DNA of 64,000 bases from IMG/VR virus record IMGVR_UViG_3300046373_000059, positions 1 through 64,000 of that record; one strand, given 5' to 3'. This DNA comes from a virus. Both the position numbers and the translations under genes were made by a program. Shown piece by piece: positions 1 through 64,000 of the stretch. Position 1 is the stretch's first letter. Each line of letters opens with the position of its first letter. A model generated the notes under the pieces. The model searched no databases. It was not told where the DNA came from and saw only the letters and a list, made by a program, of their open reading frames with translations.

Positions 1-2
1 AC

Positions 3-581
3 GTCACTGGCAGCCGCATCCTGGATGTGATGCAAGTCAGTAAGACCACTGGCAAGCCGTTGCAGGCCCGCGAGAACTACCTGTGGGAACTGGTCACGGA
101 ACGCATCAATGGCGTCCCGCTGGACAACGTGAATGCCTACGCTATGCAGTGGGGTAAGGACTGCGAATCCTTCGCACGCACGGCCTATGAAGTCCAGTCG
201 GGCAACACGATCATCGAAGCTGGCTTCATCAAGAACATCCGGCATCCAGGCGTCGGCGTGTCGCTGGACGGCATGATTGACGACCTCGGCGCCTGGGAAA
301 ATAAGTCGCCAAAAGATTCGACCATCCACATCCAGACGTGGCTGCAAGGTATGCCGGAAAAGCATGTCTATCAAGTCCAGGCTGGCCTGTGGATTACCGA
401 GCGCGAATGGATGGACTTCACGTCGTTCGACCCGCGCTGCCCGAACGATGCGCAGCTCTACACCCAGCGCCTGTACCGCGACGAAGCGCTGATCGCAAAG
501 ATGGAAGATGCTGTCTCGGTCTTCATCAAGGAAGTGGAAGAAACCGTCGCCGCCACCGTTGCAAAAATCAAGGGGATGTAA
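3..581 (+). CDS. YqaJ-type exonuclease (5' end missing)
   Basis: The frame is open to the left edge, so the true start lies outside the window. The product resembles the YqaJ/lambda-exonuclease family, which degrades one strand of double-stranded DNA ends to feed single-strand annealing recombination. The visible start reads VTGSRI, like the family's N-terminal segment. The PD-(D/E)XK core is present: SLDGM with the metal-binding Asp at 267-269, then WENKSPK with Glu at 297-299 and Lys at 303-305. A RecT-like annealing protein begins at the other edge of the window and is the expected partner. The gene overlaps the next by one base (TAATG). Confidence 0.85.
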   Translation, partial: VTGSRILDVMQVSKTTGKPLQARENYLWELVTERINGVPLDNVNAYAMQWGKDCESFARTAYEVQSGNTIIEAGFIKNIRHPGVGVSLDGMIDDLGAWENKSPKDSTIHIQTWLQGMPEKHVYQVQAGLWITEREWMDFTSFDPRCPNDAQLYTQRLYRDEALIAKMEDAVSVFIKEVEETVAATVAKIKGM

Positions 582-883
582 TGGCTACCAGTGGACTTAC
601 AAAAAGCATTCGGCTTGGCAACGCATCTGATCTGGTGCAGCTCGTCCGTCAAGTCGTTGACAGCTATCCGCCAGAAACACAGGGCGAGGCATTGCGTGAG
701 CTGATTATGTCATGCACGCGCAAGCTGGTCGATGTTGATGGAGCGGATCAGGCGGCCATCCTGTACATCGGCGGCTTGCTTACGCTGACGGATCAGGGCG
801 TTACTGGCGACCTCAAGCTGCTGCTGGAATCGAGCGGCGAAGCGAAATCCCTGATCGAGAAACTGCGCGGCCCACTGGAATAA
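581..883 (+). CDS. unknown 100-aa protein of the recombination operon
   Basis: I do not recognise this gene. The ATG at 581 shares one base with the upstream TAA, so translation is probably coupled. The same frame is open further upstream, but that part only shadows the exonuclease gene. The product is 100 residues, mostly predicted helix, with two runs of leucine-rich amphipathic sequence (LVQLVRQVV and LLLESSGEAKSLIEKL). It sits between the YqaJ-type exonuclease and NinB, so a role in recombination or early metabolism is an inference from position only. Confidence 0.7.
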   Translation: MATSGLTKSIRLGNASDLVQLVRQVVDSYPPETQGEALRELIMSCTRKLVDVDGADQAAILYIGGLLTLTDQGVTGDLKLLLESSGEAKSLIEKLRGPLE

Positions 884-884
884 C

Positions 885-1355
885 ATGGCCGACTTCGACG
901 ACAAAAAAATCTACTACATCACGGACACGAACCGCAAGCACGTCATGCGCGAGCTGTACGATTCGCTGCCCGTGGGATGGAAGATAACAGTGGCGCCTCC
1001 TGGTCGGACGCTCGACCAGAATGCGAAGCTGTGGCCCATGCTGGATGACATCGCAAAACAGGTCATCTGGTATGGCGAGAAACTGGACAGGGAAGACTGG
1101 AAGGACGTGCTGACGGCATCGCTCAAGAAGTACCGCGTGGTGCCGGGAATTGAAGGCGGCTTTGTGGCATGTGGTATGCACACGAGCCGCATGTCGAAGC
1201 GGGATTTCAGCGAGCTGATCGAGCTGATCTACGCCTTCGGCGCGCAAAAGGATGTCGTGTGGTCTGAGAAAGCGAAGAACGCATACGACGAATATCTCTA
1301 TGAACTGAATTCAAAATCGAAAGCAAAAAATGCCTCCCAAAAAGAAAGTAGTTGA
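885..1355 (+). CDS. ninB: NinB-like recombination protein
   Basis: 156 residues, matching the usual length of the NinB/Orf family (lambda Orf), a dimeric DNA-binding mediator that helps load recombinases and can stand in for RecFOR. The pattern 'RTLDQNAKLWPMLDDIAKQV' followed by a Trp/Asp-rich stretch (REDWKDVLTASL) and MSKRDFSELIELIYAFGA is typical of the family. The start ATG is one base after the upstream stop. The C-terminus is a Lys/Ser-rich tail that overlaps the next gene by 26 bases. Confidence 0.85.
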   Translation: MADFDDKKIYYITDTNRKHVMRELYDSLPVGWKITVAPPGRTLDQNAKLWPMLDDIAKQVIWYGEKLDREDWKDVLTASLKKYRVVPGIEGGFVACGMHTSRMSKRDFSELIELIYAFGAQKDVVWSEKAKNAYDEYLYELNSKSKAKNASQKESS

Positions 1356-2355
1356 AGCTCCAGTCGAAGTCGCCAGCGAAGTTGTCGATGTGCCGGTCAG
1401 CGCCGTGGCAGCCTATGTCCCGTTCTATGCGGAACTGGCTGGTCTGGAAAAAGACAATGCCGCTGTCGTGTTCGATTACGAAAGCAAGGCTGGCAACAAG
1501 GAAGCGCGCAGCCATATTTACAAGCTGCGCAAGACCAAGGCCGCACTGGAAGCAGCGCGCACGGCGGCGAAAGAAAAGTCGCGCCTGGAAGGCATCGCCA
1601 TCGACACTGAAGCCAAGGAAATCAAGGCTCGCGTCGAAGCCATGATCGACGTGCATCAGAAACCGCTGGACGAAATCGAAGCGCGTGAAGCCGCTGCCGT
1701 GGCCGCGCTCCAGGCCAAGCTGGATGCCATCGTCACGTTCGGCAAGGAAGCCACGACGACGGAAGACCTGAAGTATGCGATTGATTCCCTGTTCGCTCTG
1801 GACATCGACGACAGCTTTGGCGACAAGAAGGCCACGGCGAAGCAGGCCAAGGCCCAGCGCCTGACGGAATTGGGCGAGCTGCACAAGTCGGCGTATCAGC
1901 ACGAACAGGAACAGCTTGAGCTGGCCGAATCACGCCGGAAGATCGCTGACCTGGAGCGCGCCGCTCGTGAAAAGGACATTGCCGACAAGGCCGCAGCGGC
2001 AGCTACCAAGGCAGCGGAAGACCGCGCCCGCGCCGACAAGGACGCTGCTGACCGGCAGGTTGCTGAAGCGAACTTGAAAGCCGAGAACGCCAAGCGCGCA
2101 GCCGAAGAAGCGCAGCGCCAGTCGGAAGCGAAGCAGCAGGCCGCCGTCGAAGCGGAACGCGCACGCGCCCAGGCAGAAGCGAACGCGGCGGCCAGCGCCA
2201 GCAAGGCCCGCAGCGAAGATGAACAGCATCGCGCCAAGTTCAACCGCGAAGCCTTGGACGCCATGCTGGAAGCGGGCCTGGATGAAGCCGTGGCGAAGCG
2301 CTGCGTCAGCCTGATCGTGAAGGGCTTAATCCCTCACATCACTATGACTTATTAA
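1330..2355 (+). CDS. Ala/Lys-rich coiled-coil protein near recombinases
   Basis: 341 residues. After a short basic start (MPPKKK) the protein is almost entirely alpha-helical, with long Ala/Glu/Lys heptad-like stretches from about residue 60 to 290, the densest being the 'AAREKDIADKAAAAATKAAED' region. The C-terminus ends in a small domain finishing 'GLIPHITMTY'; I remember similar C-termini in phage proteins located beside RecT/YqaJ genes, but cannot name the family with certainty. It overlaps ninB by 26 bases. A scaffold or accessory role in recombination is inference. Confidence 0.8.
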   Translation: MPPKKKVVEAPVEVASEVVDVPVSAVAAYVPFYAELAGLEKDNAAVVFDYESKAGNKEARSHIYKLRKTKAALEAARTAAKEKSRLEGIAIDTEAKEIKARVEAMIDVHQKPLDEIEAREAAAVAALQAKLDAIVTFGKEATTTEDLKYAIDSLFALDIDDSFGDKKATAKQAKAQRLTELGELHKSAYQHEQEQLELAESRRKIADLERAAREKDIADKAAAAATKAAEDRARADKDAADRQVAEANLKAENAKRAAEEAQRQSEAKQQAAVEAERARAQAEANAAASASKARSEDEQHRAKFNREALDAMLEAGLDEAVAKRCVSLIVKGLIPHITMTY

Positions 2356-2413
2356 AATAAACCTTGTAATCCAGTATAAGTGTCCTAATATACCGGGCAA
2401 GGAGGGGAACCAT
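2356..2413 (+). promoter_or_regulatory. leader with possible SD-sequestering stem
   Basis: AT-rich gap between two plus-strand genes. CCTTG at 2363-2367 can pair with CAAGG at 2398-2402, next to the Shine-Dalgarno of the 54-aa gene, and GTATA at 2378-2382 pairs with TATAC at 2392-2396 inside it. The fold would partly mask the ribosome binding site. This is a weak, purely visual prediction. Confidence 0.3.
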
Positions 2414-2578
2414 ATGGATGCCGATACGACACAGAAGAACGACGCATACGCCGAATTCAACCGGCTGCGCGATGACCGCTTCCAGAAGTATTCTGAAAGA
2501 CAGGCGTTCCATATGGCCCTTGACTTCTACTTGAACGCCATCCAATACAAACCGGCCACGCCGACAAAGGAGAAATGA
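2414..2578 (+). CDS. small 54-aa hypothetical protein
   Basis: ATG at 2414 follows an excellent Shine-Dalgarno (AAGGAGGGG, 2399-2407). The 54-residue product is charged and helical (NRLRDDRFQKYSERQAFHMALDFYLNAI). It ends with TGA inside the ATGATG start of the next gene, a four-base coupled overlap. No family recognised. Confidence 0.65.
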   Translation: MDADTTQKNDAYAEFNRLRDDRFQKYSERQAFHMALDFYLNAIQYKPATPTKEK

Positions 2579-2967
2579 TGTGTAGCTGTGACTTCAGCGA
2601 CTATGAAATGCCCGCCTTCTACAAGGAAGCGCGGCATATAGCTCGCAAGGTGCATCACTGCGACGAGTGCAACTGTGCTTGCATCCTTCCAGGTGAAAAA
2701 TACCTTACGGTTTCCGGCCTGTGGGAAGGCCATTTCAAGGTCTACAAAACCTGCGGCGCCTGCCTGGACATGAAGGCATACGTGGAATCAAAGGTCGCAT
2801 GTTTCTGCCCTTCGCTGGGCGACCTGTACAGCATGGGCTGCGAAGAAATCATTGAGGCGCGCAAAACCCCTGGAGCCATGTTCGGCTTCGGTCGTCTTGC
2901 AGTAGCTCGCCAGCGCCGCCGCCGTTTTTTCAAGATGCAAGATGCACCAATCACAACGAGGAAATAA
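2575..2967 (+). CDS. Cys-rich putative zinc-binding protein
   Basis: 130 residues with ten cysteines, several paired: CSC at the N-terminus, CDECNCAC near residues 31-38, CGAC near 61, CFC near 77 and another in GCEE. The spacing suggests one or two zinc sites. The C-terminus is basic (RQRRRRFF). It overlaps its upstream neighbour by four bases and the next gene by one base. Nucleic-acid binding is inferred from the zinc-type cysteines and the basic tail; no named family recognised. Confidence 0.75.
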   Translation: MMCSCDFSDYEMPAFYKEARHIARKVHHCDECNCACILPGEKYLTVSGLWEGHFKVYKTCGACLDMKAYVESKVACFCPSLGDLYSMGCEEIIEARKTPGAMFGFGRLAVARQRRRRFFKMQDAPITTRK

Positions 2968-3584
2968 TGGATACCAGCTCGGAAAAAATCATGCACGCGG
3001 AAGATCGTATGCGCGCCCATGACCATAATCAGGACAATGCCGCCGTCGATCTGGCTGCTGTCGCCATGAAGGGCAAGATGGCCGCCTGCCGCGTCAAGGG
3101 CCGGTCAGGCTGGAACGACCCGCTCCTGTGCAGCGCGCAGACCCTGCGCAACATGCTGCGCGACCATGTGGAAAAAGGCGATCCAGTGGACGTGCTCAAC
3201 ATCGCCATGATGCTGTTCAATCGCGGCGCCTCGACGAAGGCCGATCTAATCCCGCTGGATGTCACCGTCCTGCGCGACATCAAGGACGGCGGTAGCTGGA
3301 GCAATCCAGGCATACCTGACATTGGCGAAAACGATGGCGCTGGCTGGAATGCCTGGGTACGCGATCAGGGTCTTGAGCTGCATGTTGAGCACCTGGAAGA
3401 CGAGCCTGACGACAATCAGGCGAAGATCAATTACTTCGAGTGCGAAAGCGCCGACTACAGCGACTGGCAGGCCGAAGCCCCGCCCGCCGACAAGTACGGC
3501 AAGTGGCACACGTTCTCGATCCACGACACGGAAGACGGCCCTTGCTGGGTCTTCGCCCGCCGCCACACCTTACCGGAGCGTTAA
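2967..3584 (+). CDS. conserved-type phage protein, unknown function
   Basis: 205 residues. The N-terminal 90 residues (KGKMAACRVKGRSGWNDP, then LRNMLRDHVEKGDPVDVLN) match a pattern I know from many proteobacterial phages, where the segment describes an unannotated helical domain. The C-terminal half is acidic and ends with an aromatic-rich strand region (WHTFSIHDTEDGPCWVFARR). Starts with a one-base TAATG overlap with the zinc-type protein. Confidence 0.75.
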   Translation: MDTSSEKIMHAEDRMRAHDHNQDNAAVDLAAVAMKGKMAACRVKGRSGWNDPLLCSAQTLRNMLRDHVEKGDPVDVLNIAMMLFNRGASTKADLIPLDVTVLRDIKDGGSWSNPGIPDIGENDGAGWNAWVRDQGLELHVEHLEDEPDDNQAKINYFECESADYSDWQAEAPPADKYGKWHTFSIHDTEDGPCWVFARRHTLPER

Positions 3585-3586
3585 TC

Positions 3587-4171
3587 ATGGCTGGCTATAA
3601 CTTCACCACGAAGAATGCCGTGGCGCGCATCGAGCGCATCGAACAGCTTATCGGCATGGGCTTCAACACGGCGGCCATGATAGGCGAAAAGATCAACATG
3701 CCGAAGGGCACGTACAGCCATTACCTGTCGTTCATGCGGCAGAATGATCTGATCCACATCGCCAGCTATGACCACGGCAACAGGCGCGGCGGCTACACGC
3801 CAGTGTATGCACTCGGCAAGCCGCCCACGGAAGACGAACTGCTGTTCGGTCGTGACGACTACGACCACGAGCTGCGGATTTTTACGAAGGACTGGCAGGA
3901 CGGCACGGCGCATCGTGACCCGCTCGACGCCGCGTTCTTCGGGCCAGTAACGCAGGACAGCGCTGGGCTGAATCCCAGCAACACAATCAAGGAAGAAGAA
4001 AATGGCATCGAGCACTACGACATCAACCAGCATCGGGAATTCTGCCGCACCATTGCCTCTGTCGGAACTGGATTCCCGGTTCCAGCGACTCGGCTCGGCG
4101 GTGGACTTCCTGCATGGGCACTTGAAAGAACTGGCAACGCGGCTTCAGCCGGTGCTGCGTCAGCAATCTGA
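3587..4171 (+). CDS. winged-helix-like DNA-binding protein
   Basis: 194 residues. The first 70 residues look like a winged helix: IERIEQLIGMGF, then TAAMIGEKINMPKGTYSHYLSF (a helix-turn-helix) and a hairpin-like wing 'RGGYTPVYALG'. The start at 3587 follows GGAGCG by nine bases; an upstream open extension only covers the previous gene. The last 56 codons, from about 4002, overlap another gene on the same strand in a different frame and look less protein-like, so the functional part may end near residue 140. Probably a transcription regulator. Confidence 0.65.
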   Translation: MAGYNFTTKNAVARIERIEQLIGMGFNTAAMIGEKINMPKGTYSHYLSFMRQNDLIHIASYDHGNRRGGYTPVYALGKPPTEDELLFGRDDYDHELRIFTKDWQDGTAHRDPLDAAFFGPVTQDSAGLNPSNTIKEEENGIEHYDINQHREFCRTIASVGTGFPVPATRLGGGLPAWALERTGNAASAGAASAI

Positions 4172-4313
4172 ATTGGCCGCAAGCACGGCCAGCGAATTGT
4201 CGGCGGTCGGCCCTGACGCCTCGCCATACGCGGGCCAGTTGGTCGGCCTGGAAAACTACGTGTCGGGCCTGGATCATTCGATCCTGGACATCCTGGATCG
4301 TTTAGCAATCTAA
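4002..4313 (+). CDS. unknown 103-aa helical protein, overlapping start
   Basis: ATG at 4002 lies four bases after GGAAGAAG. The protein has a low-complexity Ser/Thr start followed by a convincing helical body (ELDSRFQRLGSAVDFLHGHLKE, then ATRLQPVLRQQ) and a C-terminal leucine-rich segment. Small phage proteins with this 'HLKELATRLQPVLR' look are common. The first 170 bases overlap the winged-helix gene in another frame; a later start cannot be excluded. It is followed at once by a strong GC hairpin. Confidence 0.65.
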   Translation: MASSTTTSTSIGNSAAPLPLSELDSRFQRLGSAVDFLHGHLKELATRLQPVLRQQSELAASTASELSAVGPDASPYAGQLVGLENYVSGLDHSILDILDRLAI

Positions 4314-4315
4314 CT

Positions 4316-4338
4316 GGCCGGGCCGGGTTCGCCCGGCC
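4316..4338 (+). terminator. GC-rich hairpin between genes
   Basis: GGCCGGGC (4316-4323) and GCCCGGCC (4331-4338) form a perfect eight-base stem with a seven-base loop, placed between a TAA stop and the Shine-Dalgarno GGGGAG of the next gene. There is no U-run, so it is either a weak terminator or attenuator, or an RNA-stabilising structure. Confidence 0.5.
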
Positions 4339-4351
4339 TATGGGGAGCGGT

Positions 4352-4795
4352 ATGAAACCGAAGGACGCGGGAATCCGTAAGGCGTATGAAGTGCTGAAGG
4401 AAGCGCGGGCCGCCGTAGCACAGGCACAGTACCGCGCCATACGCTATTGCAAGCACAAGGAAATCGGCCAGTGCAAGCCGAAGCTGTCGGACTATGGAAC
4501 ATCAGACCCTGAAGAACGCGCTTGCTTGCGCTGCGGTCTGCGTGAGATTGGATGGGGTATCGGATACATCGTGCTGCATAGCGATCATCCGATTCTCCTG
4601 TCAAGGACTGAGGCGCAAAGCCTTTCCACCGTCACTCTGTACGAGCCTGACAAGTCTTTGATAAACCGTGAGGAATCCAGTCTTTACGATGTCGTGCGCG
4701 CAAAGCTGGACTTGCCAGTGTTGAAGCAAACCCAGGCCCGGCGCGACGCGGCGAAGAAAGCCCTGATGGCTACTTGGGCCAAGCATCAACCGTAG
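4352..4795 (+). CDS. unknown 147-aa protein with CxxC motifs
   Basis: The ATG at 4352 is preferred over 4340 because GGGGAG (4341-4346) then serves as ribosome binding site. The protein has a helical N-terminus, then CKHKEIGQCKP and CLRCGLREIGWGIGY, which look like a zinc-binding pair, and a charged helical C-terminus. The last 26 bases overlap, tail to tail, the Rz1 gene on the other strand, so this gene closes the plus-strand block. Function unknown. Confidence 0.7.
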   Translation: MKPKDAGIRKAYEVLKEARAAVAQAQYRAIRYCKHKEIGQCKPKLSDYGTSDPEERACLRCGLREIGWGIGYIVLHSDHPILLSRTEAQSLSTVTLYEPDKSLINREESSLYDVVRAKLDLPVLKQTQARRDAAKKALMATWAKHQP

Positions 4796-5021
4796 CATTG
4801 TGCCGGATCGCGCAGTCGGCATAGTTCGGCAGCACCTTGTCTTGCATCCAGGCTTGCCACACATCGTAGTCATCCGATGCTGGCAGGCCATTTTTATGGC
4901 AAGGCTCGGCCAGCTTGCTATCGAGTTGTGGCGGCGTCCACTGCGGCGGCTGCGTCGGTAAGTGCGCGCACGCGGACAGGATCAGGCTTGCAGCCAGCAG
5001 GCAAAGGAGGCGGTTTTGCAT
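4770..5021 (-). CDS. Rz1: Rz1-like outer-membrane spanin lipoprotein
   Basis: 83 residues with a lipoprotein signal: a hydrophobic stretch LLCLLAASLIL followed by the lipobox SAC, so Cys18 would be lipidated. A Pro-rich segment follows (HLPTQPPQWTPPQL), as in Rz1 proteins. The gene starts inside the Rz gene in another frame and runs past its end, the classic overlapping Rz/Rz1 arrangement. With Rz it would form the spanin that fuses inner and outer membrane in the last step of lysis, which implies a Gram-negative host. Confidence 0.88.
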   Translation of the reverse strand: MQNRLLCLLAASLILSACAHLPTQPPQWTPPQLDSKLAEPCHKNGLPASDDYDVWQAWMQDKVLPNYADCAIRHNATVDAWPK

Positions 5022-5310
5022 TTTTCATATCCTTCCGAATGGCATCGAGCTTATCGTTGACGCCGTTGATGGTGGCAGTGGACTTCACGGCAGCATCGTG
5101 GACTACCTTGCTGTCGTCAGCCAGCTTCTTCAATGCCGCCTCCGTGGCGTCTGCGCGGGCCGTGGCGGCTTCCAATTTGATTTTGGCTATGCTGGTGCCA
5201 AGTCGCCAGCCGTTCGTCGCCCAGCCTGCGCTGAAGCAGCCAGCGAGGATGATGCTGACGATGACAACCTTGACCCAGCCCAGCCCGAAGAAATCCGCGA
5301 TCTTGTTCAT
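4918..5310 (-). CDS. Rz: Rz-like inner-membrane spanin
   Basis: 130 residues: one N-terminal membrane helix (VKVVIVSIILAGCFSAGWA), then a long periplasmic coiled coil (KIKLEAATARADATEAALKK onward) typical of i-spanins, with a Pro-rich PPPLPAGC segment near residue 100. It overlaps the endolysin by four bases (ATGA) and contains the start of Rz1 in another frame. Probable partner of Rz1. Confidence 0.88.
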   Translation of the reverse strand: MNKIADFFGLGWVKVVIVSIILAGCFSAGWATNGWRLGTSIAKIKLEAATARADATEAALKKLADDSKVVHDAAVKSTATINGVNDKLDAIRKDMKNAKPPPLPAGCKPDPVRVRALTDAAAAVDAATTR

Positions 5311-5831
5311 TTCAGCGCCTTCATAGCGGCAGAGTAAAACGCCAGTCGTTCGGCCAAGCCGTTGACGCCGCCGTTGACGCGGCGCGTCACGCGCTCCTGG
5401 TTGCCGGTATCGGCCAGGGCGTTGAGGTTGTTGCGCTTCCAGAACAGCCCAGCAGCGCGAGCCGCGTTGAGCGGTTGCTCCAGCAGCTCAGGATGGTTGA
5501 TGCAGTCCAGGTGCAGCGCGGCGGCAGCCTGGGCGTAGTTGCTGCGGCCCGTGGTCTGCAACAGGCCGCGCCCCTTGAACCGCACGCCGTCGCCCGGCTG
5601 CGTATTGCCAAGGTCTTTGCGACCCTCGTATGCGGCGCCGCTCGCCAGCTCCTTGACCCAGCGCAGTTGGCCCGACTCGTGAGCGATCTGCGACAGGAAG
5701 GACGCTTGGCGCGCTGGCGTGCTGATGTCGAATTCAGCCATGGCTGCATTGAGCGGCCCCAGGAACAGGTCGGCTTTGCCGTAGGCCAGCGGCATGATGG
5801 CCTTGAGCTGGTTAAGGCTGATCGGTTTCAT
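5307..5831 (-). CDS. GH19-type endolysin (chitinase-like lysozyme)
   Basis: 174 residues with the glycoside hydrolase family 19 pattern: FLSQIAHESGQL around residues 46-56 carrying the catalytic Glu52, a second acidic residue region KELASGAAYEGR, and the substrate-cleft signature FKGRGLLQTTGRSNYAQ near 86-102. It would cut the glycan strands of peptidoglycan. There is no signal peptide, so it depends on the adjacent holin. It overlaps the holin start by 20 bases. Confidence 0.9.
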   Translation of the reverse strand: MKPISLNQLKAIMPLAYGKADLFLGPLNAAMAEFDISTPARQASFLSQIAHESGQLRWVKELASGAAYEGRKDLGNTQPGDGVRFKGRGLLQTTGRSNYAQAAAALHLDCINHPELLEQPLNAARAAGLFWKRNNLNALADTGNQERVTRRVNGGVNGLAERLAFYSAAMKALK

Positions 5832-6051
5832 CGTGCAGCTTCATTTGTTTGATGACGCGGAGGATGGGGGCTGCCACGGCGCAAGCCAGCGACAGCAGGG
5901 CGAACGTCCGGTCGGGCACAAGACCCTTCATGAACGGCAGGGCATCGGTCATCTGCGACATCAATTCCAGGATGCCGAACAAAGCGGACAGAAGGCTGGC
6001 GCGCACGCTCCAGAACTTCAGCAGCTTTTCCTTTTCGTCGATCAGTTGCAT
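5812..6051 (-). CDS. holin, two membrane segments
   Basis: 79 residues: a charged N-terminus (DEKEKLLKFW), a hydrophobic segment SLLSALFGILELM, a short loop, a second hydrophobic segment FALLSLACAVAAPIL and a charged C-terminal tail (KQMKLHDETDQP). Size, topology and position directly upstream of the endolysin fit a class II holin that opens the inner membrane. Shine-Dalgarno GGGAATG precedes the ATG. Confidence 0.75.
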   Translation of the reverse strand: MQLIDEKEKLLKFWSVRASLLSALFGILELMSQMTDALPFMKGLVPDRTFALLSLACAVAAPILRVIKQMKLHDETDQP

Positions 6052-6060
6052 GACATTCCC

Positions 6061-6426
6061 CTATTTAATCGGCCATTCGCCGTGCTTCAGTTTCTGATAT
6101 GCGGCATAGCCTGCGCCAATCATGGCGACGACCTTGCCCAGCTTGCCGATGAATTCGATGACCTTCATCCCGCCCTTCATCAGCTTAAACACTTCCAGCA
6201 TTTCGCTGGAGTTGTCGCGGGTTTCCTTCGTCATGGCGCTGTTCTCTGCCACGTCACGCTTGAGCTGGGTCAGCTCTTCGGTGCAAATGTCGCTCTGCTT
6301 TTGCAGCACTTCGATCAGTTCCTGCTGATTAGCCAGCGCAACAGTCATGCTTTCGCGCCACTCTGCCGTTGTAGGCTCGGTTTCATCGCCGTAATTGTCC
6401 ACGTTTATCCCCTGTATCAAAGCCAT
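6061..6426 (-). CDS. C-terminally anchored membrane protein of lysis cassette
   Basis: 121 residues. The first 85 are charged and helical with heptad character (ANQQELIEVLQKQSDICTEEL), and a single membrane segment lies near the C-terminus (KVVAMIGAGYAAYQKL). It lies next to the holin, ten bases upstream. It could be a second holin, a holin modulator, or a pinholin-like protein; the sequence does not decide. Confidence 0.7.
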   Translation of the reverse strand: MALIQGINVDNYGDETEPTTAEWRESMTVALANQQELIEVLQKQSDICTEELTQLKRDVAENSAMTKETRDNSSEMLEVFKLMKGGMKVIEFIGKLGKVVAMIGAGYAAYQKLKHGEWPIK

Positions 6427-6454
6427 TTCAAGTGGCCCATGATACGGGGCCGGG

Positions 6455-9400
6455 TTATTTCATCACGCGCTCTGCGATCTTGTTTCGCATGGCGCTCAAA
6501 CGATCCACTTCTGTACGTTTCTGACTGGCATCCATTTTACTGGATGCTTGTACTTGTTGAATTCGTAAATTGATTTTACTGATACTAGCGCTTGCCATAC
6601 GGAACTTCGGCGCCTGCATTACCAGCTCCTTGTTGTCGGCCAGCAGCTCCTTGGCTTTCTCCAGGTTCCCGAGTTTCTTGTAATGCAAGACATCGGCCTG
6701 TGCCTCGCGCACCTGGACGGCCTGCTTGTAAAACTCTTCCACGTAGCGGCTTTGATTCGCTGGCAGCTCCTTCACCCAATCGCCCACGAAGAAGGCTTCG
6801 TCCACTTTCTTCTCGGCCTTTTCTGGCAGGTTCATGGCTGGGCGCAGCGGCGTGTCGGCGGCCATGGCGATGTGCGAGCCAAGCCAGCCGAAGTACCCGG
6901 CGATCATGTAGTCGATCTGGACTGGCGACAGGACGCCAGCCTTGCCCAGCATGATAGCCATGGCCGTGGTGTTGCCGCCGATGCGCTCGGACTTCGACAG
7001 CTTCTCCATGCCGGGCGTTTCGATGGCGCGGTTGCGGAACGGGTCGTTGTTCGCGTAAAGATCGACGGCTGGCTTGACGAGCTGCGGCACAGGATTCATC
7101 GACAGGTTGTCCATGACGATGTGGTACAGGCGCGTGGCGAAGCGGTCGCGGGCCTTGGCATCCATGCCGTCCAGGATCATGTCCAGGCCGCGCTCTGCGA
7201 TGGTAGCCATGGCGCCCACCTCGAACGGCTTGGGGATGCGGATGGCATGGCCGCCCGTCTTGAACCACCAGAAGTTATCCCGATCCCATTCCTCGCGGCG
7301 CTTCCAGTCATCGTCGTCGCGGTTCGCCAGCATCAGGGCGATGGTGGCGATAGTCGTGGCGCCCAGCACCGTGGCGAAGCGGCGCGGGTCGTCCTGCATG
7401 GCGCGGCCCAGCTTGTACAGACCCTGCAAGCGGGCGTTCATGAACGGCACGGTTTGCGTCAACAGGCGCACGGCGGGCCATGCACCTTGCAGGCCGAAGT
7501 CCATCGAGTCGCGGGTGTTGTAGGACGCTTCCAGATGGCTGGCGCCGTTCGCAATCATCTGCGTGTAGATGGCGGCCCGCGTGATTGTCTCGCCACGGTC
7601 GCCCAGCTCCATCCAGCCATCGTATGCTTTGTTCAGCATGCCCTTGATCTTCGACGGCGTGTCCATGATGCTGCCCGCTGGCAGCGTGCCGATCAGGTTT
7701 TTCAGATGGGCTGCGCGGTTTTCCTCGTAGGCGGAACCCATGCGGAACAGGCCGCCGCCAGCCAGCATCTGCGCGTACATCGGGTTGTCCTTGGACGAAT
7801 ACTTGATGCCGTCAGCCAGATTCTTCGCCACGTTTAGCGACATCGGGTTCGCCGCGATGGCCTGCAATTGGTCGCGGATGATGTTGCGGATTTTGTAGGT
7901 CGGGCCGAACGTCACGCCGAACGACAGCATCCGCTTTGCCTTGGTGGCGATGTCGATGACGCCGCCCTTCATGCCGCTGAAGGCCAGCGACGACACGGCG
8001 TCAGCGATAAATGGATCATCCACGACGTAGTGCATTTCCTTGCCGTTCTTCAGGACGAACACGGAACCCTTCGTGGACGACGTGACATTGTGCGCCACGC
8101 CCAGCTTCTGCGCCGCGTCCAGCGTCGTGGCCGCTGCCTGATTCTTCAGCGATGCCGACAGCAGATGCGACCAGTTGAGCACGGTGTTTTGCATCAGGTC
8201 ATTCAGGTTATCCTTGCCGCCCTTCAGCTTCTTGAATGCGTACTGGTTCGTCAGGCCAGCAAGATTACGCGGGCCGACAGCCTTACCGTCGTCTTCCAGG
8301 ACGCGGTAGAACGGGACATAGAAATCCTTCTCCCACTTGTGGCGCTCGGCCCCGTCGATCATGCCGGATTTCTCCGCGATGTCGAGGATGGATTTCGAGA
8401 ATCCGTTCAAGTCCTTCAGCACCTTGGTGTACAGGGCTGTACGGTTTTTACCGTCAGCCGTGGTGCCCTGGTTCAAGGACTTCAGCGCGCTGATGTCGGT
8501 ATCGGTGAAGAGGTTTTCCTTGCCCTCGGTCTTCAGCTCGGCGGCGCGGTTGCCAGCGACCCAGGAAAAGAAGCGGTCTTGCTCGCCGCCCAATTGCTTC
8601 ATGGTGTCGATGAAGCCGCCCGTGTTGTCAACCTTGATGGCGCCGTCAGCGTCCAGCGACAGCTTGCCGTAATTGAGCATGGCTTCCAGGCCGCCGTCAG
8701 CGGACTTCGACAACCGGGCCTGCATGTACGCCTTCATGTCCAGCGCCTTGATTGGCGCGAACTGATCGACGATACCCTGCACCAGCTTCTTGCCCAGGTC
8801 TTGCTTCATTTCCGTGAAGCGTTCGCCAATGGTTTTCTCAGGAACCCACAGGCCCACCTTCTGCGCAATCTGAGGCGTCATGCCTGGGACTTGCGACAGC
8901 CAGTCAGGCGGCGTGCGCGAGAACGCCAAGTCGGGCTTCTCATTGGTCGAAGTCCACTCAGGCATCAGGCCCACTTTCTGCGGAGCGTACTGCGTGTCGG
9001 CGCCGTTGGCTGTCTTATTGAATTCAGCGAACGGGCCGAAATTTACCCACGAATTCTGGCCGCGAGTCTCGGTCGTCATGGCTGGGCGCGCAAGGTCGGA
9101 GTACATGGAAGCGTGCTGCTGCCATGCGTTTTCCTCGCCCTCGGCGCGGAAGCCGACGCCCTCTTTGATGTGGCCGAAGTAGTCATGCACGATGCGGAAA
9201 ACGTCGTTTGCCACGAGCTGATGGTCGCCAATCTTTTCGTCCACGGGAGCCAGCAGCGGGTTGCCGCTGATGTCCACGTTGGCAGACTCAGTGCCGCCAA
9301 AGCCCGACGTAGTTGGGTAGACCCAAAGATGGTTATTATTGACCACATCCAGGATTGCATTGCGAGGATTGCCGTAGGGATCGGCGCCGGTAATCAGCTC

Positions 9401-12400
9401 GATCTTCAGGCCGGTCTTCTTGATTTCCTGGTACTGCGCCAGCGTTTCTTTAATCATGGCGTCATACGATGCCTTGACCTTCGGATCGCTTGGCGCATGC
9501 TCCATCGAATCGAACGCGGCGGCTATGGCCTTGGCGCGTTGCGGATCGACCTTCACATAGTCGCGCTGCACAGGCGCAGTGATGCCAGCCGCTTTGCGGT
9601 AGCGCTCGGCTGCTTCCTTGGCCGGTGCGAACGGGCCGAAGGTTACTGGCTTGCCATCGACGACGACGGAGGATTGGAGTCCACGGAGCGGGATAGCGCG
9701 ATTACCTTGCCCTGGTGTTGCATCCAGTAATTCAGGCTTTCCTGAAACTCCGTTTGGCTCTTGAACTTTTCGCGCAAGGGTTTGCTTTCCTCCAGCTTCT
9801 GCACGTACTGTTCCTGCGTTTGCTTTGCCATCATATACACCTTTATCTCGATTGCTGTTGTACTCGCCCCAGGCTTTTGCAATGGCTTCCTGCACGGCAG
9901 CGCGGTCGCTTACCATGCGGTCGATGTCGAAGTGCGAACCGGCTGCCACGCGGATGGCCTTGGTCAGCATCTGCATTACCTTGTACGCCACCTTGCGGAA
10001 CAGGCTTTCGTCGTGCTCGGCCATCTTCTGCCAGAACTTCGGATCGACCGCGACGGCGCCGCCGATGTCGGCCATCACTTCATTGAAGCCTTGTTGCAGG
10101 CCGATCTGGTTCCCGGCTGGAGCACGAGAATTCTCATACTCCATACGGCTTTCCACAAGGCCCGGCTTCATGTACTGCACGACGAAATCTTCCAGCTTGG
10201 ACGCCAGCTTCTTGTCAGTCATTTGCAGGATGTGCGATACCTCGTGGAACGTGATGGGGATCAACGGGGATTTCTCGCCGGTCGCCACATACACGTCGCC
10301 CTTGAATGCGACGCCGTGGAAAACATCGTTGTCGGTCACGTAGGTGAGGCGCGTGCCGAATGCCTTGTCGGCCACGGCCTGCACGATGCGCTGCTCAGGC
10401 GTGACATTGCGCACCACGCTGATCTTGACGCCTTCGCTTTCCATGGCCTTGTTCAATTCGCTGATGCGGTTGTCGTCGGCCACGCGGGACAGCGCGGTTT
10501 CCGGCGCCGCCTTCGGTGCCAAGGTGAAGCCGCCCTTTGGGCTTGGCACGGCCTCGACATCCAGCTTATTGTCGGCGGCGAACTGCTGTGCAGCGGCTTG
10601 GTCGGCAAACGCGCCGGTCGCCTGCACGGCCAGTTCCTTCGGCATTACCTTTGCGTCCTGGGCCTGGGCCACGGCGGGCGATGCTGGCGCTGCTGCCGTA
10701 GCGGCGGCCTGCGTCGATGCGAATGGCTGCGTGGTTTCGCCGTTCTTCAGCCAGTCCTTCAGGCCGTCAACGGTCGTTTCGCTGATGTTCTCGCCGCCCT
10801 TCCAGCCGGGCTGGTAGTTGTCGTAATAGGCAGCCTTCGCTTCTTCCAGCGTGTTGAAGCCCAGCATGACCTTGTGCTCGTCGAACTTCCCATCAGGGCT
10901 GGCCTGATCCACGACAAACGCCTTGGGGCTGTTGACGGCAGGGCCGACGAAGGTATCGACGCCAGCCGCGTCCGCGCCCTTGGTGCCCTTGATGTAGCCG
11001 TAGTGCTCGGTCATCAGGGTACTCCATGGGGTCTGGTCTTCGGACACGCCGCTACGCACCGAACCCTGTGGATTTTCCACCTTGACGGTCAAGCCTTGGA
11101 AGTCTGCTTCGCCCAGCTTGGCGTTGTTCGCAGCTTGCTGCGCTGGCGTGGACAGGCGGCGCTCGTTCAGCGCGGAGTCGGCAGCATCATGCGCAGCCAA
11201 GTCGAATGGCGATTCCATGCGCAGGCTGGCAGGGTTCGTCGGGTTGATCTTGGCCGCGCCGAGATTCGTTGCCTGGACGACGGTGCCATCGGGGCGCGTG
11301 ACTTCTACAGGCGCAGCGGCAGCCGCAGCTTCCAGCGGTGCAGCGGCGGCTGCTTCGGTATTGGCAATAGGTGCCTGTGGCGCGAGGCGTGCAGCGGCCT
11401 CAATCGGGCCAGCAGGCGGCGCCAGTGGCGCAGCTACATTACCGGCGAGGTCGGCACGTCCAGCGTCAGCAGGATTGCCAGATACTCGATCTGGCTGTTG
11501 CGCGGTTCCGGCAGGCTGTCCTTCGACCACAGGCTGATTTCGTCCGGTGTCGCCAGTCCCGCTTCCACCAGCTCCAGCATCTGCAACGACGTTAGCGGGT
11601 TGTACAGCGGAACCCACGACAGGCTTCGCTGCACCAGATGGCTGTCCATTATCAGACTCAGTTCCTCGTCCTGGTTTTCCATTATCAGCCTCGACTGGTG
11701 TAACAGCGAAGGAGCCGCCGACAGTCGGATGTGGCGTGACTTCAAACGGCGTGCCGGTTTCCGTTGTCATGCGGTTTGCGCGGGCCTGGGCGGCTTCCAT
11801 CGTCTTGATGGGAACCGATACCCCAGGCTGCTCTGGCGCTGCCTTGGCGGCTGCGCTCGTGATTGGGCCTTGGATGTTTGCGCCGCCGCCCATGACGCCA
11901 CCAGCCAGCGCGCCCTGAGCTGCGGCATTCGCTGCGCCCTGGTTCCACTGCTGGCCGGTTGCGAGATTCTGTGCCACCTGTTCCTGATACGATTGCGGTG
12001 CTTCTTCCAGGATGCCTTCGCTCAATGCGCCCTCGCCAACACGGCGCAGCAAGCCCTTGGTCGTGGCCTGATGGCCGCCAGCCAGCATCGTGTCGATGTC
12101 GTGGATGCCCAGCTTCTGCGCGATCTTGCCGCCGACGACATTCAGGCCGCCAGTAATCGCGCCGGATGTGGCGGCGATGCCAGCCTGTTCCGGCGTCAAC
12201 AGGCCATTCGCCGTGGATTGGCGTACCTGCTCTGCCGTCTGACCAGCGGATACAGCGCCCTCGCCCAGCGCGCCAGCCAGGACGGGGCTGATCGCGGCGG
12301 CGCCACGGGCCACACGGCCAATCGCGCCGCCCAGGCCCATGGATGGCAGGGACTCGACTGCGCTGTTGACGATGGTGGATGGATTCTGCGCGGCGGCAAC

Positions 12401-12736
12401 GACGGTAGGGACGAAGCCTTCAGCGGTGTTGACCTTCTCCTGGGCAGCCTTGTACTCAGGCGAATAGTAATCCGCCATGATGTTCTTGGTTTCCTTGGTC
12501 TGGATGCCAGCCTGTTCGGCCAGCTTGCCGACAGCGCCGCCAGAAGGGATGTCCGCCAAGCCGATGATGGCTTCAGGCACGCCGACGATACCACGGGCCA
12601 AGGACAGTCCCACGTCGGATGCCATGCGCTTGATGGGCGATGCTGGCTTTGGAATGGCAGAAGCGAAAACGCCCATGTCGTCCTGCTTCTGCGGGACTGT
12701 GGACGCGAACGCGCCCAGCTCTTTATCGTTATCCAT
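6455..12736 (-). CDS. giant polyvalent virion protein, predicted DNA-ejection protein
   Basis: 2093 residues. Residues 30-290 are Gly/Ala-rich with membrane-like helices, as in internal ejection proteins. About 350-510 is a Pro/Ala linker. Around 545-660 lies a domain with the pattern GYIKGTKGADAAGVDTFVGP, which I recognise as the 'inorganic pyrophosphatase' domain of large polyvalent phage proteins. Near residue 830, HEVSH fits the HExxH zinc-protease motif. Near 1150-1260 is a conserved block (VHDYFGHIKEGVGF, ENAWQQHASMYS) common in such proteins. The C-terminal third, with 'GPTYKIRNIIRDQLQAI', matches large polyvalent protein associated domain 38. It probably enters the host with the DNA. 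It contains palindrome site S1. Confidence 0.85.
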   Translation of the reverse strand: MDNDKELGAFASTVPQKQDDMGVFASAIPKPASPIKRMASDVGLSLARGIVGVPEAIIGLADIPSGGAVGKLAEQAGIQTKETKNIMADYYSPEYKAAQEKVNTAEGFVPTVVAAAQNPSTIVNSAVESLPSMGLGGAIGRVARGAAAISPVLAGALGEGAVSAGQTAEQVRQSTANGLLTPEQAGIAATSGAITGGLNVVGGKIAQKLGIHDIDTMLAGGHQATTKGLLRRVGEGALSEGILEEAPQSYQEQVAQNLATGQQWNQGAANAAAQGALAGGVMGGGANIQGPITSAAAKAAPEQPGVSVPIKTMEAAQARANRMTTETGTPFEVTPHPTVGGSFAVTPVEADNGKPGRGTESDNGQPSGAAKPVVGSAVQPANVVADAGAGGSGTGDTGRNQPVVEGQPAGTAQQPDRVSGNPADAGRADLAGNVAAPLAPPAGPIEAAARLAPQAPIANTEAAAAAPLEAAAAAAPVEVTRPDGTVVQATNLGAAKINPTNPASLRMESPFDLAAHDAADSALNERRLSTPAQQAANNAKLGEADFQGLTVKVENPQGSVRSGVSEDQTPWSTLMTEHYGYIKGTKGADAAGVDTFVGPAVNSPKAFVVDQASPDGKFDEHKVMLGFNTLEEAKAAYYDNYQPGWKGGENISETTVDGLKDWLKNGETTQPFASTQAAATAAAPASPAVAQAQDAKVMPKELAVQATGAFADQAAAQQFAADNKLDVEAVPSPKGGFTLAPKAAPETALSRVADDNRISELNKAMESEGVKISVVRNVTPEQRIVQAVADKAFGTRLTYVTDNDVFHGVAFKGDVYVATGEKSPLIPITFHEVSHILQMTDKKLASKLEDFVVQYMKPGLVESRMEYENSRAPAGNQIGLQQGFNEVMADIGGAVAVDPKFWQKMAEHDESLFRKVAYKVMQMLTKAIRVAAGSHFDIDRMVSDRAAVQEAIAKAWGEYNSNRDKGVYDGKANAGTVRAEAGGKQTLARKVQEPNGVSGKPELLDATPGQGNRAIPLRGLQSSVVVDGKPVTFGPFAPAKEAAERYRKAAGITAPVQRDYVKVDPQRAKAIAAAFDSMEHAPSDPKVKASYDAMIKETLAQYQEIKKTGLKIELITGADPYGNPRNAILDVVNNNHLWVYPTTSGFGGTESANVDISGNPLLAPVDEKIGDHQLVANDVFRIVHDYFGHIKEGVGFRAEGEENAWQQHASMYSDLARPAMTTETRGQNSWVNFGPFAEFNKTANGADTQYAPQKVGLMPEWTSTNEKPDLAFSRTPPDWLSQVPGMTPQIAQKVGLWVPEKTIGERFTEMKQDLGKKLVQGIVDQFAPIKALDMKAYMQARLSKSADGGLEAMLNYGKLSLDADGAIKVDNTGGFIDTMKQLGGEQDRFFSWVAGNRAAELKTEGKENLFTDTDISALKSLNQGTTADGKNRTALYTKVLKDLNGFSKSILDIAEKSGMIDGAERHKWEKDFYVPFYRVLEDDGKAVGPRNLAGLTNQYAFKKLKGGKDNLNDLMQNTVLNWSHLLSASLKNQAAATTLDAAQKLGVAHNVTSSTKGSVFVLKNGKEMHYVVDDPFIADAVSSLAFSGMKGGVIDIATKAKRMLSFGVTFGPTYKIRNIIRDQLQAIAANPMSLNVAKNLADGIKYSSKDNPMYAQMLAGGGLFRMGSAYEENRAAHLKNLIGTLPAGSIMDTPSKIKGMLNKAYDGWMELGDRGETITRAAIYTQMIANGASHLEASYNTRDSMDFGLQGAWPAVRLLTQTVPFMNARLQGLYKLGRAMQDDPRRFATVLGATTIATIALMLANRDDDDWKRREEWDRDNFWWFKTGGHAIRIPKPFEVGAMATIAERGLDMILDGMDAKARDRFATRLYHIVMDNLSMNPVPQLVKPAVDLYANNDPFRNRAIETPGMEKLSKSERIGGNTTAMAIMLGKAGVLSPVQIDYMIAGYFGWLGSHIAMAADTPLRPAMNLPEKAEKKVDEAFFVGDWVKELPANQSRYVEEFYKQAVQVREAQADVLHYKKLGNLEKAKELLADNKELVMQAPKFRMASASISKINLRIQQVQASSKMDASQKRTEVDRLSAMRNKIAERVMK
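8429..8442. promoter_or_regulatory. palindrome site S1, GTACA-N4-TGTAC
   Basis: GTACAGGGCTGTAC, within the giant ejection-protein gene. One of six dispersed copies. Confidence 0.6.
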
Positions 12737-12745
12737 GACCAGCCC

Positions 12746-14227
12746 TTATTTGATTGGCGCGTATCCCATACCCGTAAGGATACCATTGACGGCCTCCTTA
12801 TTAGCGCCAGCCTTGATGGCGTTCTGCGCCTGCTGCGTAGCGACTTCCATGGTGGGCTTGCCCTGCGGTGCCTGGGTAATGGGCGTGCCGTCAGCGCGGA
12901 ATGCGCGCTTGACCACTTTCGAGTTGCCCATTTCATCCTGCACGACTTCATCGGAAAAGATGACGTTGTTCTTGAGCGCTTCGTTTTTCTGCTTCACGTC
13001 CTGATCGACTGCGTAGCGGGAAGCGCCAGCGCCGATACCGGCCACGCCAAGGCGGCCTGCATTCTCGGCGGCGATTTCGGCCAGCTTCGATTGCGTCTTC
13101 GCTTGCTCAGGGTTCGCAGCATTGATGTCAGCCTGGGCCTGGGCTGCCTGATACGCGCCAGTCTTTCCAGCTTCGTATGCAGCCAGCGGGATTTCGCGCA
13201 TCGGGCCGCCGTTGACGCCTGGGATGGCGACGGTTTGATCCAGGCCACGGATGATCTGGACGGTGCCATCCTGGCCCGGCTGCGCTGCTTGAGCAATCGA
13301 GGAACGGGCAGCAGGCTGCGCGGATGGGGCCGCCACGGCGCGAACGCGAGCGCCCGGCTGTGCTGGTGCCTGTGCTGGCTGCGACGCCGTGGCGGGCGCT
13401 GTAGCCGCTGCGGCAGGGGCAACTGGATTCGGGATGCTTTGCGCGCCAAGCTGGGCAATGCGCGATTGCGCGTCAGGCGTCAGCCGTGCTGGCTGGTAGC
13501 CTGCTGCTGGCGCTGCTGCCGCGTTGCGATCCTGGACTTGCTGCACTGGAGACTTGTCGCCAAGGCCCAGCATCGAGCGCAGCTTATTCACTGCCGCATC
13601 GCCAGCCAGATAGCCGCCAATGCCGCCCACCACGCCGCCCACAGGAACAGTGACTGGAGCGGCGGGGCCGCCAAGCGCTCCCAGGCTTGCGCCCAATGCA
13701 GCGCCGCCAGCGCCAGCGCCCCAGCGCGATGCGCCTTCGACTGCCTGCTGCGCTACCTGGGATTTCGTCGTGTTCGGATCGACTGCCACCTGGAGCACGC
13801 GACCGCCCTCGATTACAGGGGCAACAAATGGCGCGACCTTCGAGGCAAGGCCGCCGATGCTGGATGCGGCGCCGGTCGTCAGTCGGCTGAATGTGCTGCC
13901 AGCTTTCTGTGCCGCAGCCTGGATGGGCGATGCTGCTGCCTCGGCTGCCGCTGGCGCTGCTGCTGGAGCTGCCGCCGCCGCGATTGGCGAAGCGCCGCCG
14001 CGCACAGGGTTCGGCGTCAGGCCGCGCTCTTGCTGGTAGTTCGCCGCTTCAGCCGACAGCAGGCCGCCCTGCACGTTGGGATTCGAGTATGGCACGCTGC
14101 CGATGCGCTGCTCGTATGGACGGCTGATGTCCACATTGCGCGGCTGGACAGCGGCTGCCGGTGGATTCACTGGCGCATTGACATAGCGCTTGGATTCCTT
14201 GGCGATTTCGTCGATTTCGTTTGCCAT
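12746..14227 (-). CDS. Ala/Gly-rich putative internal virion protein
   Basis: 493 residues, strongly enriched in Ala, Gly, Pro and Gln. Residues 75-110 are nearly pure Ala/Pro, and about 180-235 form a Gly-rich membrane-like hairpin (AALGASLGALGG, then VPVGGVVGGIGGYLAGDAAV). The C-terminal third is a helical, Gln-rich region. Gene order (just upstream of the giant ejection protein) and composition fit an internal core or ejection protein; there is no recognised enzymatic domain. Confidence 0.7.
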   Translation of the reverse strand: MANEIDEIAKESKRYVNAPVNPPAAAVQPRNVDISRPYEQRIGSVPYSNPNVQGGLLSAEAANYQQERGLTPNPVRGGASPIAAAAAPAAAPAAAEAAASPIQAAAQKAGSTFSRLTTGAASSIGGLASKVAPFVAPVIEGGRVLQVAVDPNTTKSQVAQQAVEGASRWGAGAGGAALGASLGALGGPAAPVTVPVGGVVGGIGGYLAGDAAVNKLRSMLGLGDKSPVQQVQDRNAAAAPAAGYQPARLTPDAQSRIAQLGAQSIPNPVAPAAAATAPATASQPAQAPAQPGARVRAVAAPSAQPAARSSIAQAAQPGQDGTVQIIRGLDQTVAIPGVNGGPMREIPLAAYEAGKTGAYQAAQAQADINAANPEQAKTQSKLAEIAAENAGRLGVAGIGAGASRYAVDQDVKQKNEALKNNVIFSDEVVQDEMGNSKVVKRAFRADGTPITQAPQGKPTMEVATQQAQNAIKAGANKEAVNGILTGMGYAPIK

Positions 14228-14233
14228 GATGTC

Positions 14234-16366
14234 TTATCCCTTGTGACGATAAACGGTGCTATTAGTATAACGACGGCTTGTACCCACGCTCGTGGAAGCC
14301 GAATTGCTTGCGCGCAACGAGTTCTCGTTCGCGGAGGAATTCGATTCCGTGTTCGATACCGACTGCTCAAAGGAATCCGAATGGCTCTGATTGTGCGACA
14401 TCGACTGCGATTTCGAGATTGATGCTGAAGCGCTATTTGCGGAGCCTGTTGTGCTGCTGCTGCTGGTGCTAGTGCTGCTGCTGCTGCTGAAGCCAGTGCT
14501 TGCCGATACCGACATGCTATTCGATGCGGAGACTCCAGCCGAATTAGACGTGGCTCCAGTGATGGATGCCGACACATTCCGCGCCGACATCGCAGCGGAA
14601 GCCAGTTGCGTCGCCAGTTGCCCGGCTGCCCGCAGTGCTGCTTGCGCTGTCTCCGACTTCAGTTGCGCGAGGTCGATGTTGATGCTGCCCGACTGGAGTT
14701 GCGTGCGTGCCTGAGTCGTATAGATGCGAGTGGTCGTTTCAAGCACGTCAGCCTGTGCCGAAGAGCGCTGGCCCTGCGTCCGCTCGATTGCTGCATAGGC
14801 GTCCACGCGGGCACGGAACACTTCAGCCGTGGCGCCAAGGCGAGCTGCCTCGCCGCTGATCTGCGCTTGGTAGCCAGTGATCTTGGCGCGGTAGAGCTGC
14901 ACGGGGAACTGCTGCAACTGGCGGAACTGGAACTGCGTGTCGGCCAGCTTGGCATCGGTCAATGCGCGGTACGCTTCCACGCGGGAATTATACGCAAGGA
15001 CTTGCTCGCTAAACATTTCCACCTTGGTCTGTTCCGCCTGCACTTGGCCCAGGTATCCCTGCACCTGTGCGCCATTGGCTTTCGCCAGTGCGGAATAGGA
15101 TTCGACCTGGGCCTTGTACAGTTCTGTACGGTTGCGGTTTGTTTCCACGGTCAGGCTGACGGCATCGACGCGGGCGCGGTAGACATCGGCCAGCGCCTTG
15201 ACGCCATCGACCTGGGCGCTGTACTGCTGCGCCAGTTGCACATTCAGGCCGCCGATGATCTTCAGGCTTTCCAGCTCGGCGCGGTAGACATCGAGCGTGG
15301 CGAGCACGGATTGCAGCCGGGTCTTGAACACGTCGGCCTTGACGCCAAATGCTTGCACGTCAGCCGTGTACAGCGCCACGCGGGCGTTGAACAGGTTGAC
15401 GATTGCATTGATACGGAAAGTCTCGGCGTCCAGCACGCGGGCCTGCACCTGATTGAACAGCTCGATCAGGCGGCCTTCGAGCTGCATGGCGTTGGCGAAA
15501 GCGAAATGGAAGTTGGACTGCTCCAGCTTCGCCTGATCCGTCATCACTTGGCGCGACAGGTCGGCATCGCTCTTCAGGCCAGACTCGATTGCCTCCTGGA
15601 CGATGCGTACAAGCTGGCCGCCTGGGATGTTGAAGCCGCGAGCTGCCGTCTGATCGAGCGCGTTCTGCACTGCTTGGAACGTCAGCATGGCCTCGGCATC
15701 GCAGCCCTTCTGCCAGATGGCTTCCTCGATTTCCACTGGCAGCGCCGTCGATACGCCTTCGACGATTTCCAGCAGGCGCTCGTTAAGCGCAGTCAGGTTT
15801 TCGCTCGCGTATTCGGTTTCCGCCCAGGCGAACTGCACGTCGATAGCATCCGGCGCTGTCGGCGCTTCATCGACAAACAGCGGGATGTCGAAGACAGGCG
15901 CTGCCGGGATGTTCAGCGAAGTGAAGGTCGGAACGGCAGGCAGGCTGAAGTCAGGCTCGACAGGCGTTGAAACTACCGGCAGGACTGGCACGGATGGGGT
16001 CAAGACATCGAACGGGTCAGGCAGCGGCACGTCGATCAGCAGTGGGGCGGCCAGGGTGTATTCCGGCGCCTCACCGATGTTCAGCGGCGGCAGCGCTACC
16101 TGCGTTGGCTCGCTTGGCAGCGCTGGCTGTGCCGTGGTCAGGTTGCCTGGGTCTGCCGGTGGCGTGCCGGGCGCAGGCAAGTCGATGGTGGGGATGTCGA
16201 AGACAGGGTTATCCAGTGGCGGGATGTCCACGTTGAAACTGCCAAGCGACTGGATCGCGGCAAGGCCACGCGATGTGGCTTGCTGCGCCATGCTTTGCGA
16301 CTCGCCCAGCACCGTGGTTACAAGGCCCGATGCAGTGTCGATGATGGGAGGTGGCGTGATAGACAT
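14234..16366 (-). CDS. long coiled-coil virion protein with Ser-rich tail (paralogue 1)
   Basis: 710 residues from the ATG at 16366, chosen because AGGAAAC lies just upstream; an in-frame upstream ATG lies in the previous gene's end. Layout: Pro/Asp-rich N-terminus (to about 200), a helical adaptor (ALNERLLEIVEGV), then about 350 residues of regular helical repeats with recurring Val-x-Ala/Tyr-x-Ala patterns (VYRARVDAV, LYKAQVESY, AYNSRVEAY), and a C-terminal 120-residue tail dominated by Ser, Thr and Asn. It has the same build as its upstream neighbour, so the two arose by duplication. Probably an elongated tail or core structure. Contains palindrome site S2. Confidence 0.8.
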   Translation of the reverse strand: MSITPPPIIDTASGLVTTVLGESQSMAQQATSRGLAAIQSLGSFNVDIPPLDNPVFDIPTIDLPAPGTPPADPGNLTTAQPALPSEPTQVALPPLNIGEAPEYTLAAPLLIDVPLPDPFDVLTPSVPVLPVVSTPVEPDFSLPAVPTFTSLNIPAAPVFDIPLFVDEAPTAPDAIDVQFAWAETEYASENLTALNERLLEIVEGVSTALPVEIEEAIWQKGCDAEAMLTFQAVQNALDQTAARGFNIPGGQLVRIVQEAIESGLKSDADLSRQVMTDQAKLEQSNFHFAFANAMQLEGRLIELFNQVQARVLDAETFRINAIVNLFNARVALYTADVQAFGVKADVFKTRLQSVLATLDVYRAELESLKIIGGLNVQLAQQYSAQVDGVKALADVYRARVDAVSLTVETNRNRTELYKAQVESYSALAKANGAQVQGYLGQVQAEQTKVEMFSEQVLAYNSRVEAYRALTDAKLADTQFQFRQLQQFPVQLYRAKITGYQAQISGEAARLGATAEVFRARVDAYAAIERTQGQRSSAQADVLETTTRIYTTQARTQLQSGSINIDLAQLKSETAQAALRAAGQLATQLASAAMSARNVSASITGATSNSAGVSASNSMSVSASTGFSSSSSTSTSSSSTTGSANSASASISKSQSMSHNQSHSDSFEQSVSNTESNSSANENSLRASNSASTSVGTSRRYTNSTVYRHKG
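15116..15129. promoter_or_regulatory. palindrome site S2, GTACA-N4-TGTAC
   Basis: GTACAGTTCTGTAC, within the first Ser-tailed rod gene. Confidence 0.6.
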
Positions 16367-16374
16367 GCTGTTTC

Positions 16375-18693
16375 CTATTCGCTGATCGTCGTTTGGTCGG
16401 TGCATTCCACGCTGGAGCTAAGGCCCACGGACGTGTTGAGCGCCACGGATTTGCCGTTGCTGGCGGTCGTGTGCGTTGCGTTGCTGGCAGAGCGACGGTT
16501 CGAGGTCGAGTTGCCAAGGCTCTTGCTGTAGGCGCGGCCCTCGCTTTCGCTGCGCGAGTTCGACAACGAAACGCCTGTCGTCGAGCTGTGCGCGGTGCTG
16601 GTCGAAGACGACGAGCCGGTGGACGTGCTGGCCGAGTAGCTGGTGGAATTGCTGGCCGAATTCGATTCGGAATTCGACGAAGACATCGAGCCGGATTCGG
16701 AGATTGCAGCCGTGACGCTTTGAGCTGCGATGGCGGCGGCAGCCATCTGGCCGCTCAACTGACCAGCCGAACGGAGGTTGCTCGACGCGGAGCTGGAAGC
16801 CTTCTCTGCGGAGGCATAGTTCTGCTTGGCCGAGTCGATGGCGATTTCAGCCTGGGCGATCTGTGCAGCAGCATTGGCGGCCATGGCCTTGATCTGCGCG
16901 CCGACGTGATCCACCTTCGCGCCCTCCTGCGCGCTGAAGGCGCGGATGCGGGCATTGAATACGGAGGCGGTCGATTGCAGGCGCTCGGCTTCTGCCGTGG
17001 CTGCCGTGCGGTATGCGTCCATGCGGGCGCTGTACAGCTCCAGCGGAAATTCGTTCGTCTGCTTCAGGCGCAGCTCCTGGACGGCGATGTTGGCCTTGGC
17101 CGTCGTGTCGAATGCCTGGACGCGGGAACGATACGCCTGCACCTGTTTGCTGAAGACTTGCACCTTCGCAGCTTGGCCGCGCACGCGAGCGCTGTACGTG
17201 TCGTATTCCGTGATCTTCGCCGTTACCTGGGCTTCCAGCGCGCCGATGCGGGCGCGGTAGCCTTCGACCACGGACTTGTTCGAGGCGATCTGCGACTTGG
17301 CCGCGTCCACGCGGGTGCTGTACGTGCTGACGATGGCGCGCACGCCTTCGATCTGCGCACGGTAGATGGCGACCTTCTGGCTGTTGACTTCACCGATGGC
17401 GCGCTGCGCTTCCAGCTTGGCCTTGTAGACATCGACCTGGGCCAGCGCCGCCACGAGGCGCGTCTTGAACACTTCTGCCTTCATGGCGAAAGCCTGCACG
17501 TCAGCCGAGTACATTTGCACCTTGGCATTGAAGAGCTGAATCTCTGCCGTAACGGTAGCTTTTGCCGCTTCCAGTGCGCGGGCCTGGGCCGCATTCGCCT
17601 TGTCGATCATGCGCGACTCCAGCGACACAGTGGTTTCCAGGGCGAAGCGGAAGTTGGATTGCTGGAGATTGGCGCGCTCGATTGCCACGGCGCGCTGCAA
17701 GCTGGCGTCGCGTTGCAGGCCGCTTTGCAATGCCTGCTGCACGATGCGGACGAGCGATGCGTCAGGGATGCGGAAGCCACGGGTCTTCATCAGGCGCAGG
17801 GCTTCTGCCGTGGCGCGGTGCGTCAGCATGGCCTCGCGGTCGGCTGCCCGGTTCCAGATGGCATCCTCAACATCCTGGTCGATGCCAGTGGAAGTCATGT
17901 CGCCCACCATTCCAGCCAGCCGCGTATTCATGGCGGTCAGCAGGGCGGTGTTGTACTCGACCTGGGAATAAATGAATTCCGCTTCAGGCGCGGAAGGAGC
18001 AAGCCCAGGCTCTGCATCGAACAGAGGGAGGTCGAGCACAGGTGCATCAGGCACAGACAGCTCGATCAGCGTCGGCACGGGAGGCAGGCTGAAGTCCGGT
18101 TCAATGGCGACAGGGAGCGCGTCATACACAGCCTCGGCTGGCAGCAGCGCGTCGAATGGATCGGGCAGCGGGATGTCGAACAGCGACACGTCGGCCACGT
18201 CGTATGCCGGTGCGATGCCGATGTCGGCCAGCGGGATGTCTGCCGTGATGGGCGCATCAGGCGCGGTAGGGAAGTTCGCCGTCAGGTCTGTGTCAGGTGG
18301 AGCGTCGCCAAGCGGAGCAATGACGATGCCGCCCACTGGAATCACAGGAGGATCAAGCGGGTCGAATGTGTTGTCGTACAGGGCAAGCGCTTCGATGGTC
18401 GCCAGGGCGGACGCCTGCGATGCCTGGGCCAGCACGCCGGTTTGACTGATGACGCCAGCCACGACGCCGGGCGTGGTCGAATCGACGAGCGCCACAGACA
18501 CGTTGTCAGGCGCCACTACCTCGGCGGCAGGAAGCGCAGGCTCTGCTGGGATGGCAGCAGGGACATCAGGCAGGCCGCCGAACGGCTCCAGGTCGTCCAG
18601 CAGCGGGAGGTCTGGATACGGCTCGACCGGCAAGACAGGATCGACCGCTACCTCGATAACGTCGCCTACGATAAACGCTGCATCACAAGACAT
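16375..18693 (-). CDS. long coiled-coil virion protein with Ser-rich tail (paralogue 2)
   Basis: 772 residues, paralogous to the gene after it. Both share a Pro/Asp-rich N-terminus, a conserved block (RGFRIPDASLVRIVQQALQ versus RGFNIPGGQLVRIVQEAIE), the periodic helical rod (MYSADVQAFAMKAEVFKTRL versus LYTADVQAFGVKADVFKTRL) and a Ser/Thr-rich low-complexity C-terminus. Ribosome binding site AAGGGG precedes the start. A structural rod or tail-associated protein is likely; the family has no name that I know. Confidence 0.8.
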   Translation of the reverse strand: MSCDAAFIVGDVIEVAVDPVLPVEPYPDLPLLDDLEPFGGLPDVPAAIPAEPALPAAEVVAPDNVSVALVDSTTPGVVAGVISQTGVLAQASQASALATIEALALYDNTFDPLDPPVIPVGGIVIAPLGDAPPDTDLTANFPTAPDAPITADIPLADIGIAPAYDVADVSLFDIPLPDPFDALLPAEAVYDALPVAIEPDFSLPPVPTLIELSVPDAPVLDLPLFDAEPGLAPSAPEAEFIYSQVEYNTALLTAMNTRLAGMVGDMTSTGIDQDVEDAIWNRAADREAMLTHRATAEALRLMKTRGFRIPDASLVRIVQQALQSGLQRDASLQRAVAIERANLQQSNFRFALETTVSLESRMIDKANAAQARALEAAKATVTAEIQLFNAKVQMYSADVQAFAMKAEVFKTRLVAALAQVDVYKAKLEAQRAIGEVNSQKVAIYRAQIEGVRAIVSTYSTRVDAAKSQIASNKSVVEGYRARIGALEAQVTAKITEYDTYSARVRGQAAKVQVFSKQVQAYRSRVQAFDTTAKANIAVQELRLKQTNEFPLELYSARMDAYRTAATAEAERLQSTASVFNARIRAFSAQEGAKVDHVGAQIKAMAANAAAQIAQAEIAIDSAKQNYASAEKASSSASSNLRSAGQLSGQMAAAAIAAQSVTAAISESGSMSSSNSESNSASNSTSYSASTSTGSSSSTSTAHSSTTGVSLSNSRSESEGRAYSKSLGNSTSNRRSASNATHTTASNGKSVALNTSVGLSSSVECTDQTTISE

Positions 18694-18705
18694 GGCAGAC
18701 CCCTT

Positions 18706-20463
18706 TTATGTTACCGCGCACGGGAATGAATCCATCGGGAACGGGATTGAAATGATCGAGCGCCCAATCGCATCAGACAGCGCCTGGAAAATCCCGTCGC
18801 CCACATCAAGGCCAGCATAGAAGCTGAAGGCCCGGTCGTCATACGAATAAATTGCCGTCGCCAAAAAGTAATTGAACCCTGGTGGGATGTCGCCTGGGAA
18901 TGGTGCTATTACGATCCCTGACGAAAGCCCGAAAACTGGTACTGAGTAGCTGGCCCCACCTTCCGACGTGCAAGCGAAAGTCCCGAAGGAGATTGGCGCA
19001 TCCACATGGGAGCTGAAGGCTCCTTCATCAGTCTCACCGCAGGACACGAAGCAGTAAGGGTCATGGAACCACCAGTCAACCTGGGCGAAGTACGCCTCGT
19101 CCGAATGCAGCCCCGTGAACTTGAACCGCGCTCCAGTTGGGACAGACCATGAAACAAGGTTGTCTCCCTCGAAGTCGCCATTCAATCCTGCCTCGCCCCA
19201 GCCGATTCCGTACTGCACGGGGCACACGAACTGCCACGTAGGAAACTCGCCTTGAACGAACCCTGTCGGCGGGACTTCAGCCTTGGTCGTAAAGAGCGCG
19301 CTTGGGTAGATCGCGGAACGCTTATCCACTCCTGCCTGCGTGTGCGGCATGCTGGCGACTCCCATTTCCTGTACCCAATGCGGGCCATGCGGGTTGTCGC
19401 CGTAATCAGCTACCGTATTGTAGCCGAATGGGGGGGCGGCGCTGACAAAGAAGCCCTTCGGGTAGAAGCCATGAAGCAGTTTCGTGCCCTTCTCGATTGT
19501 GAAGCGCTGCGTTGTTTCATCCGTGTTCTTTCCTTTGCCGACGATGATGCGCAGCTCGATTGTGACCGGCGTGATGTCCTGGCATTCGTTGCTGCGGATC
19601 ATGGCCTTGACGAAGTAATCGCCGGTAGCCGTGTCGGAGCGCAGGCCGATCCCCAGGTCGTCATCAGGATCGGAGATAACCATTTCATCCCAATCCGTTT
19701 GATCGTCGTCTGGCGCGTGCATGGGGATGCCCTGCGGATTGTTCTTCGATACCTGGAACATTTTGCTTTCCGTGTACGCGATGCCAGTCGTGTCGCCTTC
19801 AGGAAGGAAGTTCTCAGGATCGCGCAGCGGGTACTGCGCCTCCGTGTACGAATCGTTTTGCGGGCCGTCGATGTTGACGCGGTTCGACAGGATGTCTGGA
19901 TCATCGGAGGCGCTGCCCGGCTCCCACACGCACAGGTGGATAGCGACAGCAATCTCGCCCTCGTTCGGGCCGCTCGCGTACACGCCGCCCTCGACGATGC
20001 GCGCACCTACCCACAGATACGGGCTGAAGTCGTAGCGCTCCTGCTCTTCTTCCTCGGACGTTTCCACTCGCGTGACCGGCAGCTCCTGGAATGGATTGAC
20101 GACGACGGGCGACGTGGTTTTCTCGTGGCCGATATGGGCCTGGGCCTGCTCATGCTTTGTGGGCGGCGTCGGCGGCGGGCGCAATAACTGCTGCTCGCGC
20201 AAGGGCGAGTGGATCAGGATTTTGTCCACGCCGTTGTTTGTGATGGTGTCGATGACCGTTCCATCCAGGAAGGTCTTCTTGCTGCGGTAGAAGCCGCCCG
20301 GCTCGCCGCGTGCGATGCGGTCGTTGACGCCGTTGATGGACTTCATGCTGCCCATCAATCGGCGTGCCTCGCGGATGTACAGCTTGGCCGTGGCTTGGTC
20401 GCCGGTTATTTGCGTGGCGATCCAGCCGGTAGCGACCGGCTCATTGTTGGTATCGTCCGTCAT
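18706..20463 (-). CDS. putative tail/appendage protein
   Basis: 585 residues from the ATG at 20463, which overlaps the upstream TGA by four bases; the in-frame upstream ATG lies inside the upstream gene. The N-terminus has a helical segment (KLYIREARRLMGSMKSINGVNDRIA). The rest is beta-rich, with many Gly, Pro, Trp and Tyr (WVGARIVEGGVYASGP, SFYAGLDVGDGIF). Placed among tail genes; a baseplate, nozzle or fibre-attachment role is inference. Confidence 0.7.
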   Translation of the reverse strand: MTDDTNNEPVATGWIATQITGDQATAKLYIREARRLMGSMKSINGVNDRIARGEPGGFYRSKKTFLDGTVIDTITNNGVDKILIHSPLREQQLLRPPPTPPTKHEQAQAHIGHEKTTSPVVVNPFQELPVTRVETSEEEEQERYDFSPYLWVGARIVEGGVYASGPNEGEIAVAIHLCVWEPGSASDDPDILSNRVNIDGPQNDSYTEAQYPLRDPENFLPEGDTTGIAYTESKMFQVSKNNPQGIPMHAPDDDQTDWDEMVISDPDDDLGIGLRSDTATGDYFVKAMIRSNECQDITPVTIELRIIVGKGKNTDETTQRFTIEKGTKLLHGFYPKGFFVSAAPPFGYNTVADYGDNPHGPHWVQEMGVASMPHTQAGVDKRSAIYPSALFTTKAEVPPTGFVQGEFPTWQFVCPVQYGIGWGEAGLNGDFEGDNLVSWSVPTGARFKFTGLHSDEAYFAQVDWWFHDPYCFVSCGETDEGAFSSHVDAPISFGTFACTSEGGASYSVPVFGLSSGIVIAPFPGDIPPGFNYFLATAIYSYDDRAFSFYAGLDVGDGIFQALSDAIGRSIISIPFPMDSFPCAVT

Positions 20464-22778
20464 ACATGGCGCTTCATTTCTTGGGCGTTGAGCGTAAGGC
20501 TGTCGATGGTGAAGTTGCCGCCATCCACGTTCGCCATGCGCCACTGCCAATACTTGCCAGCCGCGCCCTTGCCGAACTTGACGCGGGATGCGTGGATAAC
20601 GCCACTGGCCTGCGTTGGCGAAAGACGGTACATGAATTCGTGGTGCTCGTCGGTAATGAGCGTCAGCTCCATGTCGCCATCGGCGCGGTATCCGGCATAG
20701 CCGGTGATGACGCGCTTAAATGCTTCCGTTCCGAAGTCCGATTCGCCAGACAGGACATGCGCTGCGATAGGCTCGCCCAGGTCGTCGTTGCCAGTCAAGG
20801 CTACGATGCCATCCGCGCTGGCCGCCAGCGTCACGCCAGCGAAATTGGCGAAGCTGTTGAATGCCACGCCTTCGTAGGTCGTCACTGCCATCACTCGGGT
20901 GTTGAGCGCAATCGTGGTCGGATTCAGCAGCTCCTGCGGATTGGTCATCACGCCATTGACCAGCAGGGCCATCAGTTCGATGTCAGCCGTGCCGATGGTG
21001 CTGAAGTGACCCTGTGCATCCACCGACATAAGCGGCAGCGTGATGGACGCTGTAGCCACGTTCCCGGCCACGGCCAAACCTTCGAGCGATGCGCGAGGAA
21101 TCGTGACGCTGCCTTCGATGACGTTGCCGCCATACATGCTGCCTGCTGCTGCCAGGATCGAGAACGTCACATCGCCAGCGGCGGTCGTGTTCTCGTACAT
21201 CGTGGCATCGACGGTCGGCGCCAGCATGATGGCATTGCCAGCGAATGCGCCCCCGGAAATCCCGGTGGCGGAAACGGACAGCTCTGGCAGCGTGATGTCC
21301 GTCTGGAATGCGAATGTGGCATCGACTGTCGGGGCCAGCATCGTGACATCGCCAGCCATGATGGTGCCAGCGAACATGGTTCCAGCAACAGACAGCTCTT
21401 CCAGCGCCAGCAGCTCGACCACGCCGCCGCTCGCGGACAGCAATGGGAGCGTGACGCTGCCGTTAATCAGGATGCCGGAAATGCCAGTGGCAGACAGCTC
21501 AAGCTCAGGCATGGTGATGCCGTCAGCGAATCCGCCCGACAGCTTCAGCGTGCCAAGCACTGCATTGCCGTCAGCCGTGTTACCGGCGACGCCGGTTGCG
21601 GACAGCGTGTATTCAGGTAGCGTAACCCCAGCCATGCCTGCCGCCGCCATAAAGAAGTCGGGGAAGAACGAGTTGCCGGTAATGAGCGCGCCGGATTGGC
21701 CGGTAGCAGCCAGGGTCAGAAGCGGGAACGGGGCCGCGCCATCATTTCCTGCGAACATGGATGCGGAAACAGTAGGGCTGGTCAGCGAAAGGTCGCCACC
21801 AACATAGGTATCGGTAGGCACGTTGAGCAATCCTTCTACGGTAAGGAGGGGAAACGTGCAGTCATTCTCGACGCCACCGACAATCCCCTGCGGCGTCAAG
21901 TCGCGGGTAATGGTGTAGAAATGGTCTGACTGGTCAAACGCATCTGGCCCTTGGCTCGTCCGCGTATCGCACACCTTCCAGGATGCGCTGATGTAATCGA
22001 AGTATTGCAGCGTGAAGTCGCGTGGCATGTCAGCGATGACATTGGTGCGGAAGCTGTATGCGCTCGCCTCGAAGATCAGACCGCTCGGGAACGTGTAGGA
22101 GAACGTCGCGGTATTGGTGCCATTCGTGCGCCAGTATGTCGATGCGTTATCGCTATCCGTGGCATCGGTAGCTGGATGGCCGACAGCCTGCGACGAGGCC
22201 GTGGCCGCGCCCGCATAGCTCTCGTCCATGAAGCCATAATAGCCGCCCTGCCAAGCGAGCTGCCAGTCGGTCATGCCGACGTTTGCCGAACCGTTGTTGG
22301 CCGTGACGACCATGCGCCATTGATCCGACGCCTCGTTCCACAGGCCGACGCGCTCCAGGAAGCCAGCGGTTCCTACTGTGTACTCGCGCACTTGACGGCC
22401 TGTCCAACTACCCTGGCCGGATTGCGTATCGACCGTTACCCACGATGCGCCATCCCAATAATCCAGGGTGAAGGCGAGTGGGCTGAATGTAGGATCGCTA
22501 TCGCCTCGGATGACATAGGAGACAATTTCGATAGGGGATGGGAATTCGGCGCTCCAGAATGCGGCAGTAGTAGCCGCTACCGTGCGCCATCCCGTGAGGG
22601 TATCGCCATCAGCGGCATTGCCTGCCGCAGTATCCATGCTGTCGGAATCGTAGATCATCCCGCCAGGGAATGCCTGCGGCACACCGACTGTTTCGCGGAA
22701 TTGGAAATCCACCGCGCCCAACTGGCTTCCGCCGTTGTTGGACGCGATGTTGATCCGCCAAATAGTCGATGCGGTCAT
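20460..22778 (-). CDS. tail protein with discoidin-like domains and beta repeats
   Basis: 772 residues. Residues 1-145 and 150-300 look like two discoidin (F5/8 type C)-like jelly rolls, each with the sequence order 'IASNNGGS... GWRT... DYWDGASWVTVDTQSG' or 'VTANNGSANVGM... YWRTNG... QYFDYISASWKVCDT'. From about 310 to 610 come roughly a dozen beta repeats of 20-25 residues built on 'LPxLxxSATGxxG', likely stacking as a fibre. The last 130 residues form a separate beta domain. Carbohydrate binding on the host surface is inferred from the discoidin-like part. Confidence 0.75.
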   Translation of the reverse strand: MTASTIWRINIASNNGGSQLGAVDFQFRETVGVPQAFPGGMIYDSDSMDTAAGNAADGDTLTGWRTVAATTAAFWSAEFPSPIEIVSYVIRGDSDPTFSPLAFTLDYWDGASWVTVDTQSGQGSWTGRQVREYTVGTAGFLERVGLWNEASDQWRMVVTANNGSANVGMTDWQLAWQGGYYGFMDESYAGAATASSQAVGHPATDATDSDNASTYWRTNGTNTATFSYTFPSGLIFEASAYSFRTNVIADMPRDFTLQYFDYISASWKVCDTRTSQGPDAFDQSDHFYTITRDLTPQGIVGGVENDCTFPLLTVEGLLNVPTDTYVGGDLSLTSPTVSASMFAGNDGAAPFPLLTLAATGQSGALITGNSFFPDFFMAAAGMAGVTLPEYTLSATGVAGNTADGNAVLGTLKLSGGFADGITMPELELSATGISGILINGSVTLPLLSASGGVVELLALEELSVAGTMFAGTIMAGDVTMLAPTVDATFAFQTDITLPELSVSATGISGGAFAGNAIMLAPTVDATMYENTTAAGDVTFSILAAAGSMYGGNVIEGSVTIPRASLEGLAVAGNVATASITLPLMSVDAQGHFSTIGTADIELMALLVNGVMTNPQELLNPTTIALNTRVMAVTTYEGVAFNSFANFAGVTLAASADGIVALTGNDDLGEPIAAHVLSGESDFGTEAFKRVITGYAGYRADGDMELTLITDEHHEFMYRLSPTQASGVIHASRVKFGKGAAGKYWQWRMANVDGGNFTIDSLTLNAQEMKRHV

Positions 22779-22790
22779 GCTGGCCCCCGA

Positions 22791-23570
22791 TTACGACGTT
22801 GGCAGCGTGATTGGGAACGAGCTGATGGTTTGCGTTGCAGCCGAGGTGATGCTGGTGCTCGACATATTCAACTGCGCGCCGCTCGTCGAGATTGCACCAT
22901 CCATACGGATTTCGGTGGCAGCCGAATCCAGTGCGCCGCTGTCGGCCACGCTGCCGCTGAAGCGGAACCAGCCAGCAGTGCCGGTCGCACCAGCGATGCC
23001 AGACCATACCTGGGTAGGGTGCTTCGACAGCACGCCAGCCACGGAGGTGCCCAGCTTCAGGCCGTTGACGGCAGTGACGCCAGCCACGCCGCTGCCCATG
23101 TTGACATTGGTGCTGGTCAACGTAGTCAGGGTCGGGGAAACAACGAAACCGTTTGGCGATGCACCAGTGCCGCGTGCGGCGATGATCGTGACGGCGGCGC
23201 CGGAAGACGTGGCCGTGTAGTCGGGCGCGCTGCGGCTGTTGTTAATCATGTCAGCCAAGTCGGCTGCGGTCTGCGTCAGGCTCGTGTTGAACGGCACGGC
23301 GGCGTCGATGATCGACACGCTGTTGACGGTCAGGGCCGTAACGGAACCGGACGAACCGGCCAGCGTGACGGAACCAGTGGCGAGCACTTCAGCGGTGCGC
23401 GAGGCGGAAGCTGCGGTGATGGTTGCCAACAGCGTGCCCGTGGGCGCAGCGTCGGCGGTTGCTGGCTGGGAGCCAGTGTAGATTTCGATCTTGCCATTTT
23501 GCAGCGCGCCTTTGATCGAGCCGTCCGCGTTGACAAAATTGCGCAGACCAGTAGACAGTCGCAACGTCAT
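22791..23570 (-). CDS. virion protein, 'IYTGSQPATAD' family (long form)
   Basis: 259 residues, Ser/Thr/Ala/Gly-rich and beta-type. The N-terminal part (NGKIEIYTGSQPATADAAPTGTLLATI) and the C-terminal part (WFRFSGSVADSGALDSAATEIRMDG, then STSITSAATQTISSFPITLP) match the 139-residue protein encoded at 55011-55430; the middle 100 residues are an insertion. This is a widespread phage structural family, probably in the tail. GGAG lies eight bases before the ATG. Confidence 0.75.
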   Translation of the reverse strand: MTLRLSTGLRNFVNADGSIKGALQNGKIEIYTGSQPATADAAPTGTLLATITAASASRTAEVLATGSVTLAGSSGSVTALTVNSVSIIDAAVPFNTSLTQTAADLADMINNSRSAPDYTATSSGAAVTIIAARGTGASPNGFVVSPTLTTLTSTNVNMGSGVAGVTAVNGLKLGTSVAGVLSKHPTQVWSGIAGATGTAGWFRFSGSVADSGALDSAATEIRMDGAISTSGAQLNMSSTSITSAATQTISSFPITLPTS

Positions 23571-23607
23571 GATATTTCTCCAAAGTTATGCCTCGAAGCG
23601 AGGCAGG

Positions 23608-24807
23608 TTACATCGTCAGCAGATATTTGCTGTACTGCCCGGCCATGAATACAGCCGCCCCGCCCTTGCCTTCCGGCATCTGGTATCGCTCGCGGGTCAG
23701 ATTAATCAGCGACCCGTCAGGCGATCCCATTACGATGCCGTCACTGGTGGCGAAAAGAGCAACAATAACGCCATTCATTGCGGGGTTTCCAGTAACAGCT
23801 TGACCATCTGCGTACACAAGGGAACCGCGTACAGCCCCGAATTCCATTTTACGCACTAGCGTATTGTCACCGAAAGTTGCACCGTTGAGGAAATAAATCT
23901 CTTTTTCGGTGCCGACGAACAGGCCGCCTTCCACTGCGGCGACCACGTTGATGGGCGTGCCATCGAATGCGCGGTAGTCGCGGAGGTCGCAATGCTCGTA
24001 GGATAGCGCCGTGGTCGCATACAGGTATTCGCCTGCTGCGATGTAGATGCGGCCCTTGTGCAGCGCCAGCGCCTGACCAGCAGGAGGGGCGTCCATCCAC
24101 TGCGTCGCCAGCGGCAACGTGCGCTCGCCGCCGACATAGGCAAAGGTCTGCTGCTCGACATCCAGCTTGGCGGCCAAGTACATGACCTCGCCGTTTTCCT
24201 GGCTGATGTAGATCGAGCAATCCACGATGTTCGTGTCGTCGGGCACAGACCAGTTAAAGTCGATGCCGCCGCCGAACGGAAGGTCGATGCGCTGGGCTAG
24301 CCCTGTGCCGCTTTCCTGGCCGTCACGGGTCGTGAAGGTCATGGCGTACAGGTAGGTGCCAGCGGGCATCGTGCCGCCCGTGGCGATGCCGCGCACATGG
24401 ATGTCATTGATGTCCACGCCCCAGGCCCGCACGCGGCCCTCGTCCACCACGCCCGTCACGACGCCGTTGCTGTGGTACACGCGGCCATTCGCCAGGACGT
24501 AGGACATCGGGTCAGTGGACAGGCCAGCAGCCACTTCCGTCAGGCCGTAGCCTTCGTTCATGATGAACATGCTGCCAGCCGCGATGAAGAGGCAGATAGC
24601 ACCATCAGCCCACAGCGAGTGCGCGGCCCCGGCAATCTTCAGCGTTTGGCCTGGGCGCCGCGAAAGCTGCTTCGAGTTGTCGATGTCCACGTTGACGGCC
24701 TCGACAAGATCGACACTGGAATCGTCGCGGCTTGCCGTGGTCTTGATGCGCTCGGCGGACAGCGTGTTGTGGATGCCGCTGAAGCTGCCCAGGCTTACGT
24801 CCTTCAC
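23608..24807 (-). CDS. beta-propeller-like tail/stabilisation protein
   Basis: 399 residues from the GTG at 24807, which overlaps the TGA of the 52-aa gene (GTGA); an ATG-initiated longer frame exists but runs through that gene. The protein has repeated blade-like segments (VLANGRVYHSNGVVTG, YLYAMTFTTRDGQESGTG, LHKGRIYIAAGEYLYATT, EGGLFVGTEKEIYFLNG). Phage proteins of this appearance sit at the portal-tail interface and close the capsid. Position after the connector-type gene supports that. Function is inferred from pattern and position. Confidence 0.75.
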   Translation of the reverse strand: MKDVSLGSFSGIHNTLSAERIKTTASRDDSSVDLVEAVNVDIDNSKQLSRRPGQTLKIAGAAHSLWADGAICLFIAAGSMFIMNEGYGLTEVAAGLSTDPMSYVLANGRVYHSNGVVTGVVDEGRVRAWGVDINDIHVRGIATGGTMPAGTYLYAMTFTTRDGQESGTGLAQRIDLPFGGGIDFNWSVPDDTNIVDCSIYISQENGEVMYLAAKLDVEQQTFAYVGGERTLPLATQWMDAPPAGQALALHKGRIYIAAGEYLYATTALSYEHCDLRDYRAFDGTPINVVAAVEGGLFVGTEKEIYFLNGATFGDNTLVRKMEFGAVRGSLVYADGQAVTGNPAMNGVIVALFATSDGIVMGSPDGSLINLTRERYQMPEGKGGAAVFMAGQYSKYLLTM

Positions 24808-24962
24808 AGCGCCACCGCCAGCCACACGACAACGGATGCGATGACGCCGATGGCAATGCCACGCCACAGGGCGCACACGGGGCAGTCGCCAGCCACGGGG
24901 TCGGTCAGCTCGAACAGAACGTCGAGCGCGAAATCAAGCGCGTCTTTTAACTTGGTCAGCAT
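24804..24962 (-). CDS. 52-aa membrane protein with CPVC motif
   Basis: A small gene between two virion genes. The product has an amphipathic start (MLTKLKDALDFALDVLFEL), a DCPVC motif at residues 26-30, and one membrane helix at the C-terminus (GIAIGVIASVVVWLAVAL). Its TGA shares bases with the GTG start of the propeller-like gene, and its start lies inside the 36-aa gene in another frame. The coupled overlaps support translation. Function unknown. Confidence 0.6.
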   Translation of the reverse strand: MLTKLKDALDFALDVLFELTDPVAGDCPVCALWRGIAIGVIASVVVWLAVAL

Positions 24963-25044
24963 AGTAGCTCCACAGTGCGATGATGAAAAAGGCTTCGGCC
25001 AGGGTGCAGCCGCAGTTGCTGTTCTTCTTGAGTCTTGCTTGCAT
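24934..25044 (-). CDS. 36-aa membrane micro-protein
   Basis: ATG at 25044 follows AGGAA by six bases and lies eight bases after the stop of the connector-type gene. The product is basic at the N-terminus (MQARLKKNSNCGC) with one short membrane segment (LAEAFFIIALWSYY) and a basic end. It overlaps the 52-aa gene by 29 bases. Tentative because of size, but the tiling of starts and stops is regular. Confidence 0.5.
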   Translation of the reverse strand: MQARLKKNSNCGCTLAEAFFIIALWSYYADQVKRRA

Positions 25045-25052
25045 GTCGGTTC

Positions 25053-25709
25053 CTAGTAGGTGCCGTCGCCTTCCTGCTGTTCGCGGGTAATCCAGGCTTC
25101 GTCGATGGCGGCAGACTTCTTGCCGAATTCTTGCTCGAACATGGACAGGCTGTCGGCCAGCTTCTTCGGATCGAAGGTTTCCGTATCCTGCTTGCTGTAG
25201 GCGCGGAACATCATCCAGAAGCGCAGGCTGCGATGGTAGCGCGCAGCAATCTCTGGCTCGTCGTCCATGTCATTCATTTCGGCCAGCGGGTCGCGCACCA
25301 CGGTCATCAGCAGCGTGCCGTTTTCCGATGGCGGCGGGTACAGCACGATCTTGCCGGTTTCGTAGTCGGGGATGAAGTACATCGGCTCGCTAGGCGGCGT
25401 GTCCTGCCAGAACGGGTTCGCGCATTCCATGTCCTGCATGTTCATGCGGCGCAGCGGGCGCTTGTTGGCGAAGCGCATCCGGCGCACGAACAGCACGCGA
25501 GGGTCGAGCGAATATAGGGCCGTATAGGCGACGACGGCGATGTTGGCTATGTCGGTAGTCGTCGAGTCCAGCAGAAGGCGTGAGCGGCGCGCTGCTTCGT
25601 TCTGCGCATCGTTTGCGAAGTCGATGGCCTCGTCTTCGCTCCACAGGAACGGCTCTGCCGCGTCGTCAACCTCGTTGCGGAATAAATCAATGATGTCGCG
25701 CAGTTTCAT
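25053..25709 (-). CDS. head-tail connector/adaptor-like protein
   Basis: 218 residues from the ATG at 25709, which overlaps the upstream TGA by four bases. The protein begins MKLRDIIDLFRNEVDD, continues with a helical 'WSEDEAIDFANDAQNEAARRS', and has a conserved-looking centre (LDPRVLFVRRMRFANKRPLRRM) and 'YETGKIVLYPPPSENGTLLM'. This order fits the gp4/gp6-type or tubular connector proteins that bind below the portal in short-tailed phages. Assignment is by pattern and gene order. Confidence 0.7.
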   Translation of the reverse strand: MKLRDIIDLFRNEVDDAAEPFLWSEDEAIDFANDAQNEAARRSRLLLDSTTTDIANIAVVAYTALYSLDPRVLFVRRMRFANKRPLRRMNMQDMECANPFWQDTPPSEPMYFIPDYETGKIVLYPPPSENGTLLMTVVRDPLAEMNDMDDEPEIAARYHRSLRFWMMFRAYSKQDTETFDPKKLADSLSMFEQEFGKKSAAIDEAWITREQQEGDGTY

Positions 25710-27172
25710 CGTGCAGTCCATTTGTAGTACGCGGAACGGATGGCATCCATTACGCGGTCAGGCATGATCGAAAGCTGGCACATGGCCGCGCCCGTTTGGT
25801 CGTGCAAGTGGCAGAATTCGCTGCCGTAGTGCAGACGATGGCACGGATAGCAGGGCGTGTCTACCGGCTCCAGCGCGGTCGTGTTCGTCCAGTGCTTCGT
25901 CAGGTTCTCGTGCGAGCTGTGCGACAGCATCAGCACCTTGGCATTGTCCTCGAAGGCCACGGCATTGAGCACGCCGGTTTCGGGGCCGACGACGCAATGC
26001 GATTGCTGGGCCAGCGCCAGCGTGTCGCGGATCGACATATTGCCCGATTCGGTACGCACACGCGGCTCGACCTCCCAGCCCTGTTCGAGAATCTGGCAGG
26101 CGAAGTCGCCGGTCAGGATGACCACGGCCTGCGGCAGCTCTTGCAGGATGGCGGCAATCACGCTGTCCTGCCATGGGTAGAACTTGTGGACGGACGAACC
26201 GGCCAGCGCCCAGGTGATGACGAAGATATGCTTGGGGATGACGCCGAACGGCTGCGGGTCAAGCTCGGCGCGTAGGTCATTGTAGTAGCGCGTCACCTTG
26301 AGATTTTCTTCCGTGCTGCCATAGAAGCGTGTCTCATTCGAGTAGGCGACTTCGGCCAGTTGAGCCGTCCACTCCAGGTAATTGCGATTCAGCTCGACGC
26401 GGCGCACGCTGTCGGGCCATGCGTGATTGGTGCGGCCAGGGATTGCCAGCAGCGTTCCCTCGACCGATTCCGACAGGTTGATGAAGCGGTCGAACTGCTT
26501 CGCCTGCACGGCCCAATACTCGCCCAGCAAATGATTCGGTACTTGGTTATCGTCCTGGATCAGCCACGCATCGACGTGCGGATCGAGCCTGATGACATCC
26601 TGGCCCTTCGGCGTTGTCATGACCGTGACGTGCCAGCCGTCGCGCTTGAGCTGCGGCAGGATGTTGGCCGCCTGGAGCATGTCACCGAAGCCGCCGAAGC
26701 GGCAGACGCACACGGACTTCTCGTGGCGCTGTGCGATGGTTTCGCACTCAGGAACCCAGGTCTTACGGAACACGGAAAGGTTGCCGTCGTCCTCGTCGGA
26801 AAAGACAAAGACGCGCTCCCAGCCCATTCCGCTCGCATCACGCAGCGCGATCATGCGCAGCATATGCGCTTCCTCGTCCGCCTCTTCGTCAGGCTCATGG
26901 AGCACGAGGAAGCCGCCCACCGCAAGCACACGCCACCATTCCTGCATCGCACCAAACACATCATGCACGCCGGTATAGCTGGCGACAACCGCATCGCACT
27001 TGCCATCCTCGAACGACGACAGGTCGTCAAGGGAATCCTTGACATCGCCCAAGTCGCTTACGGATAAGAAGTGCGGGAACAGCTTATCGGCATGGGTCGC
27101 GCCCAGGTCGAGAACTGCGCCGCGTGTGAATGGCACGATCAGGTACTTAATGGCGTCTGCTGGGCGGGTCAT
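25706..27172 (-). CDS. methyltransferase-like / GT9 glycosyltransferase fusion
   Basis: 488 residues, two domains. Residues 10-140 resemble a class I methyltransferase fold: GAVLDLGAT at 18-26 (a degenerate glycine loop), CDAVVASYTGVHD at 59-71, and WWRVLAVGGFLVLHEP at 79-94. Residues 153-488 resemble glycosyltransferase family 9 (heptosyltransferase-like, GT-B fold): CRFGGFGDMLQAANILPQL at 157-175, WHVTVMTTPKG, and a C-terminal nucleotide-sugar site VVGPETGVLNAVAFE near 398-412. It is embedded among virion genes, so glycosylation of a phage or host surface molecule is plausible. Donor and target are unknown, and the methyltransferase half may be inactive. Confidence 0.75.
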   Translation of the reverse strand: MTRPADAIKYLIVPFTRGAVLDLGATHADKLFPHFLSVSDLGDVKDSLDDLSSFEDGKCDAVVASYTGVHDVFGAMQEWWRVLAVGGFLVLHEPDEEADEEAHMLRMIALRDASGMGWERVFVFSDEDDGNLSVFRKTWVPECETIAQRHEKSVCVCRFGGFGDMLQAANILPQLKRDGWHVTVMTTPKGQDVIRLDPHVDAWLIQDDNQVPNHLLGEYWAVQAKQFDRFINLSESVEGTLLAIPGRTNHAWPDSVRRVELNRNYLEWTAQLAEVAYSNETRFYGSTEENLKVTRYYNDLRAELDPQPFGVIPKHIFVITWALAGSSVHKFYPWQDSVIAAILQELPQAVVILTGDFACQILEQGWEVEPRVRTESGNMSIRDTLALAQQSHCVVGPETGVLNAVAFEDNAKVLMLSHSSHENLTKHWTNTTALEPVDTPCYPCHRLHYGSEFCHLHDQTGAAMCQLSIMPDRVMDAIRSAYYKWTAR

Positions 27173-27175
27173 GGT

Positions 27176-27517
27176 TTAGACTTGTGTGAGTTGGTCGGCT
27201 ACTTGCTGATCTGCTGCCGACAGCGGCGCGGCCTGGATTGGCTTTGCTGGTGCCTTCGCTGCCTTGGCTTTGGCTTGCGCCTTGGCCTTGGATGCGCCCT
27301 TCGCTGCGGTTTCCTTGCGCACCTTGTTGGTAGTGGCTTCTTCCAGTTGGTCGTCGTTCGGCTCTTCCTGGTTTTCGGCTGCCGCGATAGCCAGCTCGGT
27401 TTCAGTCGGAACCCACAGGCTGCCGTTGCCACGGAAGTATTTGCCGTCCTGTTCGTACACGCGGCCCTGGTTGTCACCGAAGACGGTGCCGTGTGGCTTG
27501 GTTTTGTCGAGTTGCAT
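27176..27517 (-). CDS. small virion-region protein with Ala/Lys tail
   Basis: 113 residues: a compact N-terminal part (GTVFGDNQGRVYEQDGKYFRGNGSLW), an acidic helix, and a Lys/Ala-rich low-complexity segment (residues 70-95). Stop is three bases from the start of the fusion gene. The N-terminus looks like a small beta domain; the tail may bind nucleic acid or a partner. No family recognised. Confidence 0.65.
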   Translation of the reverse strand: MQLDKTKPHGTVFGDNQGRVYEQDGKYFRGNGSLWVPTETELAIAAAENQEEPNDDQLEEATTNKVRKETAAKGASKAKAQAKAKAAKAPAKPIQAAPLSAADQQVADQLTQV

Positions 27518-27550
27518 TGCTACTCCCCTTTATGGGTCAGGTTGAAAAAC

Positions 27551-27814
27551 TTATTCGCCTTCGGCCATGTCCTCGGCGCGGTCGCCCTTGGCGGGGCCGA
27601 AGGTCGGGTCATCGACTTCGCCTTCCATCATCGGATCGGACTTGGTGCTGCCGGTGATGCTGCCCAGGCTGTTCGTGGCCGACTGGTCAAGGCTGCGACC
27701 GTCGAGCATGGTGCCGCTGTTCATGCCGGTGCTGGTGCCACGATCAGGCATCGCGCTGTCGTCGCCTTGCAGTTCGCCGGATGGGGTGTACATGCCGCTG
27801 TCTTTGGATTTCAT
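27551..27814 (-). CDS. 87-aa disordered hypothetical protein
   Basis: Acidic, Ser/Gly/Met-rich, probably disordered throughout (GTSTGMNSGTMLDGRSL, then PMMEGEVDDPTFGPAKGDR). GGAG lies nine bases before the ATG. It resembles the 101-aa gene at 28301-28606 in composition (Gly, Asp, Ser, Met), so the two may be related. Confidence 0.6.
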   Translation of the reverse strand: MKSKDSGMYTPSGELQGDDSAMPDRGTSTGMNSGTMLDGRSLDQSATNSLGSITGSTKSDPMMEGEVDDPTFGPAKGDRAEDMAEGE

Positions 27815-27839
27815 GGTAGTGCTCCAGGTGGAAGGTGAA

Positions 27840-27857
27840 GCGGGGCCGAAGCCCCGC
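27840..27857 (-). terminator. UUCG-capped GC hairpin after putative cement gene
   Basis: Read on the minus strand: GCGGGGC, TTCG, GCCCCGC, a seven-base stem with the very stable C(UUCG)G tetraloop. It lies between the stop at 27863 and the next start at 27814. There is no U-run, so it could be an mRNA-stabilising 3' hairpin or a partial terminator rather than a full stop signal. Confidence 0.55.
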
Positions 27858-27862
27858 AGGCG

Positions 27863-28228
27863 TTACGCAGTTTGGACGGCGCTCGGCAGGATTTCAAACT
27901 CGTAGACGATGCTGGCGACGCCCGTTGCATCGACCAGCGACTTGACGGAAATCTGCTCCATCGTCGCCACCGATTCGTTGAGCGTTGCCGAATGCGCCAC
28001 CGTGTTCGCGGCGCCCGTGCCCAGGCTGATCGTACCGATGGACGTGGTGCCGTGATACACGTCGTAGCCGTGGCCCGCATTGGTGCCAGCCGTGATGACT
28101 GCGGCGTGTACCGCTTTCAGGCGCATTGCCTGGAAGCTGCGGAACTTGGCGCCTTCGGTAGTGGCGCCAGCCACGGTCGTGTGATGCGATTCGCGGCGGA
28201 TCAGGAAGTCTGCGTCGTCATATGCCAT
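27863..28228 (-). CDS. putative capsid cement/decoration protein
   Basis: 121 residues from the ATG at 28228, chosen for the AGGAG seven bases upstream. The protein is Ala/Thr/Ser/Val-rich and beta-type (VAGATTEGAKFRSFQ, YHGTTSIGTISLGTG, GVASIVYEFEILPSAV). Its size and place shortly after the major capsid gene match the cement protein of the Bordetella phage BPP-1 type of capsid. This is an inference from context; no signature motif is available. Confidence 0.55.
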   Translation of the reverse strand: MAYDDADFLIRRESHHTTVAGATTEGAKFRSFQAMRLKAVHAAVITAGTNAGHGYDVYHGTTSIGTISLGTGAANTVAHSATLNESVATMEQISVKSLVDATGVASIVYEFEILPSAVQTA

Positions 28229-28300
28229 GATGATTCTCCTACTATGGCCCATCTAAAGGCCCATTATAAATCGGGGTTGTACTGCCTTACCGGGTTCGCT

Positions 28301-28606
28301 TCAACGTTCCCAGCCATGCGGGCGGCCAAGGAATCCGCCGCTGCTGCCGTCGTTGAGCAAGTCCATCGTCGTGTTGGCGATGGTGTCGTCGGCAGGAGGT
28401 GGGGGCGGATGGTACTCGCCGTCGCTGAAGCCAGCAGCCAAGTCGGCTGCGGACAAGCCGCCCAGGCCGTTCATGGTCATGCCCTGGTCGCTGCTGCCGC
28501 TTGCCAAGTCCTTGGCAGGGTCGCACTCGTAAGTGGCGTCATGGTTGCCCGTCACCTCGTCGCCCAGGCCGTGTGCCATGGGCGTCATGTTGTCAGCTTG
28601 TTTCAT
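28301..28606 (-). CDS. 101-aa disordered protein downstream of capsid gene
   Basis: The ATG at 28606 is chosen because GGAG lies six bases before it; an upstream ATG at 28618 is also possible. Composition is Gly, Asp, Ser, Met with a PPPPP run near the middle, so probably disordered with one C-terminal helix (IANTTMDLLNDG). Function unknown. Confidence 0.55.
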   Translation of the reverse strand: MKQADNMTPMAHGLGDEVTGNHDATYECDPAKDLASGSSDQGMTMNGLGGLSAADLAAGFSDGEYHPPPPPADDTIANTTMDLLNDGSSGGFLGRPHGWER

Positions 28607-28621
28607 TTGATTCTCCATGTG

Positions 28622-28651
28622 ATAACGCCCCAGCATATGCCAGGGCGTTAT
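28622..28651 (-). terminator. inverted repeat after the major capsid gene
   Basis: ATAACGCCC and GGGCGTTAT form a perfect nine-base stem around a 12-base loop that itself contains the palindrome GCATATGC. It lies just after the capsid stop codon. With no U-run it may act as a partial terminator or as a 3' stabiliser that sets a high capsid mRNA level relative to downstream genes. Confidence 0.5.
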
Positions 28652-28675
28652 TGTGGTGCTACCGATCAGGCCGTA

Positions 28676-29620
28676 TTACGCGGCGCTGTCCCACTTGACG
28701 ATGCGGGCTTGGGCTTGCGCCGTTTGCACCAGACCGAAGCCGCCCAGGTAGTACCATGCGATACCACGCGAACGACCATAATCGGTCGGGATTTTGCCGC
28801 GCATTTCTTCGGGAACCGCGATGCCTTCGGCCACGGTGTCATTGCCGAAGAAGTAGGCCCAATTCGACAGGGCGTTGACGAACGCTTCTTTGGCGATGTT
28901 CGTTTGCTCGACGAAGCGCACGTTTTCGTAGCGACCCATTTCGCCGTTCAGGATCATGCCGAAGCCCGTTTCCGTGTACAGATGCACGGCTTCCAGGTCG
29001 TTCTTCAGCTTGCGGAACGTAGTAGGGTGGGCCAGCGAAACGTAGTCATCCGCCATGTAAGGTGGGATGTTGCGTTCCTTCATCAAGTCCACGATGGCCT
29101 TGACGTGATCCTTGCCCAGCGCGACGTTGTTCGTCAGCGTGGCGGTGCCGTTGGTCGTCAGCGTCACGGCGCCGGTCGAGGTGCCGCCAGTTGGCACGAC
29201 GCGCAGAGGCGTGGCGTTGAACTGCGCACGGGCCGCGATGTCGAACGCTTTCTTGGCGTCGTTCTTCAGCACCTTGCCGATGATTTCCTTGACTGGCTGG
29301 ATGGACAGGTCGTCCAGCTTGCCGGTGTAAGGAACCGAGTTACCGAATTCGGTAATCGTCATCGTGCCTTGCGTGATGGTGAAGTTGGTTTCGGGCATGG
29401 TGTTGGTTTCCAGGATCGTGGTGCCCTGGGTTGCAACGTCCGAATACACGTTCCAGTGGAATGCTTCGCCCTTGCCCTTGCCTTGGACGGCGGCATCCTT
29501 GATGTCAGCGAACTGACGGAATTTGCACAGCGGTTGAACCGACATGCGCAGCACTTTGGACAGCGTTTCCGAAAACATATAACCGCCCAAAGAGTTCGTT
29601 ACCCATACTTGACCAGCCAT
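28676..29620 (-). CDS. major capsid protein
   Basis: 314 residues, HK97-fold type related to the N4-gp56/BPP-1 group of capsid proteins. Recognisable stretches are 'VWVTNSLGGYMFSETLSKVL' at the start, KGKGEAFHWNVYSDVATQG near 49-67, ITEFGNSVPYTGKLDDL near 90-106, DLMKERNIPPYMADDY near 175-190, and IPTDYGRSRGIAWYYLGGFG near the end. It forms the capsid lattice with the scaffold protein encoded just upstream in the transcript. No cleavage delta domain is visible. Confidence 0.92.
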   Translation of the reverse strand: MAGQVWVTNSLGGYMFSETLSKVLRMSVQPLCKFRQFADIKDAAVQGKGKGEAFHWNVYSDVATQGTTILETNTMPETNFTITQGTMTITEFGNSVPYTGKLDDLSIQPVKEIIGKVLKNDAKKAFDIAARAQFNATPLRVVPTGGTSTGAVTLTTNGTATLTNNVALGKDHVKAIVDLMKERNIPPYMADDYVSLAHPTTFRKLKNDLEAVHLYTETGFGMILNGEMGRYENVRFVEQTNIAKEAFVNALSNWAYFFGNDTVAEGIAVPEEMRGKIPTDYGRSRGIAWYYLGGFGLVQTAQAQARIVKWDSAA

Positions 29621-29654
29621 GATGTAATACTCCTAAGTTTGAAATTCAGTTGGC

Positions 29655-30761
29655 TTAGACTGCTTGGCCGCGCTGCTTCATCATGTCCGCGATGACTTGC
29701 GAATGTGTGAGCGGCACTGGCTCGGTAGTCGAAGTTTTCGCGCCCGCCGATTCAATCGTGTCGAGCGCAGCTTTAGCTGCCAGCTTCTTATCACGGGCGG
29801 TTGTGTCCGTCTTCGCCTGATGTCCTGCTTTCTGCCAGCCGAACTTCGTTGCCAGTTCGCTGCCGGTCTGCTCCAGTGCATCTGCAAACGAAAGACCTTC
29901 TTCGGTCTGCTTGCGCTGGATTTTCGCGGCGGCCAGGGTTTCGATGTCCGGGTCGGCGTACAGCTCAGGATAATCAGTCTGCGACTTCTTCAATGCGCTG
30001 TTGACTGCGAATCGCTGTTCCACATTAGCAGTGATCTGGTCGATGTCCACTTGCGCGGGCTGGGTAGCTTGGAATGCTTTCAAACGCCCTTCGACCACAC
30101 CTTCTGCTGCCTTGCTTACTGCTTTGTTGAATGCTTCTACCGCTTTGCCTTCGTCGCCTTCAAACATCGCGGCGGCGAATGCTTTTGCTTCTGCCGGATC
30201 GACTGGTGCTGGTTTTTCTTCAGCGACCTTCTTCGACTCGGCTACCTGCTGCTGAAGAGCTGCTTCCCGTTCCAGAAGTTCGCGCTCTTTGCGCGCTGCT
30301 TCGGCCAGTCGGCGGTCAGCGGATTCGGACTTCTGGAAGACGCGCTGCATGTCTTCGATGCTCGCTTCGCCGTCCACGCCGTTGATCTTGACCTTGATCT
30401 TCTGCTTCAGGAAATCATCCTGTGTTGCTGCTGCCTTTGCTGCTGCGGCGTCCTTGGATGCCTGGGCTGCCTGCTGCTGCAAAGCCAGCTCGTCGTCATC
30501 GCCACCAGCTTCCAGCAATGCGCGGGCTTCTTCGTCCGCCTTTTCCTGGGCCAGCGCCTTGGCTTCCATGTCGTCCACGCTTTCCAGCTTGATGCCCGAC
30601 TCAGCTTCAAAAGCTGCGTTGCGGCCCACGGAAATCGCTTCCATCGCCAATTCGCGGGCAGTTGGCTCGCGTACCTTGCCGCTATTATCTTCGGTCGTTT
30701 GCTCGCCTGCAATTTCTTTTTGACCGGCGTTGCCCTGCACGTCCGTTTGGATGGTGCTCAT
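29655..30761 (-). CDS. capsid scaffolding protein
   Basis: 368 residues, charged and helical, rich in Ala, Glu, Lys and Gln, with heptad-like runs (ESADRRLAEAARKERELLEREAALQQQ) at 148-174 and a C-terminal helix-turn (PLTHSQVIADMMKQRG) that could bind the capsid protein. A small domain near 123-145 (KIKVKINGVDGEASIEDMQRVFQ) is seen in many phage scaffolds. Position between portal and capsid genes is standard. Confidence 0.85.
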   Translation of the reverse strand: MSTIQTDVQGNAGQKEIAGEQTTEDNSGKVREPTARELAMEAISVGRNAAFEAESGIKLESVDDMEAKALAQEKADEEARALLEAGGDDDELALQQQAAQASKDAAAAKAAATQDDFLKQKIKVKINGVDGEASIEDMQRVFQKSESADRRLAEAARKERELLEREAALQQQVAESKKVAEEKPAPVDPAEAKAFAAAMFEGDEGKAVEAFNKAVSKAAEGVVEGRLKAFQATQPAQVDIDQITANVEQRFAVNSALKKSQTDYPELYADPDIETLAAAKIQRKQTEEGLSFADALEQTGSELATKFGWQKAGHQAKTDTTARDKKLAAKAALDTIESAGAKTSTTEPVPLTHSQVIADMMKQRGQAV

Positions 30762-30776
30762 AGTGATGCTCCTTGA

Positions 30777-30899
30777 TTAACTACGGTTGAAAATGCTGTC
30801 CTTCGTGAACTTGAGTAAGTCGTATGTGTACAGAACTGTACAGCCACTGGACACGGCCAGAATGCCATACGCCACTGTGGTGCTGAATACTTCAATCAT
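30777..30899 (-). CDS. 40-aa single-pass membrane protein
   Basis: Start at 30899 overlaps the upstream stop. One membrane segment (TTVAYGILAVSSGCTVLYTY) follows a short N-terminus, with a basic end. Palindrome site S3 (30828-30841) lies within its coding region, 66 bases upstream of the scaffold start. Function unknown. Confidence 0.5.
   Translation of the reverse strand: MIEVFSTTVAYGILAVSSGCTVLYTYDLLKFTKDSIFNRS
30828..30841. promoter_or_regulatory. palindrome site S3, GTACA-N4-TGTAC
   Basis: GTACAGAACTGTAC, 66 bases upstream of the scaffold start, inside the 40-aa gene. Could control a scaffold/capsid promoter. Confidence 0.65.
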
Positions 30900-31164
30900 G
30901 ATCTGGCTCCCGGCTGTAACCATCCTCGAACGCCTTCTTAGGCGAGTACGACATGAAGCCATCCTCGTACACGACGAGGTAGCCGCCTACTTCAGCCGTC
31001 GCGTGCTTGGCTGCCCATGCGTCCTTGACGTTGACGAACCGCAGCTCGCCATTGCGCCCCGTGTAGTCGATGCGGAAGCCGCCCTGTGTCGGCTCGATTG
31101 CCATGATCTGCCCGGCGTGGACGATCTTATGGCACTTGAATCGGGCCATCTTGCGCGGGTTCAT
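30892..31164 (-). CDS. 90-aa phage protein, unknown function
   Basis: The ATG at 31164 overlaps the upstream TGA by four bases. The sequence (MARFKCHKIVHAGQIMAIEP, VGGYLVVYEDGFMSYSPKKAFEDGY) belongs to a type of small phage protein that I have often seen without a function, in which a KCHK start is followed by a beta-rich body. It sits between the portal and scaffold genes. Confidence 0.7.
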   Translation of the reverse strand: MNPRKMARFKCHKIVHAGQIMAIEPTQGGFRIDYTGRNGELRFVNVKDAWAAKHATAEVGGYLVVYEDGFMSYSPKKAFEDGYSREPDHD

Positions 31165-31496
31165 TCCTGTGCCTCGTCGGCATTGGAGATTGCGTCCTGG
31201 GTCAGCAGTTGTTCCTGCGCGCTGACGCCTTCCTGGATCAGCTCGGCCATCCACAGTTGAACGGATTCGGCGCGCTTGATGTCCGACTGGAGCTTCATGA
31301 TCTTGCCGCTGTCCAGTGGGTCGGCGTCCACGAGTTCTCCCATGGCGTTCTCGCGCTCTTCCTCGGCGCGCTGGACAAGGTACTGGCCCAGCCGCGAACC
31401 AAGGAAGCCGCGCACTTCCAGGGCGAAGTCGATGGCATCATAGTGCCCCTTGTTTGCCGCGATCAGTGCGGCCCGTTCCTCTTGCTCTTGGCTCAT
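31161..31496 (-). CDS. 111-aa helical protein next to portal
   Basis: Acidic, all-helical (AALIAANKGHYDAIDFALEV, LGQYLVQRAEEERENA, IMKLQSDIKRAESVQLWM). Coupled by four-base overlaps on both sides. Small helical proteins in this position are common in short-tailed phages; function not established. Confidence 0.65.
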   Translation of the reverse strand: MSQEQEERAALIAANKGHYDAIDFALEVRGFLGSRLGQYLVQRAEEERENAMGELVDADPLDSGKIMKLQSDIKRAESVQLWMAELIQEGVSAQEQLLTQDAISNADEAQE

Positions 31497-34087
31497 TTCT
31501 TAGCGCCCCCGTATTGCTTCATCAGTTCCTCGAAGAAGTCAGGGCCAAGCGCCTCGACGACATCGGCAGGGATGATGAAGTCGCCCTGCTTCAGTTGCAT
31601 CGGGTCGGCGCCCGGCGCTGCTTGCTCGCCCACTGCTTCGCCTTCCACTGGCTTATGATACTGCTGGATAAGCCCTTGGAAGAAGTCTACCCCCACGGCG
31701 TCAACGACGGCCTGCGGCATATGGAATTCGCCAGCCGACACGGCAGCGGGGGCGCCGGTAGGTGCGACCGTGGCAGGGATCGAATCGGATGTGGCCGTGC
31801 CTGGGCCTTGGATCATGCCGCCGTCAGCGTATGCCTTCACCATGCCGCCGTTCGCGTAGCTGTCTGCCAGCGCCTGATCGTCGAGCACGCTGCTATCCAT
31901 CGTATCGTCCTCGCCAACAACGCCGCCGTCCATCAGCTTCTGCGTGCTGTCAGCCGCCATTGTCTCGATACCCTGCGCAGCGCCCACGCCAGGGCTTGCA
32001 GGCGATGCTGGCGCTGCTGGGGTATTCGGGGATGTGTCGCCCTGCACGGCGCCGCCTGGAGTGAATGCGGTGCCTGTGCGCTTGTTCTTGACCGGCTCGA
32101 TGCCGATGGCGCCAGCGCTGTTGTCGCCCGCGATGAAGTTCGGGTCGGGTGCGCCAGCCGCGACCATCAGCGCGTCGGCCACAGGAGCCACGCCTGGAAC
32201 AGCGGTCAGCACCTCGGCGGACTGCATGGCGCTGAATTGCGCTTCCACCATGAGTTTGATCTTGGCGGCCAGTTCCTTTTCGTCCTTGGCCTTCATGGAT
32301 TCAATCTCCGAGTCGATCTTGCGGATTTGAGCTTCCACCAGCCGTGGGTCGGTCTTCTGTGCGATCTGCTGCTGGGCCTGGGCAAGCTGCTGCTTCAGGG
32401 CTGCCACTTCAGGCGGCTCCTGGCCGTTGAGGTCGAAGAAGCGCGAGCCGTCGCGGAATCCCAGCTTGCCGAACAGTTCGGTGATGACTTCTTCCACCTT
32501 CAGGCCGTACTGCACCAGCACGCCATCGGCCAGCATTTCCTTCAGCGCGGCCATGCCCTGCGTGAACTTGTTCATCTGGTCGGTCGGATTGGTGGCGCCC
32601 ATGCCGACGTTGACGTTGAGCGTCAGCTCCTGGCCCAGCAGCTCGTCCGTCACTGTGCTGATGCCGAACTTCTGCATCAATCCTGCCTTCTTGCCAGCCA
32701 GGGCCAGGATGACTTCATCTGTCTCGTAGTATTGCTCCAGCAGCACGAGCTGGCGCAGCACTGGCTCGACCCAAGTTTCCACGAACGTGCGGAGCTGGTA
32801 GCCGCTGACTTGGTTCGCGCTGCCGTCCAGGAGCTGCATACCGCCAACGGTTTCGTTGAGCTTGCGGTTGCTCTGCACGCTGGCGCCGCTGAAGCTGCCG
32901 GTCACGTCGTCGAAGTCCAGGTTGAGGCGGTCTTGCTCCTGGTAGGAGCTGCCGGTCACGTCGTTGAATTCGACCGTTTCCACGTCGGTCTTAGGGTCGT
33001 CCATCAGCGTGACGGAGCCAGCCTGATTGCGCACGAGCGAGCGCAGATCGACTTGCTTGTTGCGCTTGACGAAGTACCGTTTGTTCAAGGCGAAGCGCAC
33101 GTTGTCGATACGCAGATTGGCGAGGTCGTTGATTTCGGCCTGCACGTCCTTGCCCAGCTTGGCGAGCGAGGATGGGTACTGCTTGTGCGTTTCGATGATG
33201 GCGTTGCCGATTACATACGGGCGCTTGCCGTGCGAGTATTGCGCTTCCAGCGGCACAGGCTTAGACAGCATTGCCACGGTGCCCAGCGTGTAATACAGGT
33301 AATCATCGCCGTCTTCGCTGATGATGTTACGGTGTACCCACACGATGTTGTAGTCGCCAATGGCGCCGGTTTGATCCTTGCTGTCGGTGCGGCCCTGCTC
33401 GCGCTGTAACCGCGTGCTGTCGCCGTACTGCTTGATGCCCTGGCTGATCTGCTCGTCCGTCATGGGCAGCCACTTAGGCTCGCCGGTCTTCGCGTCCTGG
33501 GCCTTCATGCGGGCCTTCACGTCCTTCACGTACATCGGGATCAAGTGGATGATGTACGGCGACGTGCCGACAGGATCAGTCCACTTGGCTGCCGGGTCGA
33601 AGCGCAGATTCTCGATAGGAACCAGCTCGATGGATGGGCGGTCGATCTTGCGTTTCGCGTCGAATTCCCAGCACTGGTATGAGGCGACGATGCCGACAGA
33701 CAGCGCGTCCTGGTAGCCGCCGATGACGGTCTGAAACCACGGGATCGTCTTCGTCAGGCGGTACTGGATCAGCTCCTGCATGATAGCGGCGCTGGCACGC
33801 TGATTGTCGTCGTTGTCGTCCTGGGCGGCCACGGCCACAACATCAGTCGTGGTGAAGAACGCCTCGGCGGCCACGGCTTCGTTCTTGCGGATGGTCGTGC
33901 GCGTCTTCGGGCGGAACAGCTTCGAGCGCCCGGTTTCGGCCAGATACTTCGAGCCGACAGGATGCTGGCCCTGGAACTGGCGGATGTCGCTTTCCGCTTG
34001 GCGGCGGATGGACGCATCGAAGTACGTGGTGGACGTGGTGTAGGCTTCGCGTGCGAGGTTCAGCCAGTCGGGTTTATCGTTGCTCAT
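31493..34087 (-). CDS. portal protein
   Basis: 864 residues, large as in P22-like and BPP-1-like podoviruses. Residues 1-120 carry the clip/wing entry (RPKTRTTIRKNEAVAAEAFFTT), residues 150-260 the stem-type segment (SIELVPIENLRFDPAAKW), and 560-700 long helical segments (AALKQQLAQAQQQIAQK). The last 180 residues are Gly/Pro/Ser-rich, ending with two related repeats (PQAVVDAVGVDFFQGLIQQY and IPADVVEALGPDFFEELMKQY). It forms the dodecameric DNA channel and docks the terminase. Confidence 0.88.
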   Translation of the reverse strand: MSNDKPDWLNLAREAYTTSTTYFDASIRRQAESDIRQFQGQHPVGSKYLAETGRSKLFRPKTRTTIRKNEAVAAEAFFTTTDVVAVAAQDDNDDNQRASAAIMQELIQYRLTKTIPWFQTVIGGYQDALSVGIVASYQCWEFDAKRKIDRPSIELVPIENLRFDPAAKWTDPVGTSPYIIHLIPMYVKDVKARMKAQDAKTGEPKWLPMTDEQISQGIKQYGDSTRLQREQGRTDSKDQTGAIGDYNIVWVHRNIISEDGDDYLYYTLGTVAMLSKPVPLEAQYSHGKRPYVIGNAIIETHKQYPSSLAKLGKDVQAEINDLANLRIDNVRFALNKRYFVKRNKQVDLRSLVRNQAGSVTLMDDPKTDVETVEFNDVTGSSYQEQDRLNLDFDDVTGSFSGASVQSNRKLNETVGGMQLLDGSANQVSGYQLRTFVETWVEPVLRQLVLLEQYYETDEVILALAGKKAGLMQKFGISTVTDELLGQELTLNVNVGMGATNPTDQMNKFTQGMAALKEMLADGVLVQYGLKVEEVITELFGKLGFRDGSRFFDLNGQEPPEVAALKQQLAQAQQQIAQKTDPRLVEAQIRKIDSEIESMKAKDEKELAAKIKLMVEAQFSAMQSAEVLTAVPGVAPVADALMVAAGAPDPNFIAGDNSAGAIGIEPVKNKRTGTAFTPGGAVQGDTSPNTPAAPASPASPGVGAAQGIETMAADSTQKLMDGGVVGEDDTMDSSVLDDQALADSYANGGMVKAYADGGMIQGPGTATSDSIPATVAPTGAPAAVSAGEFHMPQAVVDAVGVDFFQGLIQQYHKPVEGEAVGEQAAPGADPMQLKQGDFIIPADVVEALGPDFFEELMKQYGGAKK

Positions 34088-34446
34088 TTGTCAAACTCCA
34101 GTCGGCCTGCGAAGTCGGTTTTCATCGTGTGATACTTGGCCTCGTCGAACCGGCCCCGCTCCATTTTAAAGCGTTCGAGGATTTCGCCCGCTCCCATGAT
34201 GGATCGGCGCTCCAGGTCGCTGATGCTGAAGACCTCGCCAATCTTCAGGATGTAGCCATAGCGGCCCGACAGGAACAGGTCGCGGATGGTGATAAGGCCC
34301 GTCTTGCCCTCGCACGTCACGGCCCACAGATGGCCTGGGTAATGGGCGTGCAGTGCCTCGGCAATGGTGCGCGACATCAGGAAATCGTTGTTGTTGACCT
34401 GGGACTTTGCGATGTCGTTGTCCAGGCCCGTGAGTTGAACGCTCAT
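34084..34446 (-). CDS. 120-aa acetyltransferase-size protein, unknown
   Basis: The ATG at 34446 follows GAGGCAAGCC, and the frame upstream shadows other genes. The pattern SRTIAEALHAHYPGHLWAVTCEGKTGLITIRDLFLSGRYGYILKIGEVFSISDLERRSIMGAGEILERF is known to me from several phages without function. It may bind DNA or the portal; four-base overlap with the portal start suggests co-translation. Confidence 0.65.
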   Translation of the reverse strand: MSVQLTGLDNDIAKSQVNNNDFLMSRTIAEALHAHYPGHLWAVTCEGKTGLITIRDLFLSGRYGYILKIGEVFSISDLERRSIMGAGEILERFKMERGRFDEAKYHTMKTDFAGRLEFDK

Positions 34447-34454
34447 GGCTTGCC

Positions 34455-34619
34455 TCAGTCGATGTAGATTTCTGGTTCGGTTTCTGTCTGGATCAGCATG
34501 GCCTTTTCGCGGTCTGACAGCCACAGCCATTCTTGCGGCGTGTAGCTGGATCGGATGGCGTCTGGCAGCTCCTGGTAATCCTTCGGCAGCAGCGCGTCAG
34601 CGAGTGCTTTTATCATCAT
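34455..34619 (-). CDS. 54-aa hypothetical protein
   Basis: The start at 34619 (or the next codon at 34616) overlaps the upstream TGA. The product is helical then acidic (IKALADALLPKDYQELPDAI, LSDREKAMLIQTETEPE). Function unknown. Confidence 0.55.
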   Translation of the reverse strand: MMIKALADALLPKDYQELPDAIRSSYTPQEWLWLSDREKAMLIQTETEPEIYID

Positions 34620-35158
34620 TCCCCCGGCAATCCGAAGCTTCCAGTCTGCCAATTGTAACCATACATTTGCCCGTCAGGAGCGATCATGATGAACTGATGG
34701 TCGGGGTCGTAGACGTAGACGTAATCGTACACTGCGCCCAGGCTGTCGAACTGCTGGATCAGCTCCTGTTCGAGCGGGCCATTGGACAGCAGTTGCTTGT
34801 ACAGCGTGTAGACCACGCCAGCGATGACGCTCAGGCGCGGCAGCGTCACGTCGCCTTCGATTGGGTTGTGCATCACGATGATTGCCTCGAACGTGATAGC
34901 GCCCGTGCAGTCGTTGTCCGTTACCGGAATTTCAGGCTCAGGAGGTGGCGGGTTATAGAAGAGGTACTGCTGGTATAGCTGTTCGTTGGTCAGCTCAATG
35001 GTCGGCTCGTATGCGCCAATGCCATCGCGGAAGCGGCGGCCATTGCTCCATTCATACCCGATGTCGCGCTCTGTGCTGCGCGCTTCGGGATCGACCATGC
35101 CTACCTCTTCACTCCACAGGCGTGTGCTCGTTTGCGGAGGCAGGTTTTCGTTTGCCAT
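34616..35158 (-). CDS. 180-aa virion-region protein, unknown
   Basis: Acidic, with a Pro-rich centre (YNPPPPEPEIPV) followed by a beta-type segment VTLPRLSVIAGVVYTLYKQLL that resembles the beta repeats of the tail protein at 20460-22778. Start 35158 has GAGGA nine bases upstream, and it overlaps the gene before it by 50 bases. Function unknown. Confidence 0.6.
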   Translation of the reverse strand: MANENLPPQTSTRLWSEEVGMVDPEARSTERDIGYEWSNGRRFRDGIGAYEPTIELTNEQLYQQYLFYNPPPPEPEIPVTDNDCTGAITFEAIIVMHNPIEGDVTLPRLSVIAGVVYTLYKQLLSNGPLEQELIQQFDSLGAVYDYVYVYDPDHQFIMIAPDGQMYGYNWQTGSFGLPGE

Positions 35159-35444
35159 GATCGTCCTCGTCGTCTTCCATCAGATGAACCCGGCTGTTCG
35201 GGTAGACCTCTTGCGTCTTCGCCTTGCGGCCCCGCTTCGTCTGCCAGTTGGCCGCCTTCTTGGCTGCCTTGTCTGCTGCGATGCGTTCCCGTTTTGCAAT
35301 TATATCGTCGAGGCGCTTCTGCTCATTATCTGCGCGCTCTGCCTTCACCTGGGCTGCGCGGCGTGCCATGACCTTTTGCGTAGGAGGAAGCGTATCCAGC
35401 CAGTCGAGGAATGCTTGCGTGGGCTTCCACATGGAATCGTTCAT
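35109..35444 (-). CDS. 111-aa basic helical protein
   Basis: Lys/Arg/Ala-rich with a long helix (AQVKAERADNEQKRLDDIIAKRERIAADKAAKKAA) and a basic cluster KRGRKAK, followed by an acidic end. Shine-Dalgarno AAAGG precedes the start. Could bind DNA or scaffold; no family recognised. Confidence 0.6.
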   Translation of the reverse strand: MNDSMWKPTQAFLDWLDTLPPTQKVMARRAAQVKAERADNEQKRLDDIIAKRERIAADKAAKKAANWQTKRGRKAKTQEVYPNSRVHLMEDDEDDHGKRKPASANEHTPVE

Positions 35445-35459
35445 GGCACTTGCCTTTCG

Positions 35460-35711
35460 TTATTTGATGCCGCGACCGCTATGCTTCTGCGGTTCGTAGC
35501 TGTGGCCGCCGCCAAGCACCTTGTTGGCCTTGGCCTTGATCTTGCTGGCCGTGGATGGTGCGAGGTTGCCAGCGTTGACTTGCTGCGTGGCGCGGGCCTT
35601 GGCATTGGCCGCGTGCGCCTTGTCGTTGATGGGATAGGCCCGTTCCGCAGGCAGGGCAAACTTCGATGCGGGCAGGGCGTTGCGTTGTTTGGCTTTCAGT
35701 TTCATGGTCAT
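35460..35711 (-). CDS. 83-aa conserved-type phage protein (DUF6582-like)
   Basis: The motif order 'KQRNALPASKFALP', YPINDKAHAANAKARA, NAGNLAPSTASKIKAKANKVLG is well known from many phage proteins adjacent to structural or packaging genes. I recall the family as DUF6582 but am not certain of the number. It begins four bases inside the terminase stop (ATGA). Function unknown. Confidence 0.75.
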   Translation of the reverse strand: MTMKLKAKQRNALPASKFALPAERAYPINDKAHAANAKARATQQVNAGNLAPSTASKIKAKANKVLGGGHSYEPQKHSGRGIK

Positions 35712-37402
35712 ACTCCATCGCTGTACGTCGTAGGTTCCAGTATAGACTGGTCGATTATCGTGGGGGAGACAGGCTCCATATCGTACAGCCGAGATACCGC
35801 GTCAATCAAATCCTTTTTGCTGGAGAACGGGAAGAACAGGTACTCGTCCAGGAAGCCCTTGTTCAAGCTGTAGACGTTGCCTTCGTGGTCGCGGCGCTTG
35901 ACCGGCTCGAAGATGCGGAAGCCCTGGCCCCGCTCGCGCAGCTTGATCTGGTTCGCTGTCTCGTATGGCTTCATGACCATGACCGGCTCGCCGTCGCTGC
36001 CGATGACAGGCTGATTGTGCTCGTCCAGCAGCGGCGTCTTGCGCACGCAAAGCTGGGCCATGAAGAACTTGCCAGCCGCGAAGTCAGGCACGAGGCGTTG
36101 CACGCGGTCGCTCTTCGACTCGGTGCCGTCCTTCGTCCACGACAGCTCGATAATCTCGAAGGCGTCTTTGTCGCGCTGCATCTGCTCTTCAAAGTATTCC
36201 ATGTCCGACTGCATGCCGTACTTTTCGTACCCTACCTTGACCATCTGCACGCCTGGGCGCGACATCCAGACGCGGCGCAGGTTGCGCATGTTCTCCCAGC
36301 GCTCGCGCAGGTTCATCTTGTGACGGTATCCGTCAAGGAAATACTTGTTGCCGCCGCTGTCGATGCCGATGACAGCCATGGCCGTGTTGTCGCTGCCCTT
36401 CTTCTTCGAGCTGGCAGGATCGACCATGATGTACACGTTGAGCGTGGACGGGCGGATGTCGATGAACTGGAGCCATTCCTTCTTGAACATGGCCTCATTG
36501 CCCGCTGCTGGATTCTGGAGCATCTGGCATGCGATGGTAGCCGGGCCTTGCGTCAGCTTCTTCGCGGCCCAGGCGGCAGGCGTCAGCATCACGGGGATGC
36601 CATCGGCAAGGCCGTTATGCGTGGCAGGGTAGATGCGTGGCTTCAGGGCGCCGCGCTCCATGATGTCGTTGTACGTGTCCGCGAAGCTGTACCGCGTGCC
36701 GACGTGCCAAGCGCGGGCGACATCGACGCCGGGCGAGCGTGCGCCCAGGTTGTCCGACAGCTCCCAGGCTGCCGTGGCCTTCGCCACCTGTTCGGGCGTG
36801 CTGACGGATTCGGGTGTCACCACGTCATCGTACACGCGCAGCGTCCAGTGGCCGCCTGTTGGCTGGCCGTCGATCAGGCCGTGCGCTTCGAGCGTGGCTT
36901 CCTTCGGGTTCGACTTGCGGCGGACTACCAGACCCTTTTCCTCAGACCACTTGGGCGCCTCCTTGCGGGGGTCGCTCCACAGCACGTCCGGGTAGGTCTT
37001 CACCAGCTCTTCATTGGTTTCAAACTCCTGCTTGATCTGGAGCATGAACTTGCGGGCAATGGGCTTTGTGTGGCTGAAGATGACGATGGTGATTTCGGGA
37101 TCGCGCAGAATCTCCTGGATGATCCCGGCGAATGTGATGATGGTGCTCTTGTAGTGCTCGCGTGCCCACAGGTCGAGATAGCCATCTGTGTCCAGCTCTA
37201 CCTCACGGCAGCGGGCATACAGCCACGGGTGCAGCGCGTCCAGGCGATGAAGCAGGACTACCAGCAGATAGAAGCGATCCACCAGCCCCAAGTCCTTGCG
37301 CACGCCTGGGCCGTAGCGATTCTCATACTCTTCCCATAGGTCGAGGATGTTATCGAACGGCGCAGCGTGAAGGGCAAAGATTTCGTCATCGGTTAGCAGC
37401 AT
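35708..37402 (-). CDS. terL: terminase large subunit
   Basis: 564 residues. The ATPase domain has an atypical Walker A (AREHYKSTIIT, residues 80-90) and a Walker B of the form TLRVYDDVV (187-195) in which the usual Glu is Asp. The C-terminal RNase H-like nuclease domain begins with YIMVDPASSKKKGSDNTAMAVIGI near 328-351. It cuts the DNA concatemer and pumps DNA into the capsid through the portal. It is separated from the small subunit gene by about 4 kb of small genes. Confidence 0.92.
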   Translation of the reverse strand: MLLTDDEIFALHAAPFDNILDLWEEYENRYGPGVRKDLGLVDRFYLLVVLLHRLDALHPWLYARCREVELDTDGYLDLWAREHYKSTIITFAGIIQEILRDPEITIVIFSHTKPIARKFMLQIKQEFETNEELVKTYPDVLWSDPRKEAPKWSEEKGLVVRRKSNPKEATLEAHGLIDGQPTGGHWTLRVYDDVVTPESVSTPEQVAKATAAWELSDNLGARSPGVDVARAWHVGTRYSFADTYNDIMERGALKPRIYPATHNGLADGIPVMLTPAAWAAKKLTQGPATIACQMLQNPAAGNEAMFKKEWLQFIDIRPSTLNVYIMVDPASSKKKGSDNTAMAVIGIDSGGNKYFLDGYRHKMNLRERWENMRNLRRVWMSRPGVQMVKVGYEKYGMQSDMEYFEEQMQRDKDAFEIIELSWTKDGTESKSDRVQRLVPDFAAGKFFMAQLCVRKTPLLDEHNQPVIGSDGEPVMVMKPYETANQIKLRERGQGFRIFEPVKRRDHEGNVYSLNKGFLDEYLFFPFSSKKDLIDAVSRLYDMEPVSPTIIDQSILEPTTYSDGV

Positions 37403-37404
37403 GC

Positions 37405-37686
37405 CTACAATGCTATCACTACACTGTCACTGCGCAGAAGTTCGTTGCCTGCGATCTGCTCTATGACCAGCACGCCGTCCAGCCAAACCTGCCTGCATTC
37501 GCTTTCGATGTCGCGCAGGCACTCGCCCGAAGCGATCAGGTCGCGCATGATCCTGGGATGGATGGCAATGAGCGTGGGCACTTCCTCTGTCTCCAGGTAG
37601 CATTCCTGGATGGACCAGCGCAGGTACTTCACCATGTCGGGCTGGCATATCGTGTCGAGTACCTTGCAGACCGGGCAGGACATCAT
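37405..37686 (-). CDS. 93-aa hypothetical protein
   Basis: Begins MMSCPVCK, so a possible zinc half-site, followed by helices (VKYLRWSIQECYLET, RIMRDLIASGECLRDIE). Start overlaps the upstream TGA by four bases; two bases separate it from the terminase gene. Function unknown. Confidence 0.6.
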   Translation of the reverse strand: MMSCPVCKVLDTICQPDMVKYLRWSIQECYLETEEVPTLIAIHPRIMRDLIASGECLRDIESECRQVWLDGVLVIEQIAGNELLRSDSVVIAL

Positions 37687-37949
37687 GCCCCCGCGAGCGG
37701 TCGAAACACGACGATGCGGACGACCTCATTGCGCAGCTTGCACGTCAACACAATGGTGTCAGGCACGCCCGTGGATGGCGTGTACTTGTAGGTAACGACG
37801 GCTCCCGTATAGCCGATCAACAGGCGCACAGCAGCGATGATGCCCGCCCTGGTACTGGCCGCCGCGTCGCTGATGTCGGTATCGTAATACTGCTTGTAGT
37901 TCAAGGACGACATGCTGTCCTTGTCGTTGACTGTGACGATCATTCTCAT
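37683..37949 (-). CDS. 88-aa hypothetical protein
   Basis: Beta-rich with an Ala/Gly helix in the middle (AAASTRAGIIAAVRLLIGYTGAVVTY). Directly adjacent to the proteasome-like gene (no gap). Function unknown. Confidence 0.55.
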   Translation of the reverse strand: MRMIVTVNDKDSMSSLNYKQYYDTDISDAAASTRAGIIAAVRLLIGYTGAVVTYKYTPSTGVPDTIVLTCKLRNEVVRIVVFRPLAGA

Positions 37950-38384
37950 TTATAGCTCCAGTGTGTCGATACCGTTGCCGCAGTAGACATTGAACTTGGA
38001 TGCGATGCCCACGGCTGCCGCAGCGTCAAGGCCAATAGCCATGGATGCGCGTGCGAAGTCTGCGCCGCTGCCGTAGGCCACATGCTTATCTTCGACCCGC
38101 ATGAACTGCGGCCCGTTGACGCCTTCCAGGTGAAACGCCTTGCCGGATTTCGTAATCAGCAGCATGTTGCCCGCTGCGTCAGCGTTCTCTGGCCTGGGGA
38201 ACTTGCTGCGCGTGGCCCCGGCGCGCATCCAGTTGACGATGGCGATGCCGTGCGCCGAACCGCCATGGATGCCGACGATACCTTGCGGGACACGATGCAG
38301 CTTCGTGATGGTGATAGCCATGCTCCCGTATGTCGCCAGCTTGTCGGCTGCCAGCGTCTTGCCGTCCCACGCGATGACAGTCAT
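37950..38384 (-). CDS. proteasome-like Ntn hydrolase
   Basis: 144 residues resembling the single-domain proteasome beta/HslV superfamily proteins found in phages. After loss of Met1, Thr2 would be the N-terminal nucleophile (MTVIAWDGKTLAADKLAT). Asp14 and Lys15 fit the expected 'AAD' turn, GIHGGSAHGIAIVNWM (36-51) matches the family's Gly-rich strand, and YGSGADFARASMAIGLDAAAAV (104-125) is the helical signature. A role as peptidase in capsid maturation or in degradation of host proteins is inference. Four-base overlap with the upstream gene. Confidence 0.75.
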   Translation of the reverse strand: MTVIAWDGKTLAADKLATYGSMAITITKLHRVPQGIVGIHGGSAHGIAIVNWMRAGATRSKFPRPENADAAGNMLLITKSGKAFHLEGVNGPQFMRVEDKHVAYGSGADFARASMAIGLDAAAAVGIASKFNVYCGNGIDTLEL

Positions 38385-38860
38385 GCGAATGGCTCCAGTT
38401 TGGTAGTGTCGGCCAGGGTCAGCGGGTGCAGTGGATGGCCTTCATCATCCACGCCCAGGCACTTGGCGCGCACGCCCTTGGATGCTAAGTAGTTCATGAT
38501 GTGGTCTACGTCGTCAGGCGCCGCACTCGCGCCCCAGGCGCAGACCACAGGGCCGGTCGCACCAGCAACAGCGAAGGCGATGTGATGCAGGTTGTCGGGG
38601 CCAGATGGGTCGTCAGCCTGCTGCAAGTCCTTCAGCCGCTTGGCGACGAATCCATAGATGCACACGACTTCGATTGCTGTGCAGCCGTTGCGCTTTGCGA
38701 TGGCGATGCACTTGTCCGTGATGGGGTCGTCATACAGCTCGTCCGCCGTGCCTGGGTTCAACAGGATGAAGACCATGCTCTTGCCGCCGCCCCAGCGCCG
38801 CGATAGGTAATACCGATACTCGCCAGTTGCTTCATTGGCTACTACTGCGCTACGTTCCAT
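38381..38860 (-). CDS. DUF1643 family protein
   Basis: 159 residues with the DUF1643 order: YRYYLSRRWGGGKSMVFILLNPGTADE near the start, DDPITDKCIAIAKRNGCTAIEVVCIYGFVAK in the middle, and VVCAWGASA near 102. The family occurs in bacteria and phages, function unknown. The start overlaps the previous gene by 11 bases. Confidence 0.85.
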   Translation of the reverse strand: MERSAVVANEATGEYRYYLSRRWGGGKSMVFILLNPGTADELYDDPITDKCIAIAKRNGCTAIEVVCIYGFVAKRLKDLQQADDPSGPDNLHHIAFAVAGATGPVVCAWGASAAPDDVDHIMNYLASKGVRAKCLGVDDEGHPLHPLTLADTTKLEPFA

Positions 38861-39107
38861 CCCTGCCCCCTTGTTTGACCCGGCGCATCAGCTCCAGGCG
38901 GTTGATCTTGCCTTGCCCCATTCCACAGCGCTCGCACATTGGCTCGCAGCCTGGGGCTGCAATCCGGTGCGTGTGCTTGCACTCGGACTGCATGATTTCC
39001 AGGCGACGGGCGATCAGTTGCAAGTCGGTATTCGTCAGGCTGCCACCTGTTGCCATGGCCGTCCTGATGCGGCCAATGAGGTCGCCTGTCACCTGTGTGA
39101 TGGTCAT
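38850..39107 (-). CDS. 85-aa protein with a zinc-type Cys/His cluster
   Basis: C at residue 43, H45/H47, then CEPMCERCGMGQG: this fits a zinc-ribbon or treble-clef knuckle. The N-terminus is helical. Placed among small genes between the two terminase subunits. Nucleic-acid binding is a guess from the cluster. Confidence 0.65.
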   Translation of the reverse strand: MTITQVTGDLIGRIRTAMATGGSLTNTDLQLIARRLEIMQSECKHTHRIAAPGCEPMCERCGMGQGKINRLELMRRVKQGGRDGT

Positions 39108-39112
39108 GATGG

Positions 39113-39364
39113 TCAGACCGGGACGTGTTGCGCGAAGCCGGTATGGTCTTGCGTGTCTTCGACCAGCGTAGGCGCCGGGGCGAAGGCCAGCGAGTCCAGG
39201 AGCTGCTGATAATCGTGGGCACGCTGCTTCGCTTCCTGCGCCCAGCGCTCTTCATTGATGACGGACTTACGGGAGCGCGCTGCCTGCTGTTCGGAGCGGG
39301 ACGCGCTTGCCAGTTCCTTGTCGCGCAGTTCGGTAAGTTCTTGCTTGATGGTATAGGAAAGCAT
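39113..39364 (-). CDS. 83-aa coiled-coil protein
   Basis: Charged helix over most of its length (IKQELTELRDKELASASRSEQQAARS, EERWAQEAKQRAHDYQQLL), with a Pro-containing end. AAGGAACC precedes the start. Function unknown. Confidence 0.6.
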   Translation of the reverse strand: MLSYTIKQELTELRDKELASASRSEQQAARSRKSVINEERWAQEAKQRAHDYQQLLDSLAFAPAPTLVEDTQDHTGFAQHVPV

Positions 39365-39373
39365 TGTGGTTCC

Positions 39374-39610
39374 TTAGTTGTGCTTCGGTGGATTGGGATG
39401 CGCGCCGCTCGCGCTGGTCAGGTTCGCCTGTTCCACTTGGATGGCAAGCGACTTGTACTGCTTCGCCAGCGTGGCGTGATAGGCCGCGTGGCTCGTCAGT
39501 TTGGTGGACTCGGCATAGGCCGCTTCCGCCTTGGCTGTCAGCTCCTTGGCGTGCGCTTCACTTTCCTGGGCGCTTGCCAGCAGCATGTTATAGACTTCGG
39601 TGGCGTACAT
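39374..39610 (-). CDS. 78-aa helical protein
   Basis: Ala/Glu/Lys-rich helix (LLASAQESEAHAKELTAKAEAAY) followed by a second helix and a disordered end (SASGAHPNPPKHN). Ribosome binding site AAGGAAC. Similar in size and style to its downstream neighbour. Function unknown. Confidence 0.6.
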   Translation of the reverse strand: MYATEVYNMLLASAQESEAHAKELTAKAEAAYAESTKLTSHAAYHATLAKQYKSLAIQVEQANLTSASGAHPNPPKHN

Positions 39611-39693
39611 ATTGTTCCTTTATGTTGCGATGCCGCACCCTATGACGAGTGCGGCAAAACGCGGGTTTTGACTTCAGGTCATGTTGCAGTGCG

Positions 39694-40053
39694 CTACGTG
39701 CATTTACCGGCGCCCTTGGCTTCCTGGATTTTCTCCAGCTCGTTCTGCGCTTTGGCCGCCGCTGCCTTGGCCTTGTCGATGCGCCCGATCAGGATCATGA
39801 AGGCTTCACGGGATACGAGGATGCAGTTGTCCTTGTTGGCGCAGCCGATGGCGTCGTCTTCGCTGACTGCCAGGACGCCATAGCCGTGCGTGCTGGCCTT
39901 TACTGCTTCGGATGGTGCTGCCACCAGCTCCTGCTTGGCCTTGGCTGGCGGGTCGGCTGCCTGGGCATGGCCCGAGAACAGGAGGATGGTGCCGATGATG
40001 GCGAAGGCCACTGCTGCATACAGCGACCAGTTTTTGCGGATGTGAGACAGCAT
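39694..40053 (-). CDS. exported or membrane-anchored 119-aa protein
   Basis: The N-terminus has a basic start, a hydrophobic core (YAAVAFAIIGTILLFSG) and the sequence HAQA-ADPP, a possible signal peptidase site (A-x-A). Residues 60-85 are compact with two Cys (IGCANKDNCILVS), and the C-terminus is helical (KAKAAAAKAQNELEKIQ). The protein probably acts in the periplasm or at the inner membrane; function unknown. Confidence 0.65.
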   Translation of the reverse strand: MLSHIRKNWSLYAAVAFAIIGTILLFSGHAQAADPPAKAKQELVAAPSEAVKASTHGYGVLAVSEDDAIGCANKDNCILVSREAFMILIGRIDKAKAAAAKAQNELEKIQEAKGAGKCT

Positions 40054-40084
40054 GGTGATACTCCTTTGTTTTACTGCGGTTGCA

Positions 40085-40312
40085 CTACGGATTCATCGAA
40101 TCGAGGTCAACATCGGCCCCGCATTTAACGCACTTGCCCGTCTTGTCTCCAAGGGCGGCCAGCACGCGGAAGTGGTCGCAAGGCTGTTCGTCGCTCCACT
40201 CGTTGTACAGATTTGTACAGTCGTGCTGGATGTACACCAGCAGGGGAATCAGGATGCCCACGACGATAGCCATCATGTACATCCCCACTCCCACGTTCAA
40301 GATCATGCCCAT
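40085..40312 (-). CDS. membrane protein with a Cys pair
   Basis: 75 residues: a hydrophobic N-terminal segment (VGMYMMAIVVGILIPLLVYI), then a short domain with DEQPCDHFRV and TGKCVKCGADVD, a possible zinc site. It starts one base into the stop of the upstream gene. Palindrome site S4 (40205-40218) lies within it. Function unknown. Confidence 0.6.
   Translation of the reverse strand: MGMILNVGVGMYMMAIVVGILIPLLVYIQHDCTNLYNEWSDEQPCDHFRVLAALGDKTGKCVKCGADVDLDSMNP
40205..40218. promoter_or_regulatory. palindrome site S4, GTACA-N4-TGTAC
   Basis: GTACAGATTTGTAC, within a small membrane-protein gene near the terminase. Confidence 0.6.
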
Positions 40313-41256
40313 CAGCAGCCCCCGGCTTTGCCTATGTCCTTCATGTTGATCTGAGCCATCAGCGCTCGCAGTGCTGCCGTGGGCGTAGGGCCATATGATG
40401 CTTTGCCGTCCAGTGAAGCCTTCCAGCGCGCAGCACCTGTAGGGAATACTACGACGATGCTGGGCAGGGCCGCAATAGAGCGCTTCTGCTGCACGCCTTC
40501 CAGCGTCCTGGGTATGCGGTAGGACGATGGCCGCGATTGCCTGCGCACGCCGATGTAGCGCGCCAGGGCGTCATATGCTGTTGCTGGCGTCATGCCACGC
40601 GCATGGTGCGCCGACTCGTCCGCCTGCCACTCCGTCATGCCGCTGATGGATGCCTTGACGGGGCGCAGCCGTGGATAGAACGGCGCTTCGGCCTTCTTCT
40701 TCGCCTCTTCCATCTTGCGCAGTACCTGACTGACGGGAGATTCAGTGATGCAGCTAGGCTGGAGCTGCGCCACCATATCCAGCAGCAGCTTGCTGGGCTG
40801 GAGCTTGTGCAGCTCTGCCAAGTCCTTGTTGAGCTTCCTCTTCGCATCCAACAGTGCAGGGTCGAGGCTGTCGCTGCTGACGACGAAGCGGATATTCTCC
40901 AGGAAGCCAATCTCCATCTTGTCGTCGGGCTTGTTCGCCATGTCGATAATGTGGTTTGGCCGGTAAATGTCGGCAGTCGGTATGTGCTTGCCGCCTTGCA
41001 TGACGCCCACGCCGGTCATGTTAGCCTCGCGGATGGCCGCCTGCACTTGCTCATGGATGGCCGGGCTTTTGATGAAGTAGTCACGCTCGCCAGCGTATTT
41101 GACGCCCTTGAGTCGTGGCGGACGATGCGCTGAATTGTCGTCCAGCGAGCGGTTAAAAAAGGCATTCAGGGCGCGGTATTCGTCGCTCATGACTTCCTCT
41201 TGCAGCGCCTTCATCCTGGCCGCGTCGTCAGGGTCGTATGGATCGTAATTGCTCAT
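40312..41256 (-). CDS. 314-aa protein between terminase genes, unknown
   Basis: Mixed helical protein with no recognised domain. A C-terminal region (SSYRIPRTLEGVQQKRSIA, FPTGAARWKASLDGKASYGPTPTAALRALMAQI) looks like a small two-strand/helix module. Four-base overlap with the small terminase gene suggests linked translation. Function unknown. Confidence 0.65.
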   Translation of the reverse strand: MSNYDPYDPDDAARMKALQEEVMSDEYRALNAFFNRSLDDNSAHRPPRLKGVKYAGERDYFIKSPAIHEQVQAAIREANMTGVGVMQGGKHIPTADIYRPNHIIDMANKPDDKMEIGFLENIRFVVSSDSLDPALLDAKRKLNKDLAELHKLQPSKLLLDMVAQLQPSCITESPVSQVLRKMEEAKKKAEAPFYPRLRPVKASISGMTEWQADESAHHARGMTPATAYDALARYIGVRRQSRPSSYRIPRTLEGVQQKRSIAALPSIVVVFPTGAARWKASLDGKASYGPTPTAALRALMAQINMKDIGKAGGC

Positions 41257-41951
41257 TTCGTGCCTTTCAGTGACTTCATTTTCTCGCGCAGCTTGTTGTA
41301 ATCCGTGATGGTGCCGACTACCTGCTGGATAGGCCCGTCGTCCAGGCCCACTACCTCAGTCACGGTGCGGTCACGCCAGTGGCGATTCTGCCGATTCTTC
41401 AGCCACGTAAGCGCTGCCTGCGTGTCGGGCGGGTAGTGCTTGATGATTGGCGTTTCGATAATATCTCCCTTGTACATTTTTATATCCACGTCGGGATGGG
41501 AGTAGCCGAGCGCCCGTTGCAAGAGGGACGCAGCGACGGCTCCATCAGCCTGTTCCCGCCCTTGCTCCAGGCTGTTCATAATCCCTTCATGCTCTTTTTT
41601 CCAATTGTTAAATGTGGATGGAGCGATGCAGAGACTATTGGCGATGGCATTGTCCGAAAAGCCCACCAGTGCGAGGTTATAGACCAGACGCGGGTGGCGC
41701 TCAGGATCGTACACAGAGGGGCGGCCTCCTACCGTAACTGGAGCAATGTCCCTTACGGTCTTTGTGTTCTTCCCCTTGGTGGGAGCCTTAGCCTTGCTCT
41801 TGGCTTTTGGCTTCGCCTTGGGTTGCGATGATGCTTTGCTTCCACTCGGCGTGTCCTTGGTCGTCGGGGTCGTCTTGCCCTGCTTCGAGTACCGTTTCCC
41901 CGTGCGGACGATAGGGATTTCATCCCCCAGGATTTCGTCGTCGTTGCTCAT
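41253..41951 (-). CDS. terS: terminase small subunit
   Basis: 232 residues: a Lys/Ala-rich disordered N-terminus (to about 70), then a helix-turn-helix (LALVGFSDNAIANSLCIAPSTFNNWKKEH at 93-121) preceded by 'GGRPSVYDP', a helical oligomerisation region (AVAASLLQRALGYSHPD) and 'YPPDTQAALTWLKNRQNRHW', a well-known pattern of phage small terminases. It recognises phage DNA for packaging. Confidence 0.85.
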   Translation of the reverse strand: MSNDDEILGDEIPIVRTGKRYSKQGKTTPTTKDTPSGSKASSQPKAKPKAKSKAKAPTKGKNTKTVRDIAPVTVGGRPSVYDPERHPRLVYNLALVGFSDNAIANSLCIAPSTFNNWKKEHEGIMNSLEQGREQADGAVAASLLQRALGYSHPDVDIKMYKGDIIETPIIKHYPPDTQAALTWLKNRQNRHWRDRTVTEVVGLDDGPIQQVVGTITDYNKLREKMKSLKGTK

Positions 41952-41993
41952 GGTCTACCCCTGCAATTGATGTTGACGCCTATTATCGTAGGT

Positions 41994-42074
41994 TTATCGC
42001 TTCTTGCCCTTGAGCCACATAGCCAGGATGCCAATGAGCACGATGAACTGGAGCACGTCCAGCAGCGCCCACAT
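41994..42074 (-). CDS. 26-aa membrane micro-protein
   Basis: A perfect AGGAGG lies in the end of the upstream gene, and ATG at 42074 shares one base with its TGA. The product is one membrane helix (LLDVLQFIVLIGILAMWL) and a basic end (KGKKR). The ribosome binding site and coupling argue that it is translated. Function unknown. Confidence 0.5.
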   Translation of the reverse strand: MWALLDVLQFIVLIGILAMWLKGKKR

Positions 42075-42397
42075 CACAGCCTCCTGTCTATAACGTTGAT
42101 CCCCTTGGGGAACATAGGCGGCTTCCAGCCTTTATTGAGCATACGTACCACGTTGACGGTAAGCGTGTCTTTCGCTGGCAGTAGCAGGGAAAAATCATAT
42201 TCCTTCGCCATGCGTGCCGGGCGCTTGATGATGGCCGTGTAGTAGTACCGCTCGCGTGGGTCATTCAGCCCGCAGACGCTGCGCATGTAGCCGACGACTT
42301 CCACTTCCATCAGCTCAGTGCGAAATGTATAGCTGCACTTGGAAAGCATGACCTTTTCCACAGCGATGGCGGCGATGATGGTTTCGATGACATCCAT
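42074..42397 (-). CDS. 107-aa hypothetical protein
   Basis: Start at 42397 shares a base with the upstream TGA. Mixed alpha/beta (MDVIETIIAAIAVEKVML, YYYTAIIKRPARMAKEYDFSLLLP). Function unknown; a basic end. Confidence 0.6.
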   Translation of the reverse strand: MDVIETIIAAIAVEKVMLSKCSYTFRTELMEVEVVGYMRSVCGLNDPRERYYYTAIIKRPARMAKEYDFSLLLPAKDTLTVNVVRMLNKGWKPPMFPKGINVIDRRL

Positions 42398-42711
42398 CAC
42401 GCGCCGCCTTTCTTGAATTCTTCCTGTTCCGCGATGGTGTAGCCGTTCATGGTGTCCTTGGAGCGCATGGCCTTAATCAGCACTTTCGCCACTTCAGGCG
42501 CAAGGCGATCCACGGTGTATTCGCGCATATCCCGCACGCGATGTACGGTAGCCATTGGCGTGTCGAAAAATGGGAATGGCCCATCGGACATTTTCAACGG
42601 CGTCATCACCTCATTCATGTCAGGCGATAAATCGACGGCTGCCTCGGCAAAGACGTTGCCGAACCTGCCTTCTTCGATGATGACGCGGATTCTCAGTGGT
42701 GCGCGCATCAT
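42397..42711 (-). CDS. 104-aa hypothetical protein
   Basis: Begins with a beta-type segment (PLRIRVIIEEGRFGNVFAEAAVDL) and ends in a helix (VAKVLIKAMRSKD). Coupled by ATGA on one side and TGATG on the other. Function unknown. Confidence 0.6.
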   Translation of the reverse strand: MMRAPLRIRVIIEEGRFGNVFAEAAVDLSPDMNEVMTPLKMSDGPFPFFDTPMATVHRVRDMREYTVDRLAPEVAKVLIKAMRSKDTMNGYTIAEQEEFKKGGA

Positions 42712-43286
42712 ACCCCCGCCTTCCCAGCAAGTGCAGCACGGGCGGCGATGACTTCTTCATCTTCTTCCGGGTTCCAGTGGCCCCAATCGCCGCTATTCAC
42801 GTTGCCCACGTACATTTTGAGAAAGTCTTCCAGCGCCAGCCGCAGCGCGCATTCATTTGCAGCGCTGGCTTTCCAGGCATTCCAAACATTAACCGGCTGC
42901 GACGTGGCTGCCGCAAGAGCGGAGCGCAATTCAGCTATTTCCTCGATCATGTGTTTCGTGCTTCCTGGGCGCACACGATGATTCCCTGTCCGCTCTTGCC
43001 ATGTTTTAATCTTCTTCCCATCCTCTGCAATTTTGATCGTGGCCGCCACGCAATCGCAATGATCGTCAGCCGAGTCTATCGTGAAGGGGAACATGAGATT
43101 GCAATGCGCCTCGTGGCCGTGCTTGTTCAATTTCGCGTTTGGCGATACCACGGCCTCGACGGAGCTGATGAATTCTTCCAGCGCCTTACGTGGCCCGAAG
43201 GCGTCTACTCCGCAGCTCATGCGTGCAAAGTCGTCCATGTCGTTGAGGGCTTGCCGCGCCCGCGCAATTTGCTTGATGTCCATCAT
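42708..43286 (-). CDS. 192-aa protein with His/Cys cluster, unknown
   Basis: Helical protein with HGHEAHC near 55-62 and DDHCDCVAA near 74-82, a possible metal site, and a long C-terminal helical region. ATGA overlap with the upstream gene. I recognise no family. Confidence 0.6.
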   Translation of the reverse strand: MMDIKQIARARQALNDMDDFARMSCGVDAFGPRKALEEFISSVEAVVSPNAKLNKHGHEAHCNLMFPFTIDSADDHCDCVAATIKIAEDGKKIKTWQERTGNHRVRPGSTKHMIEEIAELRSALAAATSQPVNVWNAWKASAANECALRLALEDFLKMYVGNVNSGDWGHWNPEEDEEVIAARAALAGKAGV

Positions 43287-43468
43287 TCCCCCTTGTGAAT
43301 CGCAACAAGATTGTCCTTGGCAGCGGCTTTTTCTGCATCGTCAGCGTCAACGAAAACATATGCCTGCTGACTACCCTTGATGCGCTTCCGGTACACGACG
43401 CCGCCGAAACCATACGTCGTATCTGGCCGCAAAAACATCAAGGCTCCTACTGGGCTGGCTTTCATCAT
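43283..43468 (-). CDS. 61-aa hypothetical protein
   Basis: Short, beta then helix (YGFGGVVYRKRIKGSQQAYVFVDADDAEKAAAKD). ATGA overlaps on both sides. Function unknown. Confidence 0.55.
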   Translation of the reverse strand: MMKASPVGALMFLRPDTTYGFGGVVYRKRIKGSQQAYVFVDADDAEKAAAKDNLVAIHKGE

Positions 43469-44073
43469 TCCCCCGTGCGGTCGTGTTCGATTGCCTTGTC
43501 AGGGTCAGCCGTGCGCCAGTCAGGCCAGTTGCGGCCCTCGTTCTTGGCCTGCTTCGCCTTCAGGGCGTCGATGATCTGCTGGGGCGATGCACCTACCCGC
43601 CACGCGCCGTCCAGGCCCAGGATAACGATGTCGATCCACTCTTTCAGGTCGAGGGGATCGGCTGCCACTTCGCCCAGCTCCTTGGTGATGTGGTCGATGA
43701 TGCCTTTCGTGCGCTGGCCTGGGCCGAACGTGTTGCGCGACCACTCGGCCTGCCGCGACAGGTGCTCGAAGAAGCTCCAGCCGCCCTGGCCCGTGGCAAA
43801 GCCCTTGTTGTACTGGCTGTCGGCGTATTCATGGGCGTCTTCCACCGTTACCCAGGTTCCCGCCTTCGTGCGGATCATGCCCCCAGGCGGCGGCGCTGGT
43901 GCGTAGCGCGTCAGGCCGGGCGCTTCCAGCACCACGTCAAGCGGCGGCGTGCCATCGGCGGGCGCCTGCATGCCCAGGACTTCGCGGAACGCGCCCATGG
44001 TCATGCCTTGCAGCCGCTTGCTGGCAAACTGCTTGATGCGAAGGTGGAAAGCTTTTTCGAGTGCTTGGCTCAT
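43465..44073 (-). CDS. dATP/dGTP pyrophosphohydrolase (DUF550/MazG-like)
   Basis: 202 residues. The C-terminal half shows the family pattern: FEHLSRQAEWSRNTFGPGQR, then GIIDHITKELGEVAADPLDLKEWIDIVILGLDGAWR (with the MazG-type E-x2-E ... E-x3-D metal-binding residues) and 'IIDALKAKQAKNEGRNWPDW'. It should hydrolyse dNTPs to dNMP and pyrophosphate, controlling nucleotide pools or degrading modified nucleotides. The N-terminal 100 residues are an added, uncharacterised part. It is coupled to both neighbours. Confidence 0.85.
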   Translation of the reverse strand: MSQALEKAFHLRIKQFASKRLQGMTMGAFREVLGMQAPADGTPPLDVVLEAPGLTRYAPAPPPGGMIRTKAGTWVTVEDAHEYADSQYNKGFATGQGGWSFFEHLSRQAEWSRNTFGPGQRTKGIIDHITKELGEVAADPLDLKEWIDIVILGLDGAWRVGASPQQIIDALKAKQAKNEGRNWPDWRTADPDKAIEHDRTGE

Positions 44074-44267
44074 TTTGGAACCTCTACGGATTGGAGCGTG
44101 GAGAAATACGAGTCGATCAATGCGATCAACACGTAGGTGGACGAGGTGGAACCTGGGAGGGGTAGCGCTGCCTTGCGCAGCTCATGCTTTGCGCGAAACA
44201 GCAGGCGAACAGCGCGCTCCAGTTCTGGAAGCGCCGTGCCCAATTCGGGTATCTTTGTGGCGGTCAT
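44070..44267 (-). CDS. 65-aa hypothetical protein
   Basis: Helical (LPELERAVRLLFRAKHELRKAA) with a short hydrophobic end (TYVLIALIDSYFSTL). Overlaps the pyrophosphohydrolase start by four bases. Function unknown. Confidence 0.55.
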   Translation of the reverse strand: MTATKIPELGTALPELERAVRLLFRAKHELRKAALPLPGSTSSTYVLIALIDSYFSTLQSVEVPK

Positions 44268-44307
44268 TGCGGTCTTTCTGTAGTGGGGTAAGAGGGGTGA
44301 AACGGTA

Positions 44308-44544
44308 TTACTTTTTCTTTTCGACTTGCTGCACGCCCTTGTATGCGTTGCGGATGATGTTGCTGAAGCCGACGCCGAGCGAGTCGGATTTCATCAGCTT
44401 GTCATAGTGCGCCTGCGTCACATTTGCATAGTGGTACACGCTGCCAGCAGGATTATTCTTGCTGCCTACGAAATGCACTGCAAGCGTGCCGTTTTCGTAG
44501 CCGATTGCTGCGATGTTGCTGGACTTAACTGCGGTCATCTTCAT
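44308..44544 (-). CDS. KTSC domain protein
   Basis: 78 residues made of a single KTSC domain: VKSSNIAAIGYENGTLAVHFVG, VYHYANVTQAHYDKLMKSDSLGVGF, and 'IIRNAYKGVQQVEKKK'. The central Y-x-Y motif (YHY) is present. The domain occurs at the end of some lysyl-tRNA synthetases and as free-standing proteins, and is thought to bind RNA. It is the first gene of the long leftward late block. GGAG precedes the ATG. Confidence 0.85.
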   Translation of the reverse strand: MKMTAVKSSNIAAIGYENGTLAVHFVGSKNNPAGSVYHYANVTQAHYDKLMKSDSLGVGFSNIIRNAYKGVQQVEKKK

Positions 44545-44562
44545 GCTGTTCTCCAGTTGGTA

Positions 44563-44676
44563 TCGCTATATGGGGGTTTCCTCATACCCTTCGCGGGCGC
44601 GGCTGCTGGATGACCAGTCCAGCCCTACCATCCAGCAGGTCAAAGCCGGATGTAGAGGACAAACCCCATATAGCGA
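44563..44676. repeat. 114-bp inverted-repeat element in the divergent region
   Basis: TCGCTATAT (44563-44571) pairs with ATATAGCGA (44668-44676), GGGGGTTT (44572-44579) with AAACCCC (44661-44667, one bulged G), and CCTC (44580-44583) with GAGG (44655-44658). Inside, CTGCTGGATG (44603-44612) pairs perfectly with CATCCAGCAG (44629-44638). On either strand it would form a long branched hairpin. It lies in the leader of the leftward late operon. It may be a regulatory RNA, an attenuator or a mobile-element remnant; no target duplication is visible. Confidence 0.7.
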
Positions 44677-44689
44677 CAAAATAAACGAT

Positions 44690-45221
44690 TGCGCGGGCCT
44701 GTAGGTTCCCAGGTGTCAGGCGGTCGTAACGCTTTCGTTATCCCGCGCTTATCGCCTTGTACTCGCTTGGCACTGGCCTTCCCCCGCAGGTTGCACCAGC
44801 TCGTCCGCTTTCCAAGTGAGGCAGCTCAGGCCATCATCGCCACGCCCCCACAGCAAGCGAAGATGGGCGTTCCTGAGCCGCCTCACTTGCCGCCTCGTGA
44901 GAGGCAACAAGCGGGGAGTCTAATTCCTCCCTGCCATAAAGGCTCGTTTCCAGATTTTCGGAAGGGACTCCCGGCCCTTGCTTACTCGATTGTGTCCGCC
45001 TTCCGGTACGTGTTGCATGTAGGTGCCGGATTCTTTCCATCCGGCGTAAGTCACGGCATATGCCTTCCGTCCTCGGCACGAACCCGGCATTTTCGTTCAT
45101 AGCTACAGGTCTGCATAAGCAATCCCGAGTGCGTCACGCCTAATGATCCTTCGTCGTTCTTTCCTGTTGCAATTCTTGCCGGTCTTACCCGGCTCAGTCC
45201 CTAGCATGAGGCAGCTTTTTT
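44690..45221 (+). ncRNA. candidate large structured RNA
   Basis: No convincing reading frame, but many helices. CAAGTGAGGC-A-GCTCAGG (44813-44830) pairs with CCTGAGC-C-GCCTCACTTG (44872-44889), an 18-base arm with one mismatch. GCCTC-GTGA-GAGGC (44892-44905) has a GNRA tetraloop only on the plus strand. GCCGGAT pairs with ATCCGGC (45025-45045), GCCGG with CCGGC (45178-45193), and GTAACG-CTTT-CGTTAT also lies in the first part. A weak stem plus TTTTTT at 45216-45221 could end the RNA. It resembles in style the large ornate RNAs of phages (ROOL, GOLLD), but I cannot match a consensus. Confidence 0.5.
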
Positions 45222-45647
45222 AGCACATTGCACGGAGCCAAACCGCGCTTGGACATGATCGAGCAAGTTTGGCCCACCTATCTGGTGGCTGCCGCTGCGC
45301 CATTTCCGGCTGGCTCTTGCTCGACGGATTCCATTTTACATGAGCTGCGGCAGGTATTTTCCAGCGCTTCTGCTGCGTGGCTGCAACACAACAGGTTGTA
45401 TATACGACTTTCTTACGGTATCCGTGAAAATAGTCCTTGAACTACCGCTTTCCGTAACCTATGCTGGCATTAAGTTCTAGCGAACGAGTTGCTTCCAGCA
45501 GAAAGAAATGGCCTCGGCCCTACATCACCGCCTCGCTAGATACGAAAAAGAAAGCACGAACGGGCCACACAACGCTGGCCTGCGGTTCCAGGCTGATCCC
45601 TGGGTCAAGCACCGATGTGAAGCACGCGAAATATCGAAACACCACAT
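45222..45647 (+). other. leader region without convincing gene
   Basis: Two frames stay open here for 60-85 codons, but neither has a ribosome binding site or protein-like composition. The region holds the predicted promoter at 45437-45465 and the untranslated leader of the rightward operon. Nothing else is supported. Confidence 0.6.
45437..45465 (+). promoter_or_regulatory. predicted promoter of the rightward operon
   Basis: TTGAAC (45437-45442), 17-base spacer, TATGCT (45460-45465): four of six consensus bases in each box with ideal spacing. Transcription would start near 45472, giving a leader of about 240 bases that includes pseudoknot copy A. Visual prediction only. Confidence 0.4.
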
Positions 45648-45706
45648 ACAGCTTCAGTTGCTGCCTCGTGACAGGGGGCAGCTCCGGGCGCTGTGCCTGC
45701 AAGGAG
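45648..45706 (+). promoter_or_regulatory. pseudoknot RNA element, copy A
   Basis: P1: ACAGC (45648-45652) with GCUGU (45690-45694). P2: GCUGCC (45660-45665) with GGCAGC (45677-45682). P3: CGGG (45685-45688) with CCUG (45696-45699). The linker is UUCAG instead of CCAGC. GGAG at 45703-45706 is the ribosome binding site of the first gene. The only copy without an upstream gene. Confidence 0.75.
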
Positions 45707-45711
45707 AAATC

Positions 45712-46080
45712 ATGAAACACTTATGGGAAGTGAAACACAGTTACTACTGCCAGGAAGGTAACTACTTCAGCAATCACTGCCACTTTGAATATAAAAGCTG
45801 GCAAGACTTCATCGACGAAATGGGCGATGCTGACATGGATTACAACCTGATCTACCGCTGGGACTGGAAAGAAGAAGCGGATGACGATGGGAAGTCAACA
45901 TTCAATGGCGACGTGAATTACCGCAATGGCAAACTCATGCTGTTCTATATGGGACAGCGGAAAGCCAAGGCGACAAGCTGCGAAGTAGACGTATGCCGCG
46001 CAGACGAGGACGCCATCATCGCGTTCATGAAGCCACACTGGCAATACATGCTTGCCTTGTGGTCGCCGCTTGCAGAATAA
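45712..46080 (+). CDS. first gene of the rightward operon, unknown 122-aa protein
   Basis: ATG at 45712, five bases after AAGGAGA. The product is acidic and aromatic-rich (HLWEVKHSYYCQEGNYFSNHCHFEYKSW, then 'YRWDWKEEADDDG'), probably a small alpha/beta protein; no membrane segment. Its TAA is followed immediately by pseudoknot copy B. Upstream in-frame codons exist but have no ribosome binding site. Function unknown; early-expressed host-takeover role is possible from position only. Confidence 0.75.
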   Translation: MKHLWEVKHSYYCQEGNYFSNHCHFEYKSWQDFIDEMGDADMDYNLIYRWDWKEEADDDGKSTFNGDVNYRNGKLMLFYMGQRKAKATSCEVDVCRADEDAIIAFMKPHWQYMLALWSPLAE

Positions 46081-46143
46081 ACAGCTCCAGCCATAGCGCC
46101 CCACCACGGACGCTATTACGGGCGCTGTGCCCTCTTACCGGAG
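46081..46143 (+). promoter_or_regulatory. pseudoknot RNA element, copy B
   Basis: P1: ACAGC (46081-46085) with GCUGU (46124-46128). Linker UCCAGCC. P2: AUAGCG (46093-46098) with CGCUAU (46111-46116). P3: GGG (46120-46122) with CCC (46130-46132). GGAG at 46140-46143. The element starts on the base after the upstream stop codon. Confidence 0.85.
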
Positions 46144-46149
46144 AAAATC

Positions 46150-46425
46150 ATGTCATCCTGGACTCCCCCACCAAACCACTGGAACCCCATCGGGCACTTC
46201 TACTCGATCATCCCGATGTATGAAGGCGACCTGTACAAGTATCAGGGCATCGCCACGGAAGGCAACATCAGCCATCTGCGCGAGATATTCCCTGATGGCG
46301 TGCTGTCGTCGGACTACATCGCTGACCGTGTGAAGCGTGGCGAGTTCGAGCTGCGCGGCGAGCTGGTCGCAGAGAACATCGTCGATACCGAAGGCGCCAG
46401 CAGCCTTCCAGGCTACCTCAGATAG
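46150..46425 (+). CDS. unknown 91-aa protein
   Basis: CCGGAG ribosome binding site. Sequence is mixed: WTPPPNHWNPIGHFYSIIPMYEG, then helical GNISHLREIFPDGVLSSDYIADRVKRGEFEL. Framed by copies B and C. Function unknown. Confidence 0.7.
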   Translation: MSSWTPPPNHWNPIGHFYSIIPMYEGDLYKYQGIATEGNISHLREIFPDGVLSSDYIADRVKRGEFELRGELVAENIVDTEGASSLPGYLR

Positions 46426-46478
46426 CACCAGCAGATGCCCCGCGTGCGAGGCATCTACGGGTCTTATCCCGGATGGAG
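46421..46478 (+). promoter_or_regulatory. pseudoknot RNA element, copy C
   Basis: P1: AUAG (46422-46425, including the UAG stop) with UUAU (46064+400-403, i.e. 46464-46467). Linker CACCAGC. P2: AGAUGCC (46433-46439) with GGCAUCU (46450-46456), seven pairs. P3: CGGG (46458-46461) with CCCG (46468-46471). GGAG at 46475-46478. Confidence 0.85.
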
Positions 46479-46485
46479 AATTATC

Positions 46486-46626
46486 ATGAACGCGATCCGC
46501 AGCAAGATCGCCGCAGTCGAGCACCACATCATCTTCGCTATATGGGGGATGCTGCCCGTGTCGGCCAAGGGAGCGGTCTACACCTTCTGGCGAGCACATC
46601 GCCGCAATCACTGTTTCAAAAAATAG
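46486..46626 (+). CDS. 46-aa protein with hydrophobic centre
   Basis: Start at 46486 follows GGATGGAG. Amphipathic helix (IRSKIAAVEHHIIFAIWGML) and basic end (RAHRRNHCFKK). It contains the 13-mer TCGCTATATGGGG (46535-46547), which forces a rare ATA codon. Membrane association is likely but not certain. Confidence 0.6.
   Translation: MNAIRSKIAAVEHHIIFAIWGMLPVSAKGAVYTFWRAHRRNHCFKK
46535..46547 (+). repeat. third copy of TCGCTATATGGGG
   Basis: The same 13 bases form both arms of the inverted repeat at 44563-44676 (one arm on each strand). The match here lies inside a gene. About 0.002 further copies would be expected by chance in 64 kb. It may be a promoter or protein-binding site. Confidence 0.5.
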
Positions 46627-46636
46627 GAGCCTTATC

Positions 46637-46840
46637 ATGGAATCGACTATCAACGGCCACACCACGAAAGAGGAACTGAATCGTGGCAATATCTTCCCCT
46701 ACATGGTGTACGCCTACCAGCGCGGCGACGTGATGAAACACGGCATCGTCAAGCCTAACGGCCAAGTCATCGAAGGCTTTGCCACGCACGAAGCTGCTGA
46801 AGCCTTCGCCCTGAGCCTGAAGCTCGCAGCAGGCGGCTGA
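46637..46840 (+). CDS. 67-aa hypothetical protein
   Basis: AGGAG in the upstream stop region, ten bases after the stop. Compact alpha/beta (NIFPYMVYAYQRGDVMKHGIVKPNGQVIEGFATHEAAEAFALSL). No pseudoknot element precedes it, so it shares a cassette with the 46-aa gene. Function unknown. Confidence 0.65.
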   Translation: MESTINGHTTKEELNRGNIFPYMVYAYQRGDVMKHGIVKPNGQVIEGFATHEAAEAFALSLKLAAGG

Positions 46841-46841
46841 C

Positions 46842-47024
46842 ATGGACAGCCACAATGAACTGATGCCCTACCCTGACCTTCCCACTCCCACGCTGGAAGA
46901 GGGGCAAAGCCACGGCGTCATCCTGTCGGGCGAACTGATCTACCTGGGCCAATCGCGCGACGTGGCCCGCCTGATCCTGAATTCCATCAGCTTCCCGATG
47001 GTCAGTATCGGCAATCTGAATTAA
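46842..47024 (+). CDS. 60-aa hypothetical protein
   Basis: One base after the previous stop. Pro-rich start (YPDLPTPTLEEG), then GVILSGELIYLGQSRDVARLILNSISF. Its TAA is the beginning of copy D. Function unknown. Confidence 0.6.
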   Translation: MDSHNELMPYPDLPTPTLEEGQSHGVILSGELIYLGQSRDVARLILNSISFPMVSIGNLN

Positions 47025-47073
47025 AGCTCCAGCTACAGCGCCCGCCTGGACGCTGTTACGGGCGCTTTTCCCG
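47023..47073 (+). promoter_or_regulatory. pseudoknot RNA element, copy D
   Basis: P1: AAAGC (47023-47027, including two bases of the stop) with GCUUU (47064-47068). Linker UCCAGCU. P2: ACAGCG (47035-47040) with CGCUGU (47051-47056). P3: CGGG (47059-47062) with CCCG (47070-47073). Unlike the other copies it is followed by 85 bases before the next start, and no GGAG lies directly behind it. Confidence 0.85.
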
Positions 47074-47158
47074 GTAATGGCCTGCATCAGCCATCACAGA
47101 ATGACGCATCGCATGGGCATCCGCCCCCTTCCAATCCCCCCACTTTCAAGAGGTAGTT

Positions 47159-47374
47159 ATGCCCCATCCATCCATCCGCGCCGTCCTGGTGCGCCTGCGT
47201 CACAAGGCCCACGAAATCGGCCACGTCGTTTGCCATAAAGGCGAACACTTGTTCCACTCCGCTTACCTCGGCATCGTGTCCGTCGAGGCACACGGGTTTT
47301 ACCGCTACGCGGCTGGCGTCACGCTGTTCTTTATCGTGGCGGACTTCCTGCTGTCGTTCGCTAAGGAGGCATGA
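47159..47374 (+). CDS. 71-aa membrane protein
   Basis: AGAGGT seven bases upstream of the start. His/basic N-terminus (HKAHEIGHVVCHKGEHLFHSAY) and one membrane segment (YAAGVTLFFIVADFLLSF). The 85-base gap before it has no convincing gene, although one frame is open for about 53 codons. Function unknown. Confidence 0.6.
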   Translation: MPHPSIRAVLVRLRHKAHEIGHVVCHKGEHLFHSAYLGIVSVEAHGFYRYAAGVTLFFIVADFLLSFAKEA

Positions 47375-47523
47375 TGCTTGCCATCCTTAAATCGCCGCAC
47401 GTCAAGCGCGTGCTGGTGCTGAAGGCCATCGTTGCGACCGGCCTTACGCTGTCCCACTTCTTCCCGCAGCAAGTCGCGCATGTGGCCTTCCTGACCAACA
47501 TGCTGTGGCTCCTGGCCTTCTAA
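47371..47523 (+). CDS. 50-aa membrane protein
   Basis: Start overlaps the previous stop by four bases, with AAGGAGG upstream. Two hydrophobic stretches (VLVLKAIVATGLTL and VAFLTNMLWLLAF). Ends at TAA, where copy E begins. Function unknown; a small membrane hairpin. Confidence 0.6.
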   Translation: MMLAILKSPHVKRVLVLKAIVATGLTLSHFFPQQVAHVAFLTNMLWLLAF

Positions 47524-47593
47524 AGCTCCAGCTACTGCGCAGCGCCTCCCTCACGGTGCTGCGCAGTGTCGGGCGCTTTGCCCTTAACCGGAG
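47522..47593 (+). promoter_or_regulatory. pseudoknot RNA element, copy E
   Basis: P1: AAAGC (47522-47526) with GCUUU (47575-47579). Linker UCCAGCUA. P2: CUGCGCAGC (47535-47543) with GCUGCGCAG (47558-47566), nine pairs. P3: GGG (47571-47573) with CCC (47581-47583). GGAG at 47590-47593. Confidence 0.87.
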
Positions 47594-47599
47594 AAAACC

Positions 47600-47728
47600 A
47601 TGAAGCAAATTATCCCGAAGGTATGTCGGGCTGCACGCTGCAAAGCGGACAGTTTCCTGATTAAAGTCGCCGCCGCTTATGTCGTCTTTGTGGCCCTGGT
47701 CATGATCTTCAACGACTCGGACGGCTGA
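47600..47728 (+). CDS. 42-aa single-pass membrane protein
   Basis: Directly follows copy E. Basic, Cys-containing N-terminus (PKVCRAARCKADS) and one membrane helix (VAAAYVVFVALVMIF). One base separates it from the DoxX-like gene, so the two probably form a cassette. Function unknown. Confidence 0.6.
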   Translation: MKQIIPKVCRAARCKADSFLIKVAAAYVVFVALVMIFNDSDG

Positions 47729-47729
47729 C

Positions 47730-48191
47730 ATGGACATCCTCAACATCGCGGCCCACGGCCTGCTTGCCCCGGATGCAGCTCTTGCCTTGACGCGGCTCTG
47801 CGTCGGCACGTTCTTCGCCATATCCGGCTTCAACAAACTCTTCAACGTCGGGCGCCATAACTCGCTGACGGCGAACCTGCGCAAGAATCACATCCCTGCG
47901 CTGGGCTTTATGCAATGGTGGGTTCCCGGCTGGGAATTCGCATCCGGCGTGATGCTCGCCATCGGCCTGCTGTCTGCCTTCAATGCTGGCGTGCTGATGA
48001 TTATCTGCGTCGTCGCCTGCTGCTGCGAAGCGAAGGCTAAGGTGGCGGCCTACCATCCGATCAATCGCGGCGATTGGGTAGCCGATTGGCTCTACCTGCC
48101 AGAAGTGCTCTACCTGTTCCTGCTGGCCGTCATCGTCCTGGCTGGCACAGGCCAGTACAGCATCGACGCGCTGATCTTCCCGCTGTCCTGA
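47730..48191 (+). CDS. DoxX-like membrane protein
   Basis: 153 residues with four predicted membrane segments. The start RLCVGTFFAISGFNKLFN (22-39) matches the DoxX signature (R-x3-G-x2-F-x4-G-x2-K). Further segments are WEFASGVMLAIGLLS, NAGVLMIICVVACCCEA and YLFLLAVIVLAGTG. DoxX proteins are membrane partners in sulphur or redox metabolism; one in a phage operon is unusual and suggests alteration of host membrane physiology. Ends at TGA, where copy F begins. Confidence 0.75.
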   Translation: MDILNIAAHGLLAPDAALALTRLCVGTFFAISGFNKLFNVGRHNSLTANLRKNHIPALGFMQWWVPGWEFASGVMLAIGLLSAFNAGVLMIICVVACCCEAKAKVAAYHPINRGDWVADWLYLPEVLYLFLLAVIVLAGTGQYSIDALIFPLS

Positions 48192-48250
48192 CAGTACCAG
48201 CCGTAGCGCCGTGACAGGGCGCTACCACGGGGATTGTCCCGCTTTTGGAG
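48191..48250 (+). promoter_or_regulatory. pseudoknot RNA element, copy F
   Basis: P1: ACAGU (48191-48195) with AUUGU (48233-48237), one G-U. Linker ACCAGCC. P2: GUAGCGCC (48203-48210) with GGCGCUAC (48218-48225), eight pairs. P3: CGGG (48228-48231) with CCCG (48238-48241). GGAG at 48247-48250. Confidence 0.87.
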
Positions 48251-48256
48251 TAGACC

Positions 48257-48454
48257 ATGAAATCCGTATCCATCACGATGAACCCCCGCGCACATACGGT
48301 GCAGATGCGGGCCAATAACGAGCCGGTGATAACGCTGTCCTTCGCCGGTCGAAGTGAGGCCGATGTCAAGGACGCGCTGCTGTCCCTGGCATCGCTCGCG
48401 TTCAAGAAGTTGAACGAATTTCCAGTTGAAGAAGTCCCGGCGTTTGCTGGCTGA
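48257..48454 (+). CDS. 65-aa hypothetical protein
   Basis: TTGGAG six bases before the start. Beta strand then helix (SVSITMNPRAHTVQMRANNEPVITLSFAGRSEADVKDALLSLASLAFKKL). Heads a cassette of three genes. Function unknown. Confidence 0.65.
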   Translation: MKSVSITMNPRAHTVQMRANNEPVITLSFAGRSEADVKDALLSLASLAFKKLNEFPVEEVPAFAG

Positions 48455-48488
48455 TCCATCACCCCTGACCCCCACCAAGGAGAACGAA

Positions 48489-48761
48489 ATGGCTACGAAA
48501 ACCTGCTACATGAATATCTATCGCAGCGGCTGGTTTCACCGCGAAGGCAAACCCAATACCTTAGACCGCCACGCTGGCGATCTGTACGATTCACGCGAAC
48601 AGGCCGTGGCCGACATCGACCCGCCGTCGCACTACATTGCCACGGTGGCTGTCCAGTGGGAAGACCCGGAGGACATCGTTGCAAATCCCGCCGACAGCGT
48701 GCCAGTCGCCCTGTCGGTATCCCGCAAACGCTTCCGTGAAACCGAAGGAGTAGCAGCATGA
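48489..48761 (+). CDS. 90-aa hypothetical protein
   Basis: Start at 48489 after AAGGAG; the longer in-frame extension has no ribosome binding site. Sequence: YMNIYRSGWFHREGKPNTLDRHAGDLYDSREQAVADIDPPSHYIATVAVQWED. ATGA overlap with the next gene. Function unknown. Confidence 0.65.
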   Translation: MATKTCYMNIYRSGWFHREGKPNTLDRHAGDLYDSREQAVADIDPPSHYIATVAVQWEDPEDIVANPADSVPVALSVSRKRFRETEGVAA

Positions 48762-48955
48762 TCGACGACCTCGACCAGTACCGAAACCGGCTCAAGGGTT
48801 TTGACTGGTATTTCGCTTACGCTGACGACGATGGCGAGTATCGCCGTGGCAAGCGTGAGCACGAAGAGCTGGCCGAAGCGCAGAAGCGCCTCGATCCAAG
48901 TGGCGCAATCTGGAACGAATACAGCCCACTTGGCTACAGCATACGCCGCAAATGA
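48758..48955 (+). CDS. 65-aa acidic protein
   Basis: Coupled by ATGA. Aromatic and acidic (FDWYFAYADDDGEYRRGKREHEELAEAQKRLDP). Its TGA starts copy G. Function unknown. Confidence 0.6.
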   Translation: MIDDLDQYRNRLKGFDWYFAYADDDGEYRRGKREHEELAEAQKRLDPSGAIWNEYSPLGYSIRRK

Positions 48956-49020
48956 CAGCACCAGCTAATGCCTCGCTTCGGCGGGGCATTGTCGGGGATT
49001 GTCCCGGTTCACATAAGGAG
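48955..49020 (+). promoter_or_regulatory. pseudoknot RNA element, copy G
   Basis: P1: ACAG (48955-48958) with UUGU (48999-49002). Linker ACCAGCU. P2: AAUGCCUCGC (48967-48976), loop UUCG, GCGGGGCAUU (48981-48990): ten pairs with a C(UUCG)G tetraloop. P3: CGGG (48993-48996) with CCCG (49003-49006). GGAG at 49017-49020. Confidence 0.87.
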
Positions 49021-49027
49021 AATAATC

Positions 49028-49834
49028 ATGACATCGCATATCCGCTCGCGCACGTTTGACTGGACAGTAACGAAAGCCGTGGACGGCTGGAAGCCTAACT
49101 GCTGTCCTAATTTCGATCCAGGCTTGGCCCACGTCGTCGCACATGACATGATCGAGCACCTGGACGACAGGTCTGCATTCGATGGCGAGCTGCGCGCCTT
49201 CGGCGTCACGATGTACGGGCGTATGCACGAAAGCCCGCATAAAATGTACGAAGCCAGCGCCAGCGATTTGAGTGTCTTCCTGGCCCTGCAAAACTACAAT
49301 GTGCCGAAGCCGCCAAGCAAGCTGGCAAACAAACCGCTCGATGAAATTGGCGAGCATATGCTGCGCCGCCTGTTGCGCGAAACGGAAATTAATTCCGCCA
49401 GCCCCCACGCTCTGACGAGCCGTAACGACAACAGGAAACTCTTCACTGACGCCGAAAAATTCCGCAGCGTAGTCGATGACGTGCGCGGCTGGATTCGCAT
49501 CGGATACCGCGTGGCAGCGCGCCGGTATAAGAAGCTCGGCCACGAAGGTCTGGATCATCTGTTTGGCAAGCTGGCCGATGCCATCATTGCCGATGCGCGC
49601 AACGAATTCCCCAAGCCTGGGGATACGCTGAAGATTGATCTTGACCTGAAAACGTTCAAGTTCACGCTGGAACGCGGCCAGCTTCAGCCAGCGCAAATCC
49701 TCAAGGCAGAAGCTGCGGCCCGCGTGGCTGATCCTGATTACGACAAGCCGCGCCACCATCGCAGCCCACATCAGCAAGAGCTGGACGAAATCCTGCGCCA
49801 GATTTTCGGCGGCGCAGCAGCTTTTCCAAACTAA
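49028..49834 (+). CDS. unknown 268-aa protein, largest of the rightward operon
   Basis: ATG at 49028 follows AAGGAG. Alpha/beta N-terminus (RTFDWTVTKAVDGWKP), a His-rich stretch (LAHVVAHDMIEHLDD), a helical core (LDEIGEHMLRRLLRETEI) and a basic, His-rich C-terminus (YDKPRHHRSPHQQELDE). No recognised domain. Its TAA starts copy H. Function unknown. Confidence 0.7.
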   Translation: MTSHIRSRTFDWTVTKAVDGWKPNCCPNFDPGLAHVVAHDMIEHLDDRSAFDGELRAFGVTMYGRMHESPHKMYEASASDLSVFLALQNYNVPKPPSKLANKPLDEIGEHMLRRLLRETEINSASPHALTSRNDNRKLFTDAEKFRSVVDDVRGWIRIGYRVAARRYKKLGHEGLDHLFGKLADAIIADARNEFPKPGDTLKIDLDLKTFKFTLERGQLQPAQILKAEAAARVADPDYDKPRHHRSPHQQELDEILRQIFGGAAAFPN

Positions 49835-49895
49835 AGCTCCAGCTACAGCCCATCCCCGTGGGCTGTTACGGGCGCTTTGACCCGCAACGAAGGAG
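49833..49895 (+). promoter_or_regulatory. pseudoknot RNA element, copy H
   Basis: P1: AAAGC (49833-49837) with GCUUU (49874-49878). Linker UCCAGCU. P2: ACAGCCCA (49845-49852) with UGGGCUGU (49859-49866), eight pairs. P3: CGGG (49869-49872) with CCCG (49881-49884). GGAG at 49892-49895. Confidence 0.87.
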
Positions 49896-49902
49896 AAACA
49901 TC

Positions 49903-50193
49903 ATGGCAATCTTAAACTGGAAGGTCAGCAAGGCAGACGGCAAGCTGATTAAAGCGATAGCAGAACGGGCCGTGAAGCTGTACACGAATCATGGCGCCGA
50001 CCTGGATCAGCAGGATGTTGAAATGAGCATCACGGCTACCCACAACAACGGCACGCCGCTGCGCCTGCAAGAGCTGCTGGACGCGGACGACTTCAATCTG
50101 TCGCACGACGTTGGCGGCATGATCCGGCACATTAACCACGACACAGGCAAGCTCGAAAATTTCTTCGTGCCACGCTTTGCCGTTCGCCAGTGA
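49903..50193 (+). CDS. 96-aa phage protein, unknown function
   Basis: Start at 49903, seven bases after AAGGAGA. Sequence (ILNWKVSKADGKLIKAIAERAVKLY, ATHNNGTPLRLQELLDADDFNLSHDVGGMIRHI) belongs to a small-protein type seen in several phages; I cannot give a reliable family name. Function unknown. Confidence 0.7.
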   Translation: MAILNWKVSKADGKLIKAIAERAVKLYTNHGADLDQQDVEMSITATHNNGTPLRLQELLDADDFNLSHDVGGMIRHINHDTGKLENFFVPRFAVRQ

Positions 50194-50200
50194 GGACATC

Positions 50201-50491
50201 ATGAGCGACCACAGAAAACCTAAGCCCGAAGTAGTCATCAGCTTCGCGCCCGTCGATAAGCGCATCGACATCACGGACGACTGGTACGAGCAACAGCTCA
50301 AGCTGCGCGCCGTCCACGAAGCGGCGCCGTTCCTGCTGGCGGCGCTGGAGCGGATGGTGAAGCTGCATCGGCTGATGGCGAAGGATATGAATTGGGGCGC
50401 AAGCGCGCTCCAGGCCGAAACCATCATGGAAATGAACGAGGCGCCAAGTCAGGCAATCGGCGCCATCAAGCGCGCAGGGGGCAAGGTATGA
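50201..50491 (+). CDS. 96-aa hypothetical protein
   Basis: Start at 50201, just after GAGGA. N-terminal strand region (KPEVVISFAPVDKRIDI), then helical (LKLRAVHEAAPFLLAALERMVKLHRLM). Overlaps the clamp-like gene by four bases. Function unknown. Confidence 0.65.
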   Translation: MSDHRKPKPEVVISFAPVDKRIDITDDWYEQQLKLRAVHEAAPFLLAALERMVKLHRLMAKDMNWGASALQAETIMEMNEAPSQAIGAIKRAGGKV

Positions 50492-51099
50492 GCTACGAAA
50501 TCCTGAAGCGCGACATGGCCGCCATGCTGCATATCGCAGCGAAGCAGGACATCCGCTGGTACTTGAACGGCGTGCTCCTGGAAATCGGCAAGACGGAAGG
50601 CCGTCTGGTCGCCACGAACGGGCACATCATGGGCGTGCTCAAACTTTACGGCACTGGCGACATAGCACCTGGGCAATACATCATCCCGCGTGATGTGATT
50701 GAGTTTTTCAAGCCCACAAGGGATGGCTCAAACAAAGTCTTCCTGTCGCACGACGGCCCAGGCAATTTGTGGTCGATGTTCGATCCCTATACGCGGGTAA
50801 CGAAGACCTTTGAAATGATCGACGCGAAGTTCCCCGACTACACCAGGGTGATGTCAGACAAACTGGTAAGCGGTACGGCTGCGCAGCTTGACGTTACATA
50901 TCTGGTGGCGTTCCAGAAGGCCAACATCATGTTGACCGGCAAGCGCCAATTCAACCAGCTCTATATTGGTCACGACAAGTCCCGCGCTGTAGTCAATTTC
51001 GATGATGGACGCTTTACCGGCGTCATCATGGGAATGCGGAAAGATAACAACGAAAGTTTCTACAACACGCCAGCATGGGCAACACGACATGCCGACTGA
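50488..51099 (+). CDS. DNA polymerase III beta-clamp-like protein (short)
   Basis: 203 residues, about half of a bacterial beta clamp. Clamp-like segments are IAAKQDIRWYLNGVLLEI (16-33), RLVATNGHIMGVLKL (38-52), GQYIIPRDVIEFFKP (60-74) and EMIDAKFPDYTRVM (111-124), the last matching the conserved 'Y-P-x-Y' loop before the third strand set. It probably forms a ring or partial ring that tethers a host polymerase to phage DNA, or interferes with the host clamp. Start at 50488 overlaps the upstream stop. The TGA starts copy I. Confidence 0.7.
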   Translation: MSYEILKRDMAAMLHIAAKQDIRWYLNGVLLEIGKTEGRLVATNGHIMGVLKLYGTGDIAPGQYIIPRDVIEFFKPTRDGSNKVFLSHDGPGNLWSMFDPYTRVTKTFEMIDAKFPDYTRVMSDKLVSGTAAQLDVTYLVAFQKANIMLTGKRQFNQLYIGHDKSRAVVNFDDGRFTGVIMGMRKDNNESFYNTPAWATRHAD

Positions 51100-51165
51100 A
51101 AGGGCCAGCGTATGCGTCTTCGGGCGCATACACGGGAGCCTTTCCCGATAACCCCACTGAAGGAG
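51099..51165 (+). promoter_or_regulatory. pseudoknot RNA element, copy I
   Basis: P1: AAAGG(G)C (51099-51105, one bulged G) with GCCUUU (51138-51143), six pairs. Linker CCAGC. P2: GUAUGCGUC (51110-51118), loop UUCG, GGCGCAUAC (51123-51131), nine pairs with a C(UUCG)G tetraloop. P3: CGGG (51133-51136) with CCCG (51144-51147). GGAG at 51162-51165. Confidence 0.87.
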
Positions 51166-51171
51166 CACATC

Positions 51172-51474
51172 ATGAAAAACCAATCGCAAGAGCTGCAACA
51201 GATGACTGCCACGATACTGGAACAACAAGCCAGTGGGGTAGCCTACCAGCGCGGCCTGCACGCCGTCACGACGGTTCGCCTGGGCCAGATTTTCACGGAC
51301 ATCAAGGCCGCCGCAATCGCCGCAGGCTATGCCGCGCACACGCAAGAGCATCACCTGTTCATTGAAGGCTTCCTGGATGGCCTGCAAGACAACGGCGTGA
51401 CGATCAGCCTGGACGATGCTGGCATCGTCGTCGGCCTGAGCGTGAATCAAGAATCCCATCCAGTGTGGCAGTAA
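51172..51474 (+). CDS. 100-aa hypothetical protein
   Basis: Starts after copy I and AAGGAG. Helical and Gln-rich (SQELQQMTATILEQQASG), then VRLGQIFTDIKAAAIAAGYAAHTQEHHLFIEGFLDGLQDN. Shares one base with the next start (TAATG). Function unknown. Confidence 0.65.
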   Translation: MKNQSQELQQMTATILEQQASGVAYQRGLHAVTTVRLGQIFTDIKAAAIAAGYAAHTQEHHLFIEGFLDGLQDNGVTISLDDAGIVVGLSVNQESHPVWQ

Positions 51475-51857
51475 TGAAAACCGATCCCCGCGTGGCGTGC
51501 GCAAACGCTGAAGAAAGACGCGGCTGGGCCATCCTGCATGATCTGGTCGCCCATCCGCTGTTGATCCTGACCGGCTACTCGATATGGGCGCTGGCCTTCC
51601 ACGACTACACGTCGCACAAGGCATGGCCGCGTCCGCCGTACACATGCCGCAAGGAAACGAAGGTGGCGACGATCTACGGCAGGCTGACGGTCATTGAAGT
51701 GGCGCCTGGGGTCTACTCGATCCAGCACGGCTTCGTGGCCCACAAGTTCGTCACCACTGCCGCCAATCGCCTGCAAGCCGTGCATAAGGCGCTCGACTGG
51801 TTCGACGTGCTTGCGGTCGAAGTCGGCGGGATTTTCAAACCACGCTTGTACGTTTAA
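51474..51857 (+). CDS. 127-aa membrane-associated protein
   Basis: Hydrophobic stretch (ILHDLVAHPLLILTGYSIWALAF) followed by a soluble part (KVATIYGRLTVIEVAPGVYSIQHGFVAHKFV). Start at 51474 shares a base with the previous TAA. Function unknown. Confidence 0.65.
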   Translation: MKTDPRVACANAEERRGWAILHDLVAHPLLILTGYSIWALAFHDYTSHKAWPRPPYTCRKETKVATIYGRLTVIEVAPGVYSIQHGFVAHKFVTTAANRLQAVHKALDWFDVLAVEVGGIFKPRLYV

Positions 51858-51868
51858 GGAGGAATGTT

Positions 51869-52081
51869 TTGAGACACGAACTTAGCCCGACAGTCGATCA
51901 GATTAAGGCGGCCAGGAAAGCCGCTGGATTGACGCAGGAGGAAGCCGCAGACCTGTTGTACCGCAATAGCCTACAGCGCTGGAGCGAATGGGAAACCGGC
52001 CTCACGAACATGCCCCCAGCAGATTGGGAGCTGTTCCTCATAAAGACAAACCAGCATCCCGACTTCCGCAAATTTCCTTAG
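51869..52081 (+). CDS. Cro/XRE-like DNA-binding protein
   Basis: 70 residues with a helix-turn-helix of the XRE type: DQIKAARKAAGLTQEEAADLLYRNSLQRWSEWE. The start is a TTG at 51869, chosen because AAGGAGG lies seven bases before it and no ATG is available. As the last gene of the rightward operon it could regulate that operon or the leftward late block. The stop overlaps tail-to-tail with the next gene. Confidence 0.8.
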   Translation: MRHELSPTVDQIKAARKAAGLTQEEAADLLYRNSLQRWSEWETGLTNMPPADWELFLIKTNQHPDFRKFP

Positions 52082-52404
52082 TTCCGTGCGCGGGCGACAC
52101 AAAGCACCGTGAAGCTCGCGTACAGCCCCACCCCACCATCCGCAGTAATCACAGCATTGTATTGCTGTCCCGCCAGTAGTTCCAGCTCATGCTTCAGCGA
52201 GCAACGAAAAATCCCGTTCGAGTCAGTAATGTAGGACATATTCAAGGGCCAAGTCTCGCCCACCACATTCACGCCTGTGCTCGCGTTCTTCAGCGTCACG
52301 CTGACGGTCGCGCTGTTTAAAAATTCGCCGGTCGTGTCGTCCTTCAGGGATGCCACTTCCAGCACGTTGTCGTTTCCGACATAAAGGTTTTGAATGGTGC
52401 TCAT
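52078..52404 (-). CDS. 108-aa virion protein
   Basis: Start at 52404 overlaps the upstream TGA (ATGA). Beta-rich, immunoglobulin-like pattern (LEVASLKDDTTGEFLNSATVSVTLKNA, SNGIFRCSLKHELELLAGQQYNAVITADG). It is a phage structural type often seen next to fibre genes. Function unknown. Confidence 0.65.
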   Translation of the reverse strand: MSTIQNLYVGNDNVLEVASLKDDTTGEFLNSATVSVTLKNASTGVNVVGETWPLNMSYITDSNGIFRCSLKHELELLAGQQYNAVITADGGVGLYASFTVLCVARARN

Positions 52405-53159
52405 GGATTGGGCCTCACGTCGGTTCGCCCCTTGACGGCGGCGCGGAAAGAAAATTCCATCCTGGTCGCGGCCCAGGTGCGAGCCTGGAGCGCCACGGAT
52501 GGGGATACCCTGATGTCGCACGACAGCACGCCAGTGCCCATTACGGTGCGGACATCGCCTACCGCATTGGTAGTTTGCGCCTGATGCGTCGCTGCCGCGC
52601 CAGATGATGCCACGCTGGCGTTTGCGGAGGTTGTCTGCGCCTGCGCTACCTGGACGGCTGCGGAAGCCGCTATGGCCCCTGTAATCGCGTTAGATTGGGC
52701 TTGGCTTGTGGCAACTATTGCTGAAACGCTGATGCCGCCCGACGCCGCAGTGGTCTGAGCCTGTGATGTAGCCACCGTGGCGCTGAAGGTTGCGGCAGCT
52801 ACGGCGGCCACAGATTGCGCCTGTGACGTGGCAATGGCAGCCGCTACGCTGATGGCTGCCGTGGCCGCTGTCGTCTGCGCCTGGGACGTTGTAACGCTGG
52901 CTGACGTGGCGACAGCAGCCGTGGCCGCCGTGCTCTGAGCCTGGGATGTAGTGACGGCAGCCGACACGCTGATGGCCGCCGACACTGCCGTGGTCTGCGC
53001 TTGGCTCGTCGTCGCCGTGGCTGCCACGCTGATGGCCGCAGTAGCTGCCGCCGTTTGTGCCTGCGATGTCGTGCCGGTCGAAGTAATAGCTGCCAGCCCA
53101 GCAGCATCGCGCTGGGCAACAATTGCTACTTCCGAGATTGAGCCGAAGCCAAGCGCCAT
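52401..53159 (-). CDS. 20-residue-repeat virion protein
   Basis: 252 residues. From about 25 to 205 there are nine consecutive 20-residue repeats of the type ISVAATATTSQAQTTAVSAA, with the core TSQAQT in nearly every copy. The ends are non-repetitive (a start MALGFGSISEVAIVAQRDAA, and a C-terminal beta domain). The regular Ala/Ser/Thr repeat suggests a fibrous stalk. No known family. Confidence 0.75.
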   Translation of the reverse strand: MALGFGSISEVAIVAQRDAAGLAAITSTGTTSQAQTAAATAAISVAATATTSQAQTTAVSAAISVSAAVTTSQAQSTAATAAVATSASVTTSQAQTTAATAAISVAAAIATSQAQSVAAVAAATFSATVATSQAQTTAASGGISVSAIVATSQAQSNAITGAIAASAAVQVAQAQTTSANASVASSGAAATHQAQTTNAVGDVRTVMGTGVLSCDIRVSPSVALQARTWAATRMEFSFRAAVKGRTDVRPNP

Positions 53160-53174
53160 GGTATGCCCCGGTTG

Positions 53175-54206
53175 TTATTGCAAGCGATACCACGTCGTAT
53201 TGGCAGCGACATAGATGAATTCGTATCCCTGCGCGCCGGTCAGGTTCGGATTGAATGCTGTTGGCGCGTTCGTGATGGACTGGCCCGAATTGGGAGACAC
53301 GGTAAGCGCCGTGATGATCTGCGTCGAAGTGATGCGGACGCTCTGCCCATCAGTCGCCGTGGCGGGCATCGTGATGGTGCCGGTCGCCAGCGTGCCAGCC
53401 GGATCGAGGATCAGCGTGCGGATGTTGTTGGCGATGGTGATGGAAAAGCCGGTAGTGGGAACCTGCTTCGAGTAAGCCTGATCCGCTGTCGGCGTAAGCG
53501 TGATGACGCATCCCGAACCGCCAGTGCCTGAAGCGGCGCCGCCTTGCAGCTTGACGTGGCCGCCAAGGCGATTGCCGCCGCTGGCCGCCGCGCCCTGAAG
53601 CAGTAGATGCTGGCCCACTTCGTTACTGGAATCGCCTGGGCGCAGGGTCATGGTGCCACCAGCGTTCAAGCTGGTTCCATCGCCCGACTGGATAAGAAGA
53701 GCGCCGCCAGCAGCGCCGCCACTGGAGCCTGACTTGATCGTAATGGCGCCGCCAGTGCCTGCCGCGCCGACGATCTGGATCAGCGGCGAACCGCCAGCGC
53801 CGTTCGTAATCGTTACGCCACCAGCATTATTGCCGCCAGTACCAGCGCCGCCAGTGATAACGACGTTGCCGCCATTACCTGACGATCCGCCAAGGCCAGC
53901 GCCGCCAGTGATGTTGACGTTGCCACCTGACCCGCCACCATTGGAGCCGAAGAGCGCAGGAGGGTCGCCACCAGTGATTGCAACAGCGCCGCCAGTGGCG
54001 ACGTTGACGCCAGTTGCGGATGCCGCAAGGCCGCCCTTGATGGTCATGGTGCGGCCAGTGCTGCCGGTGCCAGCAGAAATGGCGTCGCCCGGCTGGATGG
54101 TCAAGTCCTGGCCTTGATGCACACGGATATTCACCGTCGTGCCGAGGAAGGTCACGAGCAAGTATTGCAGCCCGCCCTTCAGTCGCTGTCCGATTTCGCC
54201 CAACAT
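53175..54206 (-). CDS. Gly-rich tail-fibre-like protein
   Basis: 343 residues. Residues 55-235 consist of Gly-rich beta repeats (VNITGGAGLGGSSGNGG, VVITGGAGTGGNNAGGVTITNGAGG), as in beta-helical or polyglycine fibre tips. The N-terminus is short and basic (EIGQRLKGGLQYLLVTFLG), and the C-terminus is a globular beta domain (ITIANNIRTLILDPAGTLA ... YEFIYVAANTTWYRL). Probably a host-recognition or fibre protein. Confidence 0.7.
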   Translation of the reverse strand: MLGEIGQRLKGGLQYLLVTFLGTTVNIRVHQGQDLTIQPGDAISAGTGSTGRTMTIKGGLAASATGVNVATGGAVAITGGDPPALFGSNGGGSGGNVNITGGAGLGGSSGNGGNVVITGGAGTGGNNAGGVTITNGAGGSPLIQIVGAAGTGGAITIKSGSSGGAAGGALLIQSGDGTSLNAGGTMTLRPGDSSNEVGQHLLLQGAAASGGNRLGGHVKLQGGAASGTGGSGCVITLTPTADQAYSKQVPTTGFSITIANNIRTLILDPAGTLATGTITMPATATDGQSVRITSTQIITALTVSPNSGQSITNAPTAFNPNLTGAQGYEFIYVAANTTWYRLQ

Positions 54207-54208
54207 AA

Positions 54209-54625
54209 TCAGAAGTCCGCGCCGTAGCCAAAGACATCGACTTCTTTGGCGGCAGTAACAGTGGTCAGGGTCTTGACGCTCAGGACTGCGCCGCTGGCGA
54301 CGTACAGCACCTTGTTGCCGTTCGCGTCATAGGCCAAGCCTGGGAACTGCGCATTGCGCAGGATGTCGATGGACGGCGCGCTGTTGATGAAGCCAGCCGT
54401 CAGCGGGATCGAAACCGTGGTCAGCACGTAATCGACGGAGCTGATCGTCAGGATCAATTGCAAGTCGCGGGCCGAAGTATCGGTCGATGCCACCATGATG
54501 GCTTCAACCTTCGTGCCATTGGTCGCGCCAGTGACGAGGGTTTTCTTGCCGGAAGCGTCGGCTGGCAAGACCTGGGCAACGAAGTTCTTGACGGTCTGCG
54601 GAAAAATTGGAGTAGCGGTAGGCAT
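54209..54625 (-). CDS. 138-aa virion protein
   Basis: Beta-rich (TKVEAIMVASTDTSARDLQLILTISSVDYVLTTVSIPL). Lies between the fibre genes; a decoration, neck or fibre-joint protein is possible. Function unknown. Confidence 0.6.
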   Translation of the reverse strand: MPTATPIFPQTVKNFVAQVLPADASGKKTLVTGATNGTKVEAIMVASTDTSARDLQLILTISSVDYVLTTVSIPLTAGFINSAPSIDILRNAQFPGLAYDANGNKVLYVASGAVLSVKTLTTVTAAKEVDVFGYGADF

Positions 54626-54627
54626 GA

Positions 54628-54999
54628 TTACAGACCCCCTGCGAAGGTATAAGAAACATAATCGGCTGCTGGGATGGCGTTGATCTGAGCGGCTGCCAAG
54701 TCAATCCATACCTGCTTCGTGCCAGCGGAGAAATTGACCGCTGCGTTTGCGTTGCTGGAAGTCAGGACGGTCGTGCGAGCAAGCGTGTTCGTGCCGCTGT
54801 ACGTGCCGAAGCCGACTTCCCAATCCCCTGTGGGAACGCCATTGCCATCCACGGCCTGCACGCCATAATAGAACGTGTCTCCCGTGCCGCATACCGACGA
54901 GAAAGCACGGAAGCCGGTCATAGCCCCGGCGACTGTAAGCGAGCCGGTTCCCGTGGTCGTCGTCGTTTCCTTCACACGGTCGGCAATCTGCAAGGTCAT
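54628..54999 (-). CDS. fibre-associated virion protein
   Basis: 123 residues. The pattern DRVKETTTTTGTGSLTVAGAMTGFRAF ... DTFYYGVQAVDGNGVPTGDWEVGFGTY ... TTVLTSSNANAAVNFSAGTKQVWID is widely seen in phage virion proteins of unknown function next to fibre genes. Two bases separate it from its downstream neighbour. Confidence 0.75.
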   Translation of the reverse strand: MTLQIADRVKETTTTTGTGSLTVAGAMTGFRAFSSVCGTGDTFYYGVQAVDGNGVPTGDWEVGFGTYSGTNTLARTTVLTSSNANAAVNFSAGTKQVWIDLAAAQINAIPAADYVSYTFAGGL

Positions 55000-55010
55000 G
55001 GCGCTCTACC

Positions 55011-55430
55011 TTACAGGCCGCTGCTGGAGTTCAGCACGTCATGCGTGAAGGACGAGCACGAGACAACCTGCGTCGCCGTGATGGTCGTGGTGGACAGCAC
55101 CAAGTTTGCGGACGAGGTGCCGACGCTGCCATCCAGTACGACGGTAGTGCCATCGGACTTCAGGGCGCGGAAGAAGGTAGCCGTTCCGCTCGCATCGGCG
55201 GACGAGTCCGACGTGATGGCATTGAACGTCAGCAGGCCGCCAGATGCAGCAGGCGCCGCCGTAGCGTTGAAGCGCAGCTCGGCCAGGAGCGTGTTGCCCG
55301 ACAGCGCCGTGTCAGCCGTGGCTGGCTGCGTGCCGCTGTAAATGCGCAGGTAGCCGCTATTCAGCAAGGTAGCAAGCGCATCAGCCTGAGCGTTGACAGT
55401 GACGTTTGCGAGCTGGGTATTGAGTGCCAT
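55011..55430 (-). CDS. virion protein, 'IYSGTQPATAD' family (short form)
   Basis: 139 residues. Shares the pattern LRIYSGTQPATADTALSGNTLLAELRF and the closing TTTITATQVVSCSSFTHD with the 259-residue protein at 22791-23570. First gene of the second virion block, directly after the terminator at 55451-55481. A structural role is likely; exact function unknown. Confidence 0.75.
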   Translation of the reverse strand: MALNTQLANVTVNAQADALATLLNSGYLRIYSGTQPATADTALSGNTLLAELRFNATAAPAASGGLLTFNAITSDSSADASGTATFFRALKSDGTTVVLDGSVGTSSANLVLSTTTITATQVVSCSSFTHDVLNSSSGL

Positions 55431-55450
55431 GATAGTTACTCCACGTTAAT

Positions 55451-55481
55451 AAAAAAATCCCTGGCGTGAGTGGCGCCAGGG
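55451..55481 (-). terminator. rho-independent terminator of the replication operon
   Basis: Minus strand: CCCTGGCG (55481-55474), loop, CGCCAGGG (55466-55459), then A and TTTTTTT (55457-55451). The eight-base perfect stem and seven Us make a textbook terminator. It separates the leftward replication operon from the second virion block, which therefore needs its own promoter. Confidence 0.9.
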
Positions 55482-55524
55482 TAAAGCGCCGGGAGGTGTC
55501 AACGCCCCCGACGAAGGAGACTCT

Positions 55525-55638
55525 TTACCGGCCCCGGCCATCGTCCTTCATACCGAAGCCAAGCTGGCGCAGAATGTCGGCCTCGCTCGGCTTATACGGA
55601 ATCTGGACTGGTGGCGGTGCCTTCGGTTTCGTTGCCAT
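55525..55638 (-). CDS. 37-aa protein with its own promoter and terminator
   Basis: The product begins MATKPKAPPPVQIPYKPSEADIL and ends RQLGFGMKDDGRGR: Pro-rich then a short helix. A GAGG ribosome binding site precedes the ATG. A promoter lies at 55678-55705 and the terminator at 55451-55481, so it can be transcribed alone. Function unknown. Confidence 0.6.
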   Translation of the reverse strand: MATKPKAPPPVQIPYKPSEADILRQLGFGMKDDGRGR

Positions 55639-55677
55639 GATATGTGCCTCGTGAGGTGATGTGGCTTTTCAGCTTGC

Positions 55678-55705
55678 AGTATAAATCAATACTTGACTCT
55701 GCAAA
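55678..55705 (-). promoter_or_regulatory. predicted promoter of the 37-aa gene
   Basis: Minus strand: TTTGCA (55705-55700), 16-base spacer, TATACT (55683-55678). The -10 box has five of six consensus bases. It lies in the gap between two genes. Visual prediction. Confidence 0.45.
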
Positions 55706-55710
55706 ATATC

Positions 55711-56064
55711 TTACTTAATGCGGCGCTCGTCGATCAGCTCGTACACATGCCGCATCTTGCGCTTGTAATCTTCTGACAACGGCTTGTCGATGTTGTGCTC
55801 GCGTGAAAGGCCGATGCTGCCAGCGGGCGCCGGGATGAAGTAACTGACCAGCCGCTTGTCCATGCTACGCTCGATTTCGCCGTCAGCGATAAGCGCTTCG
55901 AGCCGGTTGCGCGCCGCGTTCTTGCCAAGGTTGAATTTCTCGCCTATGGCGTTGCTCGAAAAGAACGTGCCGATATTGCGCTGCATGAATGCCAGGACTT
56001 CTTCCTTCGTCACGTCTTCGACAGGAGGGAAGTTGTGCAGCAGCGGGATGATGGGCTTCGTCAT
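55711..56064 (-). CDS. winged-helix-like DNA-binding protein
   Basis: 117 residues. TKEEVLAFMQRNIGTFFSSNAIGEKFNLGKNAARNRLEALIADGEI is a winged helix-turn-helix pattern, followed by a short strand (RLVSYFIP) and a charged helix. It resembles the protein at 3587-4171 in layout. TAATG overlap with the upstream gene. A role in control of the replication operon is inference. Confidence 0.7.
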   Translation of the reverse strand: MTKPIIPLLHNFPPVEDVTKEEVLAFMQRNIGTFFSSNAIGEKFNLGKNAARNRLEALIADGEIERSMDKRLVSYFIPAPAGSIGLSREHNIDKPLSEDYKRKMRHVYELIDERRIK

Positions 56065-63871: not shown

Positions 63872-64000
63872 CCGCCAGCCGCAGACGCCTGAAGCCAAGG
63901 CTGCGCAGTGGGAAGTCATCGTCGCTGAAGTCGAGGAAGACTTCAACAAGATCGCCATCATCGACAACCTCGTGCATTTCGAGCGCGAAGGCAAGTTCGC
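63852..64000 (+). CDS. RecT-like annealing protein (3' end missing)
   Basis: Start at 63852 with AAGGAG five bases upstream. The first 49 residues are visible, running out of the window: AAQQNNRQPQTPEAKAAQW then VEEDFNKIAIIDNLVHFEREGKF. The pattern resembles the N-terminus of RecT-type single-strand annealing proteins, and the left edge of the window has the partner exonuclease. Too short for certainty. Confidence 0.6.
   Translation, partial: MAAQQNNRQPQTPEAKAAQWEVIVAEVEEDFNKIAIIDNLVHFEREGKF

Follow-up and report, generated by a model that had tools for sequence, protein, structure and literature searches.

Pseudoknots upstream of a ribosome-binding site are known from two bacterial type I toxin mRNAs: tisB of Escherichia coli, in which the pseudoknot is needed for 30S/S1 loading (PMC7708055), and timP of Salmonella, whose translation requires it even when the Shine-Dalgarno sequence is open (PMC11228461). 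The gp32 protein of phage T4 binds to a pseudoknot in its mRNA leader, 67 nt ahead of the gene 32 start (PMC3014915). The put RNA of phage HK022, which lies close to early promoters and folds into two stem-loops with a triple helix (~70 nt), suppresses termination via the zinc-binding domain of RNA polymerase beta'. Structured RNA is also found between the operon genes of phage T7, in the form of intercistronic RNase III sites, which are long hairpins without a pseudoknot. Here, we compare these systems with an RNA element that recurs in a 64,000-nt stretch of DNA (the window), which is part of a 64,959-base IMG/VR virus record and has no close DNA relatives in annotated phage and plasmid collections. 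We conclude that this RNA has probably not been described before and that it probably serves phage gene expression by way of the host's machinery.

Phage structural and replication genes (terminase, portal, primase, and helicase) run leftward in the window, and small genes form a rightward operon from 45.7 kb on. The original prediction held that nine gene junctions of this operon carry copies of one pseudoknotted fold, and all nine were confirmed. In this fold, about 50 nt long and made of three helices, a P1 strand pairs over 4–5 bp with the loop of the P3 hairpin (GGG/CCC); its other parts are a CCAG linker and P2, a hairpin that is inserted and variable. Searching with a descriptor that covered the entire fold (P1 of at least four pairs, CCAG with at most one mismatch, P2 of at least six pairs, and GGG/CCC) gave exactly nine separate matches on the + strand, all within 45648–51147, and one on the - strand; dinucleotide shuffles of the complete window gave 1.19 matches per strand, with a maximum of five on one strand. 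A covariance model, built later, recovered exactly the same nine copies. The operon leader copy, A (45648–45699, + strand like all others; 48.7 bits with this model), lacks an upstream stop codon and consists of P1 ACAGC (45648–45652), the linker UUCAG, P2, CGGG (45685–45688), the loop CGCUGUG, and CCUG. Copy B (46081–46132; 46.0 bits) lies right behind the UAA of gene 1 (45712–46080, + strand; PHROG 7880, unknown function), whose protein, used as a query, has no close viral relative and distant ones in Vibrio, Gordonia, and other phages. In copy C (46422–46471; 52.0 bits), P1 contains a UAG stop codon. Copies D (47023–47073; 48.8 bits), E (47522–47583; 43.4 bits), and H (49833–49884; 44.0 bits) overlap a UAA, and the last base of a UGA is the first A of copies F (48191–48241; 64.7 bits), G (48955–49006; 62.2 bits), and I (51099–51147; 48.4 bits). 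A DoxX-like membrane protein gene (47730–48191, + strand) lies between E and F, and a DnaN-like/PHROG 3007 gene (50488–51099, + strand) between H and I. The P1 pairings had been quoted correctly (ACAGC/GCUGU in A and B, AAAGC/GCUUU in D, E, and H, ACAGU/AUUGU in F, ACAG/UUGU in G, AUAG/UUAU in C, and AAAGG/CCUUU in I), as had the CCAGC linker in eight of the nine copies, with A as the exception, and the C(UUCG)G loops in the P2 of G and I. The start positions also agreed, except that P1 of copy C begins at 46422 and not 46421, and the proposed P2 length of 6–10 pairs fails for copy E, which has 14 contiguous pairs. Copy D has no well-placed gene start tightly behind it, the next one being at 47159.

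DNA pattern searches detected the element in a sister phage (L016; 66 kb, ~85% identity across the operon) and in a far more distant 8-kb contig (L019), whose single element lies close to a homologue of the DoxX-like gene. Looser patterns yielded a large family of copies. With a covariance model made from 56 members and a cut-off of E ≤ 0.01 (model E-values being rough), we obtained 106 matches, spread over 74 sources. These were the window, ~70 other viral contigs from IMG/VR, and a single metagenome-assembled genome of a bacterium. Most contigs carry one copy and the usual range is one to four; the window and the sister phage have nine model matches each. A blastn search of annotated phages with a family member returned chance matches only. 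Among the species genomes of GTDB, a pattern scan picked out a single contig with two elements, located in what appears to be a prophage of one Proteobacteria assembly; 766 other genomes from the class and order of that assembly (368 and 398, possibly overlapping) contain no element. The RNA element thus belongs essentially to phages, and bacterial genomes hardly ever contain it. Rfam 15 gave no match at the curated gathering cut-off for either the whole window or 12 carrier loci, its weak E-value matches being unrelated chance matches, and we found no published description of this RNA in the open-access literature, although a catalogue outside it may list the motif without characterising it. 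The expectation that no described family has this layout held for Rfam 15, and the proposed covariance model search uncovered a well-supported structured RNA family outside Rfam that occurs in unrelated phages and in nearly no bacteria.

The genes that flank the elements vary and are mostly of unknown function, which speaks against linkage to a specific gene. Another suggestion is that the element is the binding site of a phage-encoded regulatory protein, as in the gene 32 operator of T4, which is likewise a pseudoknot upstream of a gene in a phage mRNA, and several copies could make a regulon. The T4 operator, however, serves one gene and is bound by that gene's own product, whereas here the genes are many and unrelated. 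An all-against-all BLAST comparison of 13 carrier phages, whose contigs are often partial and whose tiny divergent proteins may be missed, revealed no protein family common to all carriers; the commonest was a helicase, and no family occurred in more than six. The KTSC protein, named as a possible partner in the original prediction, occurs in just the sister phage and the one prophage-bearing assembly, and that proposal was not supported. Since no protein family is shared by all 13 carriers and the element is nearly absent from bacteria, a phage-encoded partner such as KTSC is unlikely, and so is a phage regulon of this kind; the partner is likely host-encoded or absent, with host machinery being more likely than a phage protein.

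Nine paralogous copies alone provide weak evidence of covariation, and the homologues therefore supply an independent test. In alignment A1 (P1, columns 4–7 with 56–59; P2, 14–23 with 39–49; P3, 50–53 with 60–63), standard pairs occupied 90.8% of all pair cells, a share that fell to ~40% when the partners were shifted by one to three columns. P1 was 97.8% paired and contained 17 double-changed cells versus 2.4 in shuffles (0 of 500 as high). When P1 partners were dealt among copies, 46.3 +/- 2.6 of 80 could pair (maximum 57 in 2000 shuffles), as against 75 of 80 for the real partners. We also applied an R-scape-like, tree-based null, akin to the check that had been proposed, and P2 proved strong, with five pairs at E = 0; outside P2, the second pair of P1 ranked best (E = 0.05 across the full set of 1653 column pairs), the third was weak on its own (E = 6.4), and P3 showed little covariation of its own because it is nearly invariant. 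As earlier scans had fixed parts of P1, two pattern scans put no constraint on the P1 strand and asked for another base in the loop. Most of their matches were due to chance; among those with a P2 hairpin and the junction context, seven carried the predicted change in P1, namely ACUG or ACUA with AAUAGU/AAUGGU (L052, L116, L147, and L176), AAAG with UUUU (L053 and L216), and AGAA with UUUU (L212), while L207 showed it partly and L187 did not. One contig (L031, 4016) has a wholly different five-pair P1, UAGUG/CAUUA, and an internal U-U mismatch occurs in two others (L029, 2578; L116, 1456). Pairing among homologues, set against the shuffles, thus bears out the claim of a co-varying P1, a selected RNA structure, and a real pseudoknot.

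The position of the element is constrained as well. Right after stop codons lie 98 of the 106 copies, with the first P1 base being the last base of the stop codon in 60 of these 98 and falling within -3 to +4 in 94. UGA is enriched at element junctions (67 of 98 vs 52% background in the same phages, p = 0.002). P3 is followed by a GAC..AGGAG-type sequence, and a start codon stands a median of 19 nt (IQR 18–23) behind the CCC end in 100 of the 106 copies, whereas the gaps at ordinary same-strand junctions of the same phages vary and are mostly smaller (median 6 nt). Even the few copies without an upstream stop codon (A of the window and A of the sister phage) have a correctly spaced downstream start codon, and operon-end copies without a gene behind them are rare. 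These data establish a selected sense-strand RNA fold that is locked between stop and start, although the strict placement at the stop codon could partly stem from the compactness of phage genomes. A pseudoknot upstream of a ribosome-binding site, supported by P1/P3 covariation and the spacing of the start codon, is a feature shared with tisB and timP; these, however, are single 5'-UTR elements of bacteria with other topologies and no link to a stop codon, whereas the element in the window is multi-copy, intercistronic, phage-borne, and without sequence relation to them. The Shine-Dalgarno sequence is not conserved as a part of the fold, and computed structures do not sequester it consistently (its median probability of being unpaired is 0.49); no switch mechanism is therefore visible in the sequence. 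A role in stop read-through or frameshifting was rejected: P2 indels are not multiples of three, the register of the stop codon varies, and no slippery heptamer was seen. An intrinsic terminator was rejected as well, with no U tract behind the hairpin, no terminator-like site on any element, and no excess over shuffles.

We propose, with a probability of roughly 40%, that the best explanation is a cis-acting pseudoknot that acts on translation at the gene junction via the host ribosome; the dependence on the ribosome is inferred, and the effect may be either positive or negative. P1 and the linker together span 10 nt (A4–G13), and a ribosome with a stop codon in its A site covers ~10 nt of downstream mRNA. 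P1 and the linker would thus be the stretch under a terminating ribosome, and the knot would form only when no ribosome is there. In such a scheme, the footprint of the ribosome terminating at the stop codon would cover P1 and the CCAG linker and end at the foot of P2, keeping the knot open; once the ribosome has left, P1 could pair with the P3 loop and the knot would refold. The folded knot might then dock a new 30S subunit (S1-assisted, as in tisB/timP) on the nearby downstream Shine-Dalgarno sequence, or gate its loading. More tentatively, the copies may represent a phage-specific RNA class that couples the end of translation on one gene to initiation on the next, with a stop-embedded pseudoknot serving as an interchangeable part for the host ribosome in unrelated phages. 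Since the boundaries of the element are a stop codon and the next ribosome-binding site, the per-gene output of polycistronic phage mRNAs becomes testable with one short part; should the element tune or insulate translation in adjacent genes, it would also make a natural, compact part for operons.

The strongest rival to the translation model is mRNA processing or protection, in which a host endonuclease site or a block to 3'–5' exonucleases would separate or protect cistrons, as the T7 RNase III hairpins do between their genes. We regard this as doubtful. The element resembles the T7 sites in being structured RNA between phage operon genes, it is compact and has no phage-encoded partner, several copies occur within the operon of the window, and a role in mRNA decay would yield a similar placement directly behind stop codons. 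Nevertheless, the T7 sites are long hairpins without a pseudoknot, the P2 of the element (about 9 bp) is below the size of a classical RNase III site, and no conserved single-stranded cleavage motif lies beside it. The fixed short distance to a start codon and the rarity of operon-end copies also speak against processing. Between translational control and RNA processing, the position favours translation. Far less probable is antitermination by a put-like RNA acting on RNA polymerase, another role considered in the original prediction. Similar to HK022 put, the element is a structured cis RNA of phage transcripts with no obvious protein partner, and put needs no phage protein. Against this, put is not locked to stop codons, whereas the element is a ~50-nt three-helix pseudoknot that sits behind stop codons in mid-operon instead of two stem-loops of ~70 nt close to early promoters; most contigs have a single copy, and neither promoters nor terminators are in excess.

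The architecture of the fold bears on two further alternatives. In the P3 loop, two purine-rich unpaired bases are followed by four P1 bases that lead directly into CCC, a layout that we read as loop-loop kissing helices rather than a classical H-type knot. Both the CCAG linker and the GGG/CCC stem hardly vary, and contacts between the two would fit this conservation. Many P2 loops read GUGACAG, but kissing between the P2 and P3 loops was rejected, with complementarity in 5 of 80 vs 6.6 after shuffling; a scan with the last loop base (U59) replaced matched 17 contigs, none of which resembled the element. A size of ~50 nt, a pseudoknot, a strictly conserved linker, and phage carriers would suit a small self-cleaving ribozyme cutting phage mRNAs at gene junctions. 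The pistol ribozyme likewise combines a loop-strand pseudoknot with an extra hairpin, and we take the strand order of the element to be a topological circular permutation of it. Such an activity is nonetheless improbable: the conserved unpaired bases are few (CCAG and the purine-rich pair in the loop), none is conserved just beyond either end, and neither the catalytic core of pistol or another small self-cleaving ribozyme nor an Rfam ribozyme match was found in the element. The last alternative, which we consider quite unlikely, is that the element marks a cassette boundary at the level of DNA, a recombination site, and folds as RNA only incidentally. At the last pair of P1, G-U occurs more often than any other type (39 of 56), which argues for action as a sense-strand RNA, as does the strand-specific orientation, and the copies have little contiguous sequence in common. 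In its favour, gene content differs between the window and the sister phage beside elements: gene 1 is absent from the sister phage along with one element, and the gene after F has also been gained or lost. The breakpoints of these changes, however, lie at the SD/ATG, outside the element.

When comparing the window with its 66-kb sister phage, L016, we observed clean gene gain or loss adjoining the elements at window positions 45712-46080 and 48257-48454 between these two phages. The phage operon of the window also encodes a DoxX-like membrane protein (47730-48191), as does L019, a distant 8-kb contig with one element. On another element-carrying contig (L035), the copy at 7341-7397 has no nearby downstream start codon and is possibly located at the end of an operon.

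Within the elements themselves, we found that the P2 loop GUGACAG recurs in approximately 20 otherwise dissimilar hairpins, including those of window copies A and F and of the contigs L111 and L041. This loop sequence echoes the UGACAG at the start of the same element, and its match to the P3 loop was no better than chance. In addition, the element consensus CCAGC...GCGG(G)AA (family alignment A1, columns 10-14 and 49-55) is similar to the 530 loop of 16S rRNA (GCCAGCAGCCGCGGUAA), which is also enclosed by a stem, although this resemblance may be due to chance. Bases G13 and C50 of the element are invariant in alignment A1 and could pair.

In the region 5' of element A (window 44700-45640), which separates the divergent operons by approximately 1 kb, we found no convincing gene. 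A long palindromic insert is present in the window (44563-44676) and another in the reverse complement of L016 (1757-1873). These two inserts share their ends (TCGCTATA...TATAGCGA) and differ in their interiors. The L016 insert interrupts element D of that phage, in the 3' portion of the element.
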